DNA from: Chloroflexales bacterium ZM16-3
GTDB lineage: Bacteria; Chloroflexota; Chloroflexia; Chloroflexales; Chloroflexaceae
Assembly: GCA_004138175.2 (NCBI GenBank)
Contig: RYFE02000016.1
Location: forward strand, 1 to 64,000
Direction: 5' to 3'
DNA length: 64,000 nucleotides
Made by a program: the position numbers and the translations under genes. Below, in pieces: positions 1 through 64,000 of this stretch. The notes below the pieces were generated by a model. The model had not been told where the DNA came from and ran no database searches. It saw only the letters and a list, made by a program, of their open reading frames with translations. Positions within the stretch are counted from its first letter, which is position 1, and each line of letters starts with the position of its first letter.

Positions 1-177
1 GCCCGCGAGGTGCTGCGCTACCCCTGCTCGTATGAAGAGGCCCGCAATATCACCAGGGGGCGCATCCACAAACTGCGCCAGAAGATCGAGCGCACCCAAT
101 GCACGCCCCCGCTTATCCACAGTATCCGCGGCACCGGCTACCGCCTCGTCGAAGACGATGAGCTGGAGGGGGCATAG
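1..177 (+). CDS. Response regulator, C-terminal winged-helix end (partial)
   Basis: The window opens inside this gene; only the last 58 codons are present, ending with TAG at 175-177. The visible part matches the C-terminal half of an OmpR/PhoB-type DNA-binding domain: a recognition-helix segment with HKLRQKIE followed by the wing motif IHSIRGTGYRL, which is the hallmark ending of this family. The receiver domain must lie upstream of the window. By family it is a two-component transcription regulator that binds DNA as a dimer after phosphorylation; its target and partner kinase cannot be told from here. The assignment of the domain is firm, the specific role unknown. Confidence 0.85.
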   Translation, partial: AREVLRYPCSYEEARNITRGRIHKLRQKIERTQCTPPLIHSIRGTGYRLVEDDELEGA

Positions 178-432
178 AGATTCGGAACCCTTCGCTTCGC
201 TCAGGGCGACAGCGTTACATATGCTCTACTGCGTTTTAAGGCATGGTGTTGCCCATCGCAATGCCGGAGAGACGCCCCGGCGGGGCGTCTCTCCCCGTTC
301 CAATGGCATACATAACCGTATTGCCCAAATGTTCTGTCCGCCCCTAAAAGGGAGAGGGGCAGGGGGTGAAGGGACGAGGTCGGCGCGAGAACCGCTTATT
401 CGAAACGTATTGAGCTGAGCCCAGCGAAGCAC
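178..432. other. Intergenic region with palindrome, no gene
   Basis: I see no convincing gene between the regulator and the MFS gene. The stretch holds the palindrome at 266-294 and shorter fragments resembling other repeat sequences of this window. The two flanking genes point toward each other, so this is a convergent terminator region. Confidence 0.6.
266..294. repeat. Palindrome of the GACGCCCCG-G-CGGGGCGTC family
   Basis: Two 14-nt arms that are exact reverse complements flank one central G. The same core (GACGCCCCGGCGGGG) recurs at 28085-28113 and 30097-30141, each time right after a stop codon or between convergent genes. It probably acts as a bidirectional terminator or is a small dispersed palindromic repeat. 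Confidence 0.8.
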
Positions 433-1635
433 CTATAAGAGTCTGCTCGGCCGCAGGCTAAATACCACCACCAGGGCCGCAAGACCAAGCACCCCGCCAG
501 AGAGCAGCATGCCCAGGGCCAGGCCGCCAGGCAGATCGGCCACCAGCCCGGTGAGTGTCGGGCCAAGCAGCTGGCCGGCGGCGAAGGTCGCCACGGCGTG
601 GCCGGTCACGGCCGCCCAGTGCTCGGCGGGCAGGCGCAGGCGCACCTCGCTGGTCATCGCAGTGACAGCAGAGAGGAAGGAGCCGCCGAAGAGGGCGGCC
701 GATAAGATGAAGCTGGCGGGATGCGGGATGAGCACCGGCAGCAGGGCAGCTGCAGAGAGCGACACCATAATCAGCGCCATGCCGGGGCGCGGGCCGAGGC
801 GGTTGATCAGCGGCGCCCACAGGCTGCCGCCCGCCGCCGCGCAGAGCCCCAGGCCGCACCAGAACCACTGCACTAGGGCCACGGCGGCGTGGATCGACTG
901 TAGGTAGGCGATCACAAAAGTCATGTAGCCGATATAGCCCACCCCGTAGATCCCGAAGGCCAGCATCATCGGCCAGATCTGGAGGTAGTCGGACAGGGGG
1001 GCCATGGCCCGACGGCCCCGGATCCCCAGGGCGGCGGCGGGGGCGGCGCGCAGGTGCGGCTCCATCAGGGCCATGGCTACCAGGCTCGCCACACCCAGCG
1101 CCACCCAGATCGCCTGCCAGCCCCAGCCCACCATCGGCCCAAGCAGCAGGGGCACCAGCCCGCCCGAGATGGCGATCCCCAGCCCCGGCCCGCTGTAGTA
1201 GAGCCCGAGCGGCGGGGCCGTGCCGCTCCGGTGGCTGTACTGGAGCACCACCGTCGCCCCGCCCACGAAGACCAGCCCGCCGCCGAAGCCGTTAAGCAGG
1301 CGCATCAGCAGCAGCAGCGGGAAGGGCGTGAGCAGGCCGGTGGTGATCAGGCTCAGGCCCGCCAGCAGCGTGCCCAGGCGGACGGCGCGGGCCGCGCCGA
1401 TGCGAGACACCGCTAGGCCCACGGCGAGCGTGCCCAGCAGGTAGCCCACTGCGTTGGCGCTGTTGATCAGACCCGACTGGGCATAGCTCCAGCCGAGGCT
1501 GCTGCGCATCGGCTCAAGCAGCAAGGCGTAGGCGAAGCGTCCGAACCCGAGCGCGGCGGCCCCGCCCAGGCTCAGCAGCGCCGCCACAACGATCATGCGG
1601 CGATCAGTGATCTCGTGTGGTGCGTGTCCATTCAT
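433..1635 (-). CDS. MFS transporter, YbfB/YjiJ-like
   Basis: This protein of about 400 residues is almost entirely hydrophobic, with roughly twelve membrane segments split in two halves, as expected for the major facilitator superfamily. The N-terminal half contains GFGRFAYALLLEPM in the first helix and an SANAVGYLLGTL segment in the second, a pattern typical of the YbfB/YjiJ group of exporters of unknown substrate. A basic loop separates the halves around residue 200. The ATG at 1635 was chosen; an in-frame GTG six codons upstream (1653) is possible and neither has a good ribosome binding site. It is a single gene convergent with the upstream regulator. The family is clear; the substrate is not. 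Confidence 0.8.
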   Translation of the reverse strand: MNGHAPHEITDRRMIVVAALLSLGGAAALGFGRFAYALLLEPMRSSLGWSYAQSGLINSANAVGYLLGTLAVGLAVSRIGAARAVRLGTLLAGLSLITTGLLTPFPLLLLMRLLNGFGGGLVFVGGATVVLQYSHRSGTAPPLGLYYSGPGLGIAISGGLVPLLLGPMVGWGWQAIWVALGVASLVAMALMEPHLRAAPAAALGIRGRRAMAPLSDYLQIWPMMLAFGIYGVGYIGYMTFVIAYLQSIHAAVALVQWFWCGLGLCAAAGGSLWAPLINRLGPRPGMALIMVSLSAAALLPVLIPHPASFILSAALFGGSFLSAVTAMTSEVRLRLPAEHWAAVTGHAVATFAAGQLLGPTLTGLVADLPGGLALGMLLSGGVLGLAALVVVFSLRPSRLL

Positions 1636-1735
1636 GGGGCCATAGTACCGCACCTTCAGGGGCGGACTCGTCGCCCCTGCCCGCCCGGGTTTGCAAGACC
1701 TTCATCTAAACCTGCACCCTAACGCACAGGAAAAC

Positions 1736-1744
1736 TGCTATACT
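1736..1744 (+). promoter_or_regulatory. Extended -10 promoter, probably leaderless
   Basis: TG-C-TATACT lies only 6 nt before the ATG at 1751, with no -35 match and no Shine-Dalgarno sequence. Transcription would start at or near the start codon, so the following gene is probably translated from a leaderless mRNA. Confidence 0.5.
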
Positions 1745-1750
1745 TTCCCT

Positions 1751-2146
1751 ATGACCCCGCGTAACATGACAGCACAGCGGTACCTGCTGAACTGGCTCCC
1801 TCTAACCTGGCGGCAGCTCGGGCTTTGCTGCGCCGCCGCCGTTGTGCTGCTGCTGCTGCTCCAGCCGCTGCTCTGCGTGGCGCACTGTGCGGTCGACGAT
1901 TATTTCGCGCCGCGCGCCGCAGCGCAGGCCGCGCCCAACGGCCCCTTCCTCTGCCACATCGCCGCGCCAGAGGGTGTCGATACCCTGATCATCCCAGCTT
2001 TCTGGCCAGGGGTGCTGCCCGCCCTCGTGCTGATCATCATGGCCTGCGCACTCTGGTTTCGCCTGGGCATCGCCAGAATCTCACCCCTATCCCCGCGCCG
2101 CTGGGCACCGCCGATCCCCCCTCCCCGCCTCTCCTGCGCCGCCTGA
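1751..2146 (+). CDS. Small Cys-containing membrane protein, unknown
   Basis: I do not recognise this 131-residue protein. It has a membrane segment near residues 25-45 rich in Leu/Ala/Val, an external-looking stretch with three cysteines and histidines (LLCVAHCAVDDY and FLCHIAAPEGVD), a second membrane segment around residues 90-108 and a Pro-rich tail. The Cys/His pairs between the two helices could bind a metal, and the gene lies just upstream of CopC/CopD genes, so a part in copper handling is a reasonable guess but only that. The ATG at 1751 sits 6 nt after an extended -10 box. An upstream in-frame start at 1691 looks unlikely because it would overlap that promoter. Confidence 0.5.
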   Translation: MTPRNMTAQRYLLNWLPLTWRQLGLCCAAAVVLLLLLQPLLCVAHCAVDDYFAPRAAAQAAPNGPFLCHIAAPEGVDTLIIPAFWPGVLPALVLIIMACALWFRLGIARISPLSPRRWAPPIPPPRLSCAA

Positions 2147-2240
2147 TCCGTCCACGCCGCCGAGCCCTCGGTCGCTAAGGGATTGCCGACCCTGCACAGG
2201 CAGCTGTCGGCCCACGGATAGTTGCAGGAGTACCCTTTCA

Positions 2241-2510
2241 ATGACTGCCCTCGACAATACATGCGCCGCCTATGAGGCAGCGCTGGTCGCCCAGGCGCTC
2301 AGCGCATCAACAAGCGCCGATCTCGCCGCCCACCTTACGGACTGCCCAGCGTGTCGGCGTAAGCTCGCCGCGTACCGCCAGATGCGGGAGGGATTGCTCT
2401 GCGGGCCATTCGTTTCACCCGGTGAGAACCTTGTCGCACGCCTGATGCGCATGGCGAGACACCGCCTGACGGGGAGCCCGAAGAAGCCGCTTCGCCCGCT
2501 GCCGCATTAG
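2241..2510 (+). CDS. Putative zinc-finger (zf-HC2-like) protein
   Basis: This 89-residue soluble protein has the pattern HLTDCPACRRKL near residues 31-42, which matches the His-x3-Cys-x2-Cys zinc-binding signature of anti-sigma-factor zinc fingers (zf-HC2). Full anti-sigma factors of this class normally continue into a membrane helix; this one ends with a basic tail and has none. No sigma factor gene lies next to it. It follows the small membrane protein and precedes the CopC genes, so it may regulate that group. AGGAG lies about 11 nt before the ATG, slightly far. Function is inferred only from the finger motif. Confidence 0.55.
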   Translation: MTALDNTCAAYEAALVAQALSASTSADLAAHLTDCPACRRKLAAYRQMREGLLCGPFVSPGENLVARLMRMARHRLTGSPKKPLRPLPH

Positions 2511-2513
2511 ACA

Positions 2514-2576
2514 GGAGTCGGGAGTCGGGAGTCGGGAGTCGGGAGTCAGGAGTCGGGAGTCAGGAGTCGGGAGCCG
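2514..2576 (+). repeat. Heptamer array, 9 copies of GGAGTCG
   Basis: Nine consecutive 7-nt units: six GGAGTCG, two GGAGTCA and one GGAGCCG. The array fills most of the gap between the zinc-finger gene and copC. It is one of about a dozen 7-nt arrays at gene junctions in this window. Confidence 0.9.
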
Positions 2577-2665
2577 GTGCCAGCGTATCCAAACGCTCTG
2601 CCCAACGCCAATCAGTGCCCTCACCCACTCAGTGGATCAGTGATGCTCACATGAGGAGGAGCCCT

Positions 2666-3184
2666 ATGCCCGCTCGCAGGATCGCCCTGGCCTGGTCGCT
2701 GCTCGCACTGCTGGTGTTCGCCTTCGCCGAGACGGCCTCGGCCCACTCGGAGCTTGTCTCCTCAAACCCGAAGGACGGCGCGAGCCTTGCAGCAGCGCCG
2801 ACAAAGATAACCCTGATCTTTAGCGAGGAGCTTCAGGCCGACGGTAACTTGATCACCGTAACCGACGCCGGCGGCGCACAGGTAGATAACGGCGACACCA
2901 CGCTCGACCTGAACGACCCGAACCGGGTGACGCTGACGGCTTCGCTGAAGGGCGGCCTTGGCGCGGGCACCTACACGATCAGCTGGAAGAACCTGAGCGC
3001 CGATGGCCACAACCAAGAGGGAAGCCTCAGCTTCAGCGTGGCTGCGGCTACCGCCACGACGGCGGTTGGGCCGACGAGCGTACCCGCCACTGGTGCGGGC
3101 GACTCGATGCCGCGTGCGGCCATCCTGCTTAGCGCGCTGCTGCTTGGCGGTGCTGGCCTGAGCATGCGGCGATGGGCGCGTTAG
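2666..3184 (+). CDS. CopC-domain copper-binding protein
   Basis: A protein of 172 residues with a Sec signal peptide ending at TASAHSE, so that the mature chain starts with His, the classic CopC arrangement in which the N-terminal His binds Cu(II). The domain continues with SNPKDGASL, ITLIFSEEL and SADGHNQEGSLSFSV, the last giving the conserved D-x-H motif. After the single CopC domain come a Thr/Ala linker and a C-terminal membrane anchor followed by basic residues (MRRWAR). The ATG at 2666 is preceded by GAGGAGGA at 5 nt and is preferred over the in-frame ATG at 2651. The gene overlaps the next one by 13 nt, so the two are translated together. Family assignment is strong; the copper role is inferred from the family. 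Confidence 0.85.
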   Translation: MPARRIALAWSLLALLVFAFAETASAHSELVSSNPKDGASLAAAPTKITLIFSEELQADGNLITVTDAGGAQVDNGDTTLDLNDPNRVTLTASLKGGLGAGTYTISWKNLSADGHNQEGSLSFSVAAATATTAVGPTSVPATGAGDSMPRAAILLSALLLGGAGLSMRRWAR

Positions 3185-5016
3185 CGCGGGGGCGCGCGGG
3201 GAGAGCCCAGCTCTCCCCCGCCATCTGGATCATCATATCGGCCCTCGCGGCGCTGCTTAGCGCGGGGGTGGCATGGGCGCACCCGCAGATCCTCAGCATG
3301 GAGCCGCCGCCCGACGCTCGGCTGAAGCAACCGCCGGATCGGCTGCGGATTACCTTCAACGAGCCGCTAGAGTCGATCAGCAGTCTGTCCCTGCGCGACT
3401 CGAAGGGCCAGGAGGTCGCCTCAGGCGGCGCGCCCCTGCCCGATGAGCCGACCATCTTAGCCATAGAGATCCCGCCGCTCAGCCCAGGCGTCTACACGAT
3501 GGTCTGGACGGTGGTGGGCGACGATGGGCATATTGTGAAGGGCAACGCGGCATTCACAGTGCTGAGCAATGCCGCATCGGCGGGGCAGCCCTTGGCCGGC
3601 ACGGTGACACCCGCGCCTAAAGAGACCATCGCCCCAGAGCCAGAGCCGGAGCCGCCGCCCGCGCCACTGCCAGTGGCGGCCATACTGCTGCGCGGCCTGA
3701 TGTTGATCGGCGCGGCGACCGGCGTGGGTGGTATGGCCTACCTCGCCTGGCTGCTCGTCCCATCCATGGCCGGGGCCGGGGCAGATACCAAAGCGCTGTG
3801 GCGCGGGCGGGTCTGGCTGGCCGCACCCCTGCTCCTCTGCGCACTCGCCGCTGCCCTGATGCTCTTCGTCCAGGCTGACGCCGCCCTCGGCCATGCCGAC
3901 CTAACTAGCGTCTGGAGACTCGCAGGGACGCGCTACGGGGCGCTTCTGCTCATCCGCGCCGGGCTGGCCATCGCCCTGGCGACCGCCGTGGCCCTGCCGG
4001 GCCACGCAGGGCGGCTACGCGGCGGCGTGAGCACAATTCTCGGGGGGCTGCTGCTGATCAGCTTCTCCCTGGGCGGACACGCGGCGGCTGCCGCATCCCC
4101 GCTGCTGCCCATCCTCGCCGATGCGGTACACCTGGGGGTGACGACGCTCTGGGTTGGCGGGCTACTGGCCTTCGCCCTCGCTCTGCCCATCGCCCTACGC
4201 GCGACGCCCGAGGATCGCCGGCCCGCCCTGCTGCGCGGCATCTTCGCCCGCTTCTCGGCCATGGCCATGGCCAGCGTGGCCCTGCTCACCATCACCGGTG
4301 CCTACGCAGCCCTGCGCCTGCTCGGTGCCATCTCCGACCTCTGGACGACGCCATACGGGCTGGCCCTACTAGCCAAGCTGGCCGCCTTCGCGGCGATGCT
4401 GCTCTTCGGCGCCTACCACCTACTGGTTGCCCGGCCCGGCCTCGACGCCTGGGCATCGCGGGCCGCCGATGCGGCACTGGCCCATCCCTGGCCACGCATG
4501 ATCAATCGCTCCCTACGCGCCGAGGCCACCCTCGGCATCATCGCCCTGCTCGCCGCCGGCGCGCTGACCAGCCTGGCACCGCCCGCCGATACGCCCACGG
4601 CAGCCGCCGCGCCGCTCGTCCCGCCGACCCCCACCGCCATCAGAGTGCCCACCGTCACCCCCGGGCCGACCCGCACCCCCGTGCCTAGCCTGCCCTTCGA
4701 CGAGACTCAGCCCGCTGGCGACCTGCGGGTGCGCCTGGAGGTGAGCCCCGCCAGCATCGGCGACGACCGCTTTAGGGTGACGGTGACGGACCAAAATGGG
4801 CAGCCAGTAGAGACCCAGTTGGTGCGGCTGGCCTTTGTAATGCTGGAGATGGACATGGGCGAAAACCAACTGGTGGCCACGCCCGAGGCGCAGGCCAGCT
4901 ACACGGTGAGCGGCGCGCCCATGAGCATGGTCGGCCAGTGGCAGATCACCGTCACCGTGCGCCGCACCGGCCTGCGCGATGTCCAGGCTATCTACACCGT
5001 TCCGGTGGGCGAGTAG
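3172..5016 (+). CDS. CopC-CopD-YtkA-like fusion, copper uptake/resistance
   Basis: A 614-residue three-part membrane protein. Residues about 1-125 are a signal sequence and a CopC domain starting at AHPQILSMEPPPDA and ending at DDGHIVKGNAAFTV. A Pro/Glu linker follows. Residues about 160-470 form a CopD domain with eight or so membrane helices, with HAD, GGHAAA and DAVHLGVTTLWVGG segments typical of the family. The last 110 residues are an extracellular beta domain resembling YtkA/FixH (LEVSPASIGDDRFRV, ending in QWQITVTVRR). CopD proteins move copper across the membrane with CopC as donor. Here donor, channel and an extra beta domain are one chain, beside a separate CopC gene that overlaps it by 13 nt. 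Domain order is clear; transport direction is not. Confidence 0.85.
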   Translation: MGALARGRAGRAQLSPAIWIIISALAALLSAGVAWAHPQILSMEPPPDARLKQPPDRLRITFNEPLESISSLSLRDSKGQEVASGGAPLPDEPTILAIEIPPLSPGVYTMVWTVVGDDGHIVKGNAAFTVLSNAASAGQPLAGTVTPAPKETIAPEPEPEPPPAPLPVAAILLRGLMLIGAATGVGGMAYLAWLLVPSMAGAGADTKALWRGRVWLAAPLLLCALAAALMLFVQADAALGHADLTSVWRLAGTRYGALLLIRAGLAIALATAVALPGHAGRLRGGVSTILGGLLLISFSLGGHAAAAASPLLPILADAVHLGVTTLWVGGLLAFALALPIALRATPEDRRPALLRGIFARFSAMAMASVALLTITGAYAALRLLGAISDLWTTPYGLALLAKLAAFAAMLLFGAYHLLVARPGLDAWASRAADAALAHPWPRMINRSLRAEATLGIIALLAAGALTSLAPPADTPTAAAAPLVPPTPTAIRVPTVTPGPTRTPVPSLPFDETQPAGDLRVRLEVSPASIGDDRFRVTVTDQNGQPVETQLVRLAFVMLEMDMGENQLVATPEAQASYTVSGAPMSMVGQWQITVTVRRTGLRDVQAIYTVPVGE

Positions 5017-5019
5017 GGG

Positions 5020-5047
5020 GTAGGGGCGCAGCGCGCTGCGCCCCTAC
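5020..5047. terminator. Palindromic bidirectional terminator
   Basis: A perfect 28-nt palindrome (arms GTAGGGGCGCAGCG / CGCTGCGCCCCTAC) sits between two convergent genes and includes the stop codon of the VOC gene. Near-identical palindromes lie at 14591-14618 and 56815-56842. Confidence 0.65.
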
Positions 5048-5430
5048 TGCGCGGCGAACAGGTCGATATGCAGGCCGTCCGGGTCGGCGACCACCGCATA
5101 GCGCTGGCCCCAGAAGGCGTCCCACGGCTCCTTGATGCCCACATAGCCCGCGCCGGTGATCGCAGCATACAGAATATCAACATCAGCCGGGCCATCGCAC
5201 TTAAAGGCCAGCCCGACCCGGCTGCCGCTGGGAGCGACCCACTCCGGGTTGATCGAGCGCATAAGAGCCTCGGTGTCCCACGCGATGCGGTAGCCGTTGG
5301 GCGTGATCACCTCCACATGGGCCTCCCCCTCAACACCCTCGGGGATGGCGAGGCCGAGCATACGGTAGAAGCGCAGCGCGGCGGCCATATCGCTCACCTG
5401 GATGCCAACCATATCGGGCTGGATTGCCAT
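5044..5430 (-). CDS. VOC (glyoxalase/bleomycin resistance) family protein
   Basis: A 128-residue single-domain protein with the two beta-alpha-beta-beta-beta modules of the vicinal oxygen chelate fold. It begins MVGIQVSDMAAALRFYRMLG, the usual start of this fold, and ends QRYAVVADPDGLHIDLF, with the conserved DPDG turn. Members are isomerases, dioxygenases, drug-binding proteins or metal-dependent lyases, and this one cannot be placed more narrowly. The ATG at 5430 is preceded by GAGGAGG at good spacing; a longer frame upstream is open but lacks such a site. It is transcribed alone, away from citrate synthase, from a recognisable promoter at 5485-5512. Confidence 0.8.
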   Translation of the reverse strand: MAIQPDMVGIQVSDMAAALRFYRMLGLAIPEGVEGEAHVEVITPNGYRIAWDTEALMRSINPEWVAPSGSRVGLAFKCDGPADVDILYAAITGAGYVGIKEPWDAFWGQRYAVVADPDGLHIDLFAAQ

Positions 5431-5484
5431 AGATGCCTCCTCGCGTAATTGCTGATTGATCCTGCGGGGCAGATGGGCGATTCT

Positions 5485-5512
5485 ATTATAGCTCAAATGT
5501 ACGCTGACGCAA
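5485..5512 (-). promoter_or_regulatory. Sigma-70-type promoter of the VOC gene
   Basis: On the minus strand TTGCGT (5507-5512) and TATAAT (5485-5490) are separated by 16 nt. This gives a leader of about 50 nt to the ATG at 5430. Confidence 0.55.
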
Positions 5513-5656
5513 TCTACAATCTGTTCTTTGTTACCCATGCCACTAAAATAAGACAAGGTGCCAGCAACTTCGGGTATACTGGCCGCAAGATCCGGCCACG
5601 CCCCCCCCAACACACGTTCGTAACCTCTGTCATAGAAGATAGAAGGAGCATGCCCA

Positions 5657-6943
5657 ATGGGCAACGACACACTGACCATTACCGATAACCGTACGGGCAA
5701 GACCTACGAACTGCCGATTGAAGATGGTACTATCCGCGCCATCGATCTGCGCAAGATCAAGGTAGGGAGCGACGACTTCGGTCTTATGTCCTACGACCCG
5801 GCCTATATGAACACGGCCGAGTGCAAGAGCACAATCACCTATATTGATGGCGACAAGGGCATCCTGGAGTACCGGGGCTACCCGATCGAGCAGCTTGCCG
5901 AGCATAGTAACTACCTAGAGGTCGCCTACCTGCTGATCTACGGCGACCTGCCCACAAAAGAGCGACTCGACTGGTGGACCAACCGGATCAGCCGGCACAC
6001 ATTCATCCACAACAACCTGATCGAGCTGATCCAGGCGTTCCGCTACGACGCCCACCCCATGGGCGTCCTGATCAGCTGTGTGTCAGCTATGTCTACGCTC
6101 TTCCCCGAGGCCAAAAAGGTCGATGACCCCCATATCCGCGAGAAGCAGATCTGGCGCATCCTCGGCCAGATCCCGACGATCGCCGCCTACGCCTACCGCA
6201 ACCGCATCGGCCGGCCCTTCAACCAGCCCGACAACTCGCTCAGCTACACCGCCAACCTGCTCTACATGATGGACTTCATGAACCAGCGGAACTACGAGGT
6301 TAACCCGGTGCTGGCCAAGGCGCTGGACGTGCTGTTCATCCTCCACGCCGACCACGAGCAGAACTGCTCGACGGCCACGATGCGCGGCGTCGGGTCGAGC
6401 CGGGTCGATCCCTACTCTGCCCTCTCAGCGGCGGTGGCGGCGCTGTATGGCCCGCTCCACGGCGGCGCCAACGAGGCGGTCATCCGCATGCTCCAGCATA
6501 TCGGCAGCGTGAAGAACGTCCCCGCCTTCATCGAGCGCGTAAAGAAGGGCGAGGGCCGCCTGATGGGCTTCGGCCACCGCGTCTACAAGAACTACGACCC
6601 GCGCGCCAAGATCATCCGCAAGGTGGCCTACGAGGTCTTCGAGGCGACCGAGGCCAACCCGCTGCTGGAGATCGCCGTCGAGCTTGAGCGGATCGCGCTC
6701 CAGGACGACTACTTCATCTCGCGCAAGCTCTACCCGAACATCGACTTCTACAGCGGCCTGATCTACCAGGCGCTGGGGTTCCCGATCGAATACTTCTCCT
6801 TCCTGTTCGCCATCCCGCGCGCGGCCGGATGGCTGACCCAGTGGGTCGAGATGCTTAACGACGACGAGCAGAAGATCATGCGCCCGCGCCAGATCTACCT
6901 CGGCGCAACCCGCCGCGACTACATCCCTGTCGATCAGCGCTAA
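5657..6943 (+). CDS. gltA: Citrate synthase
   Basis: A 428-residue soluble enzyme that condenses acetyl-CoA with oxaloacetate to citrate. It has the N-terminal strand domain of the hexameric bacterial type (GNDTLTITDNRTGKTYELP, then GLMSYDPAYMNTAECKSTI). The catalytic regions are visible: a His near HADHEQNCST, the His of LHGGANEAVI, the GFGHRVYKNYDPRAK motif, and the Asp in YPNIDFYSGLIYQALG. Length is normal for the family. AAGGAG lies 8 nt before the ATG. It stands alone between a divergent VOC gene and two strong hairpins. The assignment is secure; 2-methylcitrate synthase is less likely because no prp genes are near. Confidence 0.93.
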   Translation: MGNDTLTITDNRTGKTYELPIEDGTIRAIDLRKIKVGSDDFGLMSYDPAYMNTAECKSTITYIDGDKGILEYRGYPIEQLAEHSNYLEVAYLLIYGDLPTKERLDWWTNRISRHTFIHNNLIELIQAFRYDAHPMGVLISCVSAMSTLFPEAKKVDDPHIREKQIWRILGQIPTIAAYAYRNRIGRPFNQPDNSLSYTANLLYMMDFMNQRNYEVNPVLAKALDVLFILHADHEQNCSTATMRGVGSSRVDPYSALSAAVAALYGPLHGGANEAVIRMLQHIGSVKNVPAFIERVKKGEGRLMGFGHRVYKNYDPRAKIIRKVAYEVFEATEANPLLEIAVELERIALQDDYFISRKLYPNIDFYSGLIYQALGFPIEYFSFLFAIPRAAGWLTQWVEMLNDDEQKIMRPRQIYLGATRRDYIPVDQR

Positions 6944-6954
6944 CAGTGGGGAGC

Positions 6955-7009
6955 TACCGCCGTCAGGGCGCAGCAGTCGCGGCGCGACTGCTGCGCCCTG
7001 ACGGCGGTA
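6955..7009. terminator. Long palindrome behind gltA
   Basis: Two 26-nt arms that are perfect reverse complements flank a 3-nt centre (GGC), starting 12 nt after the gltA stop. This probably ends the gltA transcript. Confidence 0.7.
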
Positions 7010-7018
7010 TTGCCAAAA

Positions 7019-7068
7019 ATAGCTTTGCCGCAGGAGGGCTGTGCATCGGCCTCCTGCGGCAAAGCTAT
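7019..7068. terminator. Second palindrome, convergent side
   Basis: Arms of 19 nt (starting ATAGCTTTGCCGC) flank a 12-nt loop, directly before the 3' end of the minus-strand gene. Together with 6955-7009 it forms a double barrier between convergent transcripts. Confidence 0.6.
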
Positions 7069-7087
7069 GAGAAATCCCGCTGCGCTT

Positions 7088-7453
7088 TTACGCCACGGCG
7101 CGGATGGAGCGCCTGCGGGCCGAGTAATAGAGGGCGACGAAGTTGAAGATGTAGGTGAAGGGGAAGAGGGTGAAGAGGGCCAGGCCGAGGCTGGCGTGGA
7201 AGAAGACGATCCCCTGCACAACGTCGAGGCGGGCCAGCAGCTCGGTCCAGATGAGCGAGATCGGGTCGCCGCGCTCGGCCCAGCGCGCGTAGACGGCCTT
7301 AAACTCCTCCAGCTTCAGGTGCGCGGTGGGGAGGAACTGCACGACCTTCCCATAAGAGCTGTGGGCGCGCATGAACTCCGCGTAGGCGGCCTTCGCCCGA
7401 GAAGAGCCGAGGGCTTCAGCCCCACGGCGACTCGGCGGACAACGTTGCACCAT
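7088..7453 (-). CDS. Hypothetical small membrane protein
   Basis: I do not recognise this protein of about 121 residues. It has an amphipathic helical N-terminal half (AYAEFMRAHSSYGKVVQFLP, LKLEEFKAVYARWAERGD) and one or two hydrophobic helices near the C-terminus (VVQGIVFFHASLGLALFTLF, then FTYIFNFVALYYS), followed by a basic tail. The ATG at 7453 has GGGAGG nine nt upstream; a GTG at 7462 is an alternative. The first 20 residues have low complexity and may be a wrong extension, so the true protein could be shorter. It lies between gltA and the transglutaminase pair, on the other strand, with no operon partner. Confidence 0.5.
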   Translation of the reverse strand: MVQRCPPSRRGAEALGSSRAKAAYAEFMRAHSSYGKVVQFLPTAHLKLEEFKAVYARWAERGDPISLIWTELLARLDVVQGIVFFHASLGLALFTLFPFTYIFNFVALYYSARRRSIRAVA

Positions 7454-7475
7454 CCCTGACACCCTCCCCGAGGTG

Positions 7476-7539
7476 TATAATGCCCATAGCCCTATCTGTA
7501 AGCAATGACGCTGAGCGCGCAGCTGCGCGCCCAGCGTCT
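7476..7539 (+). promoter_or_regulatory. -10 box and leader hairpin of the transglutaminase operon
   Basis: TATAAT at 7476-7481 is followed by a strong stem at 7508-7539 (arms GACGCTGAGCGCGCAG and CTGCGCGCCCAGCGTC, one mismatch) and then a short T-rich stretch, all upstream of the ATG at 7567. The hairpin lies inside the leader and could terminate or attenuate. No convincing -35 box was found. Confidence 0.45.
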
Positions 7540-7566
7540 TTATGTTGATGAGAGTGCAGGCGCACC

Positions 7567-8418
7567 ATGCTCCTCCGTGTCGGCTTCACCTTTGTGATCG
7601 AGTCTGGCGCGCCAACCCCGGTGATGTCCATCGTTCGCCCGCGCCAGCTCGACCTCCACCGCCTGATCGACGAGCGCCGGATCACCTCGCCGCAGCTACA
7701 CATCCACACCCATACTGACGGATTTGGCAACCAGGTGTGGCGCTGGACGACGCCCCAGGGCACGATGGAGCTCTCCTACGACGCGATGGTCGAGGTTCTC
7801 GCGACGCCCGACCCGGTCTTCCCCGAGCTGCCCGGAACATTTGTCGATCAGCTGCCGGACGCGGTACTGCCCTTCACGCTGCCCAGCCGCTACTGCCCGT
7901 CGGATCTGGTGCTGAATGACGCGTGGGCCATGTTCGGCGGCGTGCCGGATGGCTGGGCGCGCGTGCAGGCGATCTGCGACTGGACGCACACGAGTATCGC
8001 CTATGGCTACGGCAACAGCACCGCCGCCACCACGGGCTACGACGCCTACCTGAGCCGCAGGGGCGTCTGCCGCGACTTCGCCCACATCGGGGTGATGTTC
8101 TGCCGGGCGATGAACATCCCGGCCCGCTATGTCTACGGCTACCTGCCCGACATCGCGGTGCCCTTCAACCCTGACCCGATGGACTTCCACGCCTGGTTCG
8201 AGGCATATGTCGGCGGGGCGTGGCACACCTTCGACGCCCGCCATAACATGCCACGGATCGGCCGGGTGGTGATCGCCCGCGGCCGTGATGCGGTGGATAC
8301 GGCCATCCTGACCAGCTACGGCGACAGCCAGCTGACTGGCATGTCCGTCTGGGCGGATGAGATCCGCGACGTAGATCGCTTCCGCACGCCTATGTGGGTG
8401 CGCGGGGCGGGGGAATGA
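7567..8418 (+). CDS. Transglutaminase-like cysteine protease (first of pair)
   Basis: A 283-residue protein without signal peptide. The N-terminal 110 residues form the beta domain seen before bacterial transglutaminase cores; the catalytic core follows. The triad is visible: Cys168 in RRGVCRDFAHIG, His208 in MDFHAWFEAY and Asp223 in HTFDARHN. Proteins of this group act as cytoplasmic peptidases or cross-linking enzymes; their substrates are mostly unknown, and in many bacteria they sit beside circularly permuted ATP-grasp and alpha-E proteins, which are absent here. The stop codon overlaps the next gene's start (ATGA at 8415-8418), so the two paralogues are co-translated. The fold is certain, the reaction not. 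Confidence 0.85.
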   Translation: MLLRVGFTFVIESGAPTPVMSIVRPRQLDLHRLIDERRITSPQLHIHTHTDGFGNQVWRWTTPQGTMELSYDAMVEVLATPDPVFPELPGTFVDQLPDAVLPFTLPSRYCPSDLVLNDAWAMFGGVPDGWARVQAICDWTHTSIAYGYGNSTAATTGYDAYLSRRGVCRDFAHIGVMFCRAMNIPARYVYGYLPDIAVPFNPDPMDFHAWFEAYVGGAWHTFDARHNMPRIGRVVIARGRDAVDTAILTSYGDSQLTGMSVWADEIRDVDRFRTPMWVRGAGE

Positions 8419-9320
8419 CCTCGATGCACCACCTGATGACCAGCGCGGCCAGCCAGATCGCCCTGATCGATCACCACGAAGTAGCCTGGAGCGAGGTGCG
8501 TGAGACGCGCTACTGGATGCACCAGCGCTTCGAGTACCACTACCCCGGCGCGATCCGCGACCTGCGCCAGCGGCTGGTGGTGATCCCGCCGGAGCGGTAC
8601 GGCGACCAGCGTCTGTGCGCATATGACCTAAAAATCTCAGCACCTGACGCGGTAACGAGCGCGATCACAGACACCTTTGGCAACCGAGTGTTCACGGTCG
8701 CCATCCCTGAGTTGGCGGGCGACCTGGCCTTCGAGATGCGGCTGGTGGTCGAGCGAGACGTATCCGCCGTGGTGTGGCCCAGGGTGACGGACGGGGATGC
8801 GGCGCGCTACCTGGCGCCCACCCCGCTGACGGTCGCGGATGCCCGAATCGTCGATGCGGCTCGCCACCTGGCCCGCCGACACGCGGGCGCGGAAGAGCTG
8901 GCCGATGCGATTAGCACCTGGGTGTATGGCGCGATGCGCTACGGCTATGGCGCGACGACAGTGAGCACCCCCGCCGCCGAGGCACTGGCGGTCGGAAAGG
9001 GGCTCTGCCAGGACTACGCCCACATCATGCTGGCGATCTGCCGGGCGGCGGGCATTCCGGCGCGCTATGTCTCGGGGCACATGCTTGGCGAGGGCGGCTC
9101 ACACGCCTGGGTCGAGGCGCTGGTGACAACCGCCGGCGGCTACCGCGCGGTCGCCTTCGACCCGACGAACCACCGGCGGATCACGCCGGCCTACATTACC
9201 GTGGCGACTGGCCGCGACTACAGCGATGTGTCTCCCACCTCGGGCAGCTACCGCGCGCCTTACCAGGGCCAGTTCAGCGCCAGCAAGCGCGCGGGCCTGA
9301 CTCATCTGGCCTACCGCTAG
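8415..9320 (+). CDS. Transglutaminase-like cysteine protease (second of pair)
   Basis: A paralogue of the preceding gene, 301 residues from the ATG at 8415. It has the same layout: an N-terminal beta domain (WMHQRFEYHYPGAIRDLRQR, typical of bacterial transglutaminase N domains) followed by the core with Cys in GKGLCQDYAHIMLAICR, His in GGSHAWVEALV and Asp in AFDPTNHRR. Those three blocks fit the family consensus better than in the first copy. The start was chosen because its ATG shares four nucleotides with the upstream stop, the usual sign of translational coupling, and because the protein aligns well from there. The pair may act on the same substrate or form a heteromer; this is inference from the overlap only. 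Confidence 0.87.
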   Translation: MTSMHHLMTSAASQIALIDHHEVAWSEVRETRYWMHQRFEYHYPGAIRDLRQRLVVIPPERYGDQRLCAYDLKISAPDAVTSAITDTFGNRVFTVAIPELAGDLAFEMRLVVERDVSAVVWPRVTDGDAARYLAPTPLTVADARIVDAARHLARRHAGAEELADAISTWVYGAMRYGYGATTVSTPAAEALAVGKGLCQDYAHIMLAICRAAGIPARYVSGHMLGEGGSHAWVEALVTTAGGYRAVAFDPTNHRRITPAYITVATGRDYSDVSPTSGSYRAPYQGQFSASKRAGLTHLAYR

Positions 9321-9355
9321 GACAAGGTTTCAGAAATCCCTCTCGGGTTCCGCGT

Positions 9356-9426
9356 AACGAACGACGAACGACGAATGACCAATGACCAATCACGCCTCGT
9401 CGTTGGTCGTTGGTCGTTCGTCGTTC
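9356..9426. repeat. Inverted heptamer array (GAACGAC/CAACGAC type)
   Basis: The left arm contains units such as ACGACGA and ATGACCA; the right arm is its imperfect reverse complement (GTCGTTGGTCGTTGGTCG). Together they form a long hairpin. A sister copy with the same central AATCACGCC lies at 18961-19032. Confidence 0.85.
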
Positions 9427-9502
9427 ACAGAGAGACCATTTGCCCCCCACAGACGGTACATGCAGTGATGTATGCCGTTTGATGCTTGAAAGGGGGCGCG
9501 TG

Positions 9503-10162
9503 ATGCACGATACTGAGATCTGGTGGCGGCGACCAAGGCTGATCGCGGCCATGGCCTGTGTGGTGGTGGGAGTGGCCGTGCTGCTCGGCGGGCCAGCATT
9601 GCGTAGCTCGCTGGCGCACGCCGAGCCCCCGCCTATCGATGACATGGGGATGTCGCTGTTCGACGATCCGCCCGCCGAGGCCAATCCTCCGCCTGTCGCG
9701 CTCTCACCGGCCGCCCCCGCCGAGCTGATCGTCTATGTGAGCGGGGCCGTGGACGCGCCCGATGTCTACCGGCTGCCGGAGGGGGCGCGGGTGATCGATG
9801 CGGTGCTGGCCGCCGGGGGGCTGCGCGATGACGCCGTCGACGAGGGGGTAAACCTGGCCGCGACCCTGTCCGACGCCCAGCACGTCCATATCCCGCGCCA
9901 AGGAGAGGGCACCCAAGCAACGGGCGAATCCGCCGCTGCATCGGCGGAGCAGGCCAGCTCTGGCGGCCTGATCGACCTGAACCGAGCCAATGCCGTCGAC
10001 CTGGAGGAGCTACCGGGGATCGGCCAGTCCATCGCCGCACGGATCATCGCCTACCGCGAGCAGCAGGGACCCTTTGCATCCGTCGATGACCTGACCAATG
10101 TCACCGGGGTGGGCGATGCGCTGCTCGCCAAGATCAGCCCGCTGGTGACGGTGGGGCCGTAG
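9503..10162 (+). CDS. comEA: ComEA-like DNA-binding protein (SLBB + helix-hairpin-helix)
   Basis: A 219-residue membrane-anchored protein. After a short cytoplasmic start comes one membrane segment (AAMACVVVGVAVLLGG), a Pro-rich spacer, an SLBB-type domain (ELIVYVSGAVDAPDVYRLP to VHIPR) and a C-terminal pair of helix-hairpin-helix motifs (IDLNRANAVDLEELPGIGQ, then PFASVDDLTNVTGVGDALL). This order is that of ComEA, which binds incoming DNA outside the membrane during natural transformation. No other competence gene is near, so the role is inferred from architecture. The ATG at 9503 has AGGGGG six nt upstream; an ATG at 9482 is possible. The Thr/Gly/Ala/Ser linker before the HhH part is longer than usual. 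Confidence 0.85.
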   Translation: MHDTEIWWRRPRLIAAMACVVVGVAVLLGGPALRSSLAHAEPPPIDDMGMSLFDDPPAEANPPPVALSPAAPAELIVYVSGAVDAPDVYRLPEGARVIDAVLAAGGLRDDAVDEGVNLAATLSDAQHVHIPRQGEGTQATGESAAASAEQASSGGLIDLNRANAVDLEELPGIGQSIAARIIAYREQQGPFASVDDLTNVTGVGDALLAKISPLVTVGP

Positions 10163-10170
10163 GAATCGTA

Positions 10171-10219
10171 GATTGTAGATTGGGACAAAATCTGCAATCT
10201 GCAATCTGCAATCTGCAAT
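10171..10219. repeat. Heptamer array, TCTGCAA x4 with inverted arm
   Basis: Four consecutive TCTGCAA units (10191-10218) are preceded by GATTGTAGATTG (10171-10182), which is close to their reverse complement. The same heptamer type returns at 58041-58082 before argC. Confidence 0.85.
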
Positions 10220-10231
10220 CCAGGAGAGTGT

Positions 10232-11656
10232 ATGCGCCAGACCAAGATCGTCGCCACGCTGGGGCCGTCCACCAACACGCCGGAGCGGATTCTCGGCCTG
10301 ATCATGGCCGGGATGAACGTCACCCGCCTGAACTTCTCGCACGGGACGCACGCCGACCACGCCGCCCACATCGCGATGGTGCGCCGGGCGGCGGCCGAGA
10401 GCGGCAGACACGTTGCCATCCTCCAGGATCTCCAGGGGCCGAAGATTCGCACCGGCTCGCTGGAGGATGGGCGTCCGGTGGATCTGGTAGCCGGCGCACG
10501 CTTTGTGATCACGATCGAGCCGGTGATCGGCACAGGCGAGCGGGTCAGCACGACCTACCAGTCGCTCCCGCGCGACGTGCGCCCGCGCGACCGCATCCTG
10601 CTCTCGGACGGGCTGATTGAGCTGAATGTGATCAGCCACAGCGATACTGAGGTGCAGACAGAGGTGGTGCATGGCGGGCGGCTGAAGGAGCACCAGGGGA
10701 TCAACCTGCCCGGCGTGCGGGTGAGCGCGCCGGCTGCCACCGAGAAGGATTTTGTGGACCTGGCCTTCGGCCTGGAGCAGGACGTGGACTATGTGGCGCT
10801 GTCCTTCGTGCGCCAGGCCAGCGATATTGTGCAGGTCAAGGATATTATTCGGAAGGCCGGCAAGACCACGCCGGTAGTGGCGAAGATCGAGCGGCCCGAG
10901 GCGCTGGATGTGCTGCCAGAGATCCTGGCCGTCACCGACGTGATCATGGTGGCCCGCGGCGACCTGGGCGTGGAGATGCCACCCGAGCGGGTGCCGCTGG
11001 TGCAGAAACAGATCATCGACGCGGCGAACCGCGCGCTGATCCCGGTGATCACCGCCACGCAGATGCTGGAGTCGATGATCCAGAACCCCCGCCCCACCCG
11101 CGCCGAGGCCAGCGATGTGGCGAACGCGATTATCGACGGCACCGATGCGGTAATGCTCAGTGGCGAGACGGCCGCCGGCAGCTACCCGATCGAGGCGGTG
11201 CAGATGATGGCCCTGATCGCCGACGCGATCGAGGTGAGCGGGCGCTATGCGAACCATAACGCCGCGCCGCGCTGGGCGCTGCCCGAGGTGCAGAGCACCC
11301 CGCGCGCCATTGCCGCCGCCGCCTGTACCATCGCCCAGTCGCTGCCGGTGCGGGCGATCATCGTGCTCACCCAGAGCGGCTCCAGCGCCCGCCTCGTCTC
11401 GCACTACCGCCCGAATGTCCCGATCATCGCCTTCTGCCCCACCGCCGAGAGCTGTCTGCGCACCAGCCTCTACTGGGGGGTGACGCCGCTCTTAATCGAG
11501 ACCCACGACCGGCTTGATGAGATCGAGAAGCGCATCCAGCGCACGCTGCGCGAGCGTGGGTTTGTGCAGCGCGGCGATCTCGTGGTGCTGACCGGCGGCC
11601 ACCCGATCTATCGCTACGGGCCGACGAACTTCCTCAAGGTGATGCAGATCGAGTGA
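10232..11656 (+). CDS. pyk: Pyruvate kinase
   Basis: A 474-residue cytoplasmic enzyme converting phosphoenolpyruvate and ADP to pyruvate and ATP. Conserved blocks appear in order: RQTKIVATLGPSTNTPE, MNVTRLNFSHGTHADH, LQDLQGPKIRTG, the B-domain, DYVALSFVRQASDI, the active-site region VVAKIERPEALD with the catalytic Lys, MVARGDLGVEMPPE, ATQMLESMIQNPRPTRAE and LSGETAAGSYP. The C-terminal regulatory domain is complete and there is no extra PEP-utiliser domain. AGGAG lies 5 nt before the ATG. The gene stands alone, followed by a strong inverted repeat. The identification is secure. Confidence 0.96.
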   Translation: MRQTKIVATLGPSTNTPERILGLIMAGMNVTRLNFSHGTHADHAAHIAMVRRAAAESGRHVAILQDLQGPKIRTGSLEDGRPVDLVAGARFVITIEPVIGTGERVSTTYQSLPRDVRPRDRILLSDGLIELNVISHSDTEVQTEVVHGGRLKEHQGINLPGVRVSAPAATEKDFVDLAFGLEQDVDYVALSFVRQASDIVQVKDIIRKAGKTTPVVAKIERPEALDVLPEILAVTDVIMVARGDLGVEMPPERVPLVQKQIIDAANRALIPVITATQMLESMIQNPRPTRAEASDVANAIIDGTDAVMLSGETAAGSYPIEAVQMMALIADAIEVSGRYANHNAAPRWALPEVQSTPRAIAAAACTIAQSLPVRAIIVLTQSGSSARLVSHYRPNVPIIAFCPTAESCLRTSLYWGVTPLLIETHDRLDEIEKRIQRTLRERGFVQRGDLVVLTGGHPIYRYGPTNFLKVMQIE

Positions 11657-11695
11657 GGCGCGACTGCCTTACGGCACTACCGCAAAACTCGCCAT

Positions 11696-11768
11696 GTCAC
11701 GCTGAGTGCAGCGAAGCGTCCCGGCAGTCCATACCACGGCAGGGACGCTTCGCTGCGCTCAGCGTGAC
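11696..11768. terminator. Inverted repeat behind pyk
   Basis: Arms of 27 nt (GTCACGCTGAGTGCAGCGAA.. and its reverse complement with one difference) flank a 19-nt loop. The position fits a terminator for pyk; the sequence resembles a widespread intergenic repeat type. Confidence 0.65.
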
Positions 11769-11809
11769 AGGAGGCCGGAATACTTCAAAAGATCCGCCTC
11801 CCTGACAGT

Positions 11810-11850
11810 ATTGCACAACATGACTTATTGATATTGAACAGTTGATTGTG
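11810..11850 (+). repeat. 41-nt direct repeat, copy 1
   Basis: It aligns without gaps to 11916-11956, with 32 of 41 positions equal. Both copies begin ATTGCACAA, contain GACTTATT and AACAGTT, and end ATTGTG. The starts are 106 nt apart, about ten helical turns. Confidence 0.75.
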
Positions 11851-11915
11851 CTGAGACACTCTTGCTCTTACGCTGGTTTTGTACATCTTGTCCCGTGATG
11901 GGCGATAATGTCATC

Positions 11916-11956
11916 ATTGCACAAAGCGACTTATTCATGCCAAACAGTTAATTGTG
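11916..11956 (+). repeat. 41-nt direct repeat, copy 2
   Basis: Partner of 11810-11850. A third AACAGTT stands at 12021-12027, closer to the promoter, also followed by AAC. Candidate binding sites for a regulator of the downstream promoter. Confidence 0.75.
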
Positions 11957-12061
11957 AGAAATTTCTCGTACATCTGATAGAATTTCGCTTATATCTAAGC
12001 CTCTTTCTTACTGAAAACACAACAGTTAACAAAGCTTAACTTAGAAAACGTCAAAAAAATA

Positions 12062-12090
12062 TTGCTATATCACGTGTGTAATGCTATACT
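12062..12090 (+). promoter_or_regulatory. Probable nif promoter (sigma-70 type, extended -10)
   Basis: TTGCTA (12062-12067), a 17-nt spacer and TATACT (12085-12090) preceded by TG-C give a near-ideal vegetative promoter on the plus strand. Transcription from about 12097 would give nifH a leader of roughly 650 nt. No sigma-54 (-24/-12) promoter or NifA-type TGT-N10-ACA site was found. Confidence 0.6.
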
Positions 12091-12379
12091 CACGGCATAC
12101 CCAGTTAGGAACACACGAATACTAATACCGGCGTTGGTAGAGGAACACGGTGTCTCTATCATTGGTTGGTTCCCCTAGTCTACGTGGCTATCATAATAGG
12201 CGTATCCCCTCAGTGTTGTACCCCCTGCAGTGACGCAGCTGGCCCATCCGTCTGTGCATAGAACTATCATCATCTGAGCCCATGAAGGCGCATCTGTAGC
12301 ACTGGCACTGTTGCAGTTATGTACATCTTGGGAGCTGGCTACTGTGTAGCCCAGGATCGATGCACAGACACAAGAAGGT

Positions 12380-12549
12380 CCCTCGCCGCTGGCACCGGCG
12401 GGGGACCCAGGCAACGGCGGCGTGAGCGCCGATGCGGTGACATCATAACACAGTGTCCCCGCCCCGCTTCACGCCGCCCTCTACTCGAAACGCCCTCATC
12501 CGCTGGCACCGGAGTGGGCAGTTCGCAGCGGCGGCGTGAGCGTCGGTGC
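12380..12549 (+). ncRNA. Duplicated potential hairpin element in the nif leader
   Basis: Two 49-nt copies start at 12387 and 12501. In both, CGCTGGCACCGG is followed by 16 unlike bases and then CGGCGGCGTGAGCG. Each copy can fold into a hairpin with loop CTGGCAC; the stem pair next to it changes from GCCG/CGGC to TCCG/CGGA, keeping pairing. A second small hairpin has loop GCGTGAG, with one C-to-T change that preserves a G-U pair. Between the copies, TCACGCCGCC (12469-12478) is complementary to GGCGGCGTGA of either copy, so alternative pairing is possible. I do not recognise a known riboswitch class. It may be an RNA element or only a DNA repeat. Confidence 0.4.
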
Positions 12550-12627
12550 ATCCTGTTTCAGCGCGTCTGAGCGCGCATGCACCTGCTCTGCTGCCGCCTC
12601 CACCCTAAGGAGCGCGGCTATTTGTGA

Positions 12628-13566
<939 letters not shown>

Positions 13567-13583
13567 GCTGCGGCAATCTGAAA

Positions 13584-13641
13584 GTAAGGGGCACAGCAGC
13601 GCGACGCTGCTGCGCCCTTACAGGAACGGCGATGCCGTTCC
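13584..13641 (+). terminator. Two hairpins between nifH and nifB
   Basis: The first stem is at 13584-13621 (GTAAGGGGCACAGCAGC against GCTGCTGCGCCCTTAC, one bulge). The second is at 13623-13641, GGAACGGC and GCCGTTCC around a 3-nt loop. No T-run follows. They may be processing or partial termination signals that raise nifH over nifBDK. Confidence 0.5.
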
Positions 13642-13667
13642 CGCACCCTACCGAAAGAGGTGATTTC

Positions 13668-14582
13668 ATGGAAGCTCCAGCCCCCCAGGAATGTAAGGGC
13701 TCCTGCACGCCCAAGGTCGATGTCAGTACGCATCCGTGCTACAGCCCTGCTGCACACTTTCGCTATGGGCGCATCCACGTCCCGGTCGCGCCACGCTGTA
13801 ACATCCAGTGCAACTACTGCATTCGCAAGTTTGCCTGCCCCAACGAGAACCGGCCCGGGGTGACGATGCGAGTTGTCTCGCCTGATGAGGCGATGGGCAC
13901 GATCCGCCAGGCTGTTACCCGCGACCCGCGCCTGCGTGTGCTGGGTGTCGCCGGGCCAGGCGACGCGCTGGCCAATGATGCGACGCTGGCCACCTTTCAG
14001 CAGGCGAAGGATGAGTTCCCCCAGCTCACCCGCTGTATCTCGACCAACGGCCTGCTGCTGCCCGACCGCATCGACGAGATTGAGCGCGCCGGTATCACCA
14101 CCCTGACGATCACGATCAATGCGGTTGACCCGGCGATCGGCGAGCAGATCTACTCGCACGTGCGCTACCAGGGCAGGACGTACCGTGGGCGTGAGGCCGC
14201 CGAGCTGCTGCTGCGTAACCAGCTGGCTGGCCTGCGCGAGGCGGATCTGCGCGGCATGCTGGTGAAGGTGAACTCGGTGCTCATCCCCGGCGTGAATGAC
14301 CAGCACATGATCGATGTGGCCCGCGTGGTGCGGGATCACGGAGCCTACATTCAGAACATCATCCCCATGCTGCCGCTGGCCAAGTTCGCCCACCTGGAAG
14401 AGCCCTCAACCGAGATGGTCAACCAGGTGCGCAAAGAGTGCGGCGAGGTGATCAAGCAGTTCCTCAACTGCCAGCGCTGCCGCGCCGATGCGATTGGCGT
14501 GCCCGGTGAAGAGGGCTGCGGCACCCCGGCCACGCCCGAGAAGGTCTGCGTGCCGAAGTTCCTCGCTAAGGGTGTGCTGTAG
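13668..14582 (+). CDS. nifB: FeMo-cofactor biosynthesis protein NifB (short form)
   Basis: A 304-residue radical-SAM enzyme that builds the NifB-co precursor of the FeMo cofactor. The SAM cluster motif C-x3-C-x2-C is Cys44/48/51 in APRCNIQCNYCIRKFACP, preceded by the typical HPCYSPAAHFRYGRIHVP and followed by NENRPGV. Further NifB marks are VAGPGDALAN, CISTNGLLLPD, KVNSVLIPGVND and QRCRADAIGVPGEEGC. The NifX-like C-terminal domain of proteobacterial NifB is missing, as in archaeal and Roseiflexus-type proteins. AGAGGTGAT precedes the ATG at 13668. The gene lies between nifH and nifD, an order reported for Chloroflexales. Identification is secure. Confidence 0.95.
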   Translation: MEAPAPQECKGSCTPKVDVSTHPCYSPAAHFRYGRIHVPVAPRCNIQCNYCIRKFACPNENRPGVTMRVVSPDEAMGTIRQAVTRDPRLRVLGVAGPGDALANDATLATFQQAKDEFPQLTRCISTNGLLLPDRIDEIERAGITTLTITINAVDPAIGEQIYSHVRYQGRTYRGREAAELLLRNQLAGLREADLRGMLVKVNSVLIPGVNDQHMIDVARVVRDHGAYIQNIIPMLPLAKFAHLEEPSTEMVNQVRKECGEVIKQFLNCQRCRADAIGVPGEEGCGTPATPEKVCVPKFLAKGVL

Positions 14583-14590
14583 GAGCGCGG

Positions 14591-14618
14591 GTAGGGGCGC
14601 ATCGCGATGCGCCCCTAC
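14591..14618. repeat. Perfect 28-nt palindrome between nifB and nifD
   Basis: GTAGGGGCGCATCG and its exact reverse complement without spacer. It belongs to the same family as 5020-5047 and 56815-56842; here it lies inside an operon, so it is unlikely to be a complete terminator. Confidence 0.75.
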
Positions 14619-14661
14619 GGATACCACATTATAAGATCTACCTTCCACAGGAGATATGACG

Positions 14662-16101
14662 ATGGAACTAAAGAGTAGTACGACCATCCCCGAGCGCGCG
14701 CAGCATATCGCGCTGAAGGTTGAGGGTGGGAAGTGCCAGCGTGGCGATGGTGCCGGCTGCGCGATTGTCAGCAATTCGGCCACGACCCCCGGCGATATGA
14801 CGGAGCGCGGCTGTACCTACGCGGGCTGCCGCGGCGTGGTCGGCGGCCCGGTCAAGGACGTCATCCAGCTCACCCACGGCCCGATTGGCTGCGCCTTCTT
14901 CTCGTGGGGCTACCGGCCGCACCTCGCCGATAGCGACTTCCACATGAAGTACACCTTCGTGTCGGATATGAACGAGACCAACATCGTCTTCGGCGGCGAG
15001 AAGAAGCTGCTCCAGTCGATCATCGAGGCCAGCCGCGAGTTCCCCGAGGCGAAGGGTGTCTTCGTCTACAACACCTGCTCGACGGCCCTGATCGGCGACG
15101 ATGGCCGCGATGTGGCCAAGCAGGCCGAGGCGCTGATCGGCAAGCCGGTGGTCTTCTTCGAGTGCGAGGGCTTCAAGGGCGTCAGCCAGTCGGCCGGCCA
15201 CCACGTTGGCAACGAGACGATCTTCCGCCAGCTGGTCGGCTCGGTCGAGCCCGAGGGCGACTTCAGCCGCACGATCAACATCGTCGGCGACTACAACATC
15301 AAGAACGACATCCGCACCTTCGAGTATATGTTCGAGGCGATCGGCCTGCGGATCATCACCCGCTTCACCGGCAACGTCGGCGTGGACGACCTGAAGATCA
15401 TGCACAAGGCGTCGCTCAACGTCGTCCACTGCCAGCGCTCGGCCACCTACATCGCCGACATGATGGAAGAGAAGTACGGCACGCCCTACATCAACGTGAC
15501 CCTCTGGGGCATGAAGCATATGGCCCAGGCGCTGCGCGATACGGCTGCCTTCTTCGGCCTGGAGGCCGAGGCTGAGGCGGTGATCGAGCAGGAGCTGGCC
15601 AAGATCAAGCCCAAGATCGACTACTACCGCGAGCGCCTCCAGGGCAAGAAGGTCTTCATCTACCAGGGTGGGCCGCGGGTCTGGCACTGGATCGAGCTGC
15701 TGCGCGAGCTGGGCATGGAGACGCAGACCGCCGCCACCACCTTCGGGCACGAGGACGACTACGAGAAGATCTTCGAGCAGATCGAAGAGGGCGGGATGAT
15801 GATCGACAACCCGAACGTCCCTGAGATCGAGGAGATTCTCACGCGGCGTCGGCCCGACCTGTTCATCTCGGGTAACAAGGAGAAGTACCTGGCCTACAAG
15901 CTCGGCGTGCCCTTTGTGAACGGCCACACCTACGACACCGGCCCCTACGCTGGCTTCAGCGGCATGGTCAACTTCGCCCGCGATATCGACAAGGCCATCA
16001 ACGCCCCGATCTGGAAGACCCTGCACAAGAAGGCCCGGCCCGCCCCGGCGACCCACCACTCGTCACATGGTTTCGCGCACGGCTTTGAGGAGGGTGAATA
16101 A
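14662..16101 (+). CDS. nifD: Nitrogenase MoFe protein alpha chain
   Basis: A 479-residue subunit carrying the FeMo cofactor, where N2 is reduced. Expected ligands are visible: P-cluster cysteines Cys51 (TERGCTYAGC), Cys77 (GPIGCAFFSW) and Cys139 (YNTCSTALIG); cofactor ligands Cys257 (VVHCQRSATYI) and His422 (NGHTYDTGPYAGF); and the second-shell residues Gln176 and His180 (GVSQSAGHH) and Arg339 (YQGGPRV). Unusual features are Gly-Gly-Pro where most have Trp-Gly-Pro after GVV, and WGYRPH in the Arg96 loop. The ATG at 14662 has AGGAG 8 nt upstream, while the ATG two codons earlier (14656) is too close. It abuts nifK without a gap. It is divergent but complete in active-site residues. Confidence 0.94.
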   Translation: MELKSSTTIPERAQHIALKVEGGKCQRGDGAGCAIVSNSATTPGDMTERGCTYAGCRGVVGGPVKDVIQLTHGPIGCAFFSWGYRPHLADSDFHMKYTFVSDMNETNIVFGGEKKLLQSIIEASREFPEAKGVFVYNTCSTALIGDDGRDVAKQAEALIGKPVVFFECEGFKGVSQSAGHHVGNETIFRQLVGSVEPEGDFSRTINIVGDYNIKNDIRTFEYMFEAIGLRIITRFTGNVGVDDLKIMHKASLNVVHCQRSATYIADMMEEKYGTPYINVTLWGMKHMAQALRDTAAFFGLEAEAEAVIEQELAKIKPKIDYYRERLQGKKVFIYQGGPRVWHWIELLRELGMETQTAATTFGHEDDYEKIFEQIEEGGMMIDNPNVPEIEEILTRRRPDLFISGNKEKYLAYKLGVPFVNGHTYDTGPYAGFSGMVNFARDIDKAINAPIWKTLHKKARPAPATHHSSHGFAHGFEEGE

Positions 16102-17517
16102 ATGAGCTGCGTTACTACTCAAGACCGCGCGGTGTCGATCAACCCGACCCGCTCATGCGCGCCGATCGGGGCGATGCTCGCCAACTATGGCATCCATGGC
16201 GCGATCACGATCAACCACGGCTCGCAGGGCTGCGCCACCTACCCGCGCCACCAGATGGCCCGCCACTTCCGCGAGCCGGTTGAGGTCGCCACCACCTCGC
16301 TGACCGAGAAGACCACGGTCTACGGAGGCAAGGGCAACCTGCTAGAGGCGCTGAAGAATATCTGGGAGCGCTTTCACCCGACCATGATCATGGTCTGCTC
16401 GACCTGTCTCTCAGAGACGATCGGCGACGATATCCCCGGCACGATCGACGAGTTCACCGACAATCACCCCGAGATCACCATCCCGATCATCTCGGTGAAG
16501 ACGCCCTCCTACATCGGCAACCACACCACCGGCTTCGATAACTTCCTCAAGGAGATCGCCAGCAACCTGCCCGACAAGCGCAAGAAGAAGGGCGAGACCA
16601 ACGGCAAGATCAACATCATCCCCGGCTGGGTCAACCCTGGCGACATCCGCGAGCTGAAGCACATTGTGCGCGAGATGGGCCTGCACGGGCTGTGGCTGAC
16701 CGACTACTCCGAGACGCTGGACGGCGGCTACTACGAGCCGCGCCCGCACTTCGCCCGTGGCGGCACCACGATTGAGGATCTGCGCAGCTCATCCAAGTCG
16801 CTGGCGACGATCGCCATCCAGCGCTACATCGGCGGCGAGGCGGCCCATATCTACGAGCGGCGCTACAACGTCCCGGCCCATGTGCTGACCATGCCGATTG
16901 GTCTGGCCAACACCGACGCCTTCGTCGATACGCTCACCGAGATCACCGACCACCAGGTTCCCGAGGCGCTGAATGTCGAGCGCGCGCGCCTGCTCGACGC
17001 CATGGTGGACACGCATATGTTCACCAGCGGCCTGCGCGTGGCCCTCTTCGGCGACCCCGACCTGCTGGAGGGTCTGGTGGGCCTGGTGGCCGAGATGGGC
17101 ATGACCCCGGCCTATGTGCTCACCTCCTCCGAGTCGAAGCCCTGGGCCGAGCGTATGGTCGAGCTGACCGAGGAGCTGGGCGTCGAGAGCGAGATCATCA
17201 TCAAGGGCGACCTGCACGAGCTGCACAAGCGGATCAAGGCCAAGCCGGTCGATCTGCTGATCGGCCACTCGAAGGGCAAGTTCATCGCCGACGACGAGAA
17301 GATCCCGCTGCTGCGCATGGGCTTCCCGGTCGAGGATCGCTTTGGCTACCACCGCCGCTCGATCGTGGGCTACAACGGCGCGATCTCGCTGGTGGACGAG
17401 ATCACCAACCTCCTCTTCGAGCGCAAGGCATCCTTGGTGGTGAGCAACACCATCGTTGAGCTGGGGGTTGAGGGGCCGACCAGCGCCCCGATCACCTTTA
17501 TGAACGGGAAGCACTGA
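16102..17517 (+). CDS. nifK: Nitrogenase MoFe protein beta chain
   Basis: A 471-residue partner of NifD that shares the P-cluster. The three cysteines are Cys19 (TRSCAPIGAML), Cys44 (GSQGCATYPRH) and Cys102 (CSTCLSETIGDD); the Ser-bearing loop TPSYIGNHTTGFDN is also present. Compared with Azotobacter NifK the long N-terminal extension before the first Cys is missing, so only 18 residues precede it, as in the short forms of several thermophiles and archaea. The nifD stop (TAA) and this ATG are directly adjacent, so translation is coupled; GAGG lies inside the end of nifD. No nifE or nifN follows. NifK rather than NifN is favoured because all three P-cluster cysteines are kept. Confidence 0.94.
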   Translation: MSCVTTQDRAVSINPTRSCAPIGAMLANYGIHGAITINHGSQGCATYPRHQMARHFREPVEVATTSLTEKTTVYGGKGNLLEALKNIWERFHPTMIMVCSTCLSETIGDDIPGTIDEFTDNHPEITIPIISVKTPSYIGNHTTGFDNFLKEIASNLPDKRKKKGETNGKINIIPGWVNPGDIRELKHIVREMGLHGLWLTDYSETLDGGYYEPRPHFARGGTTIEDLRSSSKSLATIAIQRYIGGEAAHIYERRYNVPAHVLTMPIGLANTDAFVDTLTEITDHQVPEALNVERARLLDAMVDTHMFTSGLRVALFGDPDLLEGLVGLVAEMGMTPAYVLTSSESKPWAERMVELTEELGVESEIIIKGDLHELHKRIKAKPVDLLIGHSKGKFIADDEKIPLLRMGFPVEDRFGYHRRSIVGYNGAISLVDEITNLLFERKASLVVSNTIVELGVEGPTSAPITFMNGKH

Positions 17518-17530
17518 GGCACTGAGGCAC

Positions 17531-17557
17531 GGTGTGGGCGGCTTTGCCGCCCACACC
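17531..17557 (+). terminator. Hairpin behind nifK
   Basis: GGTGTGGGCGGC and GCCGCCCACACC flank a 3-nt loop (TTT), 13 nt after the nifK stop. A partial copy follows at 17569-17588. It is probably a processing site or partial terminator, since two small genes follow in the same direction. Confidence 0.55.
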
Positions 17558-17615
17558 TAGCAAGAAGCTATGGGCGGCAAAGCCGCTCCTTCATCCCGAC
17601 AGGAGGTAACCAGCA

Positions 17616-17828
17616 ATGGACGACGCATACGGCTACGAGGAGCGGGTCGACGAGGGTGCCGAAGCGCAGCTCACGCCTAACGGCAACTACCTCTGTGTCC
17701 ATCACGAAGGGCAGCTGCGCTACTTCTACCGACGTGTGCCTGCGGACGCGGCGCGGCCTGCGCCGTATGGCTGCAAGGTCTACGCTGGAGAGCTGTATAG
17801 CCTGGCGTGGATCGAGGGTGAGGAGTAG
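17616..17828 (+). CDS. Small unknown protein downstream of nifK
   Basis: I do not recognise this 70-residue acidic protein. It starts MDDAYGYEERVDEG, has a central beta-like segment (NGNYLCVHHEGQLRYFYRRV) with one Cys and two adjacent His, then PYGCKVYAGELYSLAWIEGEE with a second Cys. There is no membrane helix. AGGAGGT stands 8 nt before the ATG, an excellent site, so the gene is probably real and well translated. It lies 98 nt after nifK in the same direction and 28 nt before another small gene. The position suggests a nitrogen-fixation role, for instance a small maturation or binding protein, but sequence does not match NifT, NifZ or NifW as I know them. Confidence 0.6.
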   Translation: MDDAYGYEERVDEGAEAQLTPNGNYLCVHHEGQLRYFYRRVPADAARPAPYGCKVYAGELYSLAWIEGEE

Positions 17829-17856
17829 GTAGCATACCGGAAATGAGGCAGCGGTG

Positions 17857-18123
17857 ATGATCAACCTAGAGCTGACTCCGATCACGCCGCGCAGGCGCGG
17901 CGCGCGGGCGCTCCCGGCGGCGGGCCAGCGGCTGCGGGTCGCCATGCGCAGCCAGATCGAGCTGTGGCAGGGCAACCAGCGCGTGATGTATTACGCGGGC
18001 GATGCCTACGAAGGCACGGTGGCGGCGGTTGATGATGATGGCCTGCTTGATCTGCTCACAGATGACGGCGAGCAGATGCGGATCTATGCCCACGATCCGG
18101 CATTTGAGCTTGAGTCATTATAG
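17857..18123 (+). CDS. Small unknown beta-rich protein in the nif region
   Basis: An unrecognised protein of 88 residues. After a basic start (TPITPRRRGARALPAAGQ) it looks like a small beta-barrel of SH3-like type: RLRVAMRSQIELWQGNQR, VMYYAGDAYEGTVAAVDDDG, LLDLLTDDGEQMRIYAHDP. Such barrels occur in small nitrogenase accessory proteins, but the likeness is only structural. The ATG at 17857 has GAGG 8 nt upstream; a GTG directly before it is an alternative. It is probably the last gene of the nif transcript, since an AT-rich segment and a strong hairpin follow at 18192-18224. Confidence 0.6.
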   Translation: MINLELTPITPRRRGARALPAAGQRLRVAMRSQIELWQGNQRVMYYAGDAYEGTVAAVDDDGLLDLLTDDGEQMRIYAHDPAFELESL

Positions 18124-18175
18124 CAATGTGATTATGTATATCTATATAGATATCAAATGACACTAAATATAGATC

Positions 18176-18189
18176 TTGATTTAGATCAC
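18176..18189. promoter_or_regulatory. FNR/CRP-like site
   Basis: TTGAT-TTAG-ATCAC matches the FNR consensus TTGAT-N4-ATCAA except for the last base. It lies just before a terminator and about 100 nt before the next promoter, so its role is uncertain and it may be chance in AT-rich DNA. Confidence 0.3.
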
Positions 18190-18191
18190 AA

Positions 18192-18224
18192 AATGCCTCC
18201 CGGTAAATACAACCGGGAGGCATT
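18192..18224 (+). terminator. Terminator of the nif transcript
   Basis: AATGCCTCCCGG and CCGGGAGGCATT form a perfect 12-bp stem with a 9-nt loop in otherwise AT-rich DNA. The T-run is weak (CATTATTTAC). Confidence 0.75.
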
Positions 18225-18273
18225 CATTATTTACAGATCTTATATATATTCCAAACAGGTCGTATTCTGGGTA

Positions 18274-18302
18274 TTGAAAAAGTCAAAAAGTCCAAATATA
18301 CT
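18274..18302 (+). promoter_or_regulatory. Promoter of the 98-residue repeat protein
   Basis: TTGAAA (18274-18279), a 17-nt spacer and TATACT (18297-18302) form a strong sigma-70-type promoter, giving a leader of about 130 nt. Confidence 0.65.
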
Positions 18303-18313
18303 AGGGGTGTGCT

Positions 18314-18328
18314 TGGATCATTGATCCA
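18314..18328. promoter_or_regulatory. Operator-like palindrome TGGATCA-T-TGATCCA
   Basis: A perfect 7+1+7 palindrome begins 12 nt after the -10 box, over the expected start of transcription. The position suits a repressor that blocks early elongation or open-complex formation. Confidence 0.5.
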
Positions 18329-18437
18329 TAATAAGCACGATAGCTTATCTGGTCTCTACTGGCCAAGCATGATCAGGAATGGCGCGGGGTGTGTCGCCTC
18401 ACGCACGAAGAATTTTTGATGCAGGAGAGGTGTGTCG

Positions 18438-18728
18438 ATGATGACAGCCGAGTATGGTTCAGCCGCAGGGGTTCTTGCTCAGGGCGATTCGTCGGTGTCG
18501 TTTGAGGATATGGGGGCCGATCTCCACGCGCTGTACAGCGGCAAGAATAGCACTATCACCCTCGATACCCTGGCCGTAGATCTCCAGGCTCTCTATGGGA
18601 GCACGGCGCTACCGATCAGCCAGAGCGATCTGCTGTCCGAGCTGCGCGAGCTGTACGGCGACGCCGAGGTTTCGTGGGCAGACTTCAGGACTGATTTCGA
18701 GGCGCTCTACACCAGCCACGCTGTGTAA
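18438..18728 (+). CDS. 98-residue-class acidic protein of four short repeats
   Basis: I do not recognise this protein (96 residues from the ATG at 18438). After about 20 residues it consists of four units of 18-20 residues with the pattern [IV]-[ST]-x2-[DT]-[LMF]-x2-[DE]-[LF]-x-[AE]-L-Y: VSFEDMGADLHALY, ITLDTLAVDLQALY, ISQSDLLSELRELY and VSWADFRTDFEALY. Each is probably one amphipathic helix, and the four could pack as a small bundle or bind a partner repeatedly. It is acidic, with no Cys and no membrane segment. AGGAGAGG lies 7 nt before the ATG. It has its own promoter with an operator-like palindrome and its own terminator, directly after the nif cluster. Confidence 0.65.
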   Translation: MMTAEYGSAAGVLAQGDSSVSFEDMGADLHALYSGKNSTITLDTLAVDLQALYGSTALPISQSDLLSELRELYGDAEVSWADFRTDFEALYTSHAV

Positions 18729-18759
18729 GATCGCTTCCCCATACAGCGCTTCATATCTA

Positions 18760-18798
18760 CGAAGGCCGGTCGTCAGTACACCTGACGACCGGCCTTCG
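18760..18798 (+). terminator. Terminator of the repeat-protein gene
   Basis: CGAAGGCCGGTCGTCAG and its exact reverse complement flank a 5-nt loop (TACAC). The 17-bp perfect stem lies 31 nt after the stop; no T-run follows. Confidence 0.75.
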
Positions 18799-18960
18799 CT
18801 GTTGTCCGGCAGAGGCAGGGCTTGCCCTTTGCCTCTTCCTTGTCCTTTATCGAATAAAAAACACTCGCTGTGGTATTATAATGTGCGTATATGCGTGTAC
18901 GGCGTAGCCGCAGCGCATGTTCCCCGGTGCATCATAGAGCGGCGGGAAGAGGGATTGAGC

Positions 18961-19032
18961 CAACGACCAACGACCAACGATCAATGACCAATCACGCCCT
19001 GTCGTTCGTCATTTGTCGTTCGTCGTTCGTTG
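18961..19032. repeat. Inverted heptamer array, sister of 9356-9426
   Basis: CAACGAC/CAACGAT units are followed by the same centre (CAATGACCAATCACGCC) as at 9356-9426, then GTCGTTC-type units in the inverted arm. Confidence 0.85.
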
Positions 19033-19082
19033 AATCCAAAGTGGCTCAAGCATTCTGCTCAGTGCGATAGGGGCGGTAACGA

Positions 19083-19610
19083 TTGATACAGCTCACAAAA
19101 AAGATCTGCCTGATCGGCGACTTTGCAGTGGGGAAGACAAGTCTGGTGCGCCGCTTCGTCGAGGGCCGCTTCAACGATAGCTACCTGAGCACACTTGGCG
19201 TGCGGGTGAGCCGTCGCGTGATAGAGATCGAGCGCGAATCACCGACACAGGTGACGCTAATGGTCTGGGATACCGCTGGTGGAGAGTCATTCGACAGCGT
19301 GACCAAGAGCTATTACCGAGGATCGGGTGGCGCGCTCCTTGTCTGCGACCTGACTCGGAGTGATACCCTAACCTCGTTGACGCGGTATGCCGAGGATTTT
19401 CGTGAGGTGAACCCCGGCGCGTCGCTTGTACTGATCGGCAATAAAGCCGATCTGGACGGTCAGCGCGTGATCTCCGACGAGCAGATCGCCGCCGCCGCCG
19501 ATGCCAATCAGGCAGCTTGGTTTGTGAGCAGCGCGAAGACTGGCGCACAGGTTGAGGATGCCTTTCTCTTTCTTGGTGCGGCTATTTGTAGTGTGAGGAG
19601 CAACCAGTGA
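19083..19610 (+). CDS. Rab/Ras-like small GTPase
   Basis: A 175-residue single-domain GTPase of the Ras superfamily. G1 is GDFAVGKTS (residues 12-20), a switch-I Thr is at 37 (YLSTLGV), G3 is WDTAGGES (62-69), G4 is NKAD (120-123) and G5 is SSAK (149-152). The Gln that Ras uses for hydrolysis (Q61) is Gly67 here, so turnover probably needs a partner. No lipid-anchor Cys ends the chain, although one Cys lies seven residues from the end. Translation starts at a TTG with AGGGG upstream; the KICLIGDFAVGKTSLVRRF start fits the family. The stop overlaps the next gene (GTGA). Similar GTPases occur in many bacteria next to LC7/OmpA-type proteins; a role in polarity or surface behaviour is inference. 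Confidence 0.88.
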   Translation: MIQLTKKICLIGDFAVGKTSLVRRFVEGRFNDSYLSTLGVRVSRRVIEIERESPTQVTLMVWDTAGGESFDSVTKSYYRGSGGALLVCDLTRSDTLTSLTRYAEDFREVNPGASLVLIGNKADLDGQRVISDEQIAAAADANQAAWFVSSAKTGAQVEDAFLFLGAAICSVRSNQ

Positions 19611-20347
19611 GCAACGAACATACCACAACACGATTGCCGCCTCCCTCCGACAGCGAGCCGAGAGCGGATGAACCGCGCCAGGAGGATATGGATCGTATCC
19701 GCGAGATCATCCTCGGCTCGGATCAGGCCCGCACCCGCCTGCGGCGCGCAGAGACGGATCGGCTGCGCGATATTCTCTTTGGCGCACAGATCGAGGACTA
19801 CGAGCGGCGATTCGCCGATATGCGGCGTGAGATCGACCGCGTCAGCAGCGACGTGCGCCAGGTGCAAGAACGCGCCGCCGAGTCTGAGAAGGGCTTGTTG
19901 CGCCGCTTTGAGCTGCTCGAACTTGAGCTTCGCCGGGTCTCCGATGAGATCCGCCGCGATCAGGAGCGCCAGCGTGGCCGTGATGCGCTCTTCCAGCAGC
20001 TCGGCAGCCAGGTGCGCCAGCACGAGGAGATGATCGTCACGACCGGCGGGAGCGTGCTTGATCTGAAGCGTGTCCAGACGAACCAGGATACAGATATTCG
20101 CGCCGCGAAGGCAGAGCTAATCGACACGCGCGACCAGCTCGCGCAGCGCACCCAGAGCCTGCGCCGCGAGATCCGCGAGAGTGAAGACACCCTACGGGCC
20201 GACTTGCACCGGATCGCCGACCGTCTGGAGGATCAGAAAACGGATCGCCGTGCGCTAGCGAGTATGCTGATCGAAATTGCCACCCGCCTGGAGACAGGCA
20301 ACACGGTCACGGATCTGCTTGAGGGCTTCTCTGGCGCAAAGGAATAG
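19607..20347 (+). CDS. Coiled-coil protein in the GTPase operon
   Basis: A 246-residue protein of unknown function, rich in Arg, Glu, Asp and Gln and almost devoid of aromatic residues. From about residue 25 to 225 heptad-like patterns run nearly without break (for example RRFADMRREIDRVSSDVRQV and DQLAQRTQSLRREIRESED), which points to a long coiled coil. It has no signal peptide, membrane helix or enzyme motif. The start is a GTG sharing four nucleotides with the GTPase stop, and the next gene follows after 6 nt, so these proteins are made together. The likely job is a cytoplasmic scaffold or effector linking the GTPase to its membrane partner; this is inferred from context only. Confidence 0.75.
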   Translation: MSNEHTTTRLPPPSDSEPRADEPRQEDMDRIREIILGSDQARTRLRRAETDRLRDILFGAQIEDYERRFADMRREIDRVSSDVRQVQERAAESEKGLLRRFELLELELRRVSDEIRRDQERQRGRDALFQQLGSQVRQHEEMIVTTGGSVLDLKRVQTNQDTDIRAAKAELIDTRDQLAQRTQSLRREIRESEDTLRADLHRIADRLEDQKTDRRALASMLIEIATRLETGNTVTDLLEGFSGAKE

Positions 20348-20353
20348 CCCGCT

Positions 20354-21712
20354 ATGGCTCAAGAGCGGGAGACTAGGCAGCAGATCGAGGAGTTGCGCCG
20401 GGTGCTGCTTAAGCCCGAGGCGCTGGTTGATCGGATTAGCCCGCTGATCGCCGATATCCTGACCGAGCATATTAACGAGTCTCGCGATGATATGGCTCGC
20501 GCGATCGCCCCGGTGATCGGCGAAGCGATCCGGCAGCAGGTCTACCAGGCTCGCGAAGATATTATCGACGCGCTCTACCCGGTGATCGGCCAGATGATCG
20601 CCCGCGCCGTAAGCGAGGCGGTGAGTAATTTCGCTCAGCAGATCGATAACCAGGTGCGCCAGGGCACACAGGTGATCTTTGACTCGCGCTACTGGCAGGC
20701 CCGCCTGCGCGGCGTGTCCACCCGCGAGTTCCAGATGCGTAACGCCCTGCCCTTCATCGTTAGTGAGATCTTTTTGATCCAGCGCGACTCGGGCCTGCTG
20801 ATCTGTCACTTCTCGGCTGAGGATGCGCGCCCCGACCGCGACCTGGTGAGCGGGATGCTTACCGCTATCCGCGACTTCGCCCGCGATGCGTTCGGTCGGG
20901 ACGAGAGCGGCGAGCTTGGCGAGATCGCCTATGAGTCGCGGCAGATTATGCTTGTGGCCGGCGGCGCGGCCTACCTGGCCGTTGTCGTTGAGGGTGTCTC
21001 TCCGCAAGGTTTCCGCGAGAAGATGCGCCAGACACTGGTGAAGATCCACGATAAGCGCTACGACGAACTGCGCGCCTTCGACGGCAGCAACCAGGCGCTC
21101 GTCGAAGATGCTGGCCGTATCCTCGCACATGATCTTATGCCGACGGCGTCCGCGCCCCCGCGCCAGACGAGTAAGGTTGGGCAGCAGATTATCATTGTCC
21201 TGATGGTGCTGCTAGCGCTCATTCCGCCGCTCTTCTGCGTCGGCTGGGCCTGGCGGGTCGAGTCCAACATGGGCGCGCTGATGGCAGCTCCGCCGACAGC
21301 CACTGCGACGAGCACGCCTACCAGCACGCCGACGGCCACAAATACGCCTACCAGCACGCCGACGGCCACAAATACGCCTACCAGCACGCCGACGGCCACA
21401 AATACGCCTACCAACACGCCGACGGCCACCAACACACCCACCGCGACCAGCACGCCCTCGCCCTTCATCGGCGTGATGATCGGCAATGTGTACCTCTATA
21501 GCACGCCCGATGAGTCGAGCACACGCAGCAGCATCGTCGCGCCGCTGGGCTCGCCGGTCGAGGTGCTAGCCCAGCTGGGCAGCTGGTATCGGGTACGGGT
21601 GCCTGTATCGAGCGGACAGACCGTGGAGCTGATCGGATGGGTGAATAAGCGTTTCGTCAGCCTGCTCCAGCCGATCCCAACGGATCGCATTACACCGACG
21701 GTAATACCATGA
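20354..21712 (+). CDS. Membrane protein: LC7/OmpA-associated module, TM, TP linker, SH3b
   Basis: A 452-residue protein. Residues 1-100 are helical (LKPEALVDRISPLIADIL, ALYPVIGQMIARAVSEAV). Residues 110-260 form a conserved cytoplasmic module (IVSEIFLIQRDSGLLICHFS, LVSGMLTAIRDFARDAFG, LAVVVEGVSPQGF) that I recall from uncharacterised bacterial OmpA-type proteins found with Rab-like GTPases; it looks like a Roadblock/longin-type fold. A membrane helix follows at about 278-299, then a Thr/Pro linker (314-368) coded by 30-nt tandem repeats, and an outside SH3b domain (MIGNVYLYSTPDES to ELIGWVNKRFVSLL). Here SH3b stands in place of OmpA, fitting a different envelope. The ATGA at 21709-21712 couples it to the kinase gene. 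Confidence 0.75.
   Translation: MAQERETRQQIEELRRVLLKPEALVDRISPLIADILTEHINESRDDMARAIAPVIGEAIRQQVYQAREDIIDALYPVIGQMIARAVSEAVSNFAQQIDNQVRQGTQVIFDSRYWQARLRGVSTREFQMRNALPFIVSEIFLIQRDSGLLICHFSAEDARPDRDLVSGMLTAIRDFARDAFGRDESGELGEIAYESRQIMLVAGGAAYLAVVVEGVSPQGFREKMRQTLVKIHDKRYDELRAFDGSNQALVEDAGRILAHDLMPTASAPPRQTSKVGQQIIIVLMVLLALIPPLFCVGWAWRVESNMGALMAAPPTATATSTPTSTPTATNTPTSTPTATNTPTSTPTATNTPTNTPTATNTPTATSTPSPFIGVMIGNVYLYSTPDESSTRSSIVAPLGSPVEVLAQLGSWYRVRVPVSSGQTVELIGWVNKRFVSLLQPIPTDRITPTVIP
21321..21440 (+). repeat. 30-nt tandem repeat coding for the Thr/Pro linker
   Basis: Three identical 30-nt units start at 21321, 21351 and 21381, and a fourth at 21411 has changes. Each encodes TSTPTATNTP or a close variant. 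Copy number is probably variable between strains. Confidence 0.92.
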
Positions 21713-23343
21713 GCTACATGATCGAGCAGCAGATCCTTGCGGCCAGCAAGATGGCCTACCTCGTGGTTGATCGCGATCTGGTGGTGTGTGGTACCAACGG
21801 TAACACCAGCGTGATCGATTATTTGGATGCAAGGGAAGGGCGGGCGCTGATTGACCTGCTGCCGGAGCTCTCTGGCAGCGAGGCGGCGCTTGACTCGATC
21901 ATGGTCGGCAACCTTGATCGTCTACACTTCGCCGATATCAACCGCGAGATCACCTCAGGCGACCTGCGCTACCTCGATCTGCTCACGCTTCCGCAGATCG
22001 ACGACAATGGCCGGATCATCGGCCTGATCCAGGTAATCACCGATGCCAGCGAGCGCGGGGCGGCCATGCAGGCTCGCGTGCAGCAGCGCAACGAGTACCG
22101 CCTGCTCAAAGAGCAGGTGGGCCAGCAGAATATCGATCTGGCTCGCAGGAACGCCGAGCTGCGCCGGGCAACCGAGCTGAAGGACGAGTTTCTGGCCGGG
22201 ATGAGTCACGAGGTGCGCACGCCGCTCACCGTCATCCTCGGGATGGCCGAGATCATCCGCGCCAAGATCTCTGGCCCGCTCACCGAGCAGCAGATCGAAA
22301 ATCTGAACGGAATCCAAGAGAGCGGGCGCCATCTGCTCTCTCTGATCAATGACTTCCTCGATATCGCAAAGATTGAGGCTGGCCAGTTTGAGCTCGACAC
22401 CGGCCCCGTCCTGGTACAGTCGCTCTGCGAATCTGCAGTACGCATGGTCAATGATATGGCCACCAGAAAGCGTATTCGGATCGAACTGAATCTAGCCCCC
22501 GATGTGGCCTTGATCAACGGCGATGATCGACGCCTGCGCCAGGCGCTGATTAACCTGCTCTCAAATGCGATTAAGTTCACCCCTGTCAGCGGGAAGGTGG
22601 GGCTAGACCTTCAGGGCGATGTCGCTGAAGGGGTCGCGCACTTTAGCGTATGGGACACGGGTGTCGGTATCGCCGCCGAAGATGCCCAGCGCCTGTTCCA
22701 GCCATTCGCGCAGATCGCCGGCGATCATCAGCAGGGTCAGCAGGGCAGCGGCCTGGGCCTTGCGCTGGTGGCACAGCTGGTCGAGAAGCACGGGGGCGGG
22801 GTCAGCCTTGAGAGCGAGGTGGGCAAGGGCAGCCGCTTCACGATGACGCTGCCGTGGAACCAGGCAGGAGAGCAGGCGCTACGCCTCCAGATGATGTCGC
22901 CGAAGAATGCGCGTGTGGTCGAGGTCGATAGCGCGGAGCCACTTGCGGAGCCGATCGGCGGCGGGCAGCCGCTGCTGCTGGTTGAGGACGACCCGATGAG
23001 CGCGGAGCTCCTCGCGGGCTACCTGCGACGCTGCGACTACCAGGTGACGCACGCAGGGTCGGCAGAGGAGGCGCTGGCATGTGTGCGCGAGCGTGTGCCA
23101 GATCTGGTGATCGCCGATGTGCGGATGCGCGGGATGGACGGCCTTGAGCTGACCCGGCGTCTGCGCGACGGGGTGGCGACGCGGGCGACGCCGATCATCG
23201 CGCTGACTGCGCTAGCGATGCCCGGCGACCGCGAGCGCTGCCTCGAAGCGGGTGCAAGCCGCTACCTCAGCAAGCCACTACCGCTGAGGCGGCTCGCCGA
23301 GGCTGTGGCCGACCTGCTGCGCACGCCAGGGGAGGCAGCGTAG
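21709..23343 (+). CDS. Hybrid histidine kinase, PAS-HisKA-HATPase-REC
   Basis: A 544-residue cytoplasmic sensor kinase. An N-terminal PAS-like domain (about 10-125) is followed by a short coiled coil, the phosphorylated His near residue 167 in GMSHEVRTPLTVILG, the ATPase boxes LRQALINLLSNAIKFT, WDTGVGIA and GSGLGLALV, and a C-terminal receiver with acidic pair LLLVEDDPM, phosphorylated Asp in VIADVRMRGMDG and Lys in YLSKPLPL. It has no membrane helix. Its start overlaps the stop of the SH3b membrane protein by four nt, so it belongs to the GTPase operon. It may sense the state of that complex and pass phosphate to an unlinked regulator. The domain call is firm, the signal unknown. Confidence 0.9.
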   Translation: MSYMIEQQILAASKMAYLVVDRDLVVCGTNGNTSVIDYLDAREGRALIDLLPELSGSEAALDSIMVGNLDRLHFADINREITSGDLRYLDLLTLPQIDDNGRIIGLIQVITDASERGAAMQARVQQRNEYRLLKEQVGQQNIDLARRNAELRRATELKDEFLAGMSHEVRTPLTVILGMAEIIRAKISGPLTEQQIENLNGIQESGRHLLSLINDFLDIAKIEAGQFELDTGPVLVQSLCESAVRMVNDMATRKRIRIELNLAPDVALINGDDRRLRQALINLLSNAIKFTPVSGKVGLDLQGDVAEGVAHFSVWDTGVGIAAEDAQRLFQPFAQIAGDHQQGQQGSGLGLALVAQLVEKHGGGVSLESEVGKGSRFTMTLPWNQAGEQALRLQMMSPKNARVVEVDSAEPLAEPIGGGQPLLLVEDDPMSAELLAGYLRRCDYQVTHAGSAEEALACVRERVPDLVIADVRMRGMDGLELTRRLRDGVATRATPIIALTALAMPGDRERCLEAGASRYLSKPLPLRRLAEAVADLLRTPGEAA

Positions 23344-23425
23344 GGCCAATACATCGGGCCAACCACGAATGTCACCACGAATGCACGAATAACGGAAGGA
23401 ACCCATGGCGCAAGGGTGTCGTCCG

Positions 23426-24787
23426 TCAGTGCGTCGGCTTCCCGCCCACAAGCTCGCGTGCGATCTGGTTATGTCGAGTTACAAGCGACTCCACATCTAC
23501 CCCGACGAGCGCGCCGTCGCGCACCCGCACCTCGCCATGAATCACGCTCAGGCTCACCCCCTGCGGCTGGCAGAAGGCCAGGGCGGCCAGCGGGTCGTGG
23601 ACGGCACCGCCAGCCAGGCCCAGGCTATCGAGGCGGTAGCCGATCAGGTCGGCGCACATGCCGGGGGCGAGCTGTCCAATATCGTCGCGGCCAAGCACCT
23701 CGGCCCCGCCGCGCGTGGCCAGGCGCAGCGCCTCGCGCGCCCCCATCGCCGCCGGATCGCCCAGAACGCGCTGGAGCAGCATGGCCTGGCGGGCCTCGGC
23801 CAGCATATGCGAGCCATCGTTCGAGGCCGAGCCGTCCACGCCGAGGCCAACCCGCGCGCCGGCCCCCACCAGGGCGCGGATGGGCGCGATCCCCGAGGCC
23901 AGGCGCATGTTCGAGCTCGGGCAGTGGGCCACCCCCGTGCGCGTGCGGCCCAGCCGCCCCACCTCGTCCGATGAGGGGTGTACAACGTGGGCGTGCCATA
24001 CGTCCGGCCCAACCCAGCCCAGATCCTCGATCAGCTCCACCGGACGCCGCCCGAAGGTTTCGAGGCAATAACGCTCCTCATCTAGCGTCTCGGCCAGATG
24101 CGTGTGTGAGTGGACGCCATAGCTGCGGGCCAGGGCCAGGCTCTCGCGCATCAGGTCAAGCGAGACCGAGAAGGGCGAGCAGGGTGCCAGCACCACCCGC
24201 AGCATCGCGCCAGGCTTCGGGTCGTGATACTGTTCGATCAGCCGGCGCGAGTCGCGAAGGATGGTGCCCTCATCCTCGACCACATGGTCGGGCGGGAGAC
24301 CACCCTTGCTCTGGCCCACCGACATGCTGCCGCGAGCGGCGTGGAAGCGGAATCCCATCTCGGAGGCGGCCTGGATCTGGTCATCGAGGCGAGCACCGTT
24401 CGGCCAGAGATAGGTGTGGTCGCTTGAGGTCGTACATCCAGAGAGCATCAGCTCGGCGATCGCCACCTTGCTGCTCACATAGATCGCCTCGGGCGTGAGA
24501 TTCGCCCAGATCGGGTAGAGCGTGGTCAGCCATCCAAAGAGGTTGCTGTCTTGGGCCAGGCAGCGCGTGAGCGTCTGGGAGAAGTGATGGTGTGTGTTGA
24601 TCATCCCTGGCATTATCAGCATGCCCCGCGCGTCGATCACGCGATCCGCATCGCCGGGCAGATCGGCGCTCGGCCCAACCTGGGCAATCACCCCGTCTAT
24701 CGCGTAGATAGCGCCGTGGGCGATCCGCGTGTCCGCATCGTTCATGGTTACAATCAGATCGGCGTCTTTGATCAGCAGGGTAGGCAT
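23426..24787 (-). CDS. Amidohydrolase, 8-oxoguanine deaminase-like
   Basis: A 453-residue metal-dependent hydrolase of the AtzB/TrzA/8-oxoguanine deaminase group, which removes amino groups from purines or triazines. Metal and substrate motifs are visible: PGMINTHHHFSQTLTR (first His pair), DSNLFGWLTTLYPIWANLTP (typical of the 8-oxoguanine deaminase branch), YGVHSHTHLAETLDEE, HAHVVHPSSDE and the late Asp in VGLGVDGSASNDGSHM. The Cys-less C-terminal beta part is complete. The ATG at 24787 has GGGAGA a few nt upstream; an extension of seven residues is possible. It stands alone, convergent with the kinase gene. The exact substrate is inferred and could be another aminopurine. Confidence 0.82.
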   Translation of the reverse strand: MPTLLIKDADLIVTMNDADTRIAHGAIYAIDGVIAQVGPSADLPGDADRVIDARGMLIMPGMINTHHHFSQTLTRCLAQDSNLFGWLTTLYPIWANLTPEAIYVSSKVAIAELMLSGCTTSSDHTYLWPNGARLDDQIQAASEMGFRFHAARGSMSVGQSKGGLPPDHVVEDEGTILRDSRRLIEQYHDPKPGAMLRVVLAPCSPFSVSLDLMRESLALARSYGVHSHTHLAETLDEERYCLETFGRRPVELIEDLGWVGPDVWHAHVVHPSSDEVGRLGRTRTGVAHCPSSNMRLASGIAPIRALVGAGARVGLGVDGSASNDGSHMLAEARQAMLLQRVLGDPAAMGAREALRLATRGGAEVLGRDDIGQLAPGMCADLIGYRLDSLGLAGGAVHDPLAALAFCQPQGVSLSVIHGEVRVRDGALVGVDVESLVTRHNQIARELVGGKPTH

Positions 24788-24825
24788 CGGTTCTCCCTTA
24801 TAGAGCACTGAGCAGCATGCTTGAG

Positions 24826-24896
24826 AAACCTGTCAGGTGCGGCCAGCGAGGATATTCCCGCATACTGATGCGCCAGAGGCCGCACCTGACAGGTTT
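24826..24896. repeat. Inverted repeat between divergent genes
   Basis: AAACCTGTCAGGTGCGGCC and its exact reverse complement are 33 nt apart, between the starts of the amidohydrolase and the GAF kinase. This lies upstream of both genes, so it is more likely a mobile-type repeat or a regulatory site than a terminator. Confidence 0.75.
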
Positions 24897-24947
24897 ACGT
24901 CTCAAATAGGATTGTCCTATCCGTAGAAGTGGTTATACGTCAACAGT

Positions 24948-28084
<3,137 letters not shown>

Positions 28085-28088
<4 letters not shown>

Positions 28089-28113
28089 AGACGCCCCGGC
28101 GGGGCGCCTCTAC
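28085..28113. terminator. Palindrome between convergent genes
   Basis: GTAGAGACGCCCCG-G-CGGGGCGCCTCTAC overlaps the stop of the kinase gene and precedes the end of the minus-strand gene. One base pair differs from perfect (T to C), a G-U pair in RNA. Same family as 266-294. Confidence 0.75.
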
Positions 28114-28120
28114 GAATCCT

Positions 28121-28645
28121 CTAGCCCTGCCGCATCGACTGCACCGTCCGCGTAAGCTCCTCGGCGTTGAGCCAGCCGTGGTTGGCGATCAGGTCGCCGA
28201 TACGGCTCCAGCCACTGTGCTGATAGTCGCTGGCCTGCTCCTCAAGCACCACGGCCAGCTGCGCGGGGCTGATCGACGCCTCGCGGAGCAGCTGCTCGCC
28301 CAGGAACTGCGGCGGCAGATTGGGCGTCTGCTCTAGGCGGTCGAGGGTCTGCATCAGCAGGGTGACAGCGAGCACCGCCGCCGGGACGCGGTAGCGGCGG
28401 ACGAGGGCGAACCCGAGGGGCACCGGCTTGCTGCCCCCGTAACCTTGTGCGTCGGAGATAGCTGCGGCCAGCTCGCGCGACGAAAGGTAGCCCTGGTAGA
28501 CGAGGTAGTCGCCCAGACGGTAGGGCGGGTCTCCCGCAGGCTCGGGGCCTGGGGCGCGAGGCGGCGGGTAGCGGCTCACCGCGTCGTAGAACAGGTCGAG
28601 GATAGCGGTGCGGAGCTGCTCGTATGGCGATGGTGCCTCGGACAT
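28121..28645 (-). CDS. Protein of repeated MshEN/GspE-N-like units
   Basis: A 174-residue soluble protein. After a Pro-rich start it carries three or four units of the pattern LG-x2-L-x5-[IL]-x4-L-x3-L, as in [40 protein letters not shown] and [20 protein letters not shown]. This is the repeat of the N-terminal domain of GspE/PilB ATPases (MshEN), which binds c-di-GMP in some members. The c-di-GMP-binding residues (paired RLGxxL with L-x5-G) are only partly visible, so ligand binding is uncertain. No ATPase domain is attached. It lies divergent from glgC. Function unknown; it may sense c-di-GMP or pair with a pilus motor elsewhere. Confidence 0.65.
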
Positions 28646-28734
28646 GATGCGCTCCTTTGGCTGCGTGGGCGGCCCCGGCGTAATATGTTGGGAACCTATT
28701 GTACACTGCCTTGCGTAGGAGGCAAGCGCGAATC

Positions 28735-28771
28735 AGGGCAGCCCGAAGGCGTTGATTCTGCCCTTTTTTTT
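28735..28771 (+). terminator. Rho-independent terminator upstream of glgC
   Basis: AGGGCAG (28735-28741) pairs with CTGCCCT (28758-28764), followed by eight T. It reads on the plus strand although no plus-strand gene precedes it, so it ends either a short unlisted RNA or antisense transcription. Its T-run overlaps the -35 box of the glgC promoter. Confidence 0.6.
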
Positions 28772-28798
28772 GCGCATCCCCCCATTTACGGGTACAAT
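28770..28798 (+). promoter_or_regulatory. Promoter of glgC
   Basis: TTGCGC (28770-28775) and TACAAT (28793-28798) are separated by 17 nt, giving a leader of about 38 nt before the ATG at 28843. Confidence 0.55.
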
Positions 28799-28842
28799 CG
28801 GGCCAGCCCATAGGGAACCCTATATAGTGGCAGAGGAGCGCT

Positions 28843-30096
28843 ATGCGCGTCGTCGCGATGATTATGGCTGGCGGCGAGGGGACTCGCCTAAGCGTACTCT
28901 CGGAGAAGCGAGCCAAGCCCTCGGTACCCTTCGCCGGGAAGTTCCGAATTATTGACTTTACGCTCTCCAACTGCGTCAACTCAGGAATCTTCGATGTGGG
29001 CGTGCTCACGCAGTACCGCCCCCACTCGCTGAATGACCATATCGGAATCGGTAAGCCCTGGGATCTCGACCGCGCGCGGGGCGGGGTGCGCCTGCTCCAG
29101 CCCTACCAGGGCCGCAACGATGAGTCCTGGTACCGCGGCACCTCCGACGCGATCTACCAGAACCTGAACTATATCCAGGAGCGTCGCGCCGATCTGGTGA
29201 TCATTCTCTCTGGCGACCACATCTACAAGATGGACTACAACACCATCATCGCCACCCACATCCGTCAGCAGTGCGACCTGACAGTGGGCGTGATGGAGGT
29301 GCCGCTTGATGAGACGGACCGCTTCGGGATCATGACCACCGATGAGACGGACCGGATCGTCGAGTTCACCGAGAAGCCGAAGAACCGCGATAAGGGCAAC
29401 CTGGCCTCGATGGGCATCTACGTGTTTAACGCCGATGTCCTGATCAAGCGGCTCTCCGAGGGCAGCGACGATAAGCCCCGGATCGACTTCGGCAAGAACG
29501 TCATCCCGGCCATGGTCGCCGAGGATCGGGTCTACGCACACCGCTTCTCCGGCTACTGGGTGGATGTGGGGACGATCCAGTCCTACTGGGAGACGAGCAT
29601 CCAGCTGCTCGACCCAGCGCTCGACTTCGACCTGTACGACCAGGGCTGGGTGATCCGCACGCGCAGCGAGGAGCGCCCGCCGGTGAAGGTCGGCCCGCAG
29701 GCCCGCGTCGGCCAGTCGATCGTCTGTAACGGCTGCATGATCCGTGGCACGGTGGAGCGGTCGGTGCTCTCGCCGGGGGTGTATGTCTCGCCCGGCGCGG
29801 TTGTGCGCGACAGCGTGGTGATGAACGATACCTGGATTGGCCCCGGAGCTGTGCTCGACCGGGTGATCGTCGATAAGCAAGTGGTGATCGGCGCAGGCGC
29901 CCGCGTCGGATTCGGCGACGACCTGACTGTGCCTAACGCGCGCCAGCCCGACAAGCTCAACACGGGGATCTCGGTGATCGGCAAGTCGGCCCACATCCCG
30001 CCCGGCATCAGCGTCGGCAGAAATGTAGTGATCAACGCCGACCGCGACACCGAGGACTTTCCGGGCGGCGATGTGGCGTCGGGAGAGACGATTTAA
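28843..30096 (+). CDS. glgC: Glucose-1-phosphate adenylyltransferase
   Basis: A 417-residue enzyme making ADP-glucose from glucose-1-phosphate and ATP, the committed step of glycogen synthesis. The catalytic nucleotidyltransferase domain has [20 protein letters not shown] with Arg15 and Lys25, [27 protein letters not shown], the metal-binding Asp in [11 protein letters not shown] and [11 protein letters not shown] with [16 protein letters not shown]. The C-terminal part is a left-handed beta helix with hexapeptide repeats (for example [14 protein letters not shown]). AGAGGAG stands before the ATG. A paralogue lacking key residues follows after a palindrome; the two probably form a mixed tetramer. 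Identification is secure. Confidence 0.95.
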
Positions 30097-30141
30097 TGTC
30101 CATTGTAGAGACGCCCCGGCGGGGCGTCTCTACAATGGACA
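30097..30141. repeat. 45-nt perfect palindrome between the two glgC-type genes
   Basis: Two 22-nt arms (starting TGTCCATTGTAGAGACGCC) are exact reverse complements around one G, directly behind the glgC stop. Its core is shared with 266-294 and 28085-28113, but the outer arms are different. In the operon it may limit expression of the second gene. Confidence 0.85.
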
Positions 30142-30150
30142 CAGAAGAAT

Positions 30151-31392
30151 ATGCTGCGAACACTTGCCCTCATTCTCGCCGGAGGCGACTCGCCCGCGTT
30201 AAGCGTCCTCACCGCAGAGCGCACCGAGGCGGCCGTGCCCTTCGGCGGCAAGTTCAAGATCGTCGACTTCACGCTCTCGAACTGTGTGAACTCGGGAATC
30301 TATAACGTGGGCGTGCTCACACAGTACCGCCCGCGCTCGCTCCACGCCCACCTCGGCGTCGGTCGGCCCTGGGACCTCGACCGCGCCCAGGGCGGCCTGC
30401 GCCTGCTGCACCCCTCGCCCACGCCCGACGGCGGCGGCTGGCAGCGCGGCACCGCCGACGCTGTGCGCTATAACCGCGACCTCGTTGAGGAGCAGGCCGT
30501 CGATGCGGTGCTGCTGCTGGCCGGCGACCATATCTACAAGATGGACTACACGCCGCTTATCCAGCTTCACGAGGAGCGCAATGCCGACGTGACCATGGCG
30601 GTCCACAGCGTCAGCCCCCACGATGTCCGCCGCTACGGGATCGTGTCGATGAGCAGCGACTGCCGGGTCGACCGCTTCGTCGAGAAGCCGCGCCGCTCCA
30701 TCTCTAGCCTAGCATCGATGGGCATCTACGTCTTTCGCAAGCAGTACCTGCTCGACCTGCTTACGAAGGGCGACGAGGCCGACTTCGGGCGGCACATCTT
30801 GCCAAAGATCGTCGGCAAGGCCAACACCTACGCCTACAACTTCCAGGGCTACTGGGCCGATGTCGGCACCGTCCAGTCCTTCTACGAGTCGAACATGGCC
30901 CTGCTGGCCGAGACCCCGGCCCTCGACCTGTACGACCCCGAGTGGATTATCCACACCACCAGCGCCGAGCGGCCCGGCGTGCAGATCGGCGAGGGCGCGC
31001 GGGTGGAGAACAGCCTGCTCAGCGATGGCTGCCAGGTCCACGGCAGCGTCGTGCGCTCGGTGCTCTCACCCGGCGTCTACATCTCGCCCGGCGCGATTGT
31101 GCGCGACTCGGTGATCTTTGGGGACGCCTGGGTCGGCCCGGACACGGTGATCGACCGCTGTATTGTGGATGAGGGCGTGCGGATCGGGGCCGGGGCGCTG
31201 ATCGGCGACGGCGAGGATAACACGCCGAACCATGAGGCCCCCGAGCGCATGAACACGGGGCTGAGCATCATCGGCCTGCGCGCCCAGATCCCTGACGGCA
31301 CGCGCATCGGCAGGAACGTGGCCGTCCGCCCGCGCACCGTCGAGAAGGCATTTGGCAAAGGTAAAGTTGTGGAGAGCGGGAGCACGATCTGA
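30151..31392 (+). CDS. GlgC-like protein lacking key catalytic residues (GlgD-type)
   Basis: A 413-residue paralogue of the preceding GlgC, alignable along its whole length. The nucleotide-binding start [17 protein letters not shown] has become GGDSPALSVLTAERTEA: the Arg of the G-x-G-T-R motif is Ala16 and the essential Lys is Glu26. The Asp of [11 protein letters not shown], the [19 protein letters not shown] block and the C-terminal beta helix are kept. Loss of both basic residues should stop catalysis, so this is probably a regulatory subunit, like GlgD of Bacillus-type glycogen operons and plant large subunits. It follows glgC in the same direction, 54 nt later. Its role is inferred from these changes; no direct proof exists in the sequence. 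Confidence 0.82.
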   Translation: MLRTLALILAGGDSPALSVLTAERTEAAVPFGGKFKIVDFTLSNCVNSGIYNVGVLTQYRPRSLHAHLGVGRPWDLDRAQGGLRLLHPSPTPDGGGWQRGTADAVRYNRDLVEEQAVDAVLLLAGDHIYKMDYTPLIQLHEERNADVTMAVHSVSPHDVRRYGIVSMSSDCRVDRFVEKPRRSISSLASMGIYVFRKQYLLDLLTKGDEADFGRHILPKIVGKANTYAYNFQGYWADVGTVQSFYESNMALLAETPALDLYDPEWIIHTTSAERPGVQIGEGARVENSLLSDGCQVHGSVVRSVLSPGVYISPGAIVRDSVIFGDAWVGPDTVIDRCIVDEGVRIGAGALIGDGEDNTPNHEAPERMNTGLSIIGLRAQIPDGTRIGRNVAVRPRTVEKAFGKGKVVESGSTI

Positions 31393-31451
31393 GTGTTGCG
31401 TGTTGAGTGATAGGTACATTGCTCAACACGCAACACGCAACACGCAACACT
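31392..31451. repeat. Inverted heptamer array (ACACGCA type)
   Basis: The left arm AGTGTTGCGTGTTGAGT is complementary to the right arm, where ACACGCA is repeated three to four times (31421-31451). It overlaps the glgD-type stop and ends 3 nt before the next ATG. Confidence 0.8.
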
Positions 31452-31454
31452 GCA

Positions 31455-32666
31455 ATGAACACCCCCGAGATCACGATCGACCCCACCCTACGCAGTCGGC
31501 TCCAGCAGGGCCACCCGTGGGTCTACCGCAACCATGTTCTTTCGGGCGGCGAGCGGCTGCGCTCAGGCCAGTGGGTGCGCGTGCGCTGCGGCGGCTGGCT
31601 CGCCTATGGCCTGTGGGACGCACGCAGCGCCATCGCCGTGCGCCTGTTTAGCCGCCAGGCAATCCCTGACGCCGACTGGGTCGGCGAGCGGGTCTGGGAG
31701 GCGTGGGAGCTGCGCGCGCCCATCCGCGACGCCACCTCAGCCACCAGCGCCTACCGCTGGGTGTATGGCGAGGGCGACGGCCTGCCCGGCTTGGTGGCCG
31801 ACCGCTACGGCGATTACGCCGTCATCCACACCTACGCCGACAGCGTCCAGGCGATTGTGCCCCAGGTGGCCGCCGCCATGCGCGCCTGCGACCCAGATCT
31901 GCGCGGGGTGGCTCTGCACCAGCGCCCACAGGAAGATGACGAGGACGGCGCGGGCGATGAGTCGCCAGCCCCCGGCCTCCGCGCCCTCTGGGGCGAGCTC
32001 CCGCCGCAGGATCTGGTTATCCAGGAGCACGGGCTCTACTTCCGCGCCGACCTGTGGCGCGGCCAGAAGACCGGCCTGTTCCTGGATCAGCGCGAGAACC
32101 GGCGCACGGTGGAGTCGCTGGCCGGCGGGCTTTCGGTGCTGAACTGCTTCGCCTACACCGGCGGGTTCTCGCTCTACGCCCTACGCGGCGGAGCGGCCGA
32201 GGTGACGAGCGTGGATATCGGGCGGGGGCTGGCCGAGGCCGCCGAGGACAACCTGGCCCTCAACCATCTGGAGGGCGGGCGACACCGGTTTGTCACCGAG
32301 GACTGCTTCGGCCTGCTGGACGCCTATGTGAAGGCGGGTCGGCGCTTCCAGATGCTGATCCTCGACCCGCCGAGCTTCGCGCGGGCCAAGGGCAACGCAC
32401 ACGCCGCCATGCGCGCCTACGCGCGCCTGAACGCCTTGGCTATGCGCTGTGTCGAGCCGGGCGGCCTGCTCGTCACCTCCAGCTGCACCAGCCAGGTTGG
32501 CTCTGAGCAGTTTCGGGCCATGCTGGGCGAGGCGGCGGCGACCGCCCAGCGCCGCGCCCAGATCATCTACGATGTCGGCCAGCCCGCCGACCACCCCGTG
32601 CCCGCCGCCTTCCCCGAGGGGCGCTACCTGAAGTTTGTTGTCGCGCGAGTGTCGGCCCTGGTGTAG
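31455..32666 (+). CDS. rlmI: 23S rRNA (cytosine-C5)-methyltransferase, RlmI-like
   Basis: A 403-residue class I SAM-dependent RNA methyltransferase. The N-terminal PUA-like domain (RLQQGHPWVYRNHVLSGG) is followed by an RFM-type middle part (YGEGDGLPGLVADRYGDYAV) and the catalytic domain with LNCFAYTGGFSLYAL (SAM binding), SVDIG, LDPPSFARAKG and the catalytic Cys in VTSSCTSQV. The mid-segment RPQEDDEDGAGDESPA is an acidic insert not usual in RlmI. The ATG at 31455 directly follows a repeat array and has no clear ribosome binding site. RlmI modifies C1962 of 23S rRNA in E. coli; this target is assumed, and RlmO-like specificity is possible. Confidence 0.85.
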   Translation: MNTPEITIDPTLRSRLQQGHPWVYRNHVLSGGERLRSGQWVRVRCGGWLAYGLWDARSAIAVRLFSRQAIPDADWVGERVWEAWELRAPIRDATSATSAYRWVYGEGDGLPGLVADRYGDYAVIHTYADSVQAIVPQVAAAMRACDPDLRGVALHQRPQEDDEDGAGDESPAPGLRALWGELPPQDLVIQEHGLYFRADLWRGQKTGLFLDQRENRRTVESLAGGLSVLNCFAYTGGFSLYALRGGAAEVTSVDIGRGLAEAAEDNLALNHLEGGRHRFVTEDCFGLLDAYVKAGRRFQMLILDPPSFARAKGNAHAAMRAYARLNALAMRCVEPGGLLVTSSCTSQVGSEQFRAMLGEAAATAQRRAQIIYDVGQPADHPVPAAFPEGRYLKFVVARVSALV

Positions 32667-32711
32667 AGGCGCAGCGCGCAGCGTCCCTATACCCTATTGT
32701 AATAACATTTG

Positions 32712-32720
32712 TGCTATAAT
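32712..32720 (+). promoter_or_regulatory. Extended -10 promoter, probably leaderless
   Basis: TG-C-TATAAT ends 5 nt before the ATG at 32726. There is no Shine-Dalgarno sequence; TTGTAA at 32697 is too close to be a normal -35 box. The glycosyltransferase mRNA probably starts at its ATG. Confidence 0.6.
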
Positions 32721-32725
32721 CTGGT

Positions 32726-33925
32726 ATGCACGTCCTACAGCTCTCCTGGGAATTCCCGCCCCACGTCGTCGGCGGGATGGGGCGCCACGTCGCCGAACTG
32801 GCCCCGGCCCTTGCCGAGGCTGGCGTGCGGGTGTCTGTCGTCACGCCGCAGCTGCGCGGCGGCCCCATTGTCGAGCACCTTGCCCCTGGCCTGAGCGTCT
32901 ACCGCGTCCCGCTCACGCCATCTCCCGGCGTCGATTACCCGCACTATGTGGCCCAGTGTAGCCTCGACCTTGGGCGCGCCGCGATGGGGATTGCCGCATC
33001 TATCGGGCAGTTCGATCTCATCCACGCCCACGACTGGCTCACCGCCGAGGCGGGCGGGCGGCTGAAGCACCTCTGGCGAATTCCGCTGGTGGCCACCGTC
33101 CACGCCACCGAGCGCGGGCGCGGGCGCGGCCACCTGGGCAGCCGCGCCGCGCAGCAGATCAACGACCAGGAGTGGCTGCTGACCTATGAGGCATGGCGCG
33201 TGATCGTTTGCTCACGGTTTATGTACGGCCAGGTGATCGACTACTTCCAGACGCCCGCCGACAAGGTCGATGTGGTATCGAATGGCGTGGCCCTCGCCCC
33301 CTCTCCCTTCGTCGGGCCCGAGGATCGGCTGGCCTTCCGGCGGCGCTTCGCGGCCGACGACGAGAGGCTGGTGTTCCACGTGGGCCGGATCGTCTACGAG
33401 AAGGGGCTGCATGTGCTGCTCGAAGCCTGGCCGCAGATCGCGCAGGCGGGCGCCCGCCTGCTGATCGCCGGCACCGGCGGCTACCTCGATGAGCTCCAAG
33501 GCCAGGCCGAGGCTGCCGGGCTGAACGGGCGCGTGCGCTTCGCCGGATTCCTCAGCGACGAGGAGCGTGATAAAATCTACCGTGTGGCGGATGTCGCGGT
33601 CTTTCCCTCGCTCTACGAGCCCTTCGGCATCGTTGCGCTTGAGGCGTCCGCCGCCGGCTGCCCGCTGGTGGTAAGCGACGCGGGCGGCCTCGCCGAGGTG
33701 GTCCGCCACGGTGAGACTGGGCTGATCGCCCCAGCATGGAATGTGGACGCCCTCGCCGCCGCCGTTCTGGAGTGCCTGCGCTCCCCCGAGCGGGCGGCCA
33801 CCCGCGCCGATGCGGCCCTCGCCGAGATGCGCCGACACTACACCTGGGACAGGATCTCTGAGTCGACGATCACTATCTATAAGCGCATCCTTGACGAGTG
33901 GCGGGCCGGTAGCTGGGGAAGGTAG
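32726..33925 (+). CDS. Glycosyltransferase family 4, probable glycogen/alpha-glucan synthase
   Basis: A 399-residue retaining glycosyltransferase with two Rossmann-type halves. The N-terminal half has LSWEFPPHVVGGMGRHVAEL, with the Gly-rich donor/acceptor loop, and FDLIHAHDWLTAEAG. The C-terminal half has VSNGV, VFHVGRIVYEKGLHVLLEA, LLIAGTGGYLDEL and the E-x7-E motif as YEPFGIVALEASAAG. The EFPPHVVGG start and HAHDWLT resemble GT4/GT5 starch-glycogen synthases. Near glgC and its partner, synthesis of an alpha-1,4-glucan from ADP-glucose is likely, though sucrose- or lipid-modifying GT4 enzymes cannot be excluded. It has its own promoter. Confidence 0.8.
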   Translation: MHVLQLSWEFPPHVVGGMGRHVAELAPALAEAGVRVSVVTPQLRGGPIVEHLAPGLSVYRVPLTPSPGVDYPHYVAQCSLDLGRAAMGIAASIGQFDLIHAHDWLTAEAGGRLKHLWRIPLVATVHATERGRGRGHLGSRAAQQINDQEWLLTYEAWRVIVCSRFMYGQVIDYFQTPADKVDVVSNGVALAPSPFVGPEDRLAFRRRFAADDERLVFHVGRIVYEKGLHVLLEAWPQIAQAGARLLIAGTGGYLDELQGQAEAAGLNGRVRFAGFLSDEERDKIYRVADVAVFPSLYEPFGIVALEASAAGCPLVVSDAGGLAEVVRHGETGLIAPAWNVDALAAAVLECLRSPERAATRADAALAEMRRHYTWDRISESTITIYKRILDEWRAGSWGR

Positions 33926-34018
33926 GTTGAATGTTAAATGTTGAATGTTGAATGTTGAATGACGGGCATTCAGCATTTAGCATTTAGCATTCAGCATTCA
34001 GCATTCAACATTCAAAAC
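33926..34018. repeat. Inverted heptamer array (TGAATGT type)
   Basis: The left arm is built of TTGAATG/TTAAATG units, the right arm of CATTCAG/CATTTAG/CATTCAA units, the imperfect reverse complement. It fills the whole gap from the glycosyltransferase stop to just before aroC. Confidence 0.85.
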
Positions 34019-34020
34019 AT

Positions 34021-35091
34021 ATGCCAGGAAATAGCTTCGGACAGAGCTTCCGCCTCACCACATGGGGCGAGTCACACGGGCCGGCGGTTGGGTGTACGGT
34101 CGATGGCTGCCCCTCGGGGCTGGATCTGACGGTTGAGGATATTCAGCGCGAACTGGAGCGCCGCCGCGTTGGCCAGAGCAAGGTCAGCTCGCAGCGCCAG
34201 GAGCCCGACCTTGTCCAGATCCTCTCCGGCGTCTTCGAGGGCCGCACCACCGGCACGCCGATCAGCATGGCGGTCTTCAACAGCGACGCCAAATCTGCGC
34301 ACTACGAGAGCATCAAGGATCTCTACCGGCCCGGCCACGCCGACTACAGCTGGGACGCAAAGTACGGCTTCCGCGACTGGCGCGGCGGCGGGCGGTCGAG
34401 CGCCCGCGAGACGATCGGGCGGGTGGCGGGCGGCGCGGTCGCTAAGCTGCTGCTGGCCCGCTCCGGCGTGCGCATCGTCGGCTACACCTTGCAGCTGGGC
34501 GACCTGCGGGCGAATGTGATCGACGAGGACGAGATCGAGCGCAACATTATGCGCTGCCCCGACCCGGCGGTGGCCGAGGAGATGGTGGCCAGGGTGGACG
34601 CGGCCCGCCACGCGCTAGACTCGCTCGGCGGCGTGGTTGAGGTGCGCGCCCGCGGCGTGCCCGCCGGCCTGGGCGAGCCGGTCTTCGATAAGCTCCAGGC
34701 CGATATCGGCAAGGCCATGTTCTCCATCCCTGCGATCAGGGGCGTGGAGTTTGGCGAGGGCTTCGGCGTGATCGGCCTGCGCGGCTCCGAGAATAACGAC
34801 CCCTTTATGCGCCGCGCGGACGGCAGTATCGGCACGACGAGCAACCGCCACGGCGGAATCCTCGGCGGGATCTCCACCGGCGAGGAGATTGTCGTGCGGC
34901 TGGCCGCCAAGCCCCCCGCCAGCATCGCACAGCCCCAGCAGACGGTGGACAACGCGGGCAACCCGGCCACCATCGAGGTTCACGGACGCCACGACCCGAC
35001 CGTGCTGCCGCGCCTTGTGCCGGTGGCCGAGGCTATGCTGGCCCTGGTGCTGGCCGACCATCTGCTGCGCCAGCGCGCTGCGCGCGCTTGA
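34021..35091 (+). CDS. aroC: Chorismate synthase
   Basis: A 356-residue flavin-dependent enzyme turning EPSP into chorismate, the last common step to aromatic amino acids. Signatures: [74 protein letters not shown] and a late [16 protein letters not shown] with RHDPTVLPR. All FMN- and substrate-binding blocks are present and length is normal. The ATG at 34021 follows a repeat array; no clear ribosome binding site is visible, so translation initiation is unusual. It leads a group with a membrane protein and tyrA. Identification is secure. Confidence 0.96.
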
Positions 35092-35185
35092 TAATGTTGA
35101 ATGTTGAATGATGGGCACAGGTGCGAAGCATGCAATCGGATAAGGCAAGGTCATTCAACATTCAGCCTTCAACATTCAACATTAT
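35091..35185. repeat. Inverted heptamer arrays flanking a short spacer
   Basis: ATAATGTTGAATGTTGAATGA (35091-35111) and the inverted arm 35151-35185 (TCATTCAACATTCAG...) share the TGAATGT unit with 33926-34018. The right arm ends with ATTAT and includes the first two bases of the next gene's start codon. Confidence 0.8.
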
Positions 35186-35741
35186 GTCCGCCGCAGCGGC
35201 CGGCCTCTGCTGGGCGGGCGCGCTGGCCCTGCTGATCTTCGGCGGGCTGAGCGCGGACGAGCCGCCCCTGGCCCCGCAGCGGCTGATCTACTACGGGCTG
35301 GTGCTGGGGGCGGCCCTGCTCACCTTCGTGCCGATCGAGCGCGCCATGGGCATGCCCGGGCTGACGGTTGAGGCCGTAGTGGGGGCGGCGCTCCTGTTCT
35401 ACGGGCTGGCCTTTGTGCCGCCGCCCACCGACTGGCTGCTCTCGCCGCCCGACATGCCAATCTACGCCCTGCTGATCGGCGCGATCTTCCTCTGCGGCGC
35501 GGCCAGCGCGCGGCCCTTCCTCGACCTCATCGGCCGGCATGTTTTCAGGCAGCGCATCCACGCGCTCGATAAGCGCCGGGTGCGCCGTCAGTCCTACGAG
35601 ATCGGCCTGCTGCTCGCCGCCCTGGCCGCCCTCGCCGGTCTGCGCGTGCTCACCTGGGTCAGCGTGCTGCTGCTGGCCCTCGCCCTCACCATCGCCGAGC
35701 TGCTCTTCCTGGCGCGATTCCAGGCCGACCCCAATGCCTGA
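35184..35741 (+). CDS. Hypothetical membrane protein between aroC and tyrA
   Basis: I do not recognise this 185-residue protein. It has about four to five membrane segments: residues 4-22 (GLCWAGALALLIFGGLS), 33-50 (LIYYGLVLGAALLTFVP), 57-77 (VEAVVGAALLFYGLAFVPP), 88-106 (IYALLIGAIFLCGAAS) and a hydrophobic C-terminal hairpin (IGLLLAALAALAGLRVL, VSVLLLALALTIAELLF). A basic cytoplasmic loop (HALDKRRVRRQSYE) lies between. No catalytic motif was seen. The ATG at 35184 is inside the inverted repeat, without a ribosome binding site. It is followed by tyrA after 30 nt; a link with aromatic amino acid export is only a guess. Confidence 0.6.
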   Translation: MSAAAAGLCWAGALALLIFGGLSADEPPLAPQRLIYYGLVLGAALLTFVPIERAMGMPGLTVEAVVGAALLFYGLAFVPPPTDWLLSPPDMPIYALLIGAIFLCGAASARPFLDLIGRHVFRQRIHALDKRRVRRQSYEIGLLLAALAALAGLRVLTWVSVLLLALALTIAELLFLARFQADPNA

Positions 35742-35771
35742 TTGCAGATTGCAGAATGAAGGAGAACCTCA

Positions 35772-36740
35772 ATGATCCGCATCAGCATCATCGGCCTCGG
35801 CCTGATCGGCGCATCGCTGGGCGCGGCCCTGCGCAGCGCCGATGTGAAGGAGAGCCCCCTCGGCGAGATCGAGGTGGTCGGCTACGACCGCGATGTCCGC
35901 GCGGTGAAGGAGTCGCGCGGGCGTCTGGCGATCGACAGGGAGGCCCGCAGCCTCGCCGACGCCGTGCGCGACGCCCAGATCGTTGTGCTGGCTACGCCGG
36001 TGAGGGCTATGCGCGAGGTGATGGCTCAGCTGGCCGACATACTCCCCGCCGGGGCGGTTGTGACCGATGTGGCCAGCACGAAGGCCGAGGTGGGCCGCTG
36101 GGCCGCCGAGCTGCTGCCGAGCACGGTGAGCTATGTTGGCGGCCACCCCATGGCTGGCAAGGAGCAGGCCGGTGCCGCCGCCGCCGACCCCGACCTGTTC
36201 AAGGGCGTGATCTACTGTATGACGGTCGCACCCACGGCCCGCCAGGGTGCCATCGATGCCGTCGAGGCGATGGTGCGGGCCGTCGGGGCCAAGCCCTACT
36301 ATATCGACGCCGAAGAGCACGACGCCTACGTGGCCGGGATCTCGCACCTGCCGTTCCTGCTCTCGGTCGGCCTGATCGAGATCACCAGCCGCAGCCCGGC
36401 GTGGAAAGAGATGTCTCCCCTGGCCGCCACCGGGTTCCGCGATGTCTCGCGGCTGGCCTCGGGCGACCCGGAGATGCACCGCGATATTAGCCTGACGAAC
36501 CCCGCCGGGCTGAGCCGCTGGATCAACGAGATGGTGGAATTCCTGCTCGATGCGCGCGACCAGATCGAGGCCGGTGAGGCCGAGGGGATCGAGAGCATCC
36601 TGCGCCGGGCCAAGCAGCAGCGCGATAGCTGGCTAGAGAGTCGGCCCAACCTGCGCCCCGGCGAGGACGCCTTCGCCCGCCCGGCCGAGCCCGCCCGCCC
36701 CGGCCTGCTGACCTTCCGCCTGCCGAACAAGCGTCAGTGA
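35772..36740 (+). CDS. tyrA: Prephenate dehydrogenase
   Basis: A 322-residue NAD(P)-dependent enzyme that turns prephenate into 4-hydroxyphenylpyruvate for tyrosine. The Rossmann start is ISIIGLGLIGASLGAAL, followed by VLATPVRAMREV, VTDVASTKAEV, VGGHPMAGKEQAG (the catalytic His region), AEEHDAYVAGISHLPFLL and the helical dimer domain with ATGFRDVSRLASGDPEMHRDI. The C-terminal 40 residues are Pro/Arg-rich and carry no ACT domain, so Tyr feedback of the ACT type is not expected. AAGGAGAA precedes the ATG. With aroC it forms an aromatic biosynthesis pair. An arogenate-specific enzyme cannot be excluded. Confidence 0.93.
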   Translation: MIRISIIGLGLIGASLGAALRSADVKESPLGEIEVVGYDRDVRAVKESRGRLAIDREARSLADAVRDAQIVVLATPVRAMREVMAQLADILPAGAVVTDVASTKAEVGRWAAELLPSTVSYVGGHPMAGKEQAGAAAADPDLFKGVIYCMTVAPTARQGAIDAVEAMVRAVGAKPYYIDAEEHDAYVAGISHLPFLLSVGLIEITSRSPAWKEMSPLAATGFRDVSRLASGDPEMHRDISLTNPAGLSRWINEMVEFLLDARDQIEAGEAEGIESILRRAKQQRDSWLESRPNLRPGEDAFARPAEPARPGLLTFRLPNKRQ

Positions 36741-36762
36741 GAAGAGTGCGCTGCAACCTGCA

Positions 36763-37749
36763 ATGAAAGACATCGTGCCCACAGACTCCCCGGTGATCCG
36801 CGTGGACGAGCTGCGCAAGTCCTTCCAGGTGCCCGTGCGCGAGGCCGGCCTGGCCGCATCTGTCCGCAGCCTGGTGCGGCGACAGACCCGCGAGGTGCGC
36901 GCAGTGGACGGCGTGAGCTTCACGCTCGCGCCCGGCGAGGTGGTCGGCTTCCTCGGGCCGAACGGCGCCGGCAAGACCACCACGCTGAAGATGCTCTCGG
37001 GGCTGCTGCACCCCGGCGGCGGCGAGTTGCGCGTCCTCGGCTATGTGCCGCAGCGCCGCGAGCGCGACTTCCTGCGCCAGATCACGCTGGTGATGGGCAA
37101 CCGCAACCAGCTCCAGTGGGATCTGCCAGCCCTGGACTCCTTCGAGCTTCAGCGGGCGATCTACCGGCTGCCCGCCGATTCCTTCCGCCGCACGCGGGAC
37201 GAGTTCATCGATCTGCTGGAGGTGGGCGCGCTGGTCAGCAAGCCGGTGCGCAACCTCTCGCTGGGCGAGCGCATGAAGATGGAGCTGATCGGCGCGCTGC
37301 TGCACCTGCCACAGGTGCTCTTTCTCGACGAGCCGACGATCGGGCTGGACGTGACGATGCAGCGGCGGATCAGGGCCTTCATCGCCGAGTACAACCGCCG
37401 CCACGGGGCCACGGTGATGCTCACCAGCCACTACATGGCCGATGTGGAGGCGCTCTGCAAGCGGGTGATCGTCATCCACCACGGCCAGGTGCTCTACGAC
37501 GGTGCCCTCAGCGGCCTGGTGGATCGCTTCGCCGCCTATCGCCAGATCGGCGTGGCGATGGCCGAGCCCCACGACCTGAGCGCCTACGGCGAGGTTATCT
37601 CCGCCGAGGGCGGGCGGGTGACGCTGCGCGTGCCCAGAGCCGAGGCCGCCCGGATCACCGCACGCATCCTGGCCGACCTGCCTGTGAGCGACCTGACGAT
37701 CGAGGAGCCGCCGATCGACGATGTGATCGAGCAGGTGTTCGCCACATAA
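36763..37749 (+). CDS. ABC-2 type transporter, ATP-binding subunit
   Basis: A 328-residue ATPase of the ABC-2 exporter type. Walker A is GFLGPNGAGKTTTLKML, the signature is RNLSLGERMKMELIGAL, Walker B is VLFLDEPTIGLD and the switch His is in LTSHYMADVEAL. The N-terminal 45 residues before the core (RKSFQVPVREAGLAASVRSL) are the extended form found in daunorubicin/viologen-type (DUF990-associated) exporters. The C-terminal 80 residues form a regulatory tail. Two permease genes with matching architecture follow at 38663 and 39509, with one unrelated small gene between. The exporter unit is clear; its substrate is unknown. Confidence 0.92.
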   Translation: MKDIVPTDSPVIRVDELRKSFQVPVREAGLAASVRSLVRRQTREVRAVDGVSFTLAPGEVVGFLGPNGAGKTTTLKMLSGLLHPGGGELRVLGYVPQRRERDFLRQITLVMGNRNQLQWDLPALDSFELQRAIYRLPADSFRRTRDEFIDLLEVGALVSKPVRNLSLGERMKMELIGALLHLPQVLFLDEPTIGLDVTMQRRIRAFIAEYNRRHGATVMLTSHYMADVEALCKRVIVIHHGQVLYDGALSGLVDRFAAYRQIGVAMAEPHDLSAYGEVISAEGGRVTLRVPRAEAARITARILADLPVSDLTIEEPPIDDVIEQVFAT

Positions 37750-37774
37750 CGGCGAACACCTCTCCTGGCATAGG

Positions 37775-37825
37775 GTTGTGTTGGCAAAAATGGCCAGCGA
37801 AGCTGGCCATTTTTGCCAACACAAC
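37775..37825. terminator. Perfect palindrome behind the ABC ATPase gene
   Basis: Arms of 24 nt (GTTGTGTTGGCAAAAATGGC...) flank a 3-nt centre (GAA). The position fits a terminator of the ATPase transcript, separating it from the permease genes. Confidence 0.7.
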
Positions 37826-37864
37826 AAGAGATTCCGGGGAGCGGGGCGCAGCCCCTGACCCTGC

Positions 37865-37936
37865 TTTTGTTGGGGTTTTGGCGGCTTCGCCGCCAAAACC
37901 CCAACAAAAACCTTTGGGGGTGGCTTCGCCACCCCC
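37865..37936. repeat. Composite hairpin element, copy 1
   Basis: A first palindrome with 21-nt arms (TTTTGTTGGGGTTTTGGCGGC, centre TTC) at 37865-37909 is followed by GGGGGTGGCTTCGCCACCCCC at 37916-37936. The same pair of stems occurs at 43829-43906 with small changes and reversed order. Confidence 0.75.
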
Positions 37937-37996
37937 AAGCCCCCGCCTGGCGGCGACATTGCAACAGCCCTGGGCTGCAGCCTCAGAGCTTTGCGG

Positions 37997-38027
37997 TGGT
38001 ACAATACATGCATAAGATGTGCATGTA
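37997..38027 (+). promoter_or_regulatory. Extended -10 promoter with operator-like inverted repeat
   Basis: TG-G-TACAAT (37997-38005) is followed directly by TACATGCA (38005-38012) and TGCATGTA (38020-38027), exact reverse complements 7 nt apart, placed over the expected start of transcription. A repressor-binding site or leader hairpin for the gene at 38045 is likely. Confidence 0.5.
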
Positions 38028-38044
38028 TGTAAGGAGCTGTGACG

Positions 38045-38569
38045 ATGGCCGTGATTATGGCAACATTCACCAGTTCGCGCGACGCCGAGCGTGCTGCGGC
38101 GGCCCTGCGCGAGAACGGCTTCTCGGGGGCGACGGTCGGGGCGTCGGCGGGTGATATAGGCGATGTGGTGGGTATGGGGACTACCGAGGCGAGCTTCCGC
38201 AACCTGGTGGTGTTCGGCTCGACCCTGGCGGGGGCCGTCGCCCTCGGCGCGCCGGGGTTCTTGCTCGGTATGTTCTCGATGGACACCCCAGACATTCGCG
38301 GCCAGGGGAACCTGGCCAGCATCGGCCCGGCCCTCACCTCTCTGGTGCTCTTCGCGGTTGGCCTGGCCGTCGTCGGCGGCCTGATCGGCCTGATTGGCGG
38401 ATTCCTTAGCGCCGGCATGCTCGGCAGCACCCTGCGCAAGTCCGTGGCAGACGGCGAGGCCCCGCGCCGCCCGATGCTCACCCTGTCGGTGGGCAACCGC
38501 CAGCAGGAGGACATCGTCCACGAGGTGCTGCGCCAGGTTGGCCCGCCCTTCGAGGTGATCGTGCGCTGA
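38045..38569 (+). CDS. Glycine-rich two-helix membrane protein, stress-type
   Basis: A 174-residue protein of unknown function. Residues 1-40 form a small beta-alpha domain (VIMATFTSSRDAERAAAALR, ENGFSGATVGAS) like those in general-stress membrane proteins that begin with a residue-swapping dodecin-like or YflT-like unit. Two Gly/Ala-rich membrane helices follow (LVVFGSTLAGAVALGAPGFL and LTSLVLFAVGLAVVGGLIGL), and a second beta-alpha unit ends the chain (MLTLSVGNRQQEDIVHEVLR). So the N- and C-terminal units flank a glycine-zipper hairpin. AAGGAG lies 8 nt before the ATG. It sits between the ABC ATPase and its permeases but has its own promoter, so it is probably not part of the exporter. Confidence 0.65.
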   Translation: MAVIMATFTSSRDAERAAAALRENGFSGATVGASAGDIGDVVGMGTTEASFRNLVVFGSTLAGAVALGAPGFLLGMFSMDTPDIRGQGNLASIGPALTSLVLFAVGLAVVGGLIGLIGGFLSAGMLGSTLRKSVADGEAPRRPMLTLSVGNRQQEDIVHEVLRQVGPPFEVIVR

Positions 38570-38586
38570 CGCTGCGCGTCAGCACA

Positions 38587-38648
38587 AAAGGCAAAAGGTA
38601 AAAGGCAAAAGGTAAAATTTTACCTTTTGCCTTTTACCTTTTGCCTTT
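38587..38648. repeat. 62-nt perfect palindrome made of heptamers
   Basis: The left arm consists of AAAAGGC/AAAAGGT units (31 nt); the right arm is its exact reverse complement with no spacer. It ends 14 nt before the permease ATG. The longest perfect palindrome seen in the window. Confidence 0.9.
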
Positions 38649-38662
38649 CATCCGGAGGGCAT

Positions 38663-39457
38663 ATGCTCGACTACTACTGGACCGTGATGAAGACGGCGGT
38701 GATGACCCAGTTTCAGTACCGCACGGCGAACTACTTCTACATGGTCGGCATGATCGCCGAGCCGGTGATCTACCTGGTGGTCTGGAGCACGATCGCCGCC
38801 GCCCAGGGCGGTAGTGTGGGCGGCTACACGCCCGGCGCCTTCGCGGCCTACTATATTGTCTGGACGCTGGTGCGTAACATGAACATCGTGTTCACGCCCT
38901 ACGGCTGGGAGTGGCGCATCCAGCACGGCGATCTCTCGGCGGCGCTGCTGCGGCCCGTCCACCCACTCCACTATGATATCGCCTTCTTCGCAGGCTGGAA
39001 GCTGGTAGTGATCATCCTCTGGCTGCCGCTGGCCGCCGCCCTCACACTGATCTTTCGCCCCGAGCTTCACCCCAGCTGGCAGGGCGTACTCACCTTCGCC
39101 CTGGCGATCTGGGGGGCCTACCTCATCCGCACGATGCTGCTGTGGGCGCTGGGCATGATCACCTTCTGGACGACTCGGGTCAGCGCGCTCTACGAGCTGT
39201 TCTTCGCCGCAGAGCTGCTGCTGTCCGGGCGCCTCGTGCCCATGAGCCTGCTACCCGACTGGGCGCAGCGCCTCGCCGCCTACCTGCCCTTCCAGTGGAC
39301 CTTCGGCTTCCCGATTGAGGCGCTGGTCGGCCAGCTCGCGCCCGCGCAGCTGCTGGCTGGCCTGGGCATGCAGCTGCTGTGGATCATCGTCGGCGTCGCC
39401 GCCGTCACGCTGATCTGGCGCCAGGGCGTGCGCACCTTCACCGCCGTGGGAAATTAG
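38663..39457 (+). CDS. ABC-2 type transporter permease (first)
   Basis: A 264-residue membrane protein with six predicted helices and no signal peptide. It begins LDYYWTVMKTAVMTQFQYRT and contains the ABC-2 permease blocks WTLVRNMNIVFTPYGWEWRI, QHGDLSAALLRPVHPLHYDI and LLLSGRLVPMSLLPDWAQRL followed by LPFQWTFGFPIEALVGQL. These are typical of the permease type that pairs with DUF990-type exporters. GGAGG stands 4 nt before the ATG. The second permease follows after a perfect hairpin. It forms one half of the channel for the exporter whose ATPase is encoded at 36763. Confidence 0.85.
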   Translation: MLDYYWTVMKTAVMTQFQYRTANYFYMVGMIAEPVIYLVVWSTIAAAQGGSVGGYTPGAFAAYYIVWTLVRNMNIVFTPYGWEWRIQHGDLSAALLRPVHPLHYDIAFFAGWKLVVIILWLPLAAALTLIFRPELHPSWQGVLTFALAIWGAYLIRTMLLWALGMITFWTTRVSALYELFFAAELLLSGRLVPMSLLPDWAQRLAAYLPFQWTFGFPIEALVGQLAPAQLLAGLGMQLLWIIVGVAAVTLIWRQGVRTFTAVGN

Positions 39458-39498
39458 GGAGGATTGGCAGGAGGGCATGGCCCTCCTGCCAATCCTCC
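39458..39498 (+). repeat. Hairpin between the two permease genes
   Basis: GGAGGATTGGCAGGAGGGC and its exact reverse complement flank a 3-nt centre (ATG), directly behind the stop of the first permease. In RNA it may balance the two permeases. Confidence 0.75.
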
Positions 39499-39508
39499 AG
39501 AGGGTCGT

Positions 39509-40294
39509 ATGTCACTCCTGCGCCTGGCCTACCACTTCTTCCGCGTCGGCGCGATGAACGAGCTGCAGTACCGGGTGAACTTCTTCGTGCAGCTGATCCA
39601 GTCGGCGGTGGCCCTGGCCGTGGGACTGATCGGCCTGGGGCTTGTGTTCAGCCACACCAGCGAGCTGGCCGGATGGTCGCAGCCGGAGCTGCTGGCGGTG
39701 ATGGGCGTCCATATCCTGATGGGCGGGTTCATCCAGGCGATCATCCAGCCGAATATGCTGCGGCTGATGGATGATGTCCAGCAGGGCACCCTCGACTTCG
39801 CCCTGACCAAGCCCGAGGACGCCCAGGTGCTGGTCAGCGTGCGCGAGATCCGCATCTGGCAGCTGGTGAATGTCGTGATCGGCGCGGTGGTGCTCGCGGT
39901 GGCGATTATCCAGATCGGCGAGCGGGTCGGCCCTGGCGAGGGGATCATCTTCGCCATCGCCCTGCTACTCGGCGGCATCATGATCTACAGCTTCTGGCTG
40001 ATGCTCACCAGCGTCTCGTTCTGGGTGGTGCGCGTGAACGAGATGGTAAATCTGTTCGAGGGGGTCTACGCGGCGGGGCGCTGGCCGGTGGGGATCTACC
40101 CCGGCTGGCTACAGGGGCTGCTCACCTTCATTGTGCCGGTGGCCTTCGCCGTCACCGTGCCCGCCGAGGCGCTCACCGGTCGGCTGAACCTGCTCACCCT
40201 GGGGCTGGCCGCGGCCGTGGCAACTGGCCTGCTCCTGCTGGCCCGCCTGGTCTGGCGGGTCGGCCTGCGCCAGTACTCTGGGGCCTCGGCGTAG
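39509..40294 (+). CDS. ABC-2 type transporter permease (second, DUF990-like)
   Basis: A 261-residue membrane protein with about six helices, the partner of the permease just upstream. Characteristic blocks are RVGAMNELQYRVNFFVQLIQ, QPNMLRLMDDVQQGTLDFAL with TKPEDAQVLVSVREIRIWQL, and WPVGIYPGWLQGLLTFIVPV followed by FAVTVPAEALTGRL, which match the DUF990 family of ABC-2 permeases. The ATG at 39509 has AGAGGG 4-5 nt upstream; longer starts would run into the hairpin. It completes the exporter made of two different permeases and one ATPase gene. Substrate unknown: members export drugs or lipids. Confidence 0.87.
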   Translation: MSLLRLAYHFFRVGAMNELQYRVNFFVQLIQSAVALAVGLIGLGLVFSHTSELAGWSQPELLAVMGVHILMGGFIQAIIQPNMLRLMDDVQQGTLDFALTKPEDAQVLVSVREIRIWQLVNVVIGAVVLAVAIIQIGERVGPGEGIIFAIALLLGGIMIYSFWLMLTSVSFWVVRVNEMVNLFEGVYAAGRWPVGIYPGWLQGLLTFIVPVAFAVTVPAEALTGRLNLLTLGLAAAVATGLLLLARLVWRVGLRQYSGASA

Positions 40295-40335
40295 TTACAG
40301 ATCGGCTATTTCATCGCATCAGGGCGCGACAGCTC

Positions 40336-40344
40336 TGGTATAAT
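40336..40344 (+). promoter_or_regulatory. Extended -10 promoter, nearly leaderless
   Basis: TG-G-TATAAT ends 8 nt before the ATG at 40353, with no ribosome binding site. A transcript would start within a few nt of the start codon. Confidence 0.55.
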
Positions 40345-40352
40345 TTAAGCGT

Positions 40353-40790
40353 ATGTACGCGATCCACCCGAGCACCGTCCACTTCCCGCTGGCCCTGCTG
40401 CTTGTCAGCGGCCTGTTCACGCTGATCTACCTGCGCCGGGGCGAGCGGGCCTGGGAGACGAGCGCCTACCACTGCCTGATCATCGGCTGGCTGGCCGGGG
40501 TGGTCGCCTTGGCCAGCGGCACCATCGATGCGCTGCGCCAGCTGGTGGGGCCAGACGTTCCGCGCGACAATGCGCTGATCGGCTGGGTGAACGCCCACGC
40601 CTTCCTGAATGTGGCGGTGGTGGTGATCTACGGGCAGGCTCTGCTGCTGCGCCGCCGTCGCCCTGGCATCCTCGACGACGCCGAGGCCAGGCGCGGCTAC
40701 CTACAGCGGCACGCCCTGGGCGCCCTGCTGCTGGTGGTCGGGGGCTGGATTGGCGGGCACCTCGTGTATACGCTGGGGCTGGGGCGTTAG
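40353..40790 (+). CDS. DUF2231-family membrane protein
   Basis: A 145-residue protein with four membrane helices. It begins with the family signature IHPSTVHFPLALLLVSGLFT and continues with WLAGVVALASGTIDALRQLV, NAHAFLNVAVVVIYGQALLL and a last helix GALLLVVGGWIGGHLVYTLG. The His residues in the first helix (HPSTVHFP) and last (GGHLVY) are typical of DUF2231 proteins, which may bind heme or metals, though no function is proven. It is separate from the ABC genes and followed by a plsC-like gene after 99 nt. Confidence 0.8.
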   Translation: MYAIHPSTVHFPLALLLVSGLFTLIYLRRGERAWETSAYHCLIIGWLAGVVALASGTIDALRQLVGPDVPRDNALIGWVNAHAFLNVAVVVIYGQALLLRRRRPGILDDAEARRGYLQRHALGALLLVVGGWIGGHLVYTLGLGR

Positions 40791-40889
40791 TGCGATTGCA
40801 CCATGCGAAATACAGCATGGTGGGTGTTACATTTCATCGCTGTCCCCTGTCCTCTATCCCCTACCCCCTTGTCTACGCGGAGAAAAACT

Positions 40890-41558
40890 ATGCTCGGCAT
40901 CATAATGTACGGCATCATCTACTACGGCATCCGTTTCTTCCGGCTGATCGGCTGGTGGCGCTGGCGGATTGAGGGGGTGGAGAACCTGCCGCCGCGCGAG
41001 GCGGGTGGGATGATCGTGGTGATGAACCACATCAACTGGGTGGACATCCCGGCGGTCGGCGCGCTGCTGCCCTTTGCCTATCGGCTCTCGTGGCTGGCAA
41101 AGGTCGAGGTCTTCGATAACCCGACCACCAGGTGGTTCTTTCAGAATATGAACGTCATCCCGATCAAGCGCGGCAGGCGCGACCTTGCCGCGCTCGACGC
41201 CTCGGTGGAGGCGCTGCGGGCCGGGGCGGTGCTGCTGATCTTCCCGGAGGGCCACCGCAGCCGCGACGGCGTGCTCCGGCCCGGCCGGGGCGGCGCCATA
41301 CGTATGGCGATGCAGTCCGGCGTGCCGATCGTGCCGCTGGCGATCACCGGCACCGAGCACGGGCTGAAAGGCGCATTCCTGCGTGAGCCGTTGACGATCC
41401 GTATCGGCGAGCCCTACACGATCCCGCCCACCGAGAACGGGAAGATTCCGAGCAGCATGATGGATCGGCTCACCACCAATATGATGCTGCGCATCGCCGG
41501 GATGCTCCCCACGAAGTACCGCGGCCACTACGCCCAGCTACAGGAGCGAGCAGCATAG
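40890..41558 (+). CDS. plsC: 1-acyl-sn-glycerol-3-phosphate acyltransferase
   Basis: A 222-residue membrane-associated acyltransferase that adds the second fatty acid in phosphatidic acid synthesis. Motif I is NHINWVD (His and Asp four residues apart), motif II includes PIKRGRRD, motif III is LLIFPEGHRSRDGVL and motif IV is VPIVPLAITGTE. A short N-terminal hydrophobic helix (IIMYGIIYYGIRFFRL) anchors it. The ATG at 40890 has GGAG 7 nt upstream; a longer open frame upstream is unlikely. Several PlsC-type paralogues are common, so another acyl acceptor is possible. A strong hairpin follows, facing a convergent gene. Confidence 0.88.
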   Translation: MLGIIMYGIIYYGIRFFRLIGWWRWRIEGVENLPPREAGGMIVVMNHINWVDIPAVGALLPFAYRLSWLAKVEVFDNPTTRWFFQNMNVIPIKRGRRDLAALDASVEALRAGAVLLIFPEGHRSRDGVLRPGRGGAIRMAMQSGVPIVPLAITGTEHGLKGAFLREPLTIRIGEPYTIPPTENGKIPSSMMDRLTTNMMLRIAGMLPTKYRGHYAQLQERAA

Positions 41559-41574
41559 AGCGAAGAATCGCGTT

Positions 41575-41621
41575 GTTGCGCAGCACATGGGCCAGCTTCG
41601 CTGGCCCATGTGCTGCGCAAC
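41575..41621. terminator. Bidirectional terminator
   Basis: GTTGCGCAGCACATGGGCCAGC and its exact reverse complement flank a 3-nt centre (TTC), between convergent genes. Confidence 0.75.
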
Positions 41622-41636
41622 GCAGGCGGCCCGAGA

Positions 41637-42242
41637 TTACGGCAGCGGCTCCAGGAAGACCACGCCATCGGCAGCGAGCTGTGCGCTCCAGCCCTCGCCA
41701 GCCTCCCCGCTGATTCGCCACCAGGTCAGCCCATCGACCTGCACTGGCCCCTCGACGATCATCACCTCGCTGCCCTCAGGAAAGCGCGCCACGACGCGGG
41801 TGGAGCTAGCCAGCCCAGGCGCGGCGCGCGCCCGCAGCGTGGCGTCGCCAACATTGACGACGCGGGCACGTCCGCCCAGGCGCATCACGGGGAGCGGGGT
41901 AGGGATGCTGGTCGCCGTAGGCGTGGGGGGCAAGGGTAACGCCGTCGCCAGCGGCGCTATAGCGCCAGCTGCCGCAGTCGGTGCGCTGACAGCCTCGCCA
42001 GCATCACTGTGGGGCGTCAGCAGCCAGTAGCCGACGGCGATGCTGGCCAGCACTAGCGCCAGCGCACCCAGCAGTGGCATCAGCCAGGGCGGGATCCGCG
42101 CAGCGACCCCGCCACGTGTCTGCCGACGTGTGTCGTCATACCCTTTGCGGTAGTAGTAATAGTGCTGGTAATAGAAAGCGTTTAGATCATCGTGCTCGGC
42201 ATCTAGGGCACCACGATCATACATCTCGCTATTGCTGGGCAT
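41637..42242 (-). CDS. Membrane-anchored SH3b-domain protein
   Basis: A 201-residue protein. The cytoplasmic N-terminal part is rich in Tyr and charged residues (AFYYQHYYYYRKGYDD), then a single membrane helix (LMPLLGALALVLASIAVGYW), a Thr/Pro/Ala linker (LPLPPTPTATSIPTPLPV) and a C-terminal bacterial SH3 domain (ARVVNVGDATLRARAAPG, GSEVMIVEGPVQ, WWRISGEAGEGWSAQ). The layout matches the outside part of the GTPase-operon protein at 20354. SH3b domains usually bind cell-wall or surface polymers. The start codon overlaps the stop of the SCP2 gene by one nt (42242), so the two are coupled. The unusual YYYY tract precedes the membrane helix. Confidence 0.75.
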   Translation of the reverse strand: MPSNSEMYDRGALDAEHDDLNAFYYQHYYYYRKGYDDTRRQTRGGVAARIPPWLMPLLGALALVLASIAVGYWLLTPHSDAGEAVSAPTAAAGAIAPLATALPLPPTPTATSIPTPLPVMRLGGRARVVNVGDATLRARAAPGLASSTRVVARFPEGSEVMIVEGPVQVDGLTWWRISGEAGEGWSAQLAADGVVFLEPLP

Positions 42243-42676
42243 TAGGCGATAATCAGATCAACGCGACCGATCTCGCGCAGCATCTGCGGGTAGATCGCGT
42301 ACACAGGCTCGACGGCGGGTAGAAGTTTGAGGATCTTGGGAATCGGCCCCTTCGCGACGATCTGACGCCGGGTGAGGGCCGCCATCAGGTTGACCTTGCC
42401 GTGCCAGAACTGGTGGGCGACATCCGCCTTCATGCTCATCGCGACATCGGGCTTGATGCGCTCATTCTCGCCCCATAGAACATCGTAGAAGGCGTTGGGC
42501 TGTGTCGGTGGCGCGGCGGCATTGATCGTCACGATGCCGACTGGGTCGGTATAGCGAAACTGCACGATGATCTTCCCGTCGCGGATTCGCGGCGCGATGG
42601 CCGGGTCAATCTTCACACGGTCATAGAGCATGCCGATGATCTCGCGCAGCTCGGCCTCATCTTTGAAGTAGGCCAT
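42242..42676 (-). CDS. SCP2 sterol-binding-like domain protein
   Basis: A 144-residue soluble protein with the SCP2-type lipid-binding fold: a start of helices (YFKDEAELREIIGMLYDRVK), the strand IIVQFRYTDPVGIVTINAA, NERIKPDVAMSMKADVAHQF, WHGKVNLMAALTRRQIVAKG and PIPKILKLLPAVEPVYAIYP. Such domains bind lipids or acyl chains in a hydrophobic tunnel. The ATG at 42676 has GGAG 6 nt upstream; other ATGs four codons earlier and beyond are possible. A -10 box (TATAAT) lies on the minus strand at 42713-42718. It is co-transcribed with the SH3b protein. The fold is likely; the ligand is unknown. Confidence 0.75.
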   Translation of the reverse strand: MAYFKDEAELREIIGMLYDRVKIDPAIAPRIRDGKIIVQFRYTDPVGIVTINAAAPPTQPNAFYDVLWGENERIKPDVAMSMKADVAHQFWHGKVNLMAALTRRQIVAKGPIPKILKLLPAVEPVYAIYPQMLREIGRVDLIIA

Positions 42677-42760
42677 CAAGATCTCCATTCTATCCCACGT
42701 TTGTGCATACCAATTATACGGCGGATCAGCGCGCTGCGTCAACTGACATAACGCACTGCG

Positions 42761-43693
42761 TCATCCGAGGCGTCCGTCGCGGTCGCGCAGGCCAGCCAGC
42801 CAGGCATCGCCCGACATCGGTCGCCGCCCGGCGGGCTGAAGCTCGCGGATCTCTAGGGCGCCGCTGCCGGTGGCAACCAGCGGCCCGCGACCCGATCCCT
42901 GCCCAATGATCTCCCCCGGTGCTTGCGGGCCAGACCAGTCGGCGTCCACCGCCGCCGCGATCAGGCGCAGCCCCTGGCCCCGCCAGCTTGTCTGCGCGCC
43001 TGGCCATGGGTCGTAGGCCCGAGTCATGCGCTCGATCACCAGCGCCGGACGCGTCCAGTCCACAGCGCCGTCCTCTTTTTTCAGCAGCCGGGTGACAGTG
43101 GCCAGGCTATGGTCTTGCGGGCGCGGCACAAGGACACCCGAGGCGTAGGGAGGCAGCGCCTCGATCAGCAGGCGCGAGCCGAGGACGAACAGCTCATCGG
43201 TGAGCGATCCTGCGCGAGCCGTCGGCGGAAGATCGACAACGGCCTGGGCCAAGATCGGCCCGCTGTCCATGCCGGGGTCGAGGCGCATGAGCGTTACCCC
43301 GGTCTCCCGGTCACCGGCGAGGATCGCGCCGACCACGGGAGTCGGCCCACGGTGCAGGGGCAGCAGGGAAGGGTGGATGTTGAGGTAGCCGAGAGGCGGG
43401 ATGCTCAACACGTTACGCCGCAGGATCTCGCCGTAGGCCGCCACCACGCCCACATCGGGCCGCAGCGCCTCTAGCTGCGCCACCACCGCCGGGTCGCGCA
43501 GCGTCTCTGGCTGGAGCACCGGCAGGCCCAGGCGCTCGGCAGCAACCTTCACCGGCGGCGGGGTGAGCTGGCGCTGCCGACCTGCCGGCCGGTCTGGCTG
43601 AGTCACCACCGCCACCAGCTCGTGGCCTGCGGCGACGAGCGCCTCCAGCGGCAGCGCGGCGAAGGCCGGGCTGCCCATAAAGACAACACGCAT
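42761..43693 (-). CDS. fmt: Methionyl-tRNA formyltransferase
   Basis: A 310-residue enzyme that formylates initiator Met-tRNA. The N-terminal formyltransferase fold begins MRVVFMGSPAFAALPLEALV; the catalytic core has VVAAYGEILRRNVLSIP, GYLNIHPSLLPLHRGPTPV (Asn and His of the active site), and TLMRLDPGMDSGPIL with the Asp. The C-terminal domain (LKKEDGAVDWTRPAL, AYDPWPGAQT) binds the tRNA. The usual SxLLPxxRGAAPI block is SLLPLHRGPTPV here, a mild change. The ATG at 43693 has AAAGGAGT 6 nt upstream. Def is not adjacent. Identification is secure. Confidence 0.93.
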   Translation of the reverse strand: MRVVFMGSPAFAALPLEALVAAGHELVAVVTQPDRPAGRQRQLTPPPVKVAAERLGLPVLQPETLRDPAVVAQLEALRPDVGVVAAYGEILRRNVLSIPPLGYLNIHPSLLPLHRGPTPVVGAILAGDRETGVTLMRLDPGMDSGPILAQAVVDLPPTARAGSLTDELFVLGSRLLIEALPPYASGVLVPRPQDHSLATVTRLLKKEDGAVDWTRPALVIERMTRAYDPWPGAQTSWRGQGLRLIAAAVDADWSGPQAPGEIIGQGSGRGPLVATGSGALEIRELQPAGRRPMSGDAWLAGLRDRDGRLG

Positions 43694-43971
43694 GGCGCAC
43701 TCCTTTACCATTGAACAAAGCACAATTGCATCTTAACAAATCGCTATAGTATAATCGGAAAGTACATAAATAGAAGACTACACACGCTGTAGCCACAGGA
43801 TTATTGCAAAGTCACCTCCCGGTGGGGGTGCGGGGGCGGCTTCGCCGCCCCCGCAGCATTTTTTGTTGGGTTTGGGCGGCGAAGCCGCCCAAACCCAACA
43901 AAAAACCAGGTCTGGGGCGAAGCCCCAGGACTTTGCTACAGCCCTGGCTATAGCAAATAACGGAGAACACC
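43694..43971. other. Gap with composite repeat, copy 2
   Basis: No gene is seen. A plus-strand TATAAT is at 43750-43755. The composite hairpin element occupies 43808-43950 and appears to be an inverted relative of the one at 37841-37985. Confidence 0.65.
43829..43906. repeat. Composite hairpin element, copy 2
   Basis: TGCGGGGGCGGC-TTC-GCCGCCCCCGCA (43829-43855) is followed by a palindrome with TTTTTTGTTGGGTTTGGGCGG arms around GAA (43859-43906), then CTGGGGCGAAGCCCCAG. Both stems resemble those of 37865-37936. Confidence 0.75.
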
Positions 43972-44919
43972 ATGCAGGCCATCGTCTTCGACGGCACCCT
44001 CCGGCTCGCCCAGAACCACCCGATCCCAGAGCTCACCCCCGGCGAAGCGCTCATCCGCCCTCACCTGACCGGCATCTGCAACACCGACATCGAGATCACC
44101 CGTGGGTATATGGGCTTCCAGGGCGTCCTCGGCCATGAGTTCGTTGGCACGGTGGTGGCCTGCGCCGAGCAGAGCTGGGTGGGCCAGCGCGTCGTCGGTG
44201 AGATTAACGCGGCCTGCCTACGCTGCCCCACCTGCCTGCGCGGCGATGTGACCCACTGCCCCAATCGCACCACCCTCGGCATCGACCGGCGCGACGGTGT
44301 GATGGCCGAGCTTGTCTCGCTGCCAATTAGCTGCCTGCACGCCGTCCCCGACAGTGTGCCCGATGAGGCCGCCGTCTTCACCGAGCCGCTGGCCGCCGCC
44401 CTAGAGATCTTTGAGCAGAGCCACATCCGACCAACCGAGCGGGTCGCCGTGGTTGGCGACGGAAAGCTGGGCGCGATGATTGTTCAGGTGCTGCGCCTGA
44501 TCGGCTGCGATCTGACGCTGATCGGGCGGCACCCCGAGCGCTGGGCGCTCTACGAGAGCCAGGGGGTGCGCTGCACCCACAGCAGTAGCCCGCCGCACGG
44601 ACAGTTCGATGTGGTGGTAGACTGCACTGGCAACCCTGCCGGTTTGGCCACCGCCCGCCAGCTGGTGCGCCCGCGCGGGCGGCTGGTACTCAAGAGTACC
44701 TTTCAGGCTGACTCACAGCTGAACCTGACAATGCTGGTGATCGATGAGGTGCACCTGATCGGATCGCGCTGCGGCCCCTTCGCCCCGGCGCTCAAGCTGC
44801 TGGAGCGCGGCCTGATCGCGACAGAGCCCCTGATTAGCGCCGAGTTTGCCCTTGACGACGGCCTAGCCGCCTTCGCGGCGGCTCACGGCCAGATGAAGGT
44901 ACTGCTCCGCCACGGGTAG
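43972..44919 (+). CDS. Zinc-dependent MDR (alcohol dehydrogenase-like) enzyme
   Basis: A 315-residue member of the medium-chain dehydrogenase family. The catalytic zinc ligands are Cys in LTGICNTDIEITRGY, then GHEFVG (His-Glu), and Glu in FTEPLAAALEI; four cysteines (CLRCPTCLRGDVTHC) form the structural zinc site. The nucleotide-binding part has VAVVGDGKLGAMIVQVLRL. The chain is somewhat shorter than typical 340-350-residue members because the C-terminal region is reduced. Substrate could be a sugar alcohol or threonine-type compound; nothing near decides it. It stands alone after the composite repeat. No strong ribosome binding site was found; GGAG is 9 nt upstream of the ATG. Confidence 0.85.
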   Translation: MQAIVFDGTLRLAQNHPIPELTPGEALIRPHLTGICNTDIEITRGYMGFQGVLGHEFVGTVVACAEQSWVGQRVVGEINAACLRCPTCLRGDVTHCPNRTTLGIDRRDGVMAELVSLPISCLHAVPDSVPDEAAVFTEPLAAALEIFEQSHIRPTERVAVVGDGKLGAMIVQVLRLIGCDLTLIGRHPERWALYESQGVRCTHSSSPPHGQFDVVVDCTGNPAGLATARQLVRPRGRLVLKSTFQADSQLNLTMLVIDEVHLIGSRCGPFAPALKLLERGLIATEPLISAEFALDDGLAAFAAAHGQMKVLLRHG

Positions 44920-45014
44920 ACACAAGGGGGCCGGGGTGCCGATAACCACTGACTGATCGTGCACATAAGACAATGGTCAGTCGGCCACGACCGCATGTTC
45001 GCCCATCACACCCT

Positions 45015-45974
45015 ATGGACTTCTCAGACATTCCATCCGCCCAGCAGCTTATCCTGATCGCCGATGACGACGAGGCGATCTGTAAGGTGCTTAGCATGCT
45101 GTTGATCGATGTTGGCTATCAGGTCGAGTGCGTCGGCGACGGAAGCGCGCTCATCGAGCGGGCGCAGGTGGTTATGCCTGATCTGCTGCTGATCGATGTG
45201 ATGATGCCCGACATGGACGGCTACGAGGCGCTGCGCCAGCTCCGTAACGACACGCGCACGGCGCATATCCCCGTCATAATGATCACGGCCCGCGCCGAGC
45301 CGATCGACTTGGTGTATGGATTCGACAGCGGCGCCGACGACTATATCACCAAGCCGTTCAACAGCACTGAGTTGCTGGCCCGGGTTCGCAGCCAGATCCG
45401 CCGCGCCGCCCGTCGGCCGGTGCGCAGCCCGCTCACCGGGCTCGCTGGCAACATCCTGATCACTGAGGAGTTGCGCTTTCGCCTGAGCCGGCCGGGCCCC
45501 TTCGCCCTGCTTTACGCCGACCTGAATAACTTTAAGGCGTTCAACGATGCCTACGGCTTCGCGCGGGGCGACCGGGTGATCCTCCTAGCGGCAGAGGTGA
45601 TCTTGTCTTGCGCGGGGCAGGGCGGCGAGCGTGACTTTGTCGGCCATATTGGCGGCGATGACTTTGCGCTGATCACCATACCGGCCCGCATCCAGCCGAT
45701 CTGCCAGCGGGTGCTGGCTGAGTTCGGGCAGCGGGTGCGCGAGCTCTACGACGCGGATGATCTTGCGCGCGGCCACCTCGAAGGCTTCGACCGCCACGGC
45801 ACCTATCAGCGATTCCCGATCACTACGCTGGCGATCGGCGGGGTGACGAACCGACATGATCAGTTCGCCAACCCGGACGCTATCGGGCAGCGCGCTGCCG
45901 AGATGAAGCTGCTTGCCAAGCGAGTCTCGCCCGGCAACTATGTGATCGATGGCGAACACTTTAGTGCGCTCTGA
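45015..45974 (+). CDS. Response regulator with GGDEF domain (active site GGDDF)
   Basis: A 319-residue protein with an N-terminal receiver (LILIADDDEAICKVLSM, phosphorylated Asp in LLLIDVMMPDMDGYEAL, Thr/Lys in MITARAE and DDYITKPF) and a C-terminal GGDEF-type domain. The signature loop is HIGGDDFALI, so the usual GG[DE]EF has Asp at the fourth position. The upstream metal and substrate part is visible (LLYADLNNFKAFNDAYGFARGD). The Glu-to-Asp change at that position lowers or abolishes diguanylate cyclase activity in many relatives, so it may be a GTP-binding sensor instead. No EAL domain is attached. The ATG at 45015 lacks a clear ribosome binding site. Confidence 0.85.
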   Translation: MDFSDIPSAQQLILIADDDEAICKVLSMLLIDVGYQVECVGDGSALIERAQVVMPDLLLIDVMMPDMDGYEALRQLRNDTRTAHIPVIMITARAEPIDLVYGFDSGADDYITKPFNSTELLARVRSQIRRAARRPVRSPLTGLAGNILITEELRFRLSRPGPFALLYADLNNFKAFNDAYGFARGDRVILLAAEVILSCAGQGGERDFVGHIGGDDFALITIPARIQPICQRVLAEFGQRVRELYDADDLARGHLEGFDRHGTYQRFPITTLAIGGVTNRHDQFANPDAIGQRAAEMKLLAKRVSPGNYVIDGEHFSAL

Positions 45975-46050
45975 CAGGGGACAGGGGACAGGGGACAGGG
46001 GACAGGGGACAGGGGACAGGGGACAGGGGACAGGGGACAGGGGACAGGGG
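45974..46050 (+). repeat. Heptamer array, 11 perfect copies of ACAGGGG
   Basis: Eleven identical units in 77 nt, starting at the last base of the preceding stop codon. It is the longest perfect 7-nt array in the window. Confidence 0.95.
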
Positions 46051-46154
46051 GGAAATTCTACAGCCCGACAGCCCGACAGCTCCACGTAGTACATTGTGTA
46101 AGTCCTTCCCCGCCGCTGCCCATAGGATCATGATAGCCCGCCGATGCCCGGCGC

Positions 46155-46182
46155 TTGATCTCCTCGGGAAATCGCTTACAAT
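46155..46182 (+). promoter_or_regulatory. Promoter of the TPR gene
   Basis: TTGATC (46155-46160), a 16-nt spacer and TACAAT (46177-46182) give a leader of about 40 nt before the ATG at 46226. Confidence 0.5.
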
Positions 46183-46225
46183 AAGCTGTCAATCCTACGT
46201 CTCGCACGCATACGAGGAGTCCCGT

Positions 46226-49200
46226 ATGGATCTGCAGCTGATCCTGATCGTCCTGGCCGCCCTTGCGATCGGTCTGCTCGCCTTGACGCTCACGATCCGC
46301 CGCCGGGGTAGGCCCACGTCCTCGGATCACCCGAACACCAGCACGACAAAGGCTGCGGGGAAGCCGAGGCCGAGGCGTCGTCTGATCACGCCAACCAGCG
46401 TGGCCGTCGTAGCGCTGCCGCTGCTGATCCTCGCCGCCGCCGGCTGGTTCTTCTTTGGCCAGATGAGCGCCCGATCGGCAGATCGGTTCGTGGTGCTGGT
46501 GGCACCGTTCGACGACGGGGGGGACGGTCAGACGGGGCGGAATGTGGCTGAGGAGCTGGCCCGCCAGATCACCCAGCGCGTCGCGGGGCCGGTTACGGTG
46601 GATGTGATTGAGCAGCGTCCGACTACGGCCCAGGAGGCGCTTGACCTGGCTGATGTCGAGCAGAGCGATGTGCTGATCTGGGGCAGTGTTGAGCCGGGCG
46701 CGATCCTCGATAGCCAGTCGCTTCGCCCACGCCTAATCTATACGCCAAATGGCACGTATGCGCCCAATGGATGGGATGGCTACCTCGGTCGCTTTGCGAT
46801 GCCGCGCAGCTACGCGCTCGCCAGCGAGCCGATTAATGGGCAGGCTGTGCTGCCGCCGCTGGTTGAGGCCCTCTTCGACTACGGCCAAGGACAGCCGGAC
46901 CGCGCCGCCGTTGCGCTCGACGGCATGATCAACGACTACCCGGCCCTGAGCGCCCCGCTGCCCCGCGCTATCCGTGGCACTATCCTCTGGGCTCGCGGCA
47001 GCTACAGCGAGGCCGCCGCCGAGTATCGCCTAGCGCTAGACACGCCCAGCGATGAGCAGGCGCTCCTGGCCAACAACCTCGGCGCGATCTTGCTTGACGC
47101 GGGCGACCCAGGGGTGCTCGGGGCCTTCGCGGAGGCGGTGCGCCTGCTCGCGGGCCACGATCTCGGCCAGCTACGCTACAACTTGGGCCTGCTGGCCCTG
47201 AACGACCAGCGCCCCACTGACGCCACTGTCGATCTGGAGCAGGCCCGCAACCTGCTGCCGACGAACACGCCCCTGCTGCTCAGCCTGGCCGACGCCTACC
47301 GTGAGAGCGGTCGCCTGGGCAGCGCCGAGAGTATCCTCGACGCCGCCGCCAAACAGGCGGGTGCCGACGAGCGCCTCGTGCCCGACATATACCGAACAAT
47401 GGTCACGCAGCGCTTCGATGCGACCATCCGTGAACAGCGCGGCATGCTCGGCCTAGCCCGCAGCATAAACGCTCAGGGGCCGCTGACCTGGGAGCTTGAG
47501 GTTGCGAAGCCGCTTATCGAGAAGGATGTGGCCGACCTGCGCGACCAGATGAGCGCCGCCGTCGAGGCGAGCCAGCAGACATCGGCCCGCTGGCACCAGC
47601 GCTCCGCATCCGATAGCGCGACGAACTCCAGCGACGGGCAGGTGGCCGCTGGCCAGGCCGACCGGGCTGAGGGCGACGCCCGCCGACAGCGCTATGAGCT
47701 GGCTATTCTCGACACGGAGCTGGCCCGCGCCCGCGTAGGTCAGCCGACCTCGGCCCTTGGGAAGATGTTCGGTTCCCTCTTTGGCGGCACGTCGCCGATC
47801 GCTGAGGCGCTGAGCCTGCTCGACGGGCTGGCCCAGCGCGACCCAGATAGCCCAGCGGTGCTGCTGGCCCGCGCCCGCGCCCTGCGCGTGGATGCTCGGC
47901 TCAATGATGCCGACCGGGCCTACGACCAGGTTGTGCAGGTGGCCGCGCAGCGCCCCGAGGGCTACTTTGGCAAGGCCATGATCGCCAGCGACCGTGGCGA
48001 CAGCGCCACCGCCACTCAACTACTGCGCATGGCAATCGACCGCAACGGTGCCTTCTTCCCTGCCCGCTTTGCGCTGGCGCAGATCGCTGAGGCCAGCGGC
48101 GATCAGGCCGAGGCGATCAACCAGCTGCGCGCCGTCAGCCAGCAGCGGCCCGGCCCCGACGCGGCGATCGCGCTGGCCCAGGCGCTCCGACTCAGCGGCC
48201 CAGGCGGCTATGTCGAGGCCGAGCAGGTGCTCCTGCCCCTTAGCACCACCAACGCCGACGCCGCCATTGAGCTTGGGCGGCTCTACAACGACGCCGGGCG
48301 CGCCGATGCGTCGATCCAGGCATACCGAGACGCCCTGAAGCTCGCCCCGCGCAGCTCCTCGGCATCCTTCGAGCTTGGCGAGCGCCTGGCCGCAACGGGC
48401 GACCCGAACGGTGCCGAGAAGGCCCTGCGCGATGCCCTGAGCTTCGATGGGAACAACACCGCCGCTCGCCTTGCCCTGGCCCGGCTCTACGAAGGCCCGC
48501 TCAATCAGCCGAGTCGCGCTGACCAGGAGTATGGTGTGGCGCTCAGCCAGGGCGTCCGCGATATCGGCACCCTGATCGCTATTGGCGACGCGGCGCTAGA
48601 GAACCAGAACCCCGACCAGGCGATCAGCGCCTATAGCAAGGCGACCAGCGTCGACCCAAACAACCCGCTGCCCCAGTACAAGCTCGCCAACGCCTACCTC
48701 TCCACAAACCGGCTCCAGTCGGCCGCCGACTCTGCCCAGAATGCGGTGAACCAGACTGCGGGCACCGCCGACCCGGCCCTGCGTGAGCTGCGCGCGCAGG
48801 CGCTTGTGATTATGGGCGATGTCGCCCGCCGCCAGGGCGACCTGCCGAAGGCGACGGACTCCTACACCCAGGCCCAGCAGATCGACCCGCAGCTGATCAG
48901 CGCCCAGATCGGCATGGGCCTTGTCGCAGTGGGCCAGGGCCAGTGGGGCGTTGCTCTGAGCTACTTCGAGACAGCATCGAACCTGCCGGGTGCCGGCACG
49001 AACGCCGACGCCCAATTCTGGCTGGCCGAGGGGCTGCTGCACAGTGGTGCCGTAGATCGCGCCCTGACAGCCTACAACCATGCCCTTGAGCTAAAGCCAG
49101 ACTTCCCCGAAGCGCTGCTCGGCATCGCCCAGGTGCAGTACGCCCAGCACAACACCACCGCCGCGCTCGATACGGTGGGCCGCAGCCTGACCCAGCGCCC

Positions 49201-49660
49201 AAGCTACGCCGAAGCGCTGCTCTTCAAGGGTAAGCTGCTCCAGGAGCTCGATCGCAACGGCGAGGCAATGAGCGCCTATAATGCGTCCATCCGGGCAAAC
49301 GGGAAGATCGCCGAGACGTACTACCGCCGGGGGCTCCTACAGATCAGCAATGAGAAGTATGACAACGCGATCAACGATATGCGACAAGCGGTCGCCCTCC
49401 AGCCTAACTTCCCCGAGGCAAACTACTGGATGGGACGATCTTACTATGCCCGGGGCCAAATCCAGAGCGCCCGCGACGCCTTCAAGCGCGCGGTCGATCT
49501 GAACGCTGGCTACACCGAGGCGCTTTACTACCTCGGCCTCTCCGCCGAGGATCTTGGCCAACGCGATGAAGCTATTGGAGCCTACCAGACGGTTATTGTG
49601 GCCGATAGTGGGGGTGAGTGGGGAATACGCGCCCGCGACCAGCTCAACCGTATTCAGTGA
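46226..49660 (+). CDS. Giant membrane-anchored TPR protein
   Basis: A protein of 1144 residues. Two membrane helices near the N-terminus (ILIVLAALAIGLLALTLTI and VAVVALPLLILAAAGWFFFG) enclose a basic loop. A small alpha/beta domain follows (RFVVLVAPFDDGGDGQTGRN, VTVDVIEQRPTTAQEALDLA), resembling TolB/FlgO-type N domains. From about residue 220 to the end the chain is tetratricopeptide repeats, at least fifteen, interrupted near 420-510 by a charged coiled segment. The last repeats are the clearest (AETYYRRGLLQISNEKYDNA, PNFPEANYWMGRSYYARGQI). GAGGAG lies 6 nt before the ATG. It is probably a large scaffold at the membrane; a partner gene follows after 2 nt. Confidence 0.82.
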   Translation: MDLQLILIVLAALAIGLLALTLTIRRRGRPTSSDHPNTSTTKAAGKPRPRRRLITPTSVAVVALPLLILAAAGWFFFGQMSARSADRFVVLVAPFDDGGDGQTGRNVAEELARQITQRVAGPVTVDVIEQRPTTAQEALDLADVEQSDVLIWGSVEPGAILDSQSLRPRLIYTPNGTYAPNGWDGYLGRFAMPRSYALASEPINGQAVLPPLVEALFDYGQGQPDRAAVALDGMINDYPALSAPLPRAIRGTILWARGSYSEAAAEYRLALDTPSDEQALLANNLGAILLDAGDPGVLGAFAEAVRLLAGHDLGQLRYNLGLLALNDQRPTDATVDLEQARNLLPTNTPLLLSLADAYRESGRLGSAESILDAAAKQAGADERLVPDIYRTMVTQRFDATIREQRGMLGLARSINAQGPLTWELEVAKPLIEKDVADLRDQMSAAVEASQQTSARWHQRSASDSATNSSDGQVAAGQADRAEGDARRQRYELAILDTELARARVGQPTSALGKMFGSLFGGTSPIAEALSLLDGLAQRDPDSPAVLLARARALRVDARLNDADRAYDQVVQVAAQRPEGYFGKAMIASDRGDSATATQLLRMAIDRNGAFFPARFALAQIAEASGDQAEAINQLRAVSQQRPGPDAAIALAQALRLSGPGGYVEAEQVLLPLSTTNADAAIELGRLYNDAGRADASIQAYRDALKLAPRSSSASFELGERLAATGDPNGAEKALRDALSFDGNNTAARLALARLYEGPLNQPSRADQEYGVALSQGVRDIGTLIAIGDAALENQNPDQAISAYSKATSVDPNNPLPQYKLANAYLSTNRLQSAADSAQNAVNQTAGTADPALRELRAQALVIMGDVARRQGDLPKATDSYTQAQQIDPQLISAQIGMGLVAVGQGQWGVALSYFETASNLPGAGTNADAQFWLAEGLLHSGAVDRALTAYNHALELKPDFPEALLGIAQVQYAQHNTTAALDTVGRSLTQRPSYAEALLFKGKLLQELDRNGEAMSAYNASIRANGKIAETYYRRGLLQISNEKYDNAINDMRQAVALQPNFPEANYWMGRSYYARGQIQSARDAFKRAVDLNAGYTEALYYLGLSAEDLGQRDEAIGAYQTVIVADSGGEWGIRARDQLNRIQ

Positions 49661-49662
49661 CC

Positions 49663-50274
49663 ATGGAAACATTTCGCAAATACAGAATCGCCCTCCAGGT
49701 TTTTCAATCGAACCGACTGCGCCGCGACTACAGTGATCTGGCATCCATCCCGATGTACGATCCGGTGGCCGAGTTCTTCTTCGAGGAGCTCTACGGCCCG
49801 CGTGACTTCAGCCAGCGCGACGACGATGCCCGTCGGCTGCAACACTTCCTGCATATTGTGCCCGGCGTCCACCTGCACGATGTCGAGGAGTTACTTGACC
49901 TGATCAGCATTACGGCGCACCTCGACGATGGGCTGACCCTGCGGGTGATCGACGCGGGCGCGCCGCTCACCTTCGATGAGCCCCTCTACGAGCGGCTCTA
50001 CCGCGAGGCAGACAACTATGACGAGCGCCTCCGCCAGCTTGAGCTGATCCGCAACTGCCTGCTGAATGTGTTTCGCCTCTCGCGATCCCACCTGCTCGGC
50101 ATGGGTCTAGAGAGCTCCGGCCTGATCGCCCGCTTAGCCGGCTTCGAGGCCGGCCACACCTTCCTGCTCAAAGGCTACCGCGCCCTGCGCAACGTCACCG
50201 AGATCGACCATTTCGCCACAACGATCTATAATCGGGAACTCGAACGGCTGGATCGGATCTTTGCTGGCGGTTAG
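49663..50274 (+). CDS. Conserved protein of unknown function (FFxELYGPRDFSxRD type)
   Basis: A 203-residue soluble, mostly helical protein. The motif FFFEELYGPRDFSQRDDDARRL near residues 38-60 is one I recall from uncharacterised proteins of many proteobacteria, with a helical remainder (VHLHDVEELLDLISITAHLD, LRQLELIRNCLLNVFRLSRS). No enzyme residues or metal site are evident, though several His occur. It starts 2 nt behind the TPR gene, so both are translated together; the TPR scaffold may hold it. A GTG start inside the upstream stop region is possible. Function unknown. Confidence 0.7.
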   Translation: METFRKYRIALQVFQSNRLRRDYSDLASIPMYDPVAEFFFEELYGPRDFSQRDDDARRLQHFLHIVPGVHLHDVEELLDLISITAHLDDGLTLRVIDAGAPLTFDEPLYERLYREADNYDERLRQLELIRNCLLNVFRLSRSHLLGMGLESSGLIARLAGFEAGHTFLLKGYRALRNVTEIDHFATTIYNRELERLDRIFAGG

Positions 50275-50312
50275 GGGTTGGGGGTTAGGGGTTGGGGGTT
50301 GGGGGTTGGGGT
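50274..50312 (+). repeat. Heptamer array, GGGGTTG/GGGGTTA
   Basis: Five consecutive G-rich 7-nt units begin at the stop codon of the preceding gene. With four or more G4 tracts it could form a G-quadruplex. The same unit appears at 57904-57970. Confidence 0.9.
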
Positions 50313-50371
50313 AAAGGACGGCTCGATAGGCTTTCGCCTGGCCTACAGCCTGAGCAAAAAGGAAGCACCTC

Positions 50372-50845
50372 ATGGCGATCAAGTACACCCGCTGGCTGCG
50401 CTCCTACGTCGGCCACCAGCGCATTATGCAGGTGCGGTCGTGTGGGTTCGTCCAGGACGAGCAGGGGGCCATTCTGCTCTGCCGCCGCGCCGATGTGATG
50501 CTCTGGGATGTGCCCGGCGGCACGATCAGCCTTGACGAGACCCCGGTGCAGGGACTCACCCGCGAGATGCAGGAGGAGACCGGACTGATCCTCTCTGCCG
50601 AGCGGCTGATCGGCGTCTACGCCGGCCCCGACTTTCAGTGGACCTACCCCAACGGCGACCAGGCCCAGATCCTGGCCCTGCTCTTCGCCGCCCGGATCGT
50701 CGGCGGCGAGCTGCGCCGCAGCGGCCACGAGAATGTGAATATCGGGTTCTTCCCCCCCACCCAGCTCCCGCCGCTGCTCACCCGCACCAAGCGCATGATC
50801 GCCGATGCCCTCGCCGATAGGGGCGAGGCCGTCTTCGACCAGTAG
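50372..50845 (+). CDS. Nudix hydrolase
   Basis: A 157-residue enzyme of the Nudix family, which splits nucleoside-diphosphate-linked compounds. The Nudix box is complete: G(x5)E(x7)REUxEExGU as GTISLDETPVQGLTREMQEETGL (split across residues 50-73). It is preceded by WDVPGG, and followed by a strand-rich end (WTYPNGDQAQILALLFAARI). The short N-terminal extension (YTRWLRSYVGHQRIMQVRSC) is typical of ADP-ribose/MutT-type members. AAAAAGGAAG lies before the ATG. Substrate cannot be told. It lies alone between a heptamer array and a convergent ThDP-enzyme gene. Confidence 0.9.
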   Translation: MAIKYTRWLRSYVGHQRIMQVRSCGFVQDEQGAILLCRRADVMLWDVPGGTISLDETPVQGLTREMQEETGLILSAERLIGVYAGPDFQWTYPNGDQAQILALLFAARIVGGELRRSGHENVNIGFFPPTQLPPLLTRTKRMIADALADRGEAVFDQ

Positions 50846-50871
50846 GCTCTAAATACCTCTACGTGACGCTC

Positions 50872-52422
50872 TCAGACGGCAAGCATCGCCTCGATCAAAT
50901 GGGGGCCGGGCTCGCGCATGGCGGCGGCGATGGCGGCGGAGAGATCTTCGGCGGTGTAGGCGCGGCTGGCCGGCACGCCCATGCCGCGAGCGAGGCTGGT
51001 CCAATCGAGGGTCGGGCCGTCGAGGCGCATCATCTGGGCCGCCTGGGGGCCTGGCGCGGCACCCGCCTCGGTAGCCTGGTACTCCAGCTCCAGGATGCGG
51101 TAGGCGCGGTTGTGGTAGAGCACCGTGGTCACATCCAGCCCCTCGCGGGCCTGGGTCCAGAGAGCCTGGAGGGTGTAGGCGGCGCTGCCATCGGCCTGAA
51201 GGCAGAGAACGGGGCGGGCGGGGCGGGCGATGGCGGCCCCGGTGGCTAGGGGCAGGCCGATCCCGATCGACCCACCGGTGATCGGCAGCCAGTCGTGGGG
51301 CAGGGCGCCCACGCTGGCGTTCCATGCCGGGAAGCCGCCGGTGATCGCCTCGTCGATCACAATTGCGCCCTCGGGGATGGCGGCGGCCACGGCCATAGCG
51401 AGCGCCTCGGGGGTGAGGGGGCCGACGGGGGGCGCGGGCACATCAAGCGCCTGGGTCGGTGCCGGCCCCTTCGCGCCCAGCAGGTCGGCCAGGCGGGCGA
51501 GGGCCTCGACCTGATCCTCCTCAGGGCGGGTCAGGGTGATGATCGCGGCCTCGGGCGGGGCGAGGAGGCTGGGTGCGTCGGGGTAGGCGAAGAAGGCCAC
51601 CGGCGGCCGGGCACCAACCAGGATGATGCGGCGCGCCCCGGAGAGGAAGCGCCGGGCGTCAGCCACGCCGTAGGGCACGCGGGCCGGGGCCACCCGCCCG
51701 GCGCCCCGCTCCTGGCGGGCGAAGAAGGTGCTGCCGACGAGTTGGGCGCCGCTGACGGCAGCCACCTGGCCGGCCAACTCGATGGCCCGACCGTGAAGCG
51801 CCGACCCGCCAAGCAGCAGCACCGTCCCCGCGCCCTGGCGCAGGGCCGTCGCCGCCGCCACGACCGCATCGTCGCTCGCCAGGGGCACGGCGGGGATGCG
51901 CGGTGCGGGCGCCGGGCCGTCACACTCCTCCCATGTCACGTTGGCAGGCGTGATCAGGGTGGCGATCTGGCCGGGCGACTGGCGCGCCGCCGCGATGGCC
52001 GCCGCCGTGTCGCCGGCGATCGCCCCGACGTGGGCGGTTGTCCGCACCCAGGACGAGACGGTGTGGGCCAAACTGGTAATATCAGAGGCCAAGGGCGCGT
52101 CATAGGGCAGGTGGGCCACGGCATGCTCGCCGACAATGTTGACCAGGGGCACCCCGGCGCGGCGGGCGTTGTGCAGGTTAGCCAGGCCGTTGGCTAGGCC
52201 CGGCCCCAGGTGCAGCAGGGTCGCCGCAGGCCGCCCGGCCATTCGGGCGTAGCCGTCGGCGGCGCCTGTCGCTACGCCCTCGAAGAGGGCCAGGACGGCG
52301 CGCATGCCCGGGACCCGATCCAGGGCGGCCACGAACTGCATCTCGGAGGTGCCGGGGTTGGTGAAACAAACCTCCACCCCACCGGCCACCAGGGTTCGCA
52401 ATAGCGCCTCAGCTCCGCGCAT
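50872..52422 (-). CDS. ThDP-dependent enzyme, acetolactate synthase/benzoylformate decarboxylase-like
   Basis: A protein of 516 residues with the three domains of the ThDP family. The N-terminal domain has VCFTNPGTSEMQFVAALD and the catalytic Glu in ALFEGVATGAADGYARM; the middle domain is FAD/ADP-like without clear cofactor motif; the C-terminal domain has the ThDP motif as LQADGSAAYTLQ ... YHNRAY, so GDG is ADG. Total length is shorter than true AHAS (about 560). It is annotated in many genomes as acetolactate synthase large subunit, but no small subunit gene is near and the set of residues fits the MdlC-type group better. The ATG at 52422 has GAGG 7 nt upstream. The precise reaction is unknown. 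Confidence 0.8.
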   Translation of the reverse strand: MRGAEALLRTLVAGGVEVCFTNPGTSEMQFVAALDRVPGMRAVLALFEGVATGAADGYARMAGRPAATLLHLGPGLANGLANLHNARRAGVPLVNIVGEHAVAHLPYDAPLASDITSLAHTVSSWVRTTAHVGAIAGDTAAAIAAARQSPGQIATLITPANVTWEECDGPAPAPRIPAVPLASDDAVVAAATALRQGAGTVLLLGGSALHGRAIELAGQVAAVSGAQLVGSTFFARQERGAGRVAPARVPYGVADARRFLSGARRIILVGARPPVAFFAYPDAPSLLAPPEAAIITLTRPEEDQVEALARLADLLGAKGPAPTQALDVPAPPVGPLTPEALAMAVAAAIPEGAIVIDEAITGGFPAWNASVGALPHDWLPITGGSIGIGLPLATGAAIARPARPVLCLQADGSAAYTLQALWTQAREGLDVTTVLYHNRAYRILELEYQATEAGAAPGPQAAQMMRLDGPTLDWTSLARGMGVPASRAYTAEDLSAAIAAAMREPGPHLIEAMLAV

Positions 52423-52597
52423 AGGGGTACCTCTTCCTGACGCGTCCGCCTCGGCGGACATCGGATACGTAATAGTTGAAATTGGAATGCCTTGCGCTAT
52501 GCCAAACGGTAACGCTCTCTAAGCCAGGTGGCCTGCATACATTACAGTATGCGCGAGCGCTGCGGCGTAGCCTGTCGGGCCAGAGCCTGCTGCGGCC

Positions 52598-55264
52598 CTA
52601 CAGGCTGCGGCTCGCCACCACCTCGCCATCGACAATGTTTGTCTGGAGGGGCAGGGTGAAGCTGAAGGTGCTGCCCTGGTTCACCGAGCTCTCAAACCAG
52701 ATCTGGCCGCCGTGCAGCTCTACCAGGCGCCGGGTGATGCTGAGGCCGAGCCCGGTGCCGCCGACCTCATCGCGCAGGGGGTTGTCGGCGCGGTAGAACG
52801 GCGTGAAGATATGCTGCTTAGCCTCCTCGGCGATGCCCACGCCGGTGTCGCGCACGTCCACGCGAAGCGCGCCGCCGCCGTTGCGCAGGCCGATCCAGAC
52901 CGACCCGCCCTTCGGGGTGTACTTGCAGGCGTTGCCGATCAGGTTCACGGCGATCTGCTCGACCCGCTGGCGGTCGGCGCTCACCAGCGGCAGCTGATCC
53001 TGAAACTCCACATTCAGATTGATCTCGCGCTCGCGGAACTGGCTATTGAGCACCGCGATCACATCGTTCAGCACCTCGGGCAGATTCAGATCCTCGCGGC
53101 GCAGACGCACCTCGCCGGCCTCCACCCGCGAGATATCAAGCAACTCGTCGATCAGCTGCACCAGACGCACCACGTTATTCTTAATAACCCGCAGCGGCTC
53201 GCGCTGCGCCGGCGTCACATCGCCAAAGGTGCCGAGCATCAGCATGTCCACAAAGCCACGGATGCTCGTCATCGGCGTGCGCAGCTCGTGCGAGGCCGTC
53301 GCCACCAGCTCAGTCTTCAGGCGGTCGGCGATCTCCTCGCGGGTGATGTCGTGGTAGATCACCACGCCGCCGAGCGGCTCGCCCCGCGAGGAGACGACGG
53401 CGGCGTAGTGGGAGCGGACGGTGCGCTCGCCGATGCTGAACTTCTGTAGGCGGCTCTCGGCGTCGGCGGCGTTCAGGCGCTCGGGCACGCCGGGCAGCTC
53501 GGCGATCGAGCGGCCCACAAATGCCTCGTCGGTGATACCGAGGATGTCCTCGGCCGCTGTGTTGATAATCCGGATCAGGCCGAGCCGGTCGCTCACCACC
53601 ACGCCATCGCCGATGCTGCGCAGCATCGCCATGAGCTTGCTAGCCTCCTCCTCACGCTGCTGAGCCACCACGCCCAGGTGCTCGCTCTGTTCGCTCACGT
53701 AGCGGTAGAGCTGGGCCTTCGAGAGGGCGGCGGCGGCCTGACCGGCGGCGGCGGTGGCCAGCTGGGCGTGCTCGGGCGTGAAGTGGCCGACCGCGTCGTG
53801 GATGAGAATCAGGACGCCCAGCGCCTCGCTCTCCAGCAGGATGGGCACCGCCAACACTGATCGTGACTGCACATCGTAGCTGCTGCGCACCTGCCAGCGC
53901 GGGTCTTTGGTCGTGTCGGGGACGATCGCCGACTCGCGGTTGGCCAGCACCCAGCCAGCCAGGCCCTGCCCACGGTCGAGCCAGCCGACCTGAGTGGCCT
54001 TCTGACGCTCAAGGGTGGTGCGATACACCAGCCGCCCGCTGTTTGGCTCCACCAGCATGATCCCGCCGCGCTGGGCACCAATATGCTGGGCGATCAGGTT
54101 GAGGGTCTGCTCAAGCACCTGGCGCTCGTCCAGCGTCACGCTCAGGGCGCGGGCGATGTGATAGAGCACCTCGGCCCGGTCACGGGCCTTCCGCAGATCG
54201 GCGGCGCTGCTCTCCAGATCGGCGGTAGACTGCTGGACGCGCTGCTCCATGGTCGTGTAGAGATCCGCGTTGTCGATAGCGGCCGCCGCCTGGTTGGACA
54301 GCAGCTCCAGCAGCGGCAGAGCCTCATCGAGAACGGCGCGATGTGAGCGGGCCACCGAGACGCTGATCACCCCGCGCACCTCATCGAGCTGCGTGTGCAG
54401 CGGCAGCACCAGGTGCAGCTCGCCAGCCAGCGAGCGGAAGGGCAAGGTCTCAACCTCAACCGCATGGGAGCCAGCGGGACGCCCACGCTCCAGGCGGGCC
54501 TCCAGGTCGCTGTAGGCAAAGACCAAGCCCTCGACGGCGCTCAGGCGGCGTCCGCTCGCCCCAATCGCCACCGACACCTTCGCGTAGCCCTGGCTCCAGT
54601 CCACCAGGCTCAGCGTGACGCAGTCGAAGTCGCCAGAGTGCTGCACGGCCCCGGCCACATCCTCCATCGTCCGCTGGAGGCTGGTAGAGATACGCAGGCG
54701 GTTTGATGCCTGGAGGAAGCTGCGCAGCGCCTGCTCGCGGGCCAAGGCGCGGTCGCGCAGCTCGCGCTGGGCGCTAAGGGTGCGCTCGATGAGCAGGGCG
54801 ATCAGGCCAATCTCGGCCCCGTGGAGCAGCCAGTCTGCGGCCAGGTCGAGGCGTTGATCGGGCGGGCTGATCAGCACCAGGCCGCCATTGAGCAGCCAGA
54901 TCGCGGCGGCGACACCGGCCCCGGGCAGCCCCGGCATGGACAGGAGGGCGGCGCAGATAGGGATGAGCAGGGTGAGCCAGAGCGGCGAGGCGGCCCCTCC
55001 GCTCTGGATAATGGCGAGGAAGGCGAGCCCCACCGCGAGCACCAGCAGGGCCTGGGCGACCGTGCGCGTGCGCCCTTTGGCCGCAACGCCGACCATGCCA
55101 GCGGCCGAGCCGATCACCATGAGGGCAACCAGGGGGATGAGGACGGGCGGGCCAGCAGCCAGCCGAGAGCCGGCGTAGACAACCAGGGAGGCGGAGAGGA
55201 CGGTGAAACCGACCCCAACCCAACGTGGGTCGATCACCGCAGAAGACGGGGCACGCTGGCCCAT
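52598..55264 (-). CDS. Membrane histidine kinase, TM-GAF-GAF-PAS-HisKA-HATPase
   Basis: A protein of 888 residues. Up to five membrane helices (about residues 10-155: VGVGFTVLSASLVVYAGS, VLIPLVALMVIGSAAGMV, ALLVLAVGLAFLAIIQ) form an MASE-like sensor. After a coiled coil come a GAF domain (about 190-340), a second GAF (375-530), a PAS domain (545-655, GDGVVVSDRLGLIRIINTAA), the kinase His near 662 (TASHELRTPMTSIRGFVD) and ATPase boxes (IAVNLIGNACKYTPKGG, DTGVGIAEEAK, GTGLGLSITRRLVELHGG). No receiver is attached, so it signals to a separate regulator. The ATG at 55264 was chosen over an in-frame TTG. It lies upstream of the O-antigen ligase-like gene reading in the same direction. Confidence 0.88.
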   Translation of the reverse strand: MGQRAPSSAVIDPRWVGVGFTVLSASLVVYAGSRLAAGPPVLIPLVALMVIGSAAGMVGVAAKGRTRTVAQALLVLAVGLAFLAIIQSGGAASPLWLTLLIPICAALLSMPGLPGAGVAAAIWLLNGGLVLISPPDQRLDLAADWLLHGAEIGLIALLIERTLSAQRELRDRALAREQALRSFLQASNRLRISTSLQRTMEDVAGAVQHSGDFDCVTLSLVDWSQGYAKVSVAIGASGRRLSAVEGLVFAYSDLEARLERGRPAGSHAVEVETLPFRSLAGELHLVLPLHTQLDEVRGVISVSVARSHRAVLDEALPLLELLSNQAAAAIDNADLYTTMEQRVQQSTADLESSAADLRKARDRAEVLYHIARALSVTLDERQVLEQTLNLIAQHIGAQRGGIMLVEPNSGRLVYRTTLERQKATQVGWLDRGQGLAGWVLANRESAIVPDTTKDPRWQVRSSYDVQSRSVLAVPILLESEALGVLILIHDAVGHFTPEHAQLATAAAGQAAAALSKAQLYRYVSEQSEHLGVVAQQREEEASKLMAMLRSIGDGVVVSDRLGLIRIINTAAEDILGITDEAFVGRSIAELPGVPERLNAADAESRLQKFSIGERTVRSHYAAVVSSRGEPLGGVVIYHDITREEIADRLKTELVATASHELRTPMTSIRGFVDMLMLGTFGDVTPAQREPLRVIKNNVVRLVQLIDELLDISRVEAGEVRLRREDLNLPEVLNDVIAVLNSQFREREINLNVEFQDQLPLVSADRQRVEQIAVNLIGNACKYTPKGGSVWIGLRNGGGALRVDVRDTGVGIAEEAKQHIFTPFYRADNPLRDEVGGTGLGLSITRRLVELHGGQIWFESSVNQGSTFSFTLPLQTNIVDGEVVASRSL

Positions 55265-55300
55265 ACTGGAGCGCCGTCTGTCCAAACCGTCTCCTAAATC

Positions 55301-55368
55301 ACCATCACTGAGGCACTGAGTAATTGAGGCACTGAGGCACTGAGGTGCCTCAGTGCTTCAGTGATGGT
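55301..55368. repeat. Inverted repeat with 8-nt units overlapping a gene end
   Basis: CTGAGGCA-type units form the left arm; the right arm (55352-55368) is complementary and encodes the last residues (SPSLKH) and stop of the O-antigen ligase-like gene. A short GAGGCACTGAGGCAC copy is also at 17514-17530. Confidence 0.8.
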
Positions 55369-56801
55369 GATGGCAGGGCCACAATCGCCATCCCGAGCCC
55401 GGCAACGCCCCAGAAAAGTGCCACCATATGGCCGAACTCAATATTGAAGAAGTAGTGGTCGGCGATCCCAACAACCAAGGCGGCCACCAGACCAGCCTGA
55501 GTGCCGAAGAGCCAGTCGGCCCGCTCATCGTCCATCTGACGGGCGGCGCGCAGGGTGATGACGAACCATGCTGCCACCAGGGCCACAAACGCCGCCAGGC
55601 CAACCAGCCCCATGCGCTGAGCGATCGCCAGGTAGATGCTGCTCACCCCGGCGGTCAGATCGATATCGGGGGCCTGTGCGAAGCCGATGCCAAATATTGG
55701 GTAGCGGGTAATAATCGCGACAGCGTTCTGGTACTCGGCCAGGCGCATCTGCTGGGCCTGATCCTGGAGCTGCACCCCGGCGAACAGACGCTGGACAATA
55801 TCATCGGCCAGACCGAAGGCAACGAGCAGGCCGCCGCCGAGCACGCCTGCGGCGATCATCGCCCACCAGAGCCGCCGGTAACGCAGGGCAGCCAGGTAGA
55901 TGGCAGCCGCAATCAGGCCGAGCAGCGCCCCGCGTGAGAAGGTCAGGAGCAGCGCAAATGTTAAGACACCGACGACACCAATCAGTATACCGCGTGAAAG
56001 TATCGGCCGTCGGGCAAAAAGCAGCGCAAGTGCGATCGCCGTCACCAGGGCGAGCATCCCGGCGAAGCTGTTCGGGTCAACCGAGAGGCCGATCGCGCGC
56101 TCAAGGCCGGTTCCTGGGCCATCCTCGATATAGCGCAGCACCCGACCGCTGCTGGGGTAGCCGATCCGACCGAGGGAGACCAGGATGTTCAGGGCGAGGG
56201 GGTCGGGCAGCGCCAGCAGGATGATCGCCATCAGCGCCGCCAGGGCACCGCTGATCAGCAGGGCGCGCATGATCAGGCGGGCCTGGCTGCGGGTCAGCAC
56301 ACAGTTGGCCACGCTGATGTAGAGCAGCACGCCGAGCACAAACTTCGCATAGTTGTGCAGGGTCAGCGAGTCTGGCAGGCCGCGGGCACCGAGGACGAGC
56401 GAGAAGAGGGTCAGCCCGATAAAGCCCAAGATCGGCAGGCCGAGCGGCGTCAGCCGCAGGTCATAGGCGTCGGAGCGAGCCAGCAGGCGCAGCACCCAGA
56501 CGACGCTGAGGCCAGCGAGGGCCAGCTCCAGCAAGTTGGGGGTGATGATCGCCTTAAAAGGCAGGGTGCCGAAGGGGAGCAGGATCGTGATCGCGAAGAC
56601 AGCGATCAGTCCGGCCTCGGTGCTCACCAGGAGGGCGGTGCCGGCCAGCAGGGCGAGCAGGCCGGCTGTGGCGTAGAGGGGACCAAAAGCAGCGGCGGTG
56701 CCCACAACACCGCCGATGGCCATTGCGAGGGCAGCGATCAGGGCCGGAGATCGCGCCAGGGAGTTGCGGATGCGCGAGGACGTAAGAAAAGCAGAGTGCA
56801 T
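55350..56801 (-). CDS. O-antigen ligase/polymerase-like membrane protein
   Basis: A 483-residue protein with about twelve membrane helices and one larger external loop between residues 340 and 400 (QDQAQQMRLAEYQNAVAIITR, then YPIFGIGFAQAPDIDLTAGV). The conserved Wzy_C/O-antigen ligase features are present: ERAIGLSVDPNSFAGMLALV, LTFSRGALLGLIAAA and a TRYPIFGIGFAQ segment. Members join polysaccharide units or attach them to a carrier outside the membrane. No glycosyltransferase cluster surrounds it here. The C-terminus lies in an inverted repeat. The assignment is from the membrane layout and these motifs; ligase versus polymerase cannot be decided. Confidence 0.82.
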   Translation of the reverse strand: MHSAFLTSSRIRNSLARSPALIAALAMAIGGVVGTAAAFGPLYATAGLLALLAGTALLVSTEAGLIAVFAITILLPFGTLPFKAIITPNLLELALAGLSVVWVLRLLARSDAYDLRLTPLGLPILGFIGLTLFSLVLGARGLPDSLTLHNYAKFVLGVLLYISVANCVLTRSQARLIMRALLISGALAALMAIILLALPDPLALNILVSLGRIGYPSSGRVLRYIEDGPGTGLERAIGLSVDPNSFAGMLALVTAIALALLFARRPILSRGILIGVVGVLTFALLLTFSRGALLGLIAAAIYLAALRYRRLWWAMIAAGVLGGGLLVAFGLADDIVQRLFAGVQLQDQAQQMRLAEYQNAVAIITRYPIFGIGFAQAPDIDLTAGVSSIYLAIAQRMGLVGLAAFVALVAAWFVITLRAARQMDDERADWLFGTQAGLVAALVVGIADHYFFNIEFGHMVALFWGVAGLGMAIVALPSPSLKH

Positions 56802-56814
56802 AGGTAAAATATGC

Positions 56815-56842
56815 GTAGGGGCAGCGCATGCCCTGCCCCTAC
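56815..56842. repeat. Palindrome between two minus-strand genes
   Basis: GTAGGGGCAG and CTGCCCCTAC flank 8 nt. It belongs to the family of 5020-5047 and 14591-14618, and lies between the glpX stop and the start of the membrane protein gene. It probably ends glpX transcription. Confidence 0.7.
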
Positions 56843-56870
56843 GAACGTCCGAGAGGCATCAAGATATCGA

Positions 56871-57848
56871 TCATCCGTAGGGCATGTTCGAGATACGCAT
56901 GAGCTTATCCCAGCGGTGGGTCGCTGAGATATAGCGCACCGTTCCGGAGCGGGCGCGCATAACCACGCTGTGGGTGCGAGCGCCGCCGCCAAAGTACTCG
57001 ACGCCGTGCAGGAACTCGCCGGGGGTGATGCCGGTGGCCGCGAAGAAGACATCATCGCCGCGCACCAGGTCGTTAATACGATACACCTTTGTCAGGTCAA
57101 CCTCACGCTCAGCGGCCAGCTGGCGCTCCTCGTCGTTGCGCGGCCAAATCTTGCACTGGATCTCGCCGCCGGTACATTTGAGGGCACAGGCGGTGATCAC
57201 CGCCTCGGGCGCGCCGCCGATGCCCATCAGCATGTCGGCGGGCGGGTTCTCGATCGCTGTCATCACGCCGGCGCTCACATCGCCGTGCAGGATGAGCTTG
57301 ATTCGGGCGCCGGTCTCGCGGATCTGACGAATCAGATCCTTGTGGCGTGGCCGGTCAAGCACAACCACTGTCACATCCTCGATCTGCTTGTTCAGGGTGC
57401 GGGCCACCGCGCGGATGTTGTACGCTACCGGGGCGTTGATATCGACCACCCCGCGGGCCCGCTCGCCGACGGCGAGCTTGTCCATGTAGGCGAACCCATC
57501 CCAGTTGTACAGCGAGCCACGCTCGGCCACGGCCACCACGGCGATAGCGCCGGGCATACCCTCGGCCAGCAGCGTCGTTCCCTCAACCGGGTCAACCGCA
57601 ATGTCCTTCTCGGGGCCGCCAGCACCGACGCGCTCGCCGGTGTAGAGCATCGGAGCCTCGTCCTTCTCGCCCTCGCCGATCACCACCACGCCGCTCATCG
57701 GTACGCCATCGAGCGACATACGCATCGCATCAACGGCGGCCTGGTCGGCGCTGATTTTATCGCCACGACCCATCCATCGACCGCAGCGGAGCGCCGCCGC
57801 CTCGGTCGTGCGAACCAGATCCATCGCCAGGTTGCGCTCGATCTGCAT
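56871..57848 (-). CDS. glpX: Fructose-1,6-bisphosphatase, class II (GlpX)
   Basis: A 325-residue metal-dependent sugar phosphatase for gluconeogenesis or the Calvin cycle. Typical blocks: ERNLAMDLVRTTEAAALRCG, GRGDKISADQAAVDAMR, IGEGEKDEAPMLYTGE (the metal-binding Glu residues), DIAVDPVEGTTLLAEG with the D-P-V-E-G-T motif, PRHKDLIRQIRETGARI, and MGIGGAPEAVITACALKC with FFAATGITPGEFL. Length is normal. A GAGG precedes the ATG. The gene faces away from argC, with G-rich repeats between. Some members also act on sedoheptulose-1,7-bisphosphate. Confidence 0.95.
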   Translation of the reverse strand: MQIERNLAMDLVRTTEAAALRCGRWMGRGDKISADQAAVDAMRMSLDGVPMSGVVVIGEGEKDEAPMLYTGERVGAGGPEKDIAVDPVEGTTLLAEGMPGAIAVVAVAERGSLYNWDGFAYMDKLAVGERARGVVDINAPVAYNIRAVARTLNKQIEDVTVVVLDRPRHKDLIRQIRETGARIKLILHGDVSAGVMTAIENPPADMLMGIGGAPEAVITACALKCTGGEIQCKIWPRNDEERQLAAEREVDLTKVYRINDLVRGDDVFFAATGITPGEFLHGVEYFGGGARTHSVVMRARSGTVRYISATHRWDKLMRISNMPYG

Positions 57849-57903
57849 CGAACTACCTCCTCGTAGCCACGAGCTTCACCCGGCAGATTGTAGCACACCT
57901 GCC

Positions 57904-57970
57904 GGGGGTTGGGAGTCGGGGGTTGGGGGTTGGGGGTTGGGAGTTGGGGGTTGGGGGTTGGGGGTTGGGG
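57904..57970 (+). repeat. Heptamer array, GGGGGTT x9
   Basis: Nine 7-nt units (seven of GGGGGTT or GGGAGTT type, one GGGAGTC) then GGGG. It is G-quadruplex-prone, between the divergent glpX and argC promoters. Confidence 0.9.
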
Positions 57971-57986
57971 ATATGCCGCCCAGGAG

Positions 57987-57995
57987 TGCTATAAT
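57987..57995 (+). promoter_or_regulatory. Extended -10 promoter of argC
   Basis: TG-C-TATAAT lies between two heptamer arrays; no -35 box because the G-rich array is there. Transcription would start near 58002, about 97 nt before the argC ATG. Confidence 0.55.
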
Positions 57996-58040
57996 CCGCA
58001 AATTACAGCGGGCAGATCACACCTGAATGCACAGCGCCTC

Positions 58041-58082
58041 ATCTGCAATCTGCAATCTACAATCTACAATCTACAATCTACA
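58041..58082 (+). repeat. Heptamer array, ATCTGCA/ATCTACA x6
   Basis: Two ATCTGCA units and four ATCTACA units in the argC leader, ending 16 nt before the ATG. Same type as 10171-10219. Confidence 0.9.
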
Positions 58083-58098
58083 ATCTGGAGGAAGCACT

Positions 58099-59100
58099 AT
58101 GGCCCGTGTCGGCATCTATGGAGCGACCGGCTACACCGGCTTCGAGCTGATAAAGCTGCTGGTGCGTCACCCCGAAGTCGAGATCGCCTTCGCCACGGCC
58201 CGCGCGGCGGCTGGCCAGCGCCTAAGCGATATATACCCGACCCTGATCGATGTGCCCCTGGTGGGCGTGGATCAGGCCAACCTGCGCGGGGTTGATCTTG
58301 TCTTCACCTGCCTGCCCCACAATACGCCCGATCTGATCCCGATAGTCCAGGCGGCTATGGACGCTGGTGTGAAGGTGATCGATTTCTCCGATACCTTCCG
58401 CCTCCATGATCTGGACACCTACGCCCGCTGGAGGAAGAAGGATCACCCCGCGCCCGAGCTCCAGAGCGCGGCGGTCTACGGGCTCCCTGAGCTGTACCGC
58501 GAGCAGATCCGCAGCGCGCGGCTGGTCGCCAACACCGGATGCTACCCGCTCGGCGCTATCCTGCCCCTGCGCCCCTTGGCCCAGGCTGGCCTCCTGGCCG
58601 ACGGCCCGGTGATCGTGGATAGTAAGTCGGGCGTCTCCGGCGCAGGCCGCTCGCTCTCGCTCAAGACCCACTTCGGCGAAACCCACGAGACCTTTAGCGC
58701 CTACAGTGTTGGCCGCACCCACCGCCATCTCCCCGAGATGGAGCAGGAGACCGGGCTGCATATTATCTTCTCGCCGCATCTGCTGCCGGTCTACCGTGGT
58801 ATTCTATCAACTATTTATGTCAATATGAAACGAGGCGTGCGCCCCGAGGATGTGCGTGCGGCCTACGATGTCTATGCAGACGAACCCTTCATCCGGCTGC
58901 TGCCCGAGGGGCGACTGCCCGAGCTGCGCCATGTGGCGAACAACATGAATCTGGTGATCGGCGTGCAGCCAGTGGAGCCAGAGCATGGTCGCTACATCCT
59001 GGTGTCCTGCCTGGATAACCTGGTCAAAGGGGCGTCGGGGCAGGCCGTGCAGAACATGAACCTGATGCTGGGGATGGAGGAGACGACGGCGCTGCGCTGA
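58099..59100 (+). CDS. argC: N-acetyl-gamma-glutamyl-phosphate reductase
   Basis: A 333-residue NADPH enzyme of arginine synthesis. The Rossmann start is VGIYGATGYTGFELIKLLVR; then FTCLPHNTPDLIPIV, VIDFSDTFRL, AAVYGLPELYREQIRSARL and the catalytic Cys in VANTGCYPLGAIL, followed by VDSKSGVSGAGRSLS and the His motif NRTHRHLPE-like segment (VGRTHRHLPEMEQE). The dimerisation end is ANNMNLVIGVQPVEP. GGAGGA precedes the ATG at 58099, which lies after a heptamer array. No other arg gene is visible. The identification is secure. Confidence 0.95.
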   Translation: MARVGIYGATGYTGFELIKLLVRHPEVEIAFATARAAAGQRLSDIYPTLIDVPLVGVDQANLRGVDLVFTCLPHNTPDLIPIVQAAMDAGVKVIDFSDTFRLHDLDTYARWRKKDHPAPELQSAAVYGLPELYREQIRSARLVANTGCYPLGAILPLRPLAQAGLLADGPVIVDSKSGVSGAGRSLSLKTHFGETHETFSAYSVGRTHRHLPEMEQETGLHIIFSPHLLPVYRGILSTIYVNMKRGVRPEDVRAAYDVYADEPFIRLLPEGRLPELRHVANNMNLVIGVQPVEPEHGRYILVSCLDNLVKGASGQAVQNMNLMLGMEETTALR

Positions 59101-59400
59101 GGTCTTCATTCCACACCTGGTGCTGGAGGATGGGCGAAGCATACGCCATCGTCGCAAAGCGACGATGGCGTATGCTTCGCCCATCCTCGCAACAACCCTG
59201 AGTCATCCACAAATGATACAGACAGAGGTGCCTGTGATTCGTTATACTGCATTGCAGCTCCCATTGCGGTTTGCCGCCCTATACGGATGAAAGCAGCCCC
59301 CACAGCAGGGGTTTACGGATCGAAGGCTCCCCGCATATCTTGTTGTTCTGGCGCACAAAGCAGGAACCTTCAGCATAATCGTGAAAAGAAAAGGTGTGAG
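59101..59400. other. Gap before the large kinase gene
   Basis: A perfect hairpin lies at 59126-59188; the rest, to 59400, shows no gene. An open frame from 59287 joins the kinase but lacks a good start site before 59401. Confidence 0.6.
59126..59188. terminator. Long perfect palindrome behind argC
   Basis: Two 30-nt arms (starting GAGGATGGGCGAAGCATACG) are exact reverse complements around a 3-nt centre (AAA), 25 nt after the argC stop. Likely terminator of argC. Confidence 0.75.
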
Positions 59401-62400
59401 ATGGGGAATTCGGCTGACGAAAGCACCACACCCTACCCAGAAGATGCTGCCGCAATTCGGCGGCGGCGCGCCGAGACGCTGATCAGCGCCGAGGACGAGG
59501 CACCCGCGCTGAGCCAATCGCCCGAGGAGATGCTACACGAGCTACAGGTGCATCAGATCGAACTGGAGCTCCAGAATGAGGAGTTGCGCCGCGCTCAGCA
59601 GGATCTGGAGTCTACGCGTGCGCGCTACTTCGACCTCTACGACCTAGCCCCGGTTGGCTATATCACCCTGAACGCACAGGGGATGATTCAGGAGGCCAAC
59701 CTGACCGCTGCAACTATGCTAAAGGTGCCGAGGAGCGCCCTGCTCAGCCAGCCGCTTGGCCAATTTGTGGCCCCTGTTGATCAGGATAGCTACTACCTCT
59801 ATCGCAGAGCGCTGATACGCGAGGGCGGGCCGCAGGTCTGCGAGCTGCGCATGCTACAGCTGGATCACGCCCCATTCTGGGCGCGCCTGGAGGCAACCGT
59901 TGCGCCAGGGGTCGCGGGCAAGGCGGCCATGTACCGCGTGGTGATTATCGACATTACGCTGCGCGTCGAGTCAGAGGCCGCGGTTCGCGAGCTGAACGCC
60001 ACCCTGGAGCGACGTGTGGCCGAGCGCACCGGAGAGCTTGGGCAGACGTTCACGGATCTGCGCACGAGCGAGGAGCGGCTGCGCATGATCATGCAGACGA
60101 CTCTGGACGGCTTCTGGAGCGTCGACCTTCAGCTGCGCTTTATCGACGTGAACGAAGCATACTGCGCGATGTCGGGCTACAGCCGGGACGAGATCCTGAC
60201 GATGCGCATCCCGGATGTCGAGGCGAACGAGCACAGCGAAGAGACAGAATCCCGTGTTCGAAAGATCATCGCCACGGGGGCGGATCGCTTCGAGACGCGC
60301 CACCGCCGTAAGGACGGAAGCTGCTTTGATGTCGAGATCAGCGTCGCCCACATCGCCAGCGGCGATGGGGAGATGGTCTGCTTCTGCCGCGATGTCACCG
60401 CGCGCAAGCGGGCAGAGCAGGCTCTGGAGCGCCAGATCGCTGTCCAGGCCGCCGTGGCCCACTGCTCGCAGATCCTGCTTCAGCCCGCCTCGACCCCCGC
60501 CGATCAGCAGCTACAGCTAACCGACGCCCTTAGCGCTGTCAGCGCGCTGCTCGATGTGGGGCAAGCCATTATCATCGAGAACTTCAGCGACCCTGAGGAT
60601 GGCCTCTGCGCACGCATGATCGCCGGTGTGCATACCGCTAACGGGCCATTCGCCCCCAGCCACCCAGCCTCCTTGAAGACGCCCTGGCACTATGCGCCCG
60701 CAGCCATGCGCGCCGCACTAGAGGCGGGCACCCCCTGGGGCGGGCCGGTCGTTGAGGCGCTGGGCGACTTCCCTCCGTTGCTGAAGGTGAGCCATTCCTA
60801 TGGGATCCGCTCGCTTCAGATCTGTCCGATCTTCGTCGAGGGCAGCTGGTGGGGCGGGCTGGTGTTTACCGAAACGGCGCGCACACAGGTGTGGAGCCAG
60901 GCCGAGATCCTGCTGCTCCAGATGTCTGCCGAGCTGATCGGCACGGCAATCCAGCGGTGGCAGGCCGAGGCCGATCTTAGCCTACAGCTGCGCTACGCCG
61001 AAGTCTTGGCGAGCTGCTCGCAAGCGCTGCTCCATGACGAGTGCGATACCGAGCGGCAAAGGGTGCTAGAGACGGTGCTGACCATGCTGCGCGAGACGGT
61101 CTGCGTGAGCCGCATCTACATCTACCAGCCCCCCAACGACAAGCAGGGAGAGGCCAGCCTGCGTTTGCTGGCGGACTCACAGGCACCGGGCCTGTCGCCC
61201 TACATTGAGCCGTCGTCGGAAGAGATCATGGACGCGCCCCAGGCAATGCTGGAAGCGCTCTATGCTGGCCACTCCTTCGGCGGGCCGGTGCCTGGGCACT
61301 TCCCCGACAACCCGCACTTCCAGCGATCCCTCGATCAGAATGGGGTGCAGTCCCTCCTGATGGTTCCGGTCATTCTCAGAGGTAGCCTGTGGGGGATACT
61401 CACCGCCACAGACCGCGTGCAGCAGCGCAACTGGGACGCACCCACCGTGCAGCTGCTACGCACCGCCGCCGAAATGATCGCCACCTTTCAGCAGCGCTGG
61501 CATGCCACACAGGCGCTGCGCGAGCGCGAGCACTTTATCCAGCGGGTAACGAAGGTGTCCCCCGATATTATCCACGTCTTAGATCTGGCCACGCAGCAAA
61601 GCATCTTTGTTAACCGCCCGCTCGCCACTCAGTTCGGCTACCCGCCCGAGGAGATCACAGAGATCAGTTTGGAGGTCATCCAGCGATTGACCCACCCGGA
61701 CGACTACGAGCGGGTGATCGCGCACTATGAGAGCCTGCACGAGGCAGCCGATGGCCAGGTCGCCGAGCAAGCCTATCGGATACGTAACGGCGACGGCAGC
61801 GAGCGCTGGTTGCTCAGCCGTGACCTCGTCTTTTCCCACGACAAGGCGGGGCAGCCCAGCCAGATCCTCAGCATTATCCAGGACATTACCGCAAGCAAGC
61901 GGACGGAGCAGGCACTGGCGGCCAGCGAGGCCCGCCTGCGGGCGCTGCGCGACGCTCTGCCCGACATACTGTTCATCGTGCACGTTGACGGCACCTTTCT
62001 CGAGTCTCACACGCCGCGCCAAACCGAGGTGCTGGCGCCTCCGGAAAAATTCCTGGGGCGGAAGATCAGCGAGGTGCTGCCACCCAGTATCTCCACGCTG
62101 GCCTACGATGCCATCGCACGGGTGCGCGAGTCGGGCGGGCTGGAGCTGTTTGAGTACGATTTAACCTTTAGCGAACGTAACCTGATGTTCGAGGCCCGGA
62201 TCGTACCGATTATCGGCGATGAGTTGCTGTTCGTCGTGCGCGACATCACCGAGCGCCGCCGAACCACCGAGGCGCTGCTCCAGGCCAAGGAGACCGCTGA
62301 GGCGGCGGATCGGGCCAAGTCCACCTTTCTAGCCCATATCAGCCACGAGATCCGCACCCCGCTCACCGCGATCATCGGGATGACGAGCCTCCTGCACGAC

Positions 62401-63864
62401 ACAAACCTCTCGCCGCGTCAGCGCGAGTCCGTGACCACCATCCAGACCGGTGCCGAGACTTTGCTGAACATCATTGGCAATATCCTGGACTTCTCGAAGA
62501 TCGAGGCCAGCCAGATGGATCTGACGGTGCAGCCCTTCGACCTGCGGGACTGCCTGAATGGGACGCGCGATCTGGTCGCGCACCAGGCCCGGCTCAAGGG
62601 GCTCTCCCTGCGATGGGAGGTTGACCCGACGGTACCTGCCACCCTGGCCGGTGATCAGGGGCGGCTGCGCCAGATACTGGTCAACCTGCTGATCAATGCC
62701 ATGAAGTTTACCGAGCGCGGGACGGTGACGCTCAAGGCTGGCGGGAGTCCGCTCTCTGCGGGCCGCTATGAGCTCGTGATCAGCATCCACGACACGGGGA
62801 TCGGGATCGCAGCAGCGCGCATGGAGGATATCTTCATCCCATTTGTGCAGGTGGACAGCGCAACGACCCGGCGCTATAGCGGCACCGGTCTGGGGCTGAC
62901 GATTAGCAAGCAGCTGATTGAGCTGATGGGCGGGCATATCAGCGTGGCGAGCACGCCCGATGTTGGCTCGACCTTCACGCTCACCCTGCCGCTGGACATC
63001 GCCGCGACGCCCCCGACGGTATCTGATGCCAGCCCAGCGAGCGAAAACCCGCACGATCATCGTCGGCTACGCGTGCTGCTGGCGGAAGATAATCGGGTCA
63101 ACCAGGAGGTGCTGCGCCGGCTGCTACAGAACCTCGGCCACGCGACTGATGTGGTGGCGGATGGGGCGGAGGCGCTGGACGCAGTGAGCCGCAAACCCTA
63201 CGATGTAGTGCTGATGGACATCCAGATGCCCGAGCTCGACGGCGAGGCGGCCACCCGCGGAATCCGCGCCCTTGAGGGCATCACACAGCCCTACATCATT
63301 GCGCTGACCGCCTCGGCGATCCGGGGCGACCGCGAGCGCTACCTGGCGGCGGGCATGGATGACTACCTCAGCAAGCCGGTTCAGGGTGATGATCTGCGCA
63401 CCGCCCTGGGCCGAAGCACCACACGCGCAGCGCCTCCTCCTGCCCCTAGCCCGGCGCAGCCGACAGAGCCGACGCGTACCATCCCCCTCGTCGACTGGGC
63501 AATACTTGATCGCCTGTCTATCGCGATCGGGGGGGGGCAGCCTCAGACGCTGGCGGTGGTGCTGGATCTCTTCGGCAACACCATCTCCACCCAGATGACG
63601 GAGATGGCAGCCGCGATCGCCACGGACGACCGGCCCCTGATCCGCCTCATGGCGCACAAGCTGCGCGGCGGTAGCTGGCAGCTTGGCGCGGCGCTACTGG
63701 CAGCGCAATGGTCAGCCATAGAGGCGGCGGCGCTGAATCCGGAGGCGGGGGAGCCGCTCGGCGACATCCTCGACCGCGCCCGCCACACCTATGCCGAGAC
63801 GCTGGCCGTGTTCACGGAGCGCCTCGCAGCTGTGTCGCCGGACAGCCCTCAGCCGAACGGGTGA
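59401..63864 (+). CDS. Very large hybrid histidine kinase with REC and Hpt domains
   Basis: A protein of 1487 residues, cytoplasmic. Order: an N-terminal helix rich in Leu/Glu (MLHELQVHQIELELQNEELR), PAS (about 75-190), coiled coil, PAS (225-345), GAF (360-520), GAF (530-700), PAS (710-830), PAS (840-950), HisKA with His near 980 (HISHEIRTPLTAIIGMTSLL), HATPase near 1088-1200 (ILVNLLINAMKFTERG, DTGIGIAAARM, GTGLGLTISKQLIELMGG), a receiver near 1223-1340 (LLAEDNRVNQ, LMDIQMPELDGEA, YLSKPVQGDD) and an Hpt domain (IRLMAHKLRGGSWQLGAALL with His near 1415). All phosphorelay parts are in one chain. The ATG at 59401 has AAGGTG nearby; a longer start from 59287 is possible. It resembles BarA-type sensors. 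Confidence 0.88.
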   Translation: MGNSADESTTPYPEDAAAIRRRRAETLISAEDEAPALSQSPEEMLHELQVHQIELELQNEELRRAQQDLESTRARYFDLYDLAPVGYITLNAQGMIQEANLTAATMLKVPRSALLSQPLGQFVAPVDQDSYYLYRRALIREGGPQVCELRMLQLDHAPFWARLEATVAPGVAGKAAMYRVVIIDITLRVESEAAVRELNATLERRVAERTGELGQTFTDLRTSEERLRMIMQTTLDGFWSVDLQLRFIDVNEAYCAMSGYSRDEILTMRIPDVEANEHSEETESRVRKIIATGADRFETRHRRKDGSCFDVEISVAHIASGDGEMVCFCRDVTARKRAEQALERQIAVQAAVAHCSQILLQPASTPADQQLQLTDALSAVSALLDVGQAIIIENFSDPEDGLCARMIAGVHTANGPFAPSHPASLKTPWHYAPAAMRAALEAGTPWGGPVVEALGDFPPLLKVSHSYGIRSLQICPIFVEGSWWGGLVFTETARTQVWSQAEILLLQMSAELIGTAIQRWQAEADLSLQLRYAEVLASCSQALLHDECDTERQRVLETVLTMLRETVCVSRIYIYQPPNDKQGEASLRLLADSQAPGLSPYIEPSSEEIMDAPQAMLEALYAGHSFGGPVPGHFPDNPHFQRSLDQNGVQSLLMVPVILRGSLWGILTATDRVQQRNWDAPTVQLLRTAAEMIATFQQRWHATQALREREHFIQRVTKVSPDIIHVLDLATQQSIFVNRPLATQFGYPPEEITEISLEVIQRLTHPDDYERVIAHYESLHEAADGQVAEQAYRIRNGDGSERWLLSRDLVFSHDKAGQPSQILSIIQDITASKRTEQALAASEARLRALRDALPDILFIVHVDGTFLESHTPRQTEVLAPPEKFLGRKISEVLPPSISTLAYDAIARVRESGGLELFEYDLTFSERNLMFEARIVPIIGDELLFVVRDITERRRTTEALLQAKETAEAADRAKSTFLAHISHEIRTPLTAIIGMTSLLHDTNLSPRQRESVTTIQTGAETLLNIIGNILDFSKIEASQMDLTVQPFDLRDCLNGTRDLVAHQARLKGLSLRWEVDPTVPATLAGDQGRLRQILVNLLINAMKFTERGTVTLKAGGSPLSAGRYELVISIHDTGIGIAAARMEDIFIPFVQVDSATTRRYSGTGLGLTISKQLIELMGGHISVASTPDVGSTFTLTLPLDIAATPPTVSDASPASENPHDHRRLRVLLAEDNRVNQEVLRRLLQNLGHATDVVADGAEALDAVSRKPYDVVLMDIQMPELDGEAATRGIRALEGITQPYIIALTASAIRGDRERYLAAGMDDYLSKPVQGDDLRTALGRSTTRAAPPPAPSPAQPTEPTRTIPLVDWAILDRLSIAIGGGQPQTLAVVLDLFGNTISTQMTEMAAAIATDDRPLIRLMAHKLRGGSWQLGAALLAAQWSAIEAAALNPEAGEPLGDILDRARHTYAETLAVFTERLAAVSPDSPQPNG

Positions 63865-63901
63865 GGGCCGGAAACTAGCCCTGGGTTTCCGAGAGGGTGT
63901 G

Positions 63902-64000
63902 CTAGGGCGCGAGGCGCTCGATCAGCCAGGACTCGCCCACGAGCCGATAGCGGATGCGGTCGTGGAGGCGGCTCGGCCGGCCCTGCCAAAACTCGATGCT
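63902..64000 (-). CDS. pdxH: Pyridoxamine 5'-phosphate oxidase, C-terminal end (partial)
   Basis: The window ends inside this minus-strand gene; only the last 32 codons and the stop (TAG, complement at 63902-63904) are visible. They read [20 protein letters not shown] followed by [11 protein letters not shown], the highly conserved C-terminal signature of PdxH, in which Arg and His residues bind PLP and substrate. The enzyme oxidises pyridoxamine- or pyridoxine-5'-phosphate to pyridoxal-5'-phosphate with FMN and oxygen. It is convergent with the large kinase gene. The ending is diagnostic despite the short piece. Confidence 0.9.

Follow-up and report, generated by a model that had tools for sequence, protein, structure and literature searches.

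What controls nitrogenase in a Chloroflexales bacterium whose nifH upstream region displays neither the promoter nor the activator site of the classical nif systems? The question is raised by a stretch of 64,000 nucleotides (hereafter the window; contig RYFE02000016.1, positions 1 to 64,000) from the 6.27 Mb genome of Chloroflexales bacterium ZM16-3 (G000). Here nifH (12745–13566; PF00142, E 2e-119; ATG at 12745) is followed on the forward strand by a nifB-type radical SAM gene (13632–14582; PF04055), nifD (14656–16101; PF00148; 94 % identity in G001 and G003) and nifK (16102–17517; PF00148), the last three being named from gene order. This succession, in which the radical SAM gene follows nifH and precedes two Oxidored_nitro genes, is the nifHBDK order given for Viridilinea, Roseiflexus and Oscillochloris in the accessible excerpt of PMC6346205. 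An intergenic gap of 1,088 nt (11657–12744) separates nifH from its 5' neighbour, the pyruvate kinase gene pyk (10232–11656). On the other side, a Ras-family small GTPase gene (19083–19610) is found a short distance downstream of nifK and is followed by hybrid histidine kinases. The Chloroflexi form a deep phototrophic lineage whose nif genes are a reduced set, nifHBDK, and a literature search, at the level of search results, found no study of the control of their nitrogenase and no description of the Chloroflexales nif elements presented below. For comparison, the DNA upstream of nif was collected from all 29 genomes that gave a full-strength NifD match among 61 searched; L037, L044 and L057 extend only a short way upstream, while L035 (299 nt) was left out and replaced by L002 for G001.

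Scanning both strands of 11657–12744 revealed no sigma-54 -24/-12 core (GG-N10-GC) and no NifA site (TGT-N10-ACA), which bears out the first-pass annotation on this point. The sigma-54 domain gene itself is missing from eight of 14 nif-bearing genomes (G001, G002, G003, G005, G006, G011, G012 and G024) and is present in the window genome. What the region does contain is a sigma-70-type promoter, composed of a -35 hexamer TTGCTA (12062–12067), a 17-nt spacer ending in TGC and TATACT at 12085–12090, the extended -10 being TGCTATACT (12082–12090, forward strand). Since three further sites score equally in a generic promoter scan, it is conservation alone that singles out this one. In an alignment of 17 promoters from two families (A7, i.e., 17 of the 18 loci that carry the operator described below, L045 being left out) TG-TATA-T is invariant and TTG nearly so, and the extended -10 is identical in seven Oscillochloris and Viridilinea promoters. 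The TTGCTA-N17-TATACT promoter recognized earlier is thus supported by its relatives. The start site predicted from this promoter, together with the nifH ATG at 12745, delimits a presumed nifH leader of about 650 nt (12097–12744, forward strand).

Upstream of the promoter lies a palindromic operator of the form GTT-N10-AAC, GTTAACAAAGCTTAAC (12025–12040, no strand assigned). The AACAGTT at 12021–12027, previously read as a third copy of the upstream repeats, is indeed at that position, and it forms the left edge of this palindrome; the idea of a third repeat copy was dropped in favour of the palindrome, which is conserved at nif promoters. A 16-bp dyad RTT-N10-AAC, situated 39–41 nt upstream of the extended -10, is found by pattern in 17 of the 29 nif loci and, with L045, in 18, ranging from Oscillochloris to Roseiflexus across two families. 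Its TT and AAC are invariant in the aligned promoters. It was not found in the other 11 loci, nine of which offer a useful search length (G002 among them) and two of which have short upstream sequence. Models that include window rows give the window its score by construction; the independent evidence consists of held-out matrices and new loci (G072, L045 and the Chloroflexus cta sites). With a matrix drawn from 13 loci of other genera, position 12023 comes first in the window (22.2 against 16.1 for the next site). When a profile of the whole promoter was run against 82 genomes of the order, 20 genomes matched at E 1.1e-5 or better, all of them at nif except G048, where the match sits on a contig end without nifH. 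The genes upstream of nif vary from locus to locus, which indicates that operator and promoter travel with nif as a module. Judged from these alignments, the element common to the genera is the palindrome, rather than the longer repeats farther upstream.

The next-best matches of the promoter profile cover the dyad part only, and they lead away from nitrogenase. Seven of eight genomes of the genus Chloroflexus (g9), which gave no full-strength NifD match where searched, have the dyad in front of a COX15-CtaA (and UbiA) gene, in most cases with ligA on its opposite side. The dyad is also found beside a COX2 gene in G071, a genome of the Roseiflexaceae side (f4). The strict cta-type promoter pattern is confined to Chloroflexus sites, in four of 82 genomes. 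In G003 (L233, 307–341) and G038 (L234, 1959–1992, reverse strand) the dyad further stands before genes whose small products are related and of unknown family; these genes are possible further members of the regulon. Several of the remaining profile matches looked like chance.

Farther upstream, a repeat search returned a single family with 48-nt copies at 11803–11850 (box 1, core ATTGCACAAnnnGACTTATTnnTATTnAAC) and 11909–11956 (box 2), both on the forward strand, 75 % identical overall and 106 nt or 10.1 helical turns apart. The two 41-nt direct repeats that the first-pass annotation had described at 11810 and 11916, matching at 32 of 41 positions with starts 106 nt apart, are thereby confirmed. 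When the 1088-nt intergenic region was dinucleotide-shuffled 100 times (maximum 26) and its 350-nt AT-rich part shuffled 300 times (maximum 27), a 41-mer self-match with 32 identities never arose. With a matrix from G001, G003 and G005 only, the window boxes rank first and second at 43.7 and 39.0 bits, the next site reaching 8.4, and the same matrix also recovers a copy in G004. Single-strand hairpins were ruled out as an account of the boxes by folding z values of -0.5 and +1.9. Between pyk and box 1 lies another kind of structure, a long hairpin (11695–11769) with 34-nt arms that are 91 % complementary and a half copy at 54609. Similar sequence near the nif box of G005 suggests that it is a dispersed palindromic repeat, and it possibly serves as the pyk terminator as well. 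Rfam sRNA and miRNA matches at 11687–11829 fall far below the gathering score, derive from this hairpin and were discarded.

The box core TTGYACAA...GAYTT stands upstream of nifH in the window, G001, G003 and G005, paired every time; these are four of the five members of the genus (most likely Oscillochloris) that carry nif. The repeats are therefore shared by three of the four other nif-bearing members of the genus, the close relatives in which their absence had been named as grounds for doubt. The remaining one, G002, has none upstream of nif, nor does any of the 24 nif loci from other genera, two of these having short upstream sequence. A sequence profile run over 41 genomes of the family gave nine strong matches, comprising the eight nif boxes and the copy in G004. 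The latter genome, which has no NifD match of comparable strength, carries its box upstream of genes for a BPD_transp_1 permease and an SBP_bac_11 protein, which we read from their domains as a probable molybdate-type (mod) transporter, and 93 nt ahead of a TATACT -10. No box accompanies the orthologues of this permease in five other genomes of the genus, nif-bearing ones included. In the same G004 cluster, L063 (7969–9279), beside the transporter genes, encodes a protein that joins a PadR-type DNA-binding domain to one of periplasmic-binding type, possibly a one-component sensor of metal oxyanions. In G001 and G005, each of the copies a and b is closer to its counterpart in the other genome than to its sister copy, which dates the duplication of the box as old.

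The helical register of the boxes appears to be maintained. The two boxes lie 106 nt apart in the window and 74 nt apart in G001, G003 and G005, box 2 precedes the operator by 109, 88, 88 and 56 nt (n+0.33 to n+0.38 turns throughout), and it precedes the -10 by 169, 147, 146 and 116 nt, or 93 nt at the G004 mod genes. Between species, these spacings change by 21 or 32 nt, which equal whole turns of 10.5 bp to within 0.5 bp; three such whole-turn indels have a chance probability of 0.003. Separate circular tests of phasing gave P values of 0.016 for three arrangements, 0.05 for four and 0.14 for two, and the phasing evidence as a whole stems from three or four independent arrangements, hence few independent events. 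Placement of the repeats on the same DNA face, as first proposed, finds support in this register, kept in the relatives through whole-turn indels.

Is there a candidate for the protein that might read these sites? All five genus members with nif encode a CRP/FNR protein (L269, 1477–2181; L268, L270, L267 and L266) that the one without nif lacks, and in G000 and G001 its gene lies beside a gene that we take to be Hcp-like from an N-terminal motif of its product; the CRP/FNR family is here called HcpR-like. The distribution of this family fits the six genomes of the genus and not other genera: it is missing from four of five g5 genomes and gives no more than a distant match in Roseiflexus. The operator was not found near the HcpR-like genes or the mod loci. 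As the co-occurrence with nif holds in the genus and fails across the order, the protein was set aside and is not named as the regulator.

The nifH leader harbours a third layer of conserved elements. An RNA element of three hairpins occupies 12372–12486 and is followed by a second copy at 12486–12609, both on the forward strand. The covariance model R2 scores them at 104 bits (E 6e-25 per genome) and 44.6 bits (E 1.1e-8), scores that arise by construction since the models R1, R2 and R3 include window rows, copy 1 being among the 15 rows of R2. The layout comprises H1, whose loop is CUGGCAC in most cases, the core GCARCGGCGGCGURAGCGCCGAUGC, which forms H2, and then H3. In an alignment of 30 rows from 23 sources (A6, E at most 1e-6), itself fitted to the model structure, 95.5 % of cells pair and 15 of 22 pairs have changed on both sides, a level that was matched by none of 500 shuffles and by no slide. 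A pattern derived from the leader matches 10 of 41 family genomes, on nif contigs only, with zero control matches. Among the 82 genomes of the order the covariance model finds 23 at E 0.01, 20 of them below 1e-16, and in 19 of these 20 the best match is in the nif leader, upstream of nifH, that of G040 lying on a contig end. Extending the search to 400 genomes of the phylum gave strong matches in 13 Chloroflexales genomes and weak ones to R2 (E 1e-5 to 7e-4) in five genomes from other Chloroflexota families. With covariation-supported structure and a consistent position in nif leaders, the element has two of the attributes by which cis-regulatory RNAs are recognized.

Further details of the leader are reminiscent of a switch. 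The H2 loop of copy 1, GCGTGAG at 12420–12426, can form seven of seven pairs, one of them G-U, with TTCACGC at 12468–12474, a candidate pseudoknot on the forward strand. The best complement of the H2 loop GCGURAG lies 47–54 nt downstream for the 5' copy in 19 of 19 leaders and for the second (3') copy in only one of 13; copy 2 of the window has no conserved pseudoknot. Since the partner was chosen as the best complement, the evidence lies in its constant position and in compensatory changes (GUGUGAG/CUCACAC in L052, GCGUAAG/CUUACGC in Viridilinea and one site in L042), not in pairing alone. Most leaders carry a second, divergent copy in tandem, and the last copy's 3' arm has a possible alternative partner: in the window and in Viridilinea a segment farther downstream that contains GGAG, in L052 the putative ribosome-binding site. 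In the window, the possible alternative hairpin GCCGCCTCC...GGAGCGCGGC (12593–12618, forward strand) overlaps the 3' arm of copy 2; in Viridilinea a U-rich tail follows. The element was not found at useful score in the leaders of the other nif-bearing Oscillochloris genomes (G001, G002, G003 and G005) and is weak or absent in those of G015 and G038. At L036 (G002, Ca. Oscillochloris fontis), the TGCTATACT promoter is kept while boxes, dyad and leader element are all missing. Related three-hairpin elements also occur away from nifH in G012 and G040 (L188, 343–457; L189, 288–399; L190, 2951–3065; L191, 2727–2840); they have a GCUAUUGUAGCAU-type hairpin in common and represent a sister RNA or a repeat family. 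Such relatives of the scaffold away from nif count against a nif-only role of the leader element.

Several other explanations deserve to be weighed against a layered control region. The first, which is that of the original proposal, would have one nif-specific regulator, bound to two (or three) repeats, as the main switch of the promoter. The boxes are indeed phased and old, and four of the five genus members with nif have them at these genes. Their role as the main control is not supported: being absent from G002 and from every nif locus examined in another genus, the boxes cannot be a general Chloroflexales nif switch, whereas many of those genera retain the palindrome and the promoter, and the third AACAGTT belongs to the palindrome. 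We thus regard a single regulator of this kind as unlikely, and the boxes, by their distribution, are a local, genus-level add-on to nif control. It is more improbable still that they are what is left of a small mobile or repetitive element inserted at nif and, in G004, at mod. The isolated G004 copy, shared by no mod orthologue in the genus, and the palindromic repeat adjoining at 11695–11769 would fit such an origin, but the 41 family genomes contain no further copies, inverted ends are lacking, spacing changes in phase and the G004 copy, too, stands 93 nt ahead of a TATACT -10.

Two further rivals concern the operator and the leader. The likeness of the nif and cta/cox dyads may be coincidental, two different regulators recognizing similar palindromes. 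The cta matches are orthologous sites of one genus and thus nearly one observation, with E-values from 9e-5 to 0.3. However, the match extends into the site centre and the 3' flank, and it recurs both in nearly all Chloroflexus genomes and at the COX2 gene of another family, so that coincidence seems doubtful without being far-fetched. As for the leader, the element could be a stable 5' structure of the mRNA, serving stability or processing and not switching. This is a distinct possibility, if a minority one, given the strong GC-rich hairpins, the folding z of -3.0 for the whole leader and the nif leaders that do without the element. Conservation of loops and core in sequence, the tandem copies, a candidate pseudoknot confined to the 5' copy and a 3' arm able to pair elsewhere speak against it.

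The anatomy and conservation of promoter, dyad, boxes and leader elements being established at the level of sequence, the reading that we prefer, and consider probable, is that of a composite, layered nif control region independent of sigma-54 and made up of these four components. We infer that proteins bind at the boxes or the dyad. A dimeric regulator would occupy the dyad at about -64, a class I activator position, and might report the oxygen or redox state of the cell, a role proposed because the same dyad precedes haem-A and cytochrome oxidase genes in relatives without nif. In part of the genus only, a second DNA-binding protein would bind both boxes on one face of the DNA and influence the promoter from this upstream position. 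Once transcription has begun, the leader RNA may add a second control step, attenuation or translation, via alternative pairing of its 3' arm. The fullest version of this scheme, in which a tandem pseudoknotted leader RNA reads a cellular signal and switches nif after initiation, atop a sigma-70 promoter with an operator linked to oxygen respiration, is put forward tentatively, as quite conceivable and somewhat short of an even chance. The region in any case supplies exact testable sites in its structured leader, its two phased boxes and an operator shared with oxidase-related genes. Should the leader prove to be a switch, nitrogenase would be under RNA control of a kind not encountered in the literature search, at the level of search results.

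How does this arrangement compare with known systems? In proteobacteria, nifH is controlled by NifA and sigma-54 through a -24/-12 element and the upstream site TGT-N10-ACA. Control of nifH is common to both systems, whereas the window has neither element and many nif-bearing relatives do without a sigma-54 domain gene. CRP/FNR class I sites have the consensus TGTGA-N6-TCACA or TTGAT-N4-ATCAA. The operator resembles them as a 16-bp dyad lying about 60–65 bp upstream of the expected start, class I dyads being placed at about -61 to -65, but its half-site in the window (GTTAACAAAGCTTAAC) is GTTAA, not TGTGA or TTGAT. Control of the GlnR type in Paenibacillus (PMC6191146) is NifA-free, as here, while operator sequence and the long structured leader set the window apart. 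With riboswitches and tandem riboswitches (reviewed in PMC9481103) the leader shares covarying structure, tandem copies, a candidate pseudoknot and an alternative partner for a 3' arm. It differs from known riboswitches and leader RNAs in matching no Rfam family; in Rfam 15, no family scored above gathering for the window leader or for the leaders of five relatives. Among known architectures, the nearest is the cyanobacterial nif promoter with extended -10 under CnfR control, which, in the sections available of PMC8510180, is likewise of sigma-70 type, independent of sigma-54 and NifA, and preceded by several conserved upstream elements. Those elements lie 300–600 bp upstream and the promoters have no -35 (PMC8510180), whereas the boxes of the window lie about 170–290 nt upstream and are joined by a proximal dyad and a -35.

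Follow-up and report, generated by a model that had tools for sequence, protein, structure and literature searches.

The nifHBDK transcript of Chloroflexales bacterium ZM16-3 has a long 5′ leader, which probably contains a cis-regulatory RNA in tandem. According to the comparison with related sequences, the hairpins of this element, a helix between a hairpin loop and a downstream strand, the linkage to nifH and the confinement to Chloroflexales are established. The window analysed here is the whole stretch of 64,000 nucleotides from contig RYFE02000016.1, taken from a 6.27 Mb genome, and the operon nifH–nifB–nifD–nifK starts at 12745 with nifH (12745–13566; all features located below by window coordinates are on the plus strand). 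A candidate sigma-70-like promoter was found by consensus scan at 12062–12090 (TTGCTA, 17 nt, TATACT, with a TG extension) and is the predicted start of the nif leader, about 650 nt before nifH. Its TGCTATACT box recurs 5′ of nifH in the congeners L030–L032, and also in L036, L037 and L039. The small hairpin CUGCAGUGACGCAG (CUGCANUGACGCAG) at 12225–12238, close to the 5′ terminus of the leader, is conserved in several genera and is also present in nif leaders that have no tandem unit. An inverted repeat, CCTCAGTGTTGT/ACGACACTGAGG, is located at 12208–12219 and 12724–12735; its pairing would join the 5′ part of the leader to the Shine–Dalgarno region of nifH. A scan of the window leader found no plus-strand terminator with a U-tract.

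The initial annotation described a duplicated two-hairpin element in this leader. The two copies are present at 12386–12435 and 12500–12549 (78% identity over 50 nt, spacing 114 nt), and the distance of 196 nt to the nifH start at 12745 is correct. The stem changes between the copies were also observed as described: GCCG/CGGC becomes TCCG/CGGA in P1, and GGCG/CGCC becomes GGCG/CGTC in P2, producing a G-U pair. TCACGCCGCC at 12469–12478 is complementary to GGCGGCGTGA of both copies (12416–12425 and 12530–12539). The label of two hairpins was, however, too small. The unit consists of three hairpins, P1 (loop CUGGCAC), P2 (loop GCGUGAG) and P3 (loop NAUANCAC), and then a strand, CUCAYGC, located about 10–20 nt 3′ of P3 and complementary to the P2 loop. 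The P2 consensus across the relatives is GCA-R-CGGCG-[GCGUGAG]-CGCCG-R-UGC.

Copy 1 is complete (12377–12478). Its P1 hairpin (12377–12407, loop at 12389–12395) has a stem of 12 bp, longer than that described initially, and its P3 hairpin (12439–12457, GACAU/AUGUC type) had been missed; both are defined by the covariance model and covariation. Between them lies P2 (12411–12435, GCA A CGGCG / CGCCG A UGC, loop at 12420–12426). In the strand UUCACGCCGCC (12468–12478), 3′ of P3, nucleotides 1–7 are the partner of the P2 loop, and in the window genome the following four prolong the helix into the P2 5′ arm. Copy 2 retains P1 and P2 (12492–12549), namely P1′ (12492–12519, loop CUGGCAC at 12503–12509) and P2′ (12525–12549, loop GCGUGAG), and P2′ has no clear 7-nt partner strand in the window. 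Two further hairpins had been missed. One, 5′ of copy 1 (12294–12316), carries a CUGGCAC loop on the 8-bp stem CUGUAGCA/UGUUGCAG. The other, 3′ of copy 2 (12593–12618, GCCGCCUCC ACCCUAA GGAGCGCGGC), was recognized by sequence comparison; its 5′ arm is also able to pair with the P2′ 5′ arm, and it has a counterpart in L033, L035, L036 and L037. A comparison of the leaders found no conserved frame for an upstream ORF after the copy 2 hairpin. The leader region folds 3.1 sd below shuffles, and a model built from relatives scores 90 bits for copy 1, which is inside the seed, and 44 bits for copy 2, which is outside it. These results indicate that the element is not due to chance.

The structure is supported by substitutions on both sides of its base pairs. 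Across 35 units, in an alignment (A3) that was fitted to the model, 93.9% of the cells are paired, and both-side changes are found in 19 of the 25 base pairs, against 10.8 in shuffles (107 such cells against 21.7). When the partner is moved by 1–3 columns as a control, the pairing falls to 33–51%. Both-side changes occur in 11 of the 12 P1 pairs and in all five P3 pairs; P2 covaries little, its sequence itself being highly conserved. RNAalifold recovers P1 and P2 unaided from a plain, unfitted MAFFT alignment. Within Roseiflexus and within the genus g5, the leaders have diverged, and the units stand out in them as islands of identity. That the loops stay constant while the P1 and P3 stems vary points to an RNA and not to a DNA site. 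The initial annotation would have been contradicted by copies in relatives that change and lose their pairing; the pairing is preserved there, which favours RNA. The compensatory change extends across genera and two families, in agreement with the structured RNA proposed for the nif leader. Both the compensatory substitutions and the constant position 5′ of nifH on the same strand are those of a cis-regulatory structured leader RNA.

A blast search of 60 relatives with the leader found the unit 5′ of nifH in many genera. Among 82 Chloroflexales genomes, 20 are matched by covariance model R1 (E values from 3e-10 to 1e-17); these belong to Roseiflexus, Ca. Viridilinea and other Chloroflexaceae. 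In 19 of the 20 R1 loci nifH follows directly on the same strand, and the remaining match is at a contig end. Within each genome the strong R1 matches are confined to the nif locus. Most bearing genomes have two units, and copy 2 is usually more degenerate; the distance to nifH reaches 626 nt (L053). The exact P2 core pattern was found in 19 stretches among 84,980 named genomes, 16 of them from Chloroflexales, namely Roseiflexus, Ca. Viridilinea and Chloroflexaceae; the other three (Ahrensia, Burkholderiaceae and Clostridia) have no P1 or P3 and resemble chance coding sequence. Scans of the class and the phylum outside Chloroflexales with R1 gave weak matches alone (G151, G348), the likeness of the two G151 sites being limited to P1, and viral contigs gave no match. 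A blast match in G000:C55 lies within a dipeptide-epimerase-like gene, in its coding sequence. In the window's own genus, nifH of G001, G002, G003 and G005 (L030–L032, L039) has no unit. Given these close relatives, the unit is dispensable, and its presence and absence within one genus constitute a natural comparison for nif regulation. Two g11 genomes (L034, L035) retain apparent remnants of the unit. Together with the unit-free congeners, these remnants suggest that the unit was probably lost repeatedly.

The helix that joins the P2 loop to the downstream strand was analysed in 16 copy 1 units. In total, 95.2% of the cells of its 7 bp are paired, against 21–62% in slid controls; part of the strand placement was done by eye, and this evidence is strong, not blind. 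The gap from loop to strand is conserved at 36–43 nt. Two positions compensate in separate lineages, and none of 500 shuffles reaches such cells. GCGUAAG is matched by CUUACGC in Ca. Viridilinea, and GUGUGAG faces CUCACAC in L040 and CUCACAU in L055. We regard the contact as certain enough to belong to the element. In Roseiflexus (L041, L042, L043, L045 and L046), a hairpin is located in the last 60 nt before nifH, immediately 5′ of the Shine–Dalgarno sequence of that gene. Its 5′ arm is CUCACGCGC-like and complements the P2 loop; in that genus this arm may be the strand with which copy 2 pairs.

The initial annotation proposed that the strand gives mutually exclusive folds. The part of this proposal that stands is the loop/strand pairing, which is conserved and covaries. 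Where the helix would extend into the P2 5′ arm, conservation is lacking: only 57% of the cells are paired, no covariation is seen, and this extension is lineage-specific. The g5 strands run on as AUCGGC instead, a sequence that might capture the P2 3′ arm. Strict exclusivity is not fully supported, since P2 and the conserved 7-bp helix can both be present in a pseudoknot. The contact may persist as such a pseudoknot or may begin a strand invasion. According to nearest-neighbour folding, the form with P2 opened is preferred over the best P2-containing fold in 18 of 18 units, by 4–20 kcal/mol, and in most of the 18 such a preference is rarer than 5% among shuffled tails. A switch therefore remains likely.

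No expression platform is visible beside most units. In L040 (G007), however, the single unit adjoins nifH. The strand CUCACAC runs on there as GUCGCCUCC (CGCCUCC), which is complementary to GGAGGACG, the nifH Shine–Dalgarno sequence immediately 5′ of the start codon. A related element, element B, offers a comparison. It is found at L130–L145 in G012, G018 and G028, in leaders before small ORFs, and it is dispersed (nine places in G012) and not linked to nif; weaker matches are at G000:C38:88333-88441 and G049:C347:73429-73530. It mostly precedes paralogous proteins of about 90 residues with the pattern ..LGxILDELSxQGLxLWxDEQ..GFWALGEAIVDAVVTRYP.., which have no Pfam match, and in G049 it precedes a membrane-protein-like ORF. 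R1 and the element B model R2 each match the other's members. The two elements share the P1-P2-P3 order, a CGGCG/CGCCG P2, a UANCAY-like P3 loop and a 3′ strand complementary to P2, and P2 and P3 of element B covary. Element B differs in its P1, in a P2 loop that is not GCGUGAG, and in a strand that also pairs with a Shine–Dalgarno sequence: CYCGCC is complementary to the P2 5′ arm and, when adjacent nucleotides are included, alternatively to the AGGAGGC that precedes the small-ORF start codon. The window hairpin at 12593–12618 resembles this platform but is located away from any start codon; that it is the platform following copy 2 is a guess.

We propose the following mechanism. Each unit folds as P1-P2-P3, and its P2 loop GCGUGAG pairs with CUCAYGC about 40 nt 3′. 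The unit would be the sensing part of a switch, in which a ligand, a protein or an RNA stabilises one of two states. In one state P2 would be closed, its loop perhaps in a pseudoknot, and in the other the strand would open P2. The change of state would alter the access to a downstream expression platform, for which the candidates are the nifH Shine–Dalgarno sequence in one genome (L040), where it is seen directly, and, by analogy, the Shine–Dalgarno sequence in element B. By the same analogy, the nif unit may be the sensor that decides where the strand pairs. The element is probably an on/off switch for making nitrogenase. The narrower proposal of a tandem riboswitch class, directly sensing a nitrogenase-related metabolite or metal and controlling nifHBDK in anoxygenic phototrophs, is rather doubtful.

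Instead of forming a small-molecule aptamer, the hairpins might serve as docking sites for an RNA-binding protein or a small RNA that acts on translation or decay of the nif mRNA, with the CUGGCAC loops as the repeated sites. This we hold to be a real possibility, though with less than even chances. In the window leader the CUGGCAC loop is carried by three unrelated stems (12294–12316, P1 and P1′), and none of the other CTGGCAC occurrences in the window forms such a hairpin. Upstream CUGGCAC-loop hairpins with different stems are also found in Roseiflexus and in L056, and in several leaders of g5 a second P1 is retained that has no P2 beside it. The recurrence of these hairpins suggests that a common partner binds there. 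However, isolated protein sites would not need the conservation seen in P2, P3 and the loop/strand helix, and ANTAR regulators are encoded in 61 of 61 genomes with or without the unit, whose loops do not fit AxxGxx.

A separate small RNA acting in trans from the nif upstream region, outside the nifH leader, would agree with a compact conserved structure lying as far from nifH as in L053. It is unlikely, as the unit is always on the sense strand of nifH, merges with the nifH Shine–Dalgarno sequence in L040 and, in the window, lies with both copies far 3′ of the predicted promoter. Strong GC-rich hairpins in the leaders of highly expressed genes are known to stabilise mRNA, and the hairpins here could merely do so or mark processing sites, with no sensing. 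Conserved loops and a covarying loop/strand helix are unnecessary for such a role, and we consider it improbable. As element B is dispersed, the unit might also be a dispersed repeat (REP or MITE-like) that stands before nifH by chance. This is very improbable, because the strong R1 matches in the 20 genomes are orthologous, covary and are located at the nif locus only.

With respect to known RNAs, we class the element as a new family among the structured cis-regulatory leader RNAs, a kind already known, and not as a riboswitch. The initial annotation recognized no known riboswitch class, and in Rfam 15 no match above the gathering threshold was found; for the leader and the related loci, gathering and permissive thresholds gave sub-threshold chance matches alone. 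Chloroflexi-1 RNA (RF01698) was described as a structured RNA from a Chloroflexus (PMC2864571), and it has no match in the window leader or in the related loci compared with Rfam. The element resembles orphan riboswitch candidates and tandem riboswitches in its conserved hairpins, invariant loops, pseudoknot-like loop/strand pairing and tandem units, two in number, and in its place in the leader of a metabolic operon. It differs from them in matching no Rfam family, in its confinement to Chloroflexales nif leaders and in a sensor that is putative. ANTAR-responsive two-hairpin attenuators such as the NasR targets are also similar: they have adjacent hairpins, the second stem of which can be captured by a downstream strand, the NasR case concerns nitrogen metabolism, and ANTAR proteins are present in these Chloroflexales genomes. 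The rule for ANTAR targets is two hexaloop hairpins of the type AxxGxx, in which the first loop base is A and the fourth is G. The loops here are of 7–8 nt (CUGGCAC, GCGUGAG and NAUANCAC) on stems set by covariation, and contain no such hexaloop. The ANTAR motif and the ANTAR link were thus both rejected, the proteins being present irrespective of the unit.

Nitrogenase control is usually described through protein regulators, and we know of no resolved account of nif control in Chloroflexales. In the open literature, no RNA element in Chloroflexales nif leaders was found, and the words upstream, promoter and untranslated are absent from a Roseiflexus nitrogenase paper that was searched. Roseiflexus has a minimal nifHBDK set with no nifEN, and its diazotrophic growth has not been demonstrated (PMC11573651). 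The riboswitch reading, if true, would extend to this genus. A conserved RNA switch on nifHBDK, if true, would add a control point for nitrogenase at the RNA level, and would make the conditions of nif expression testable through its trigger.
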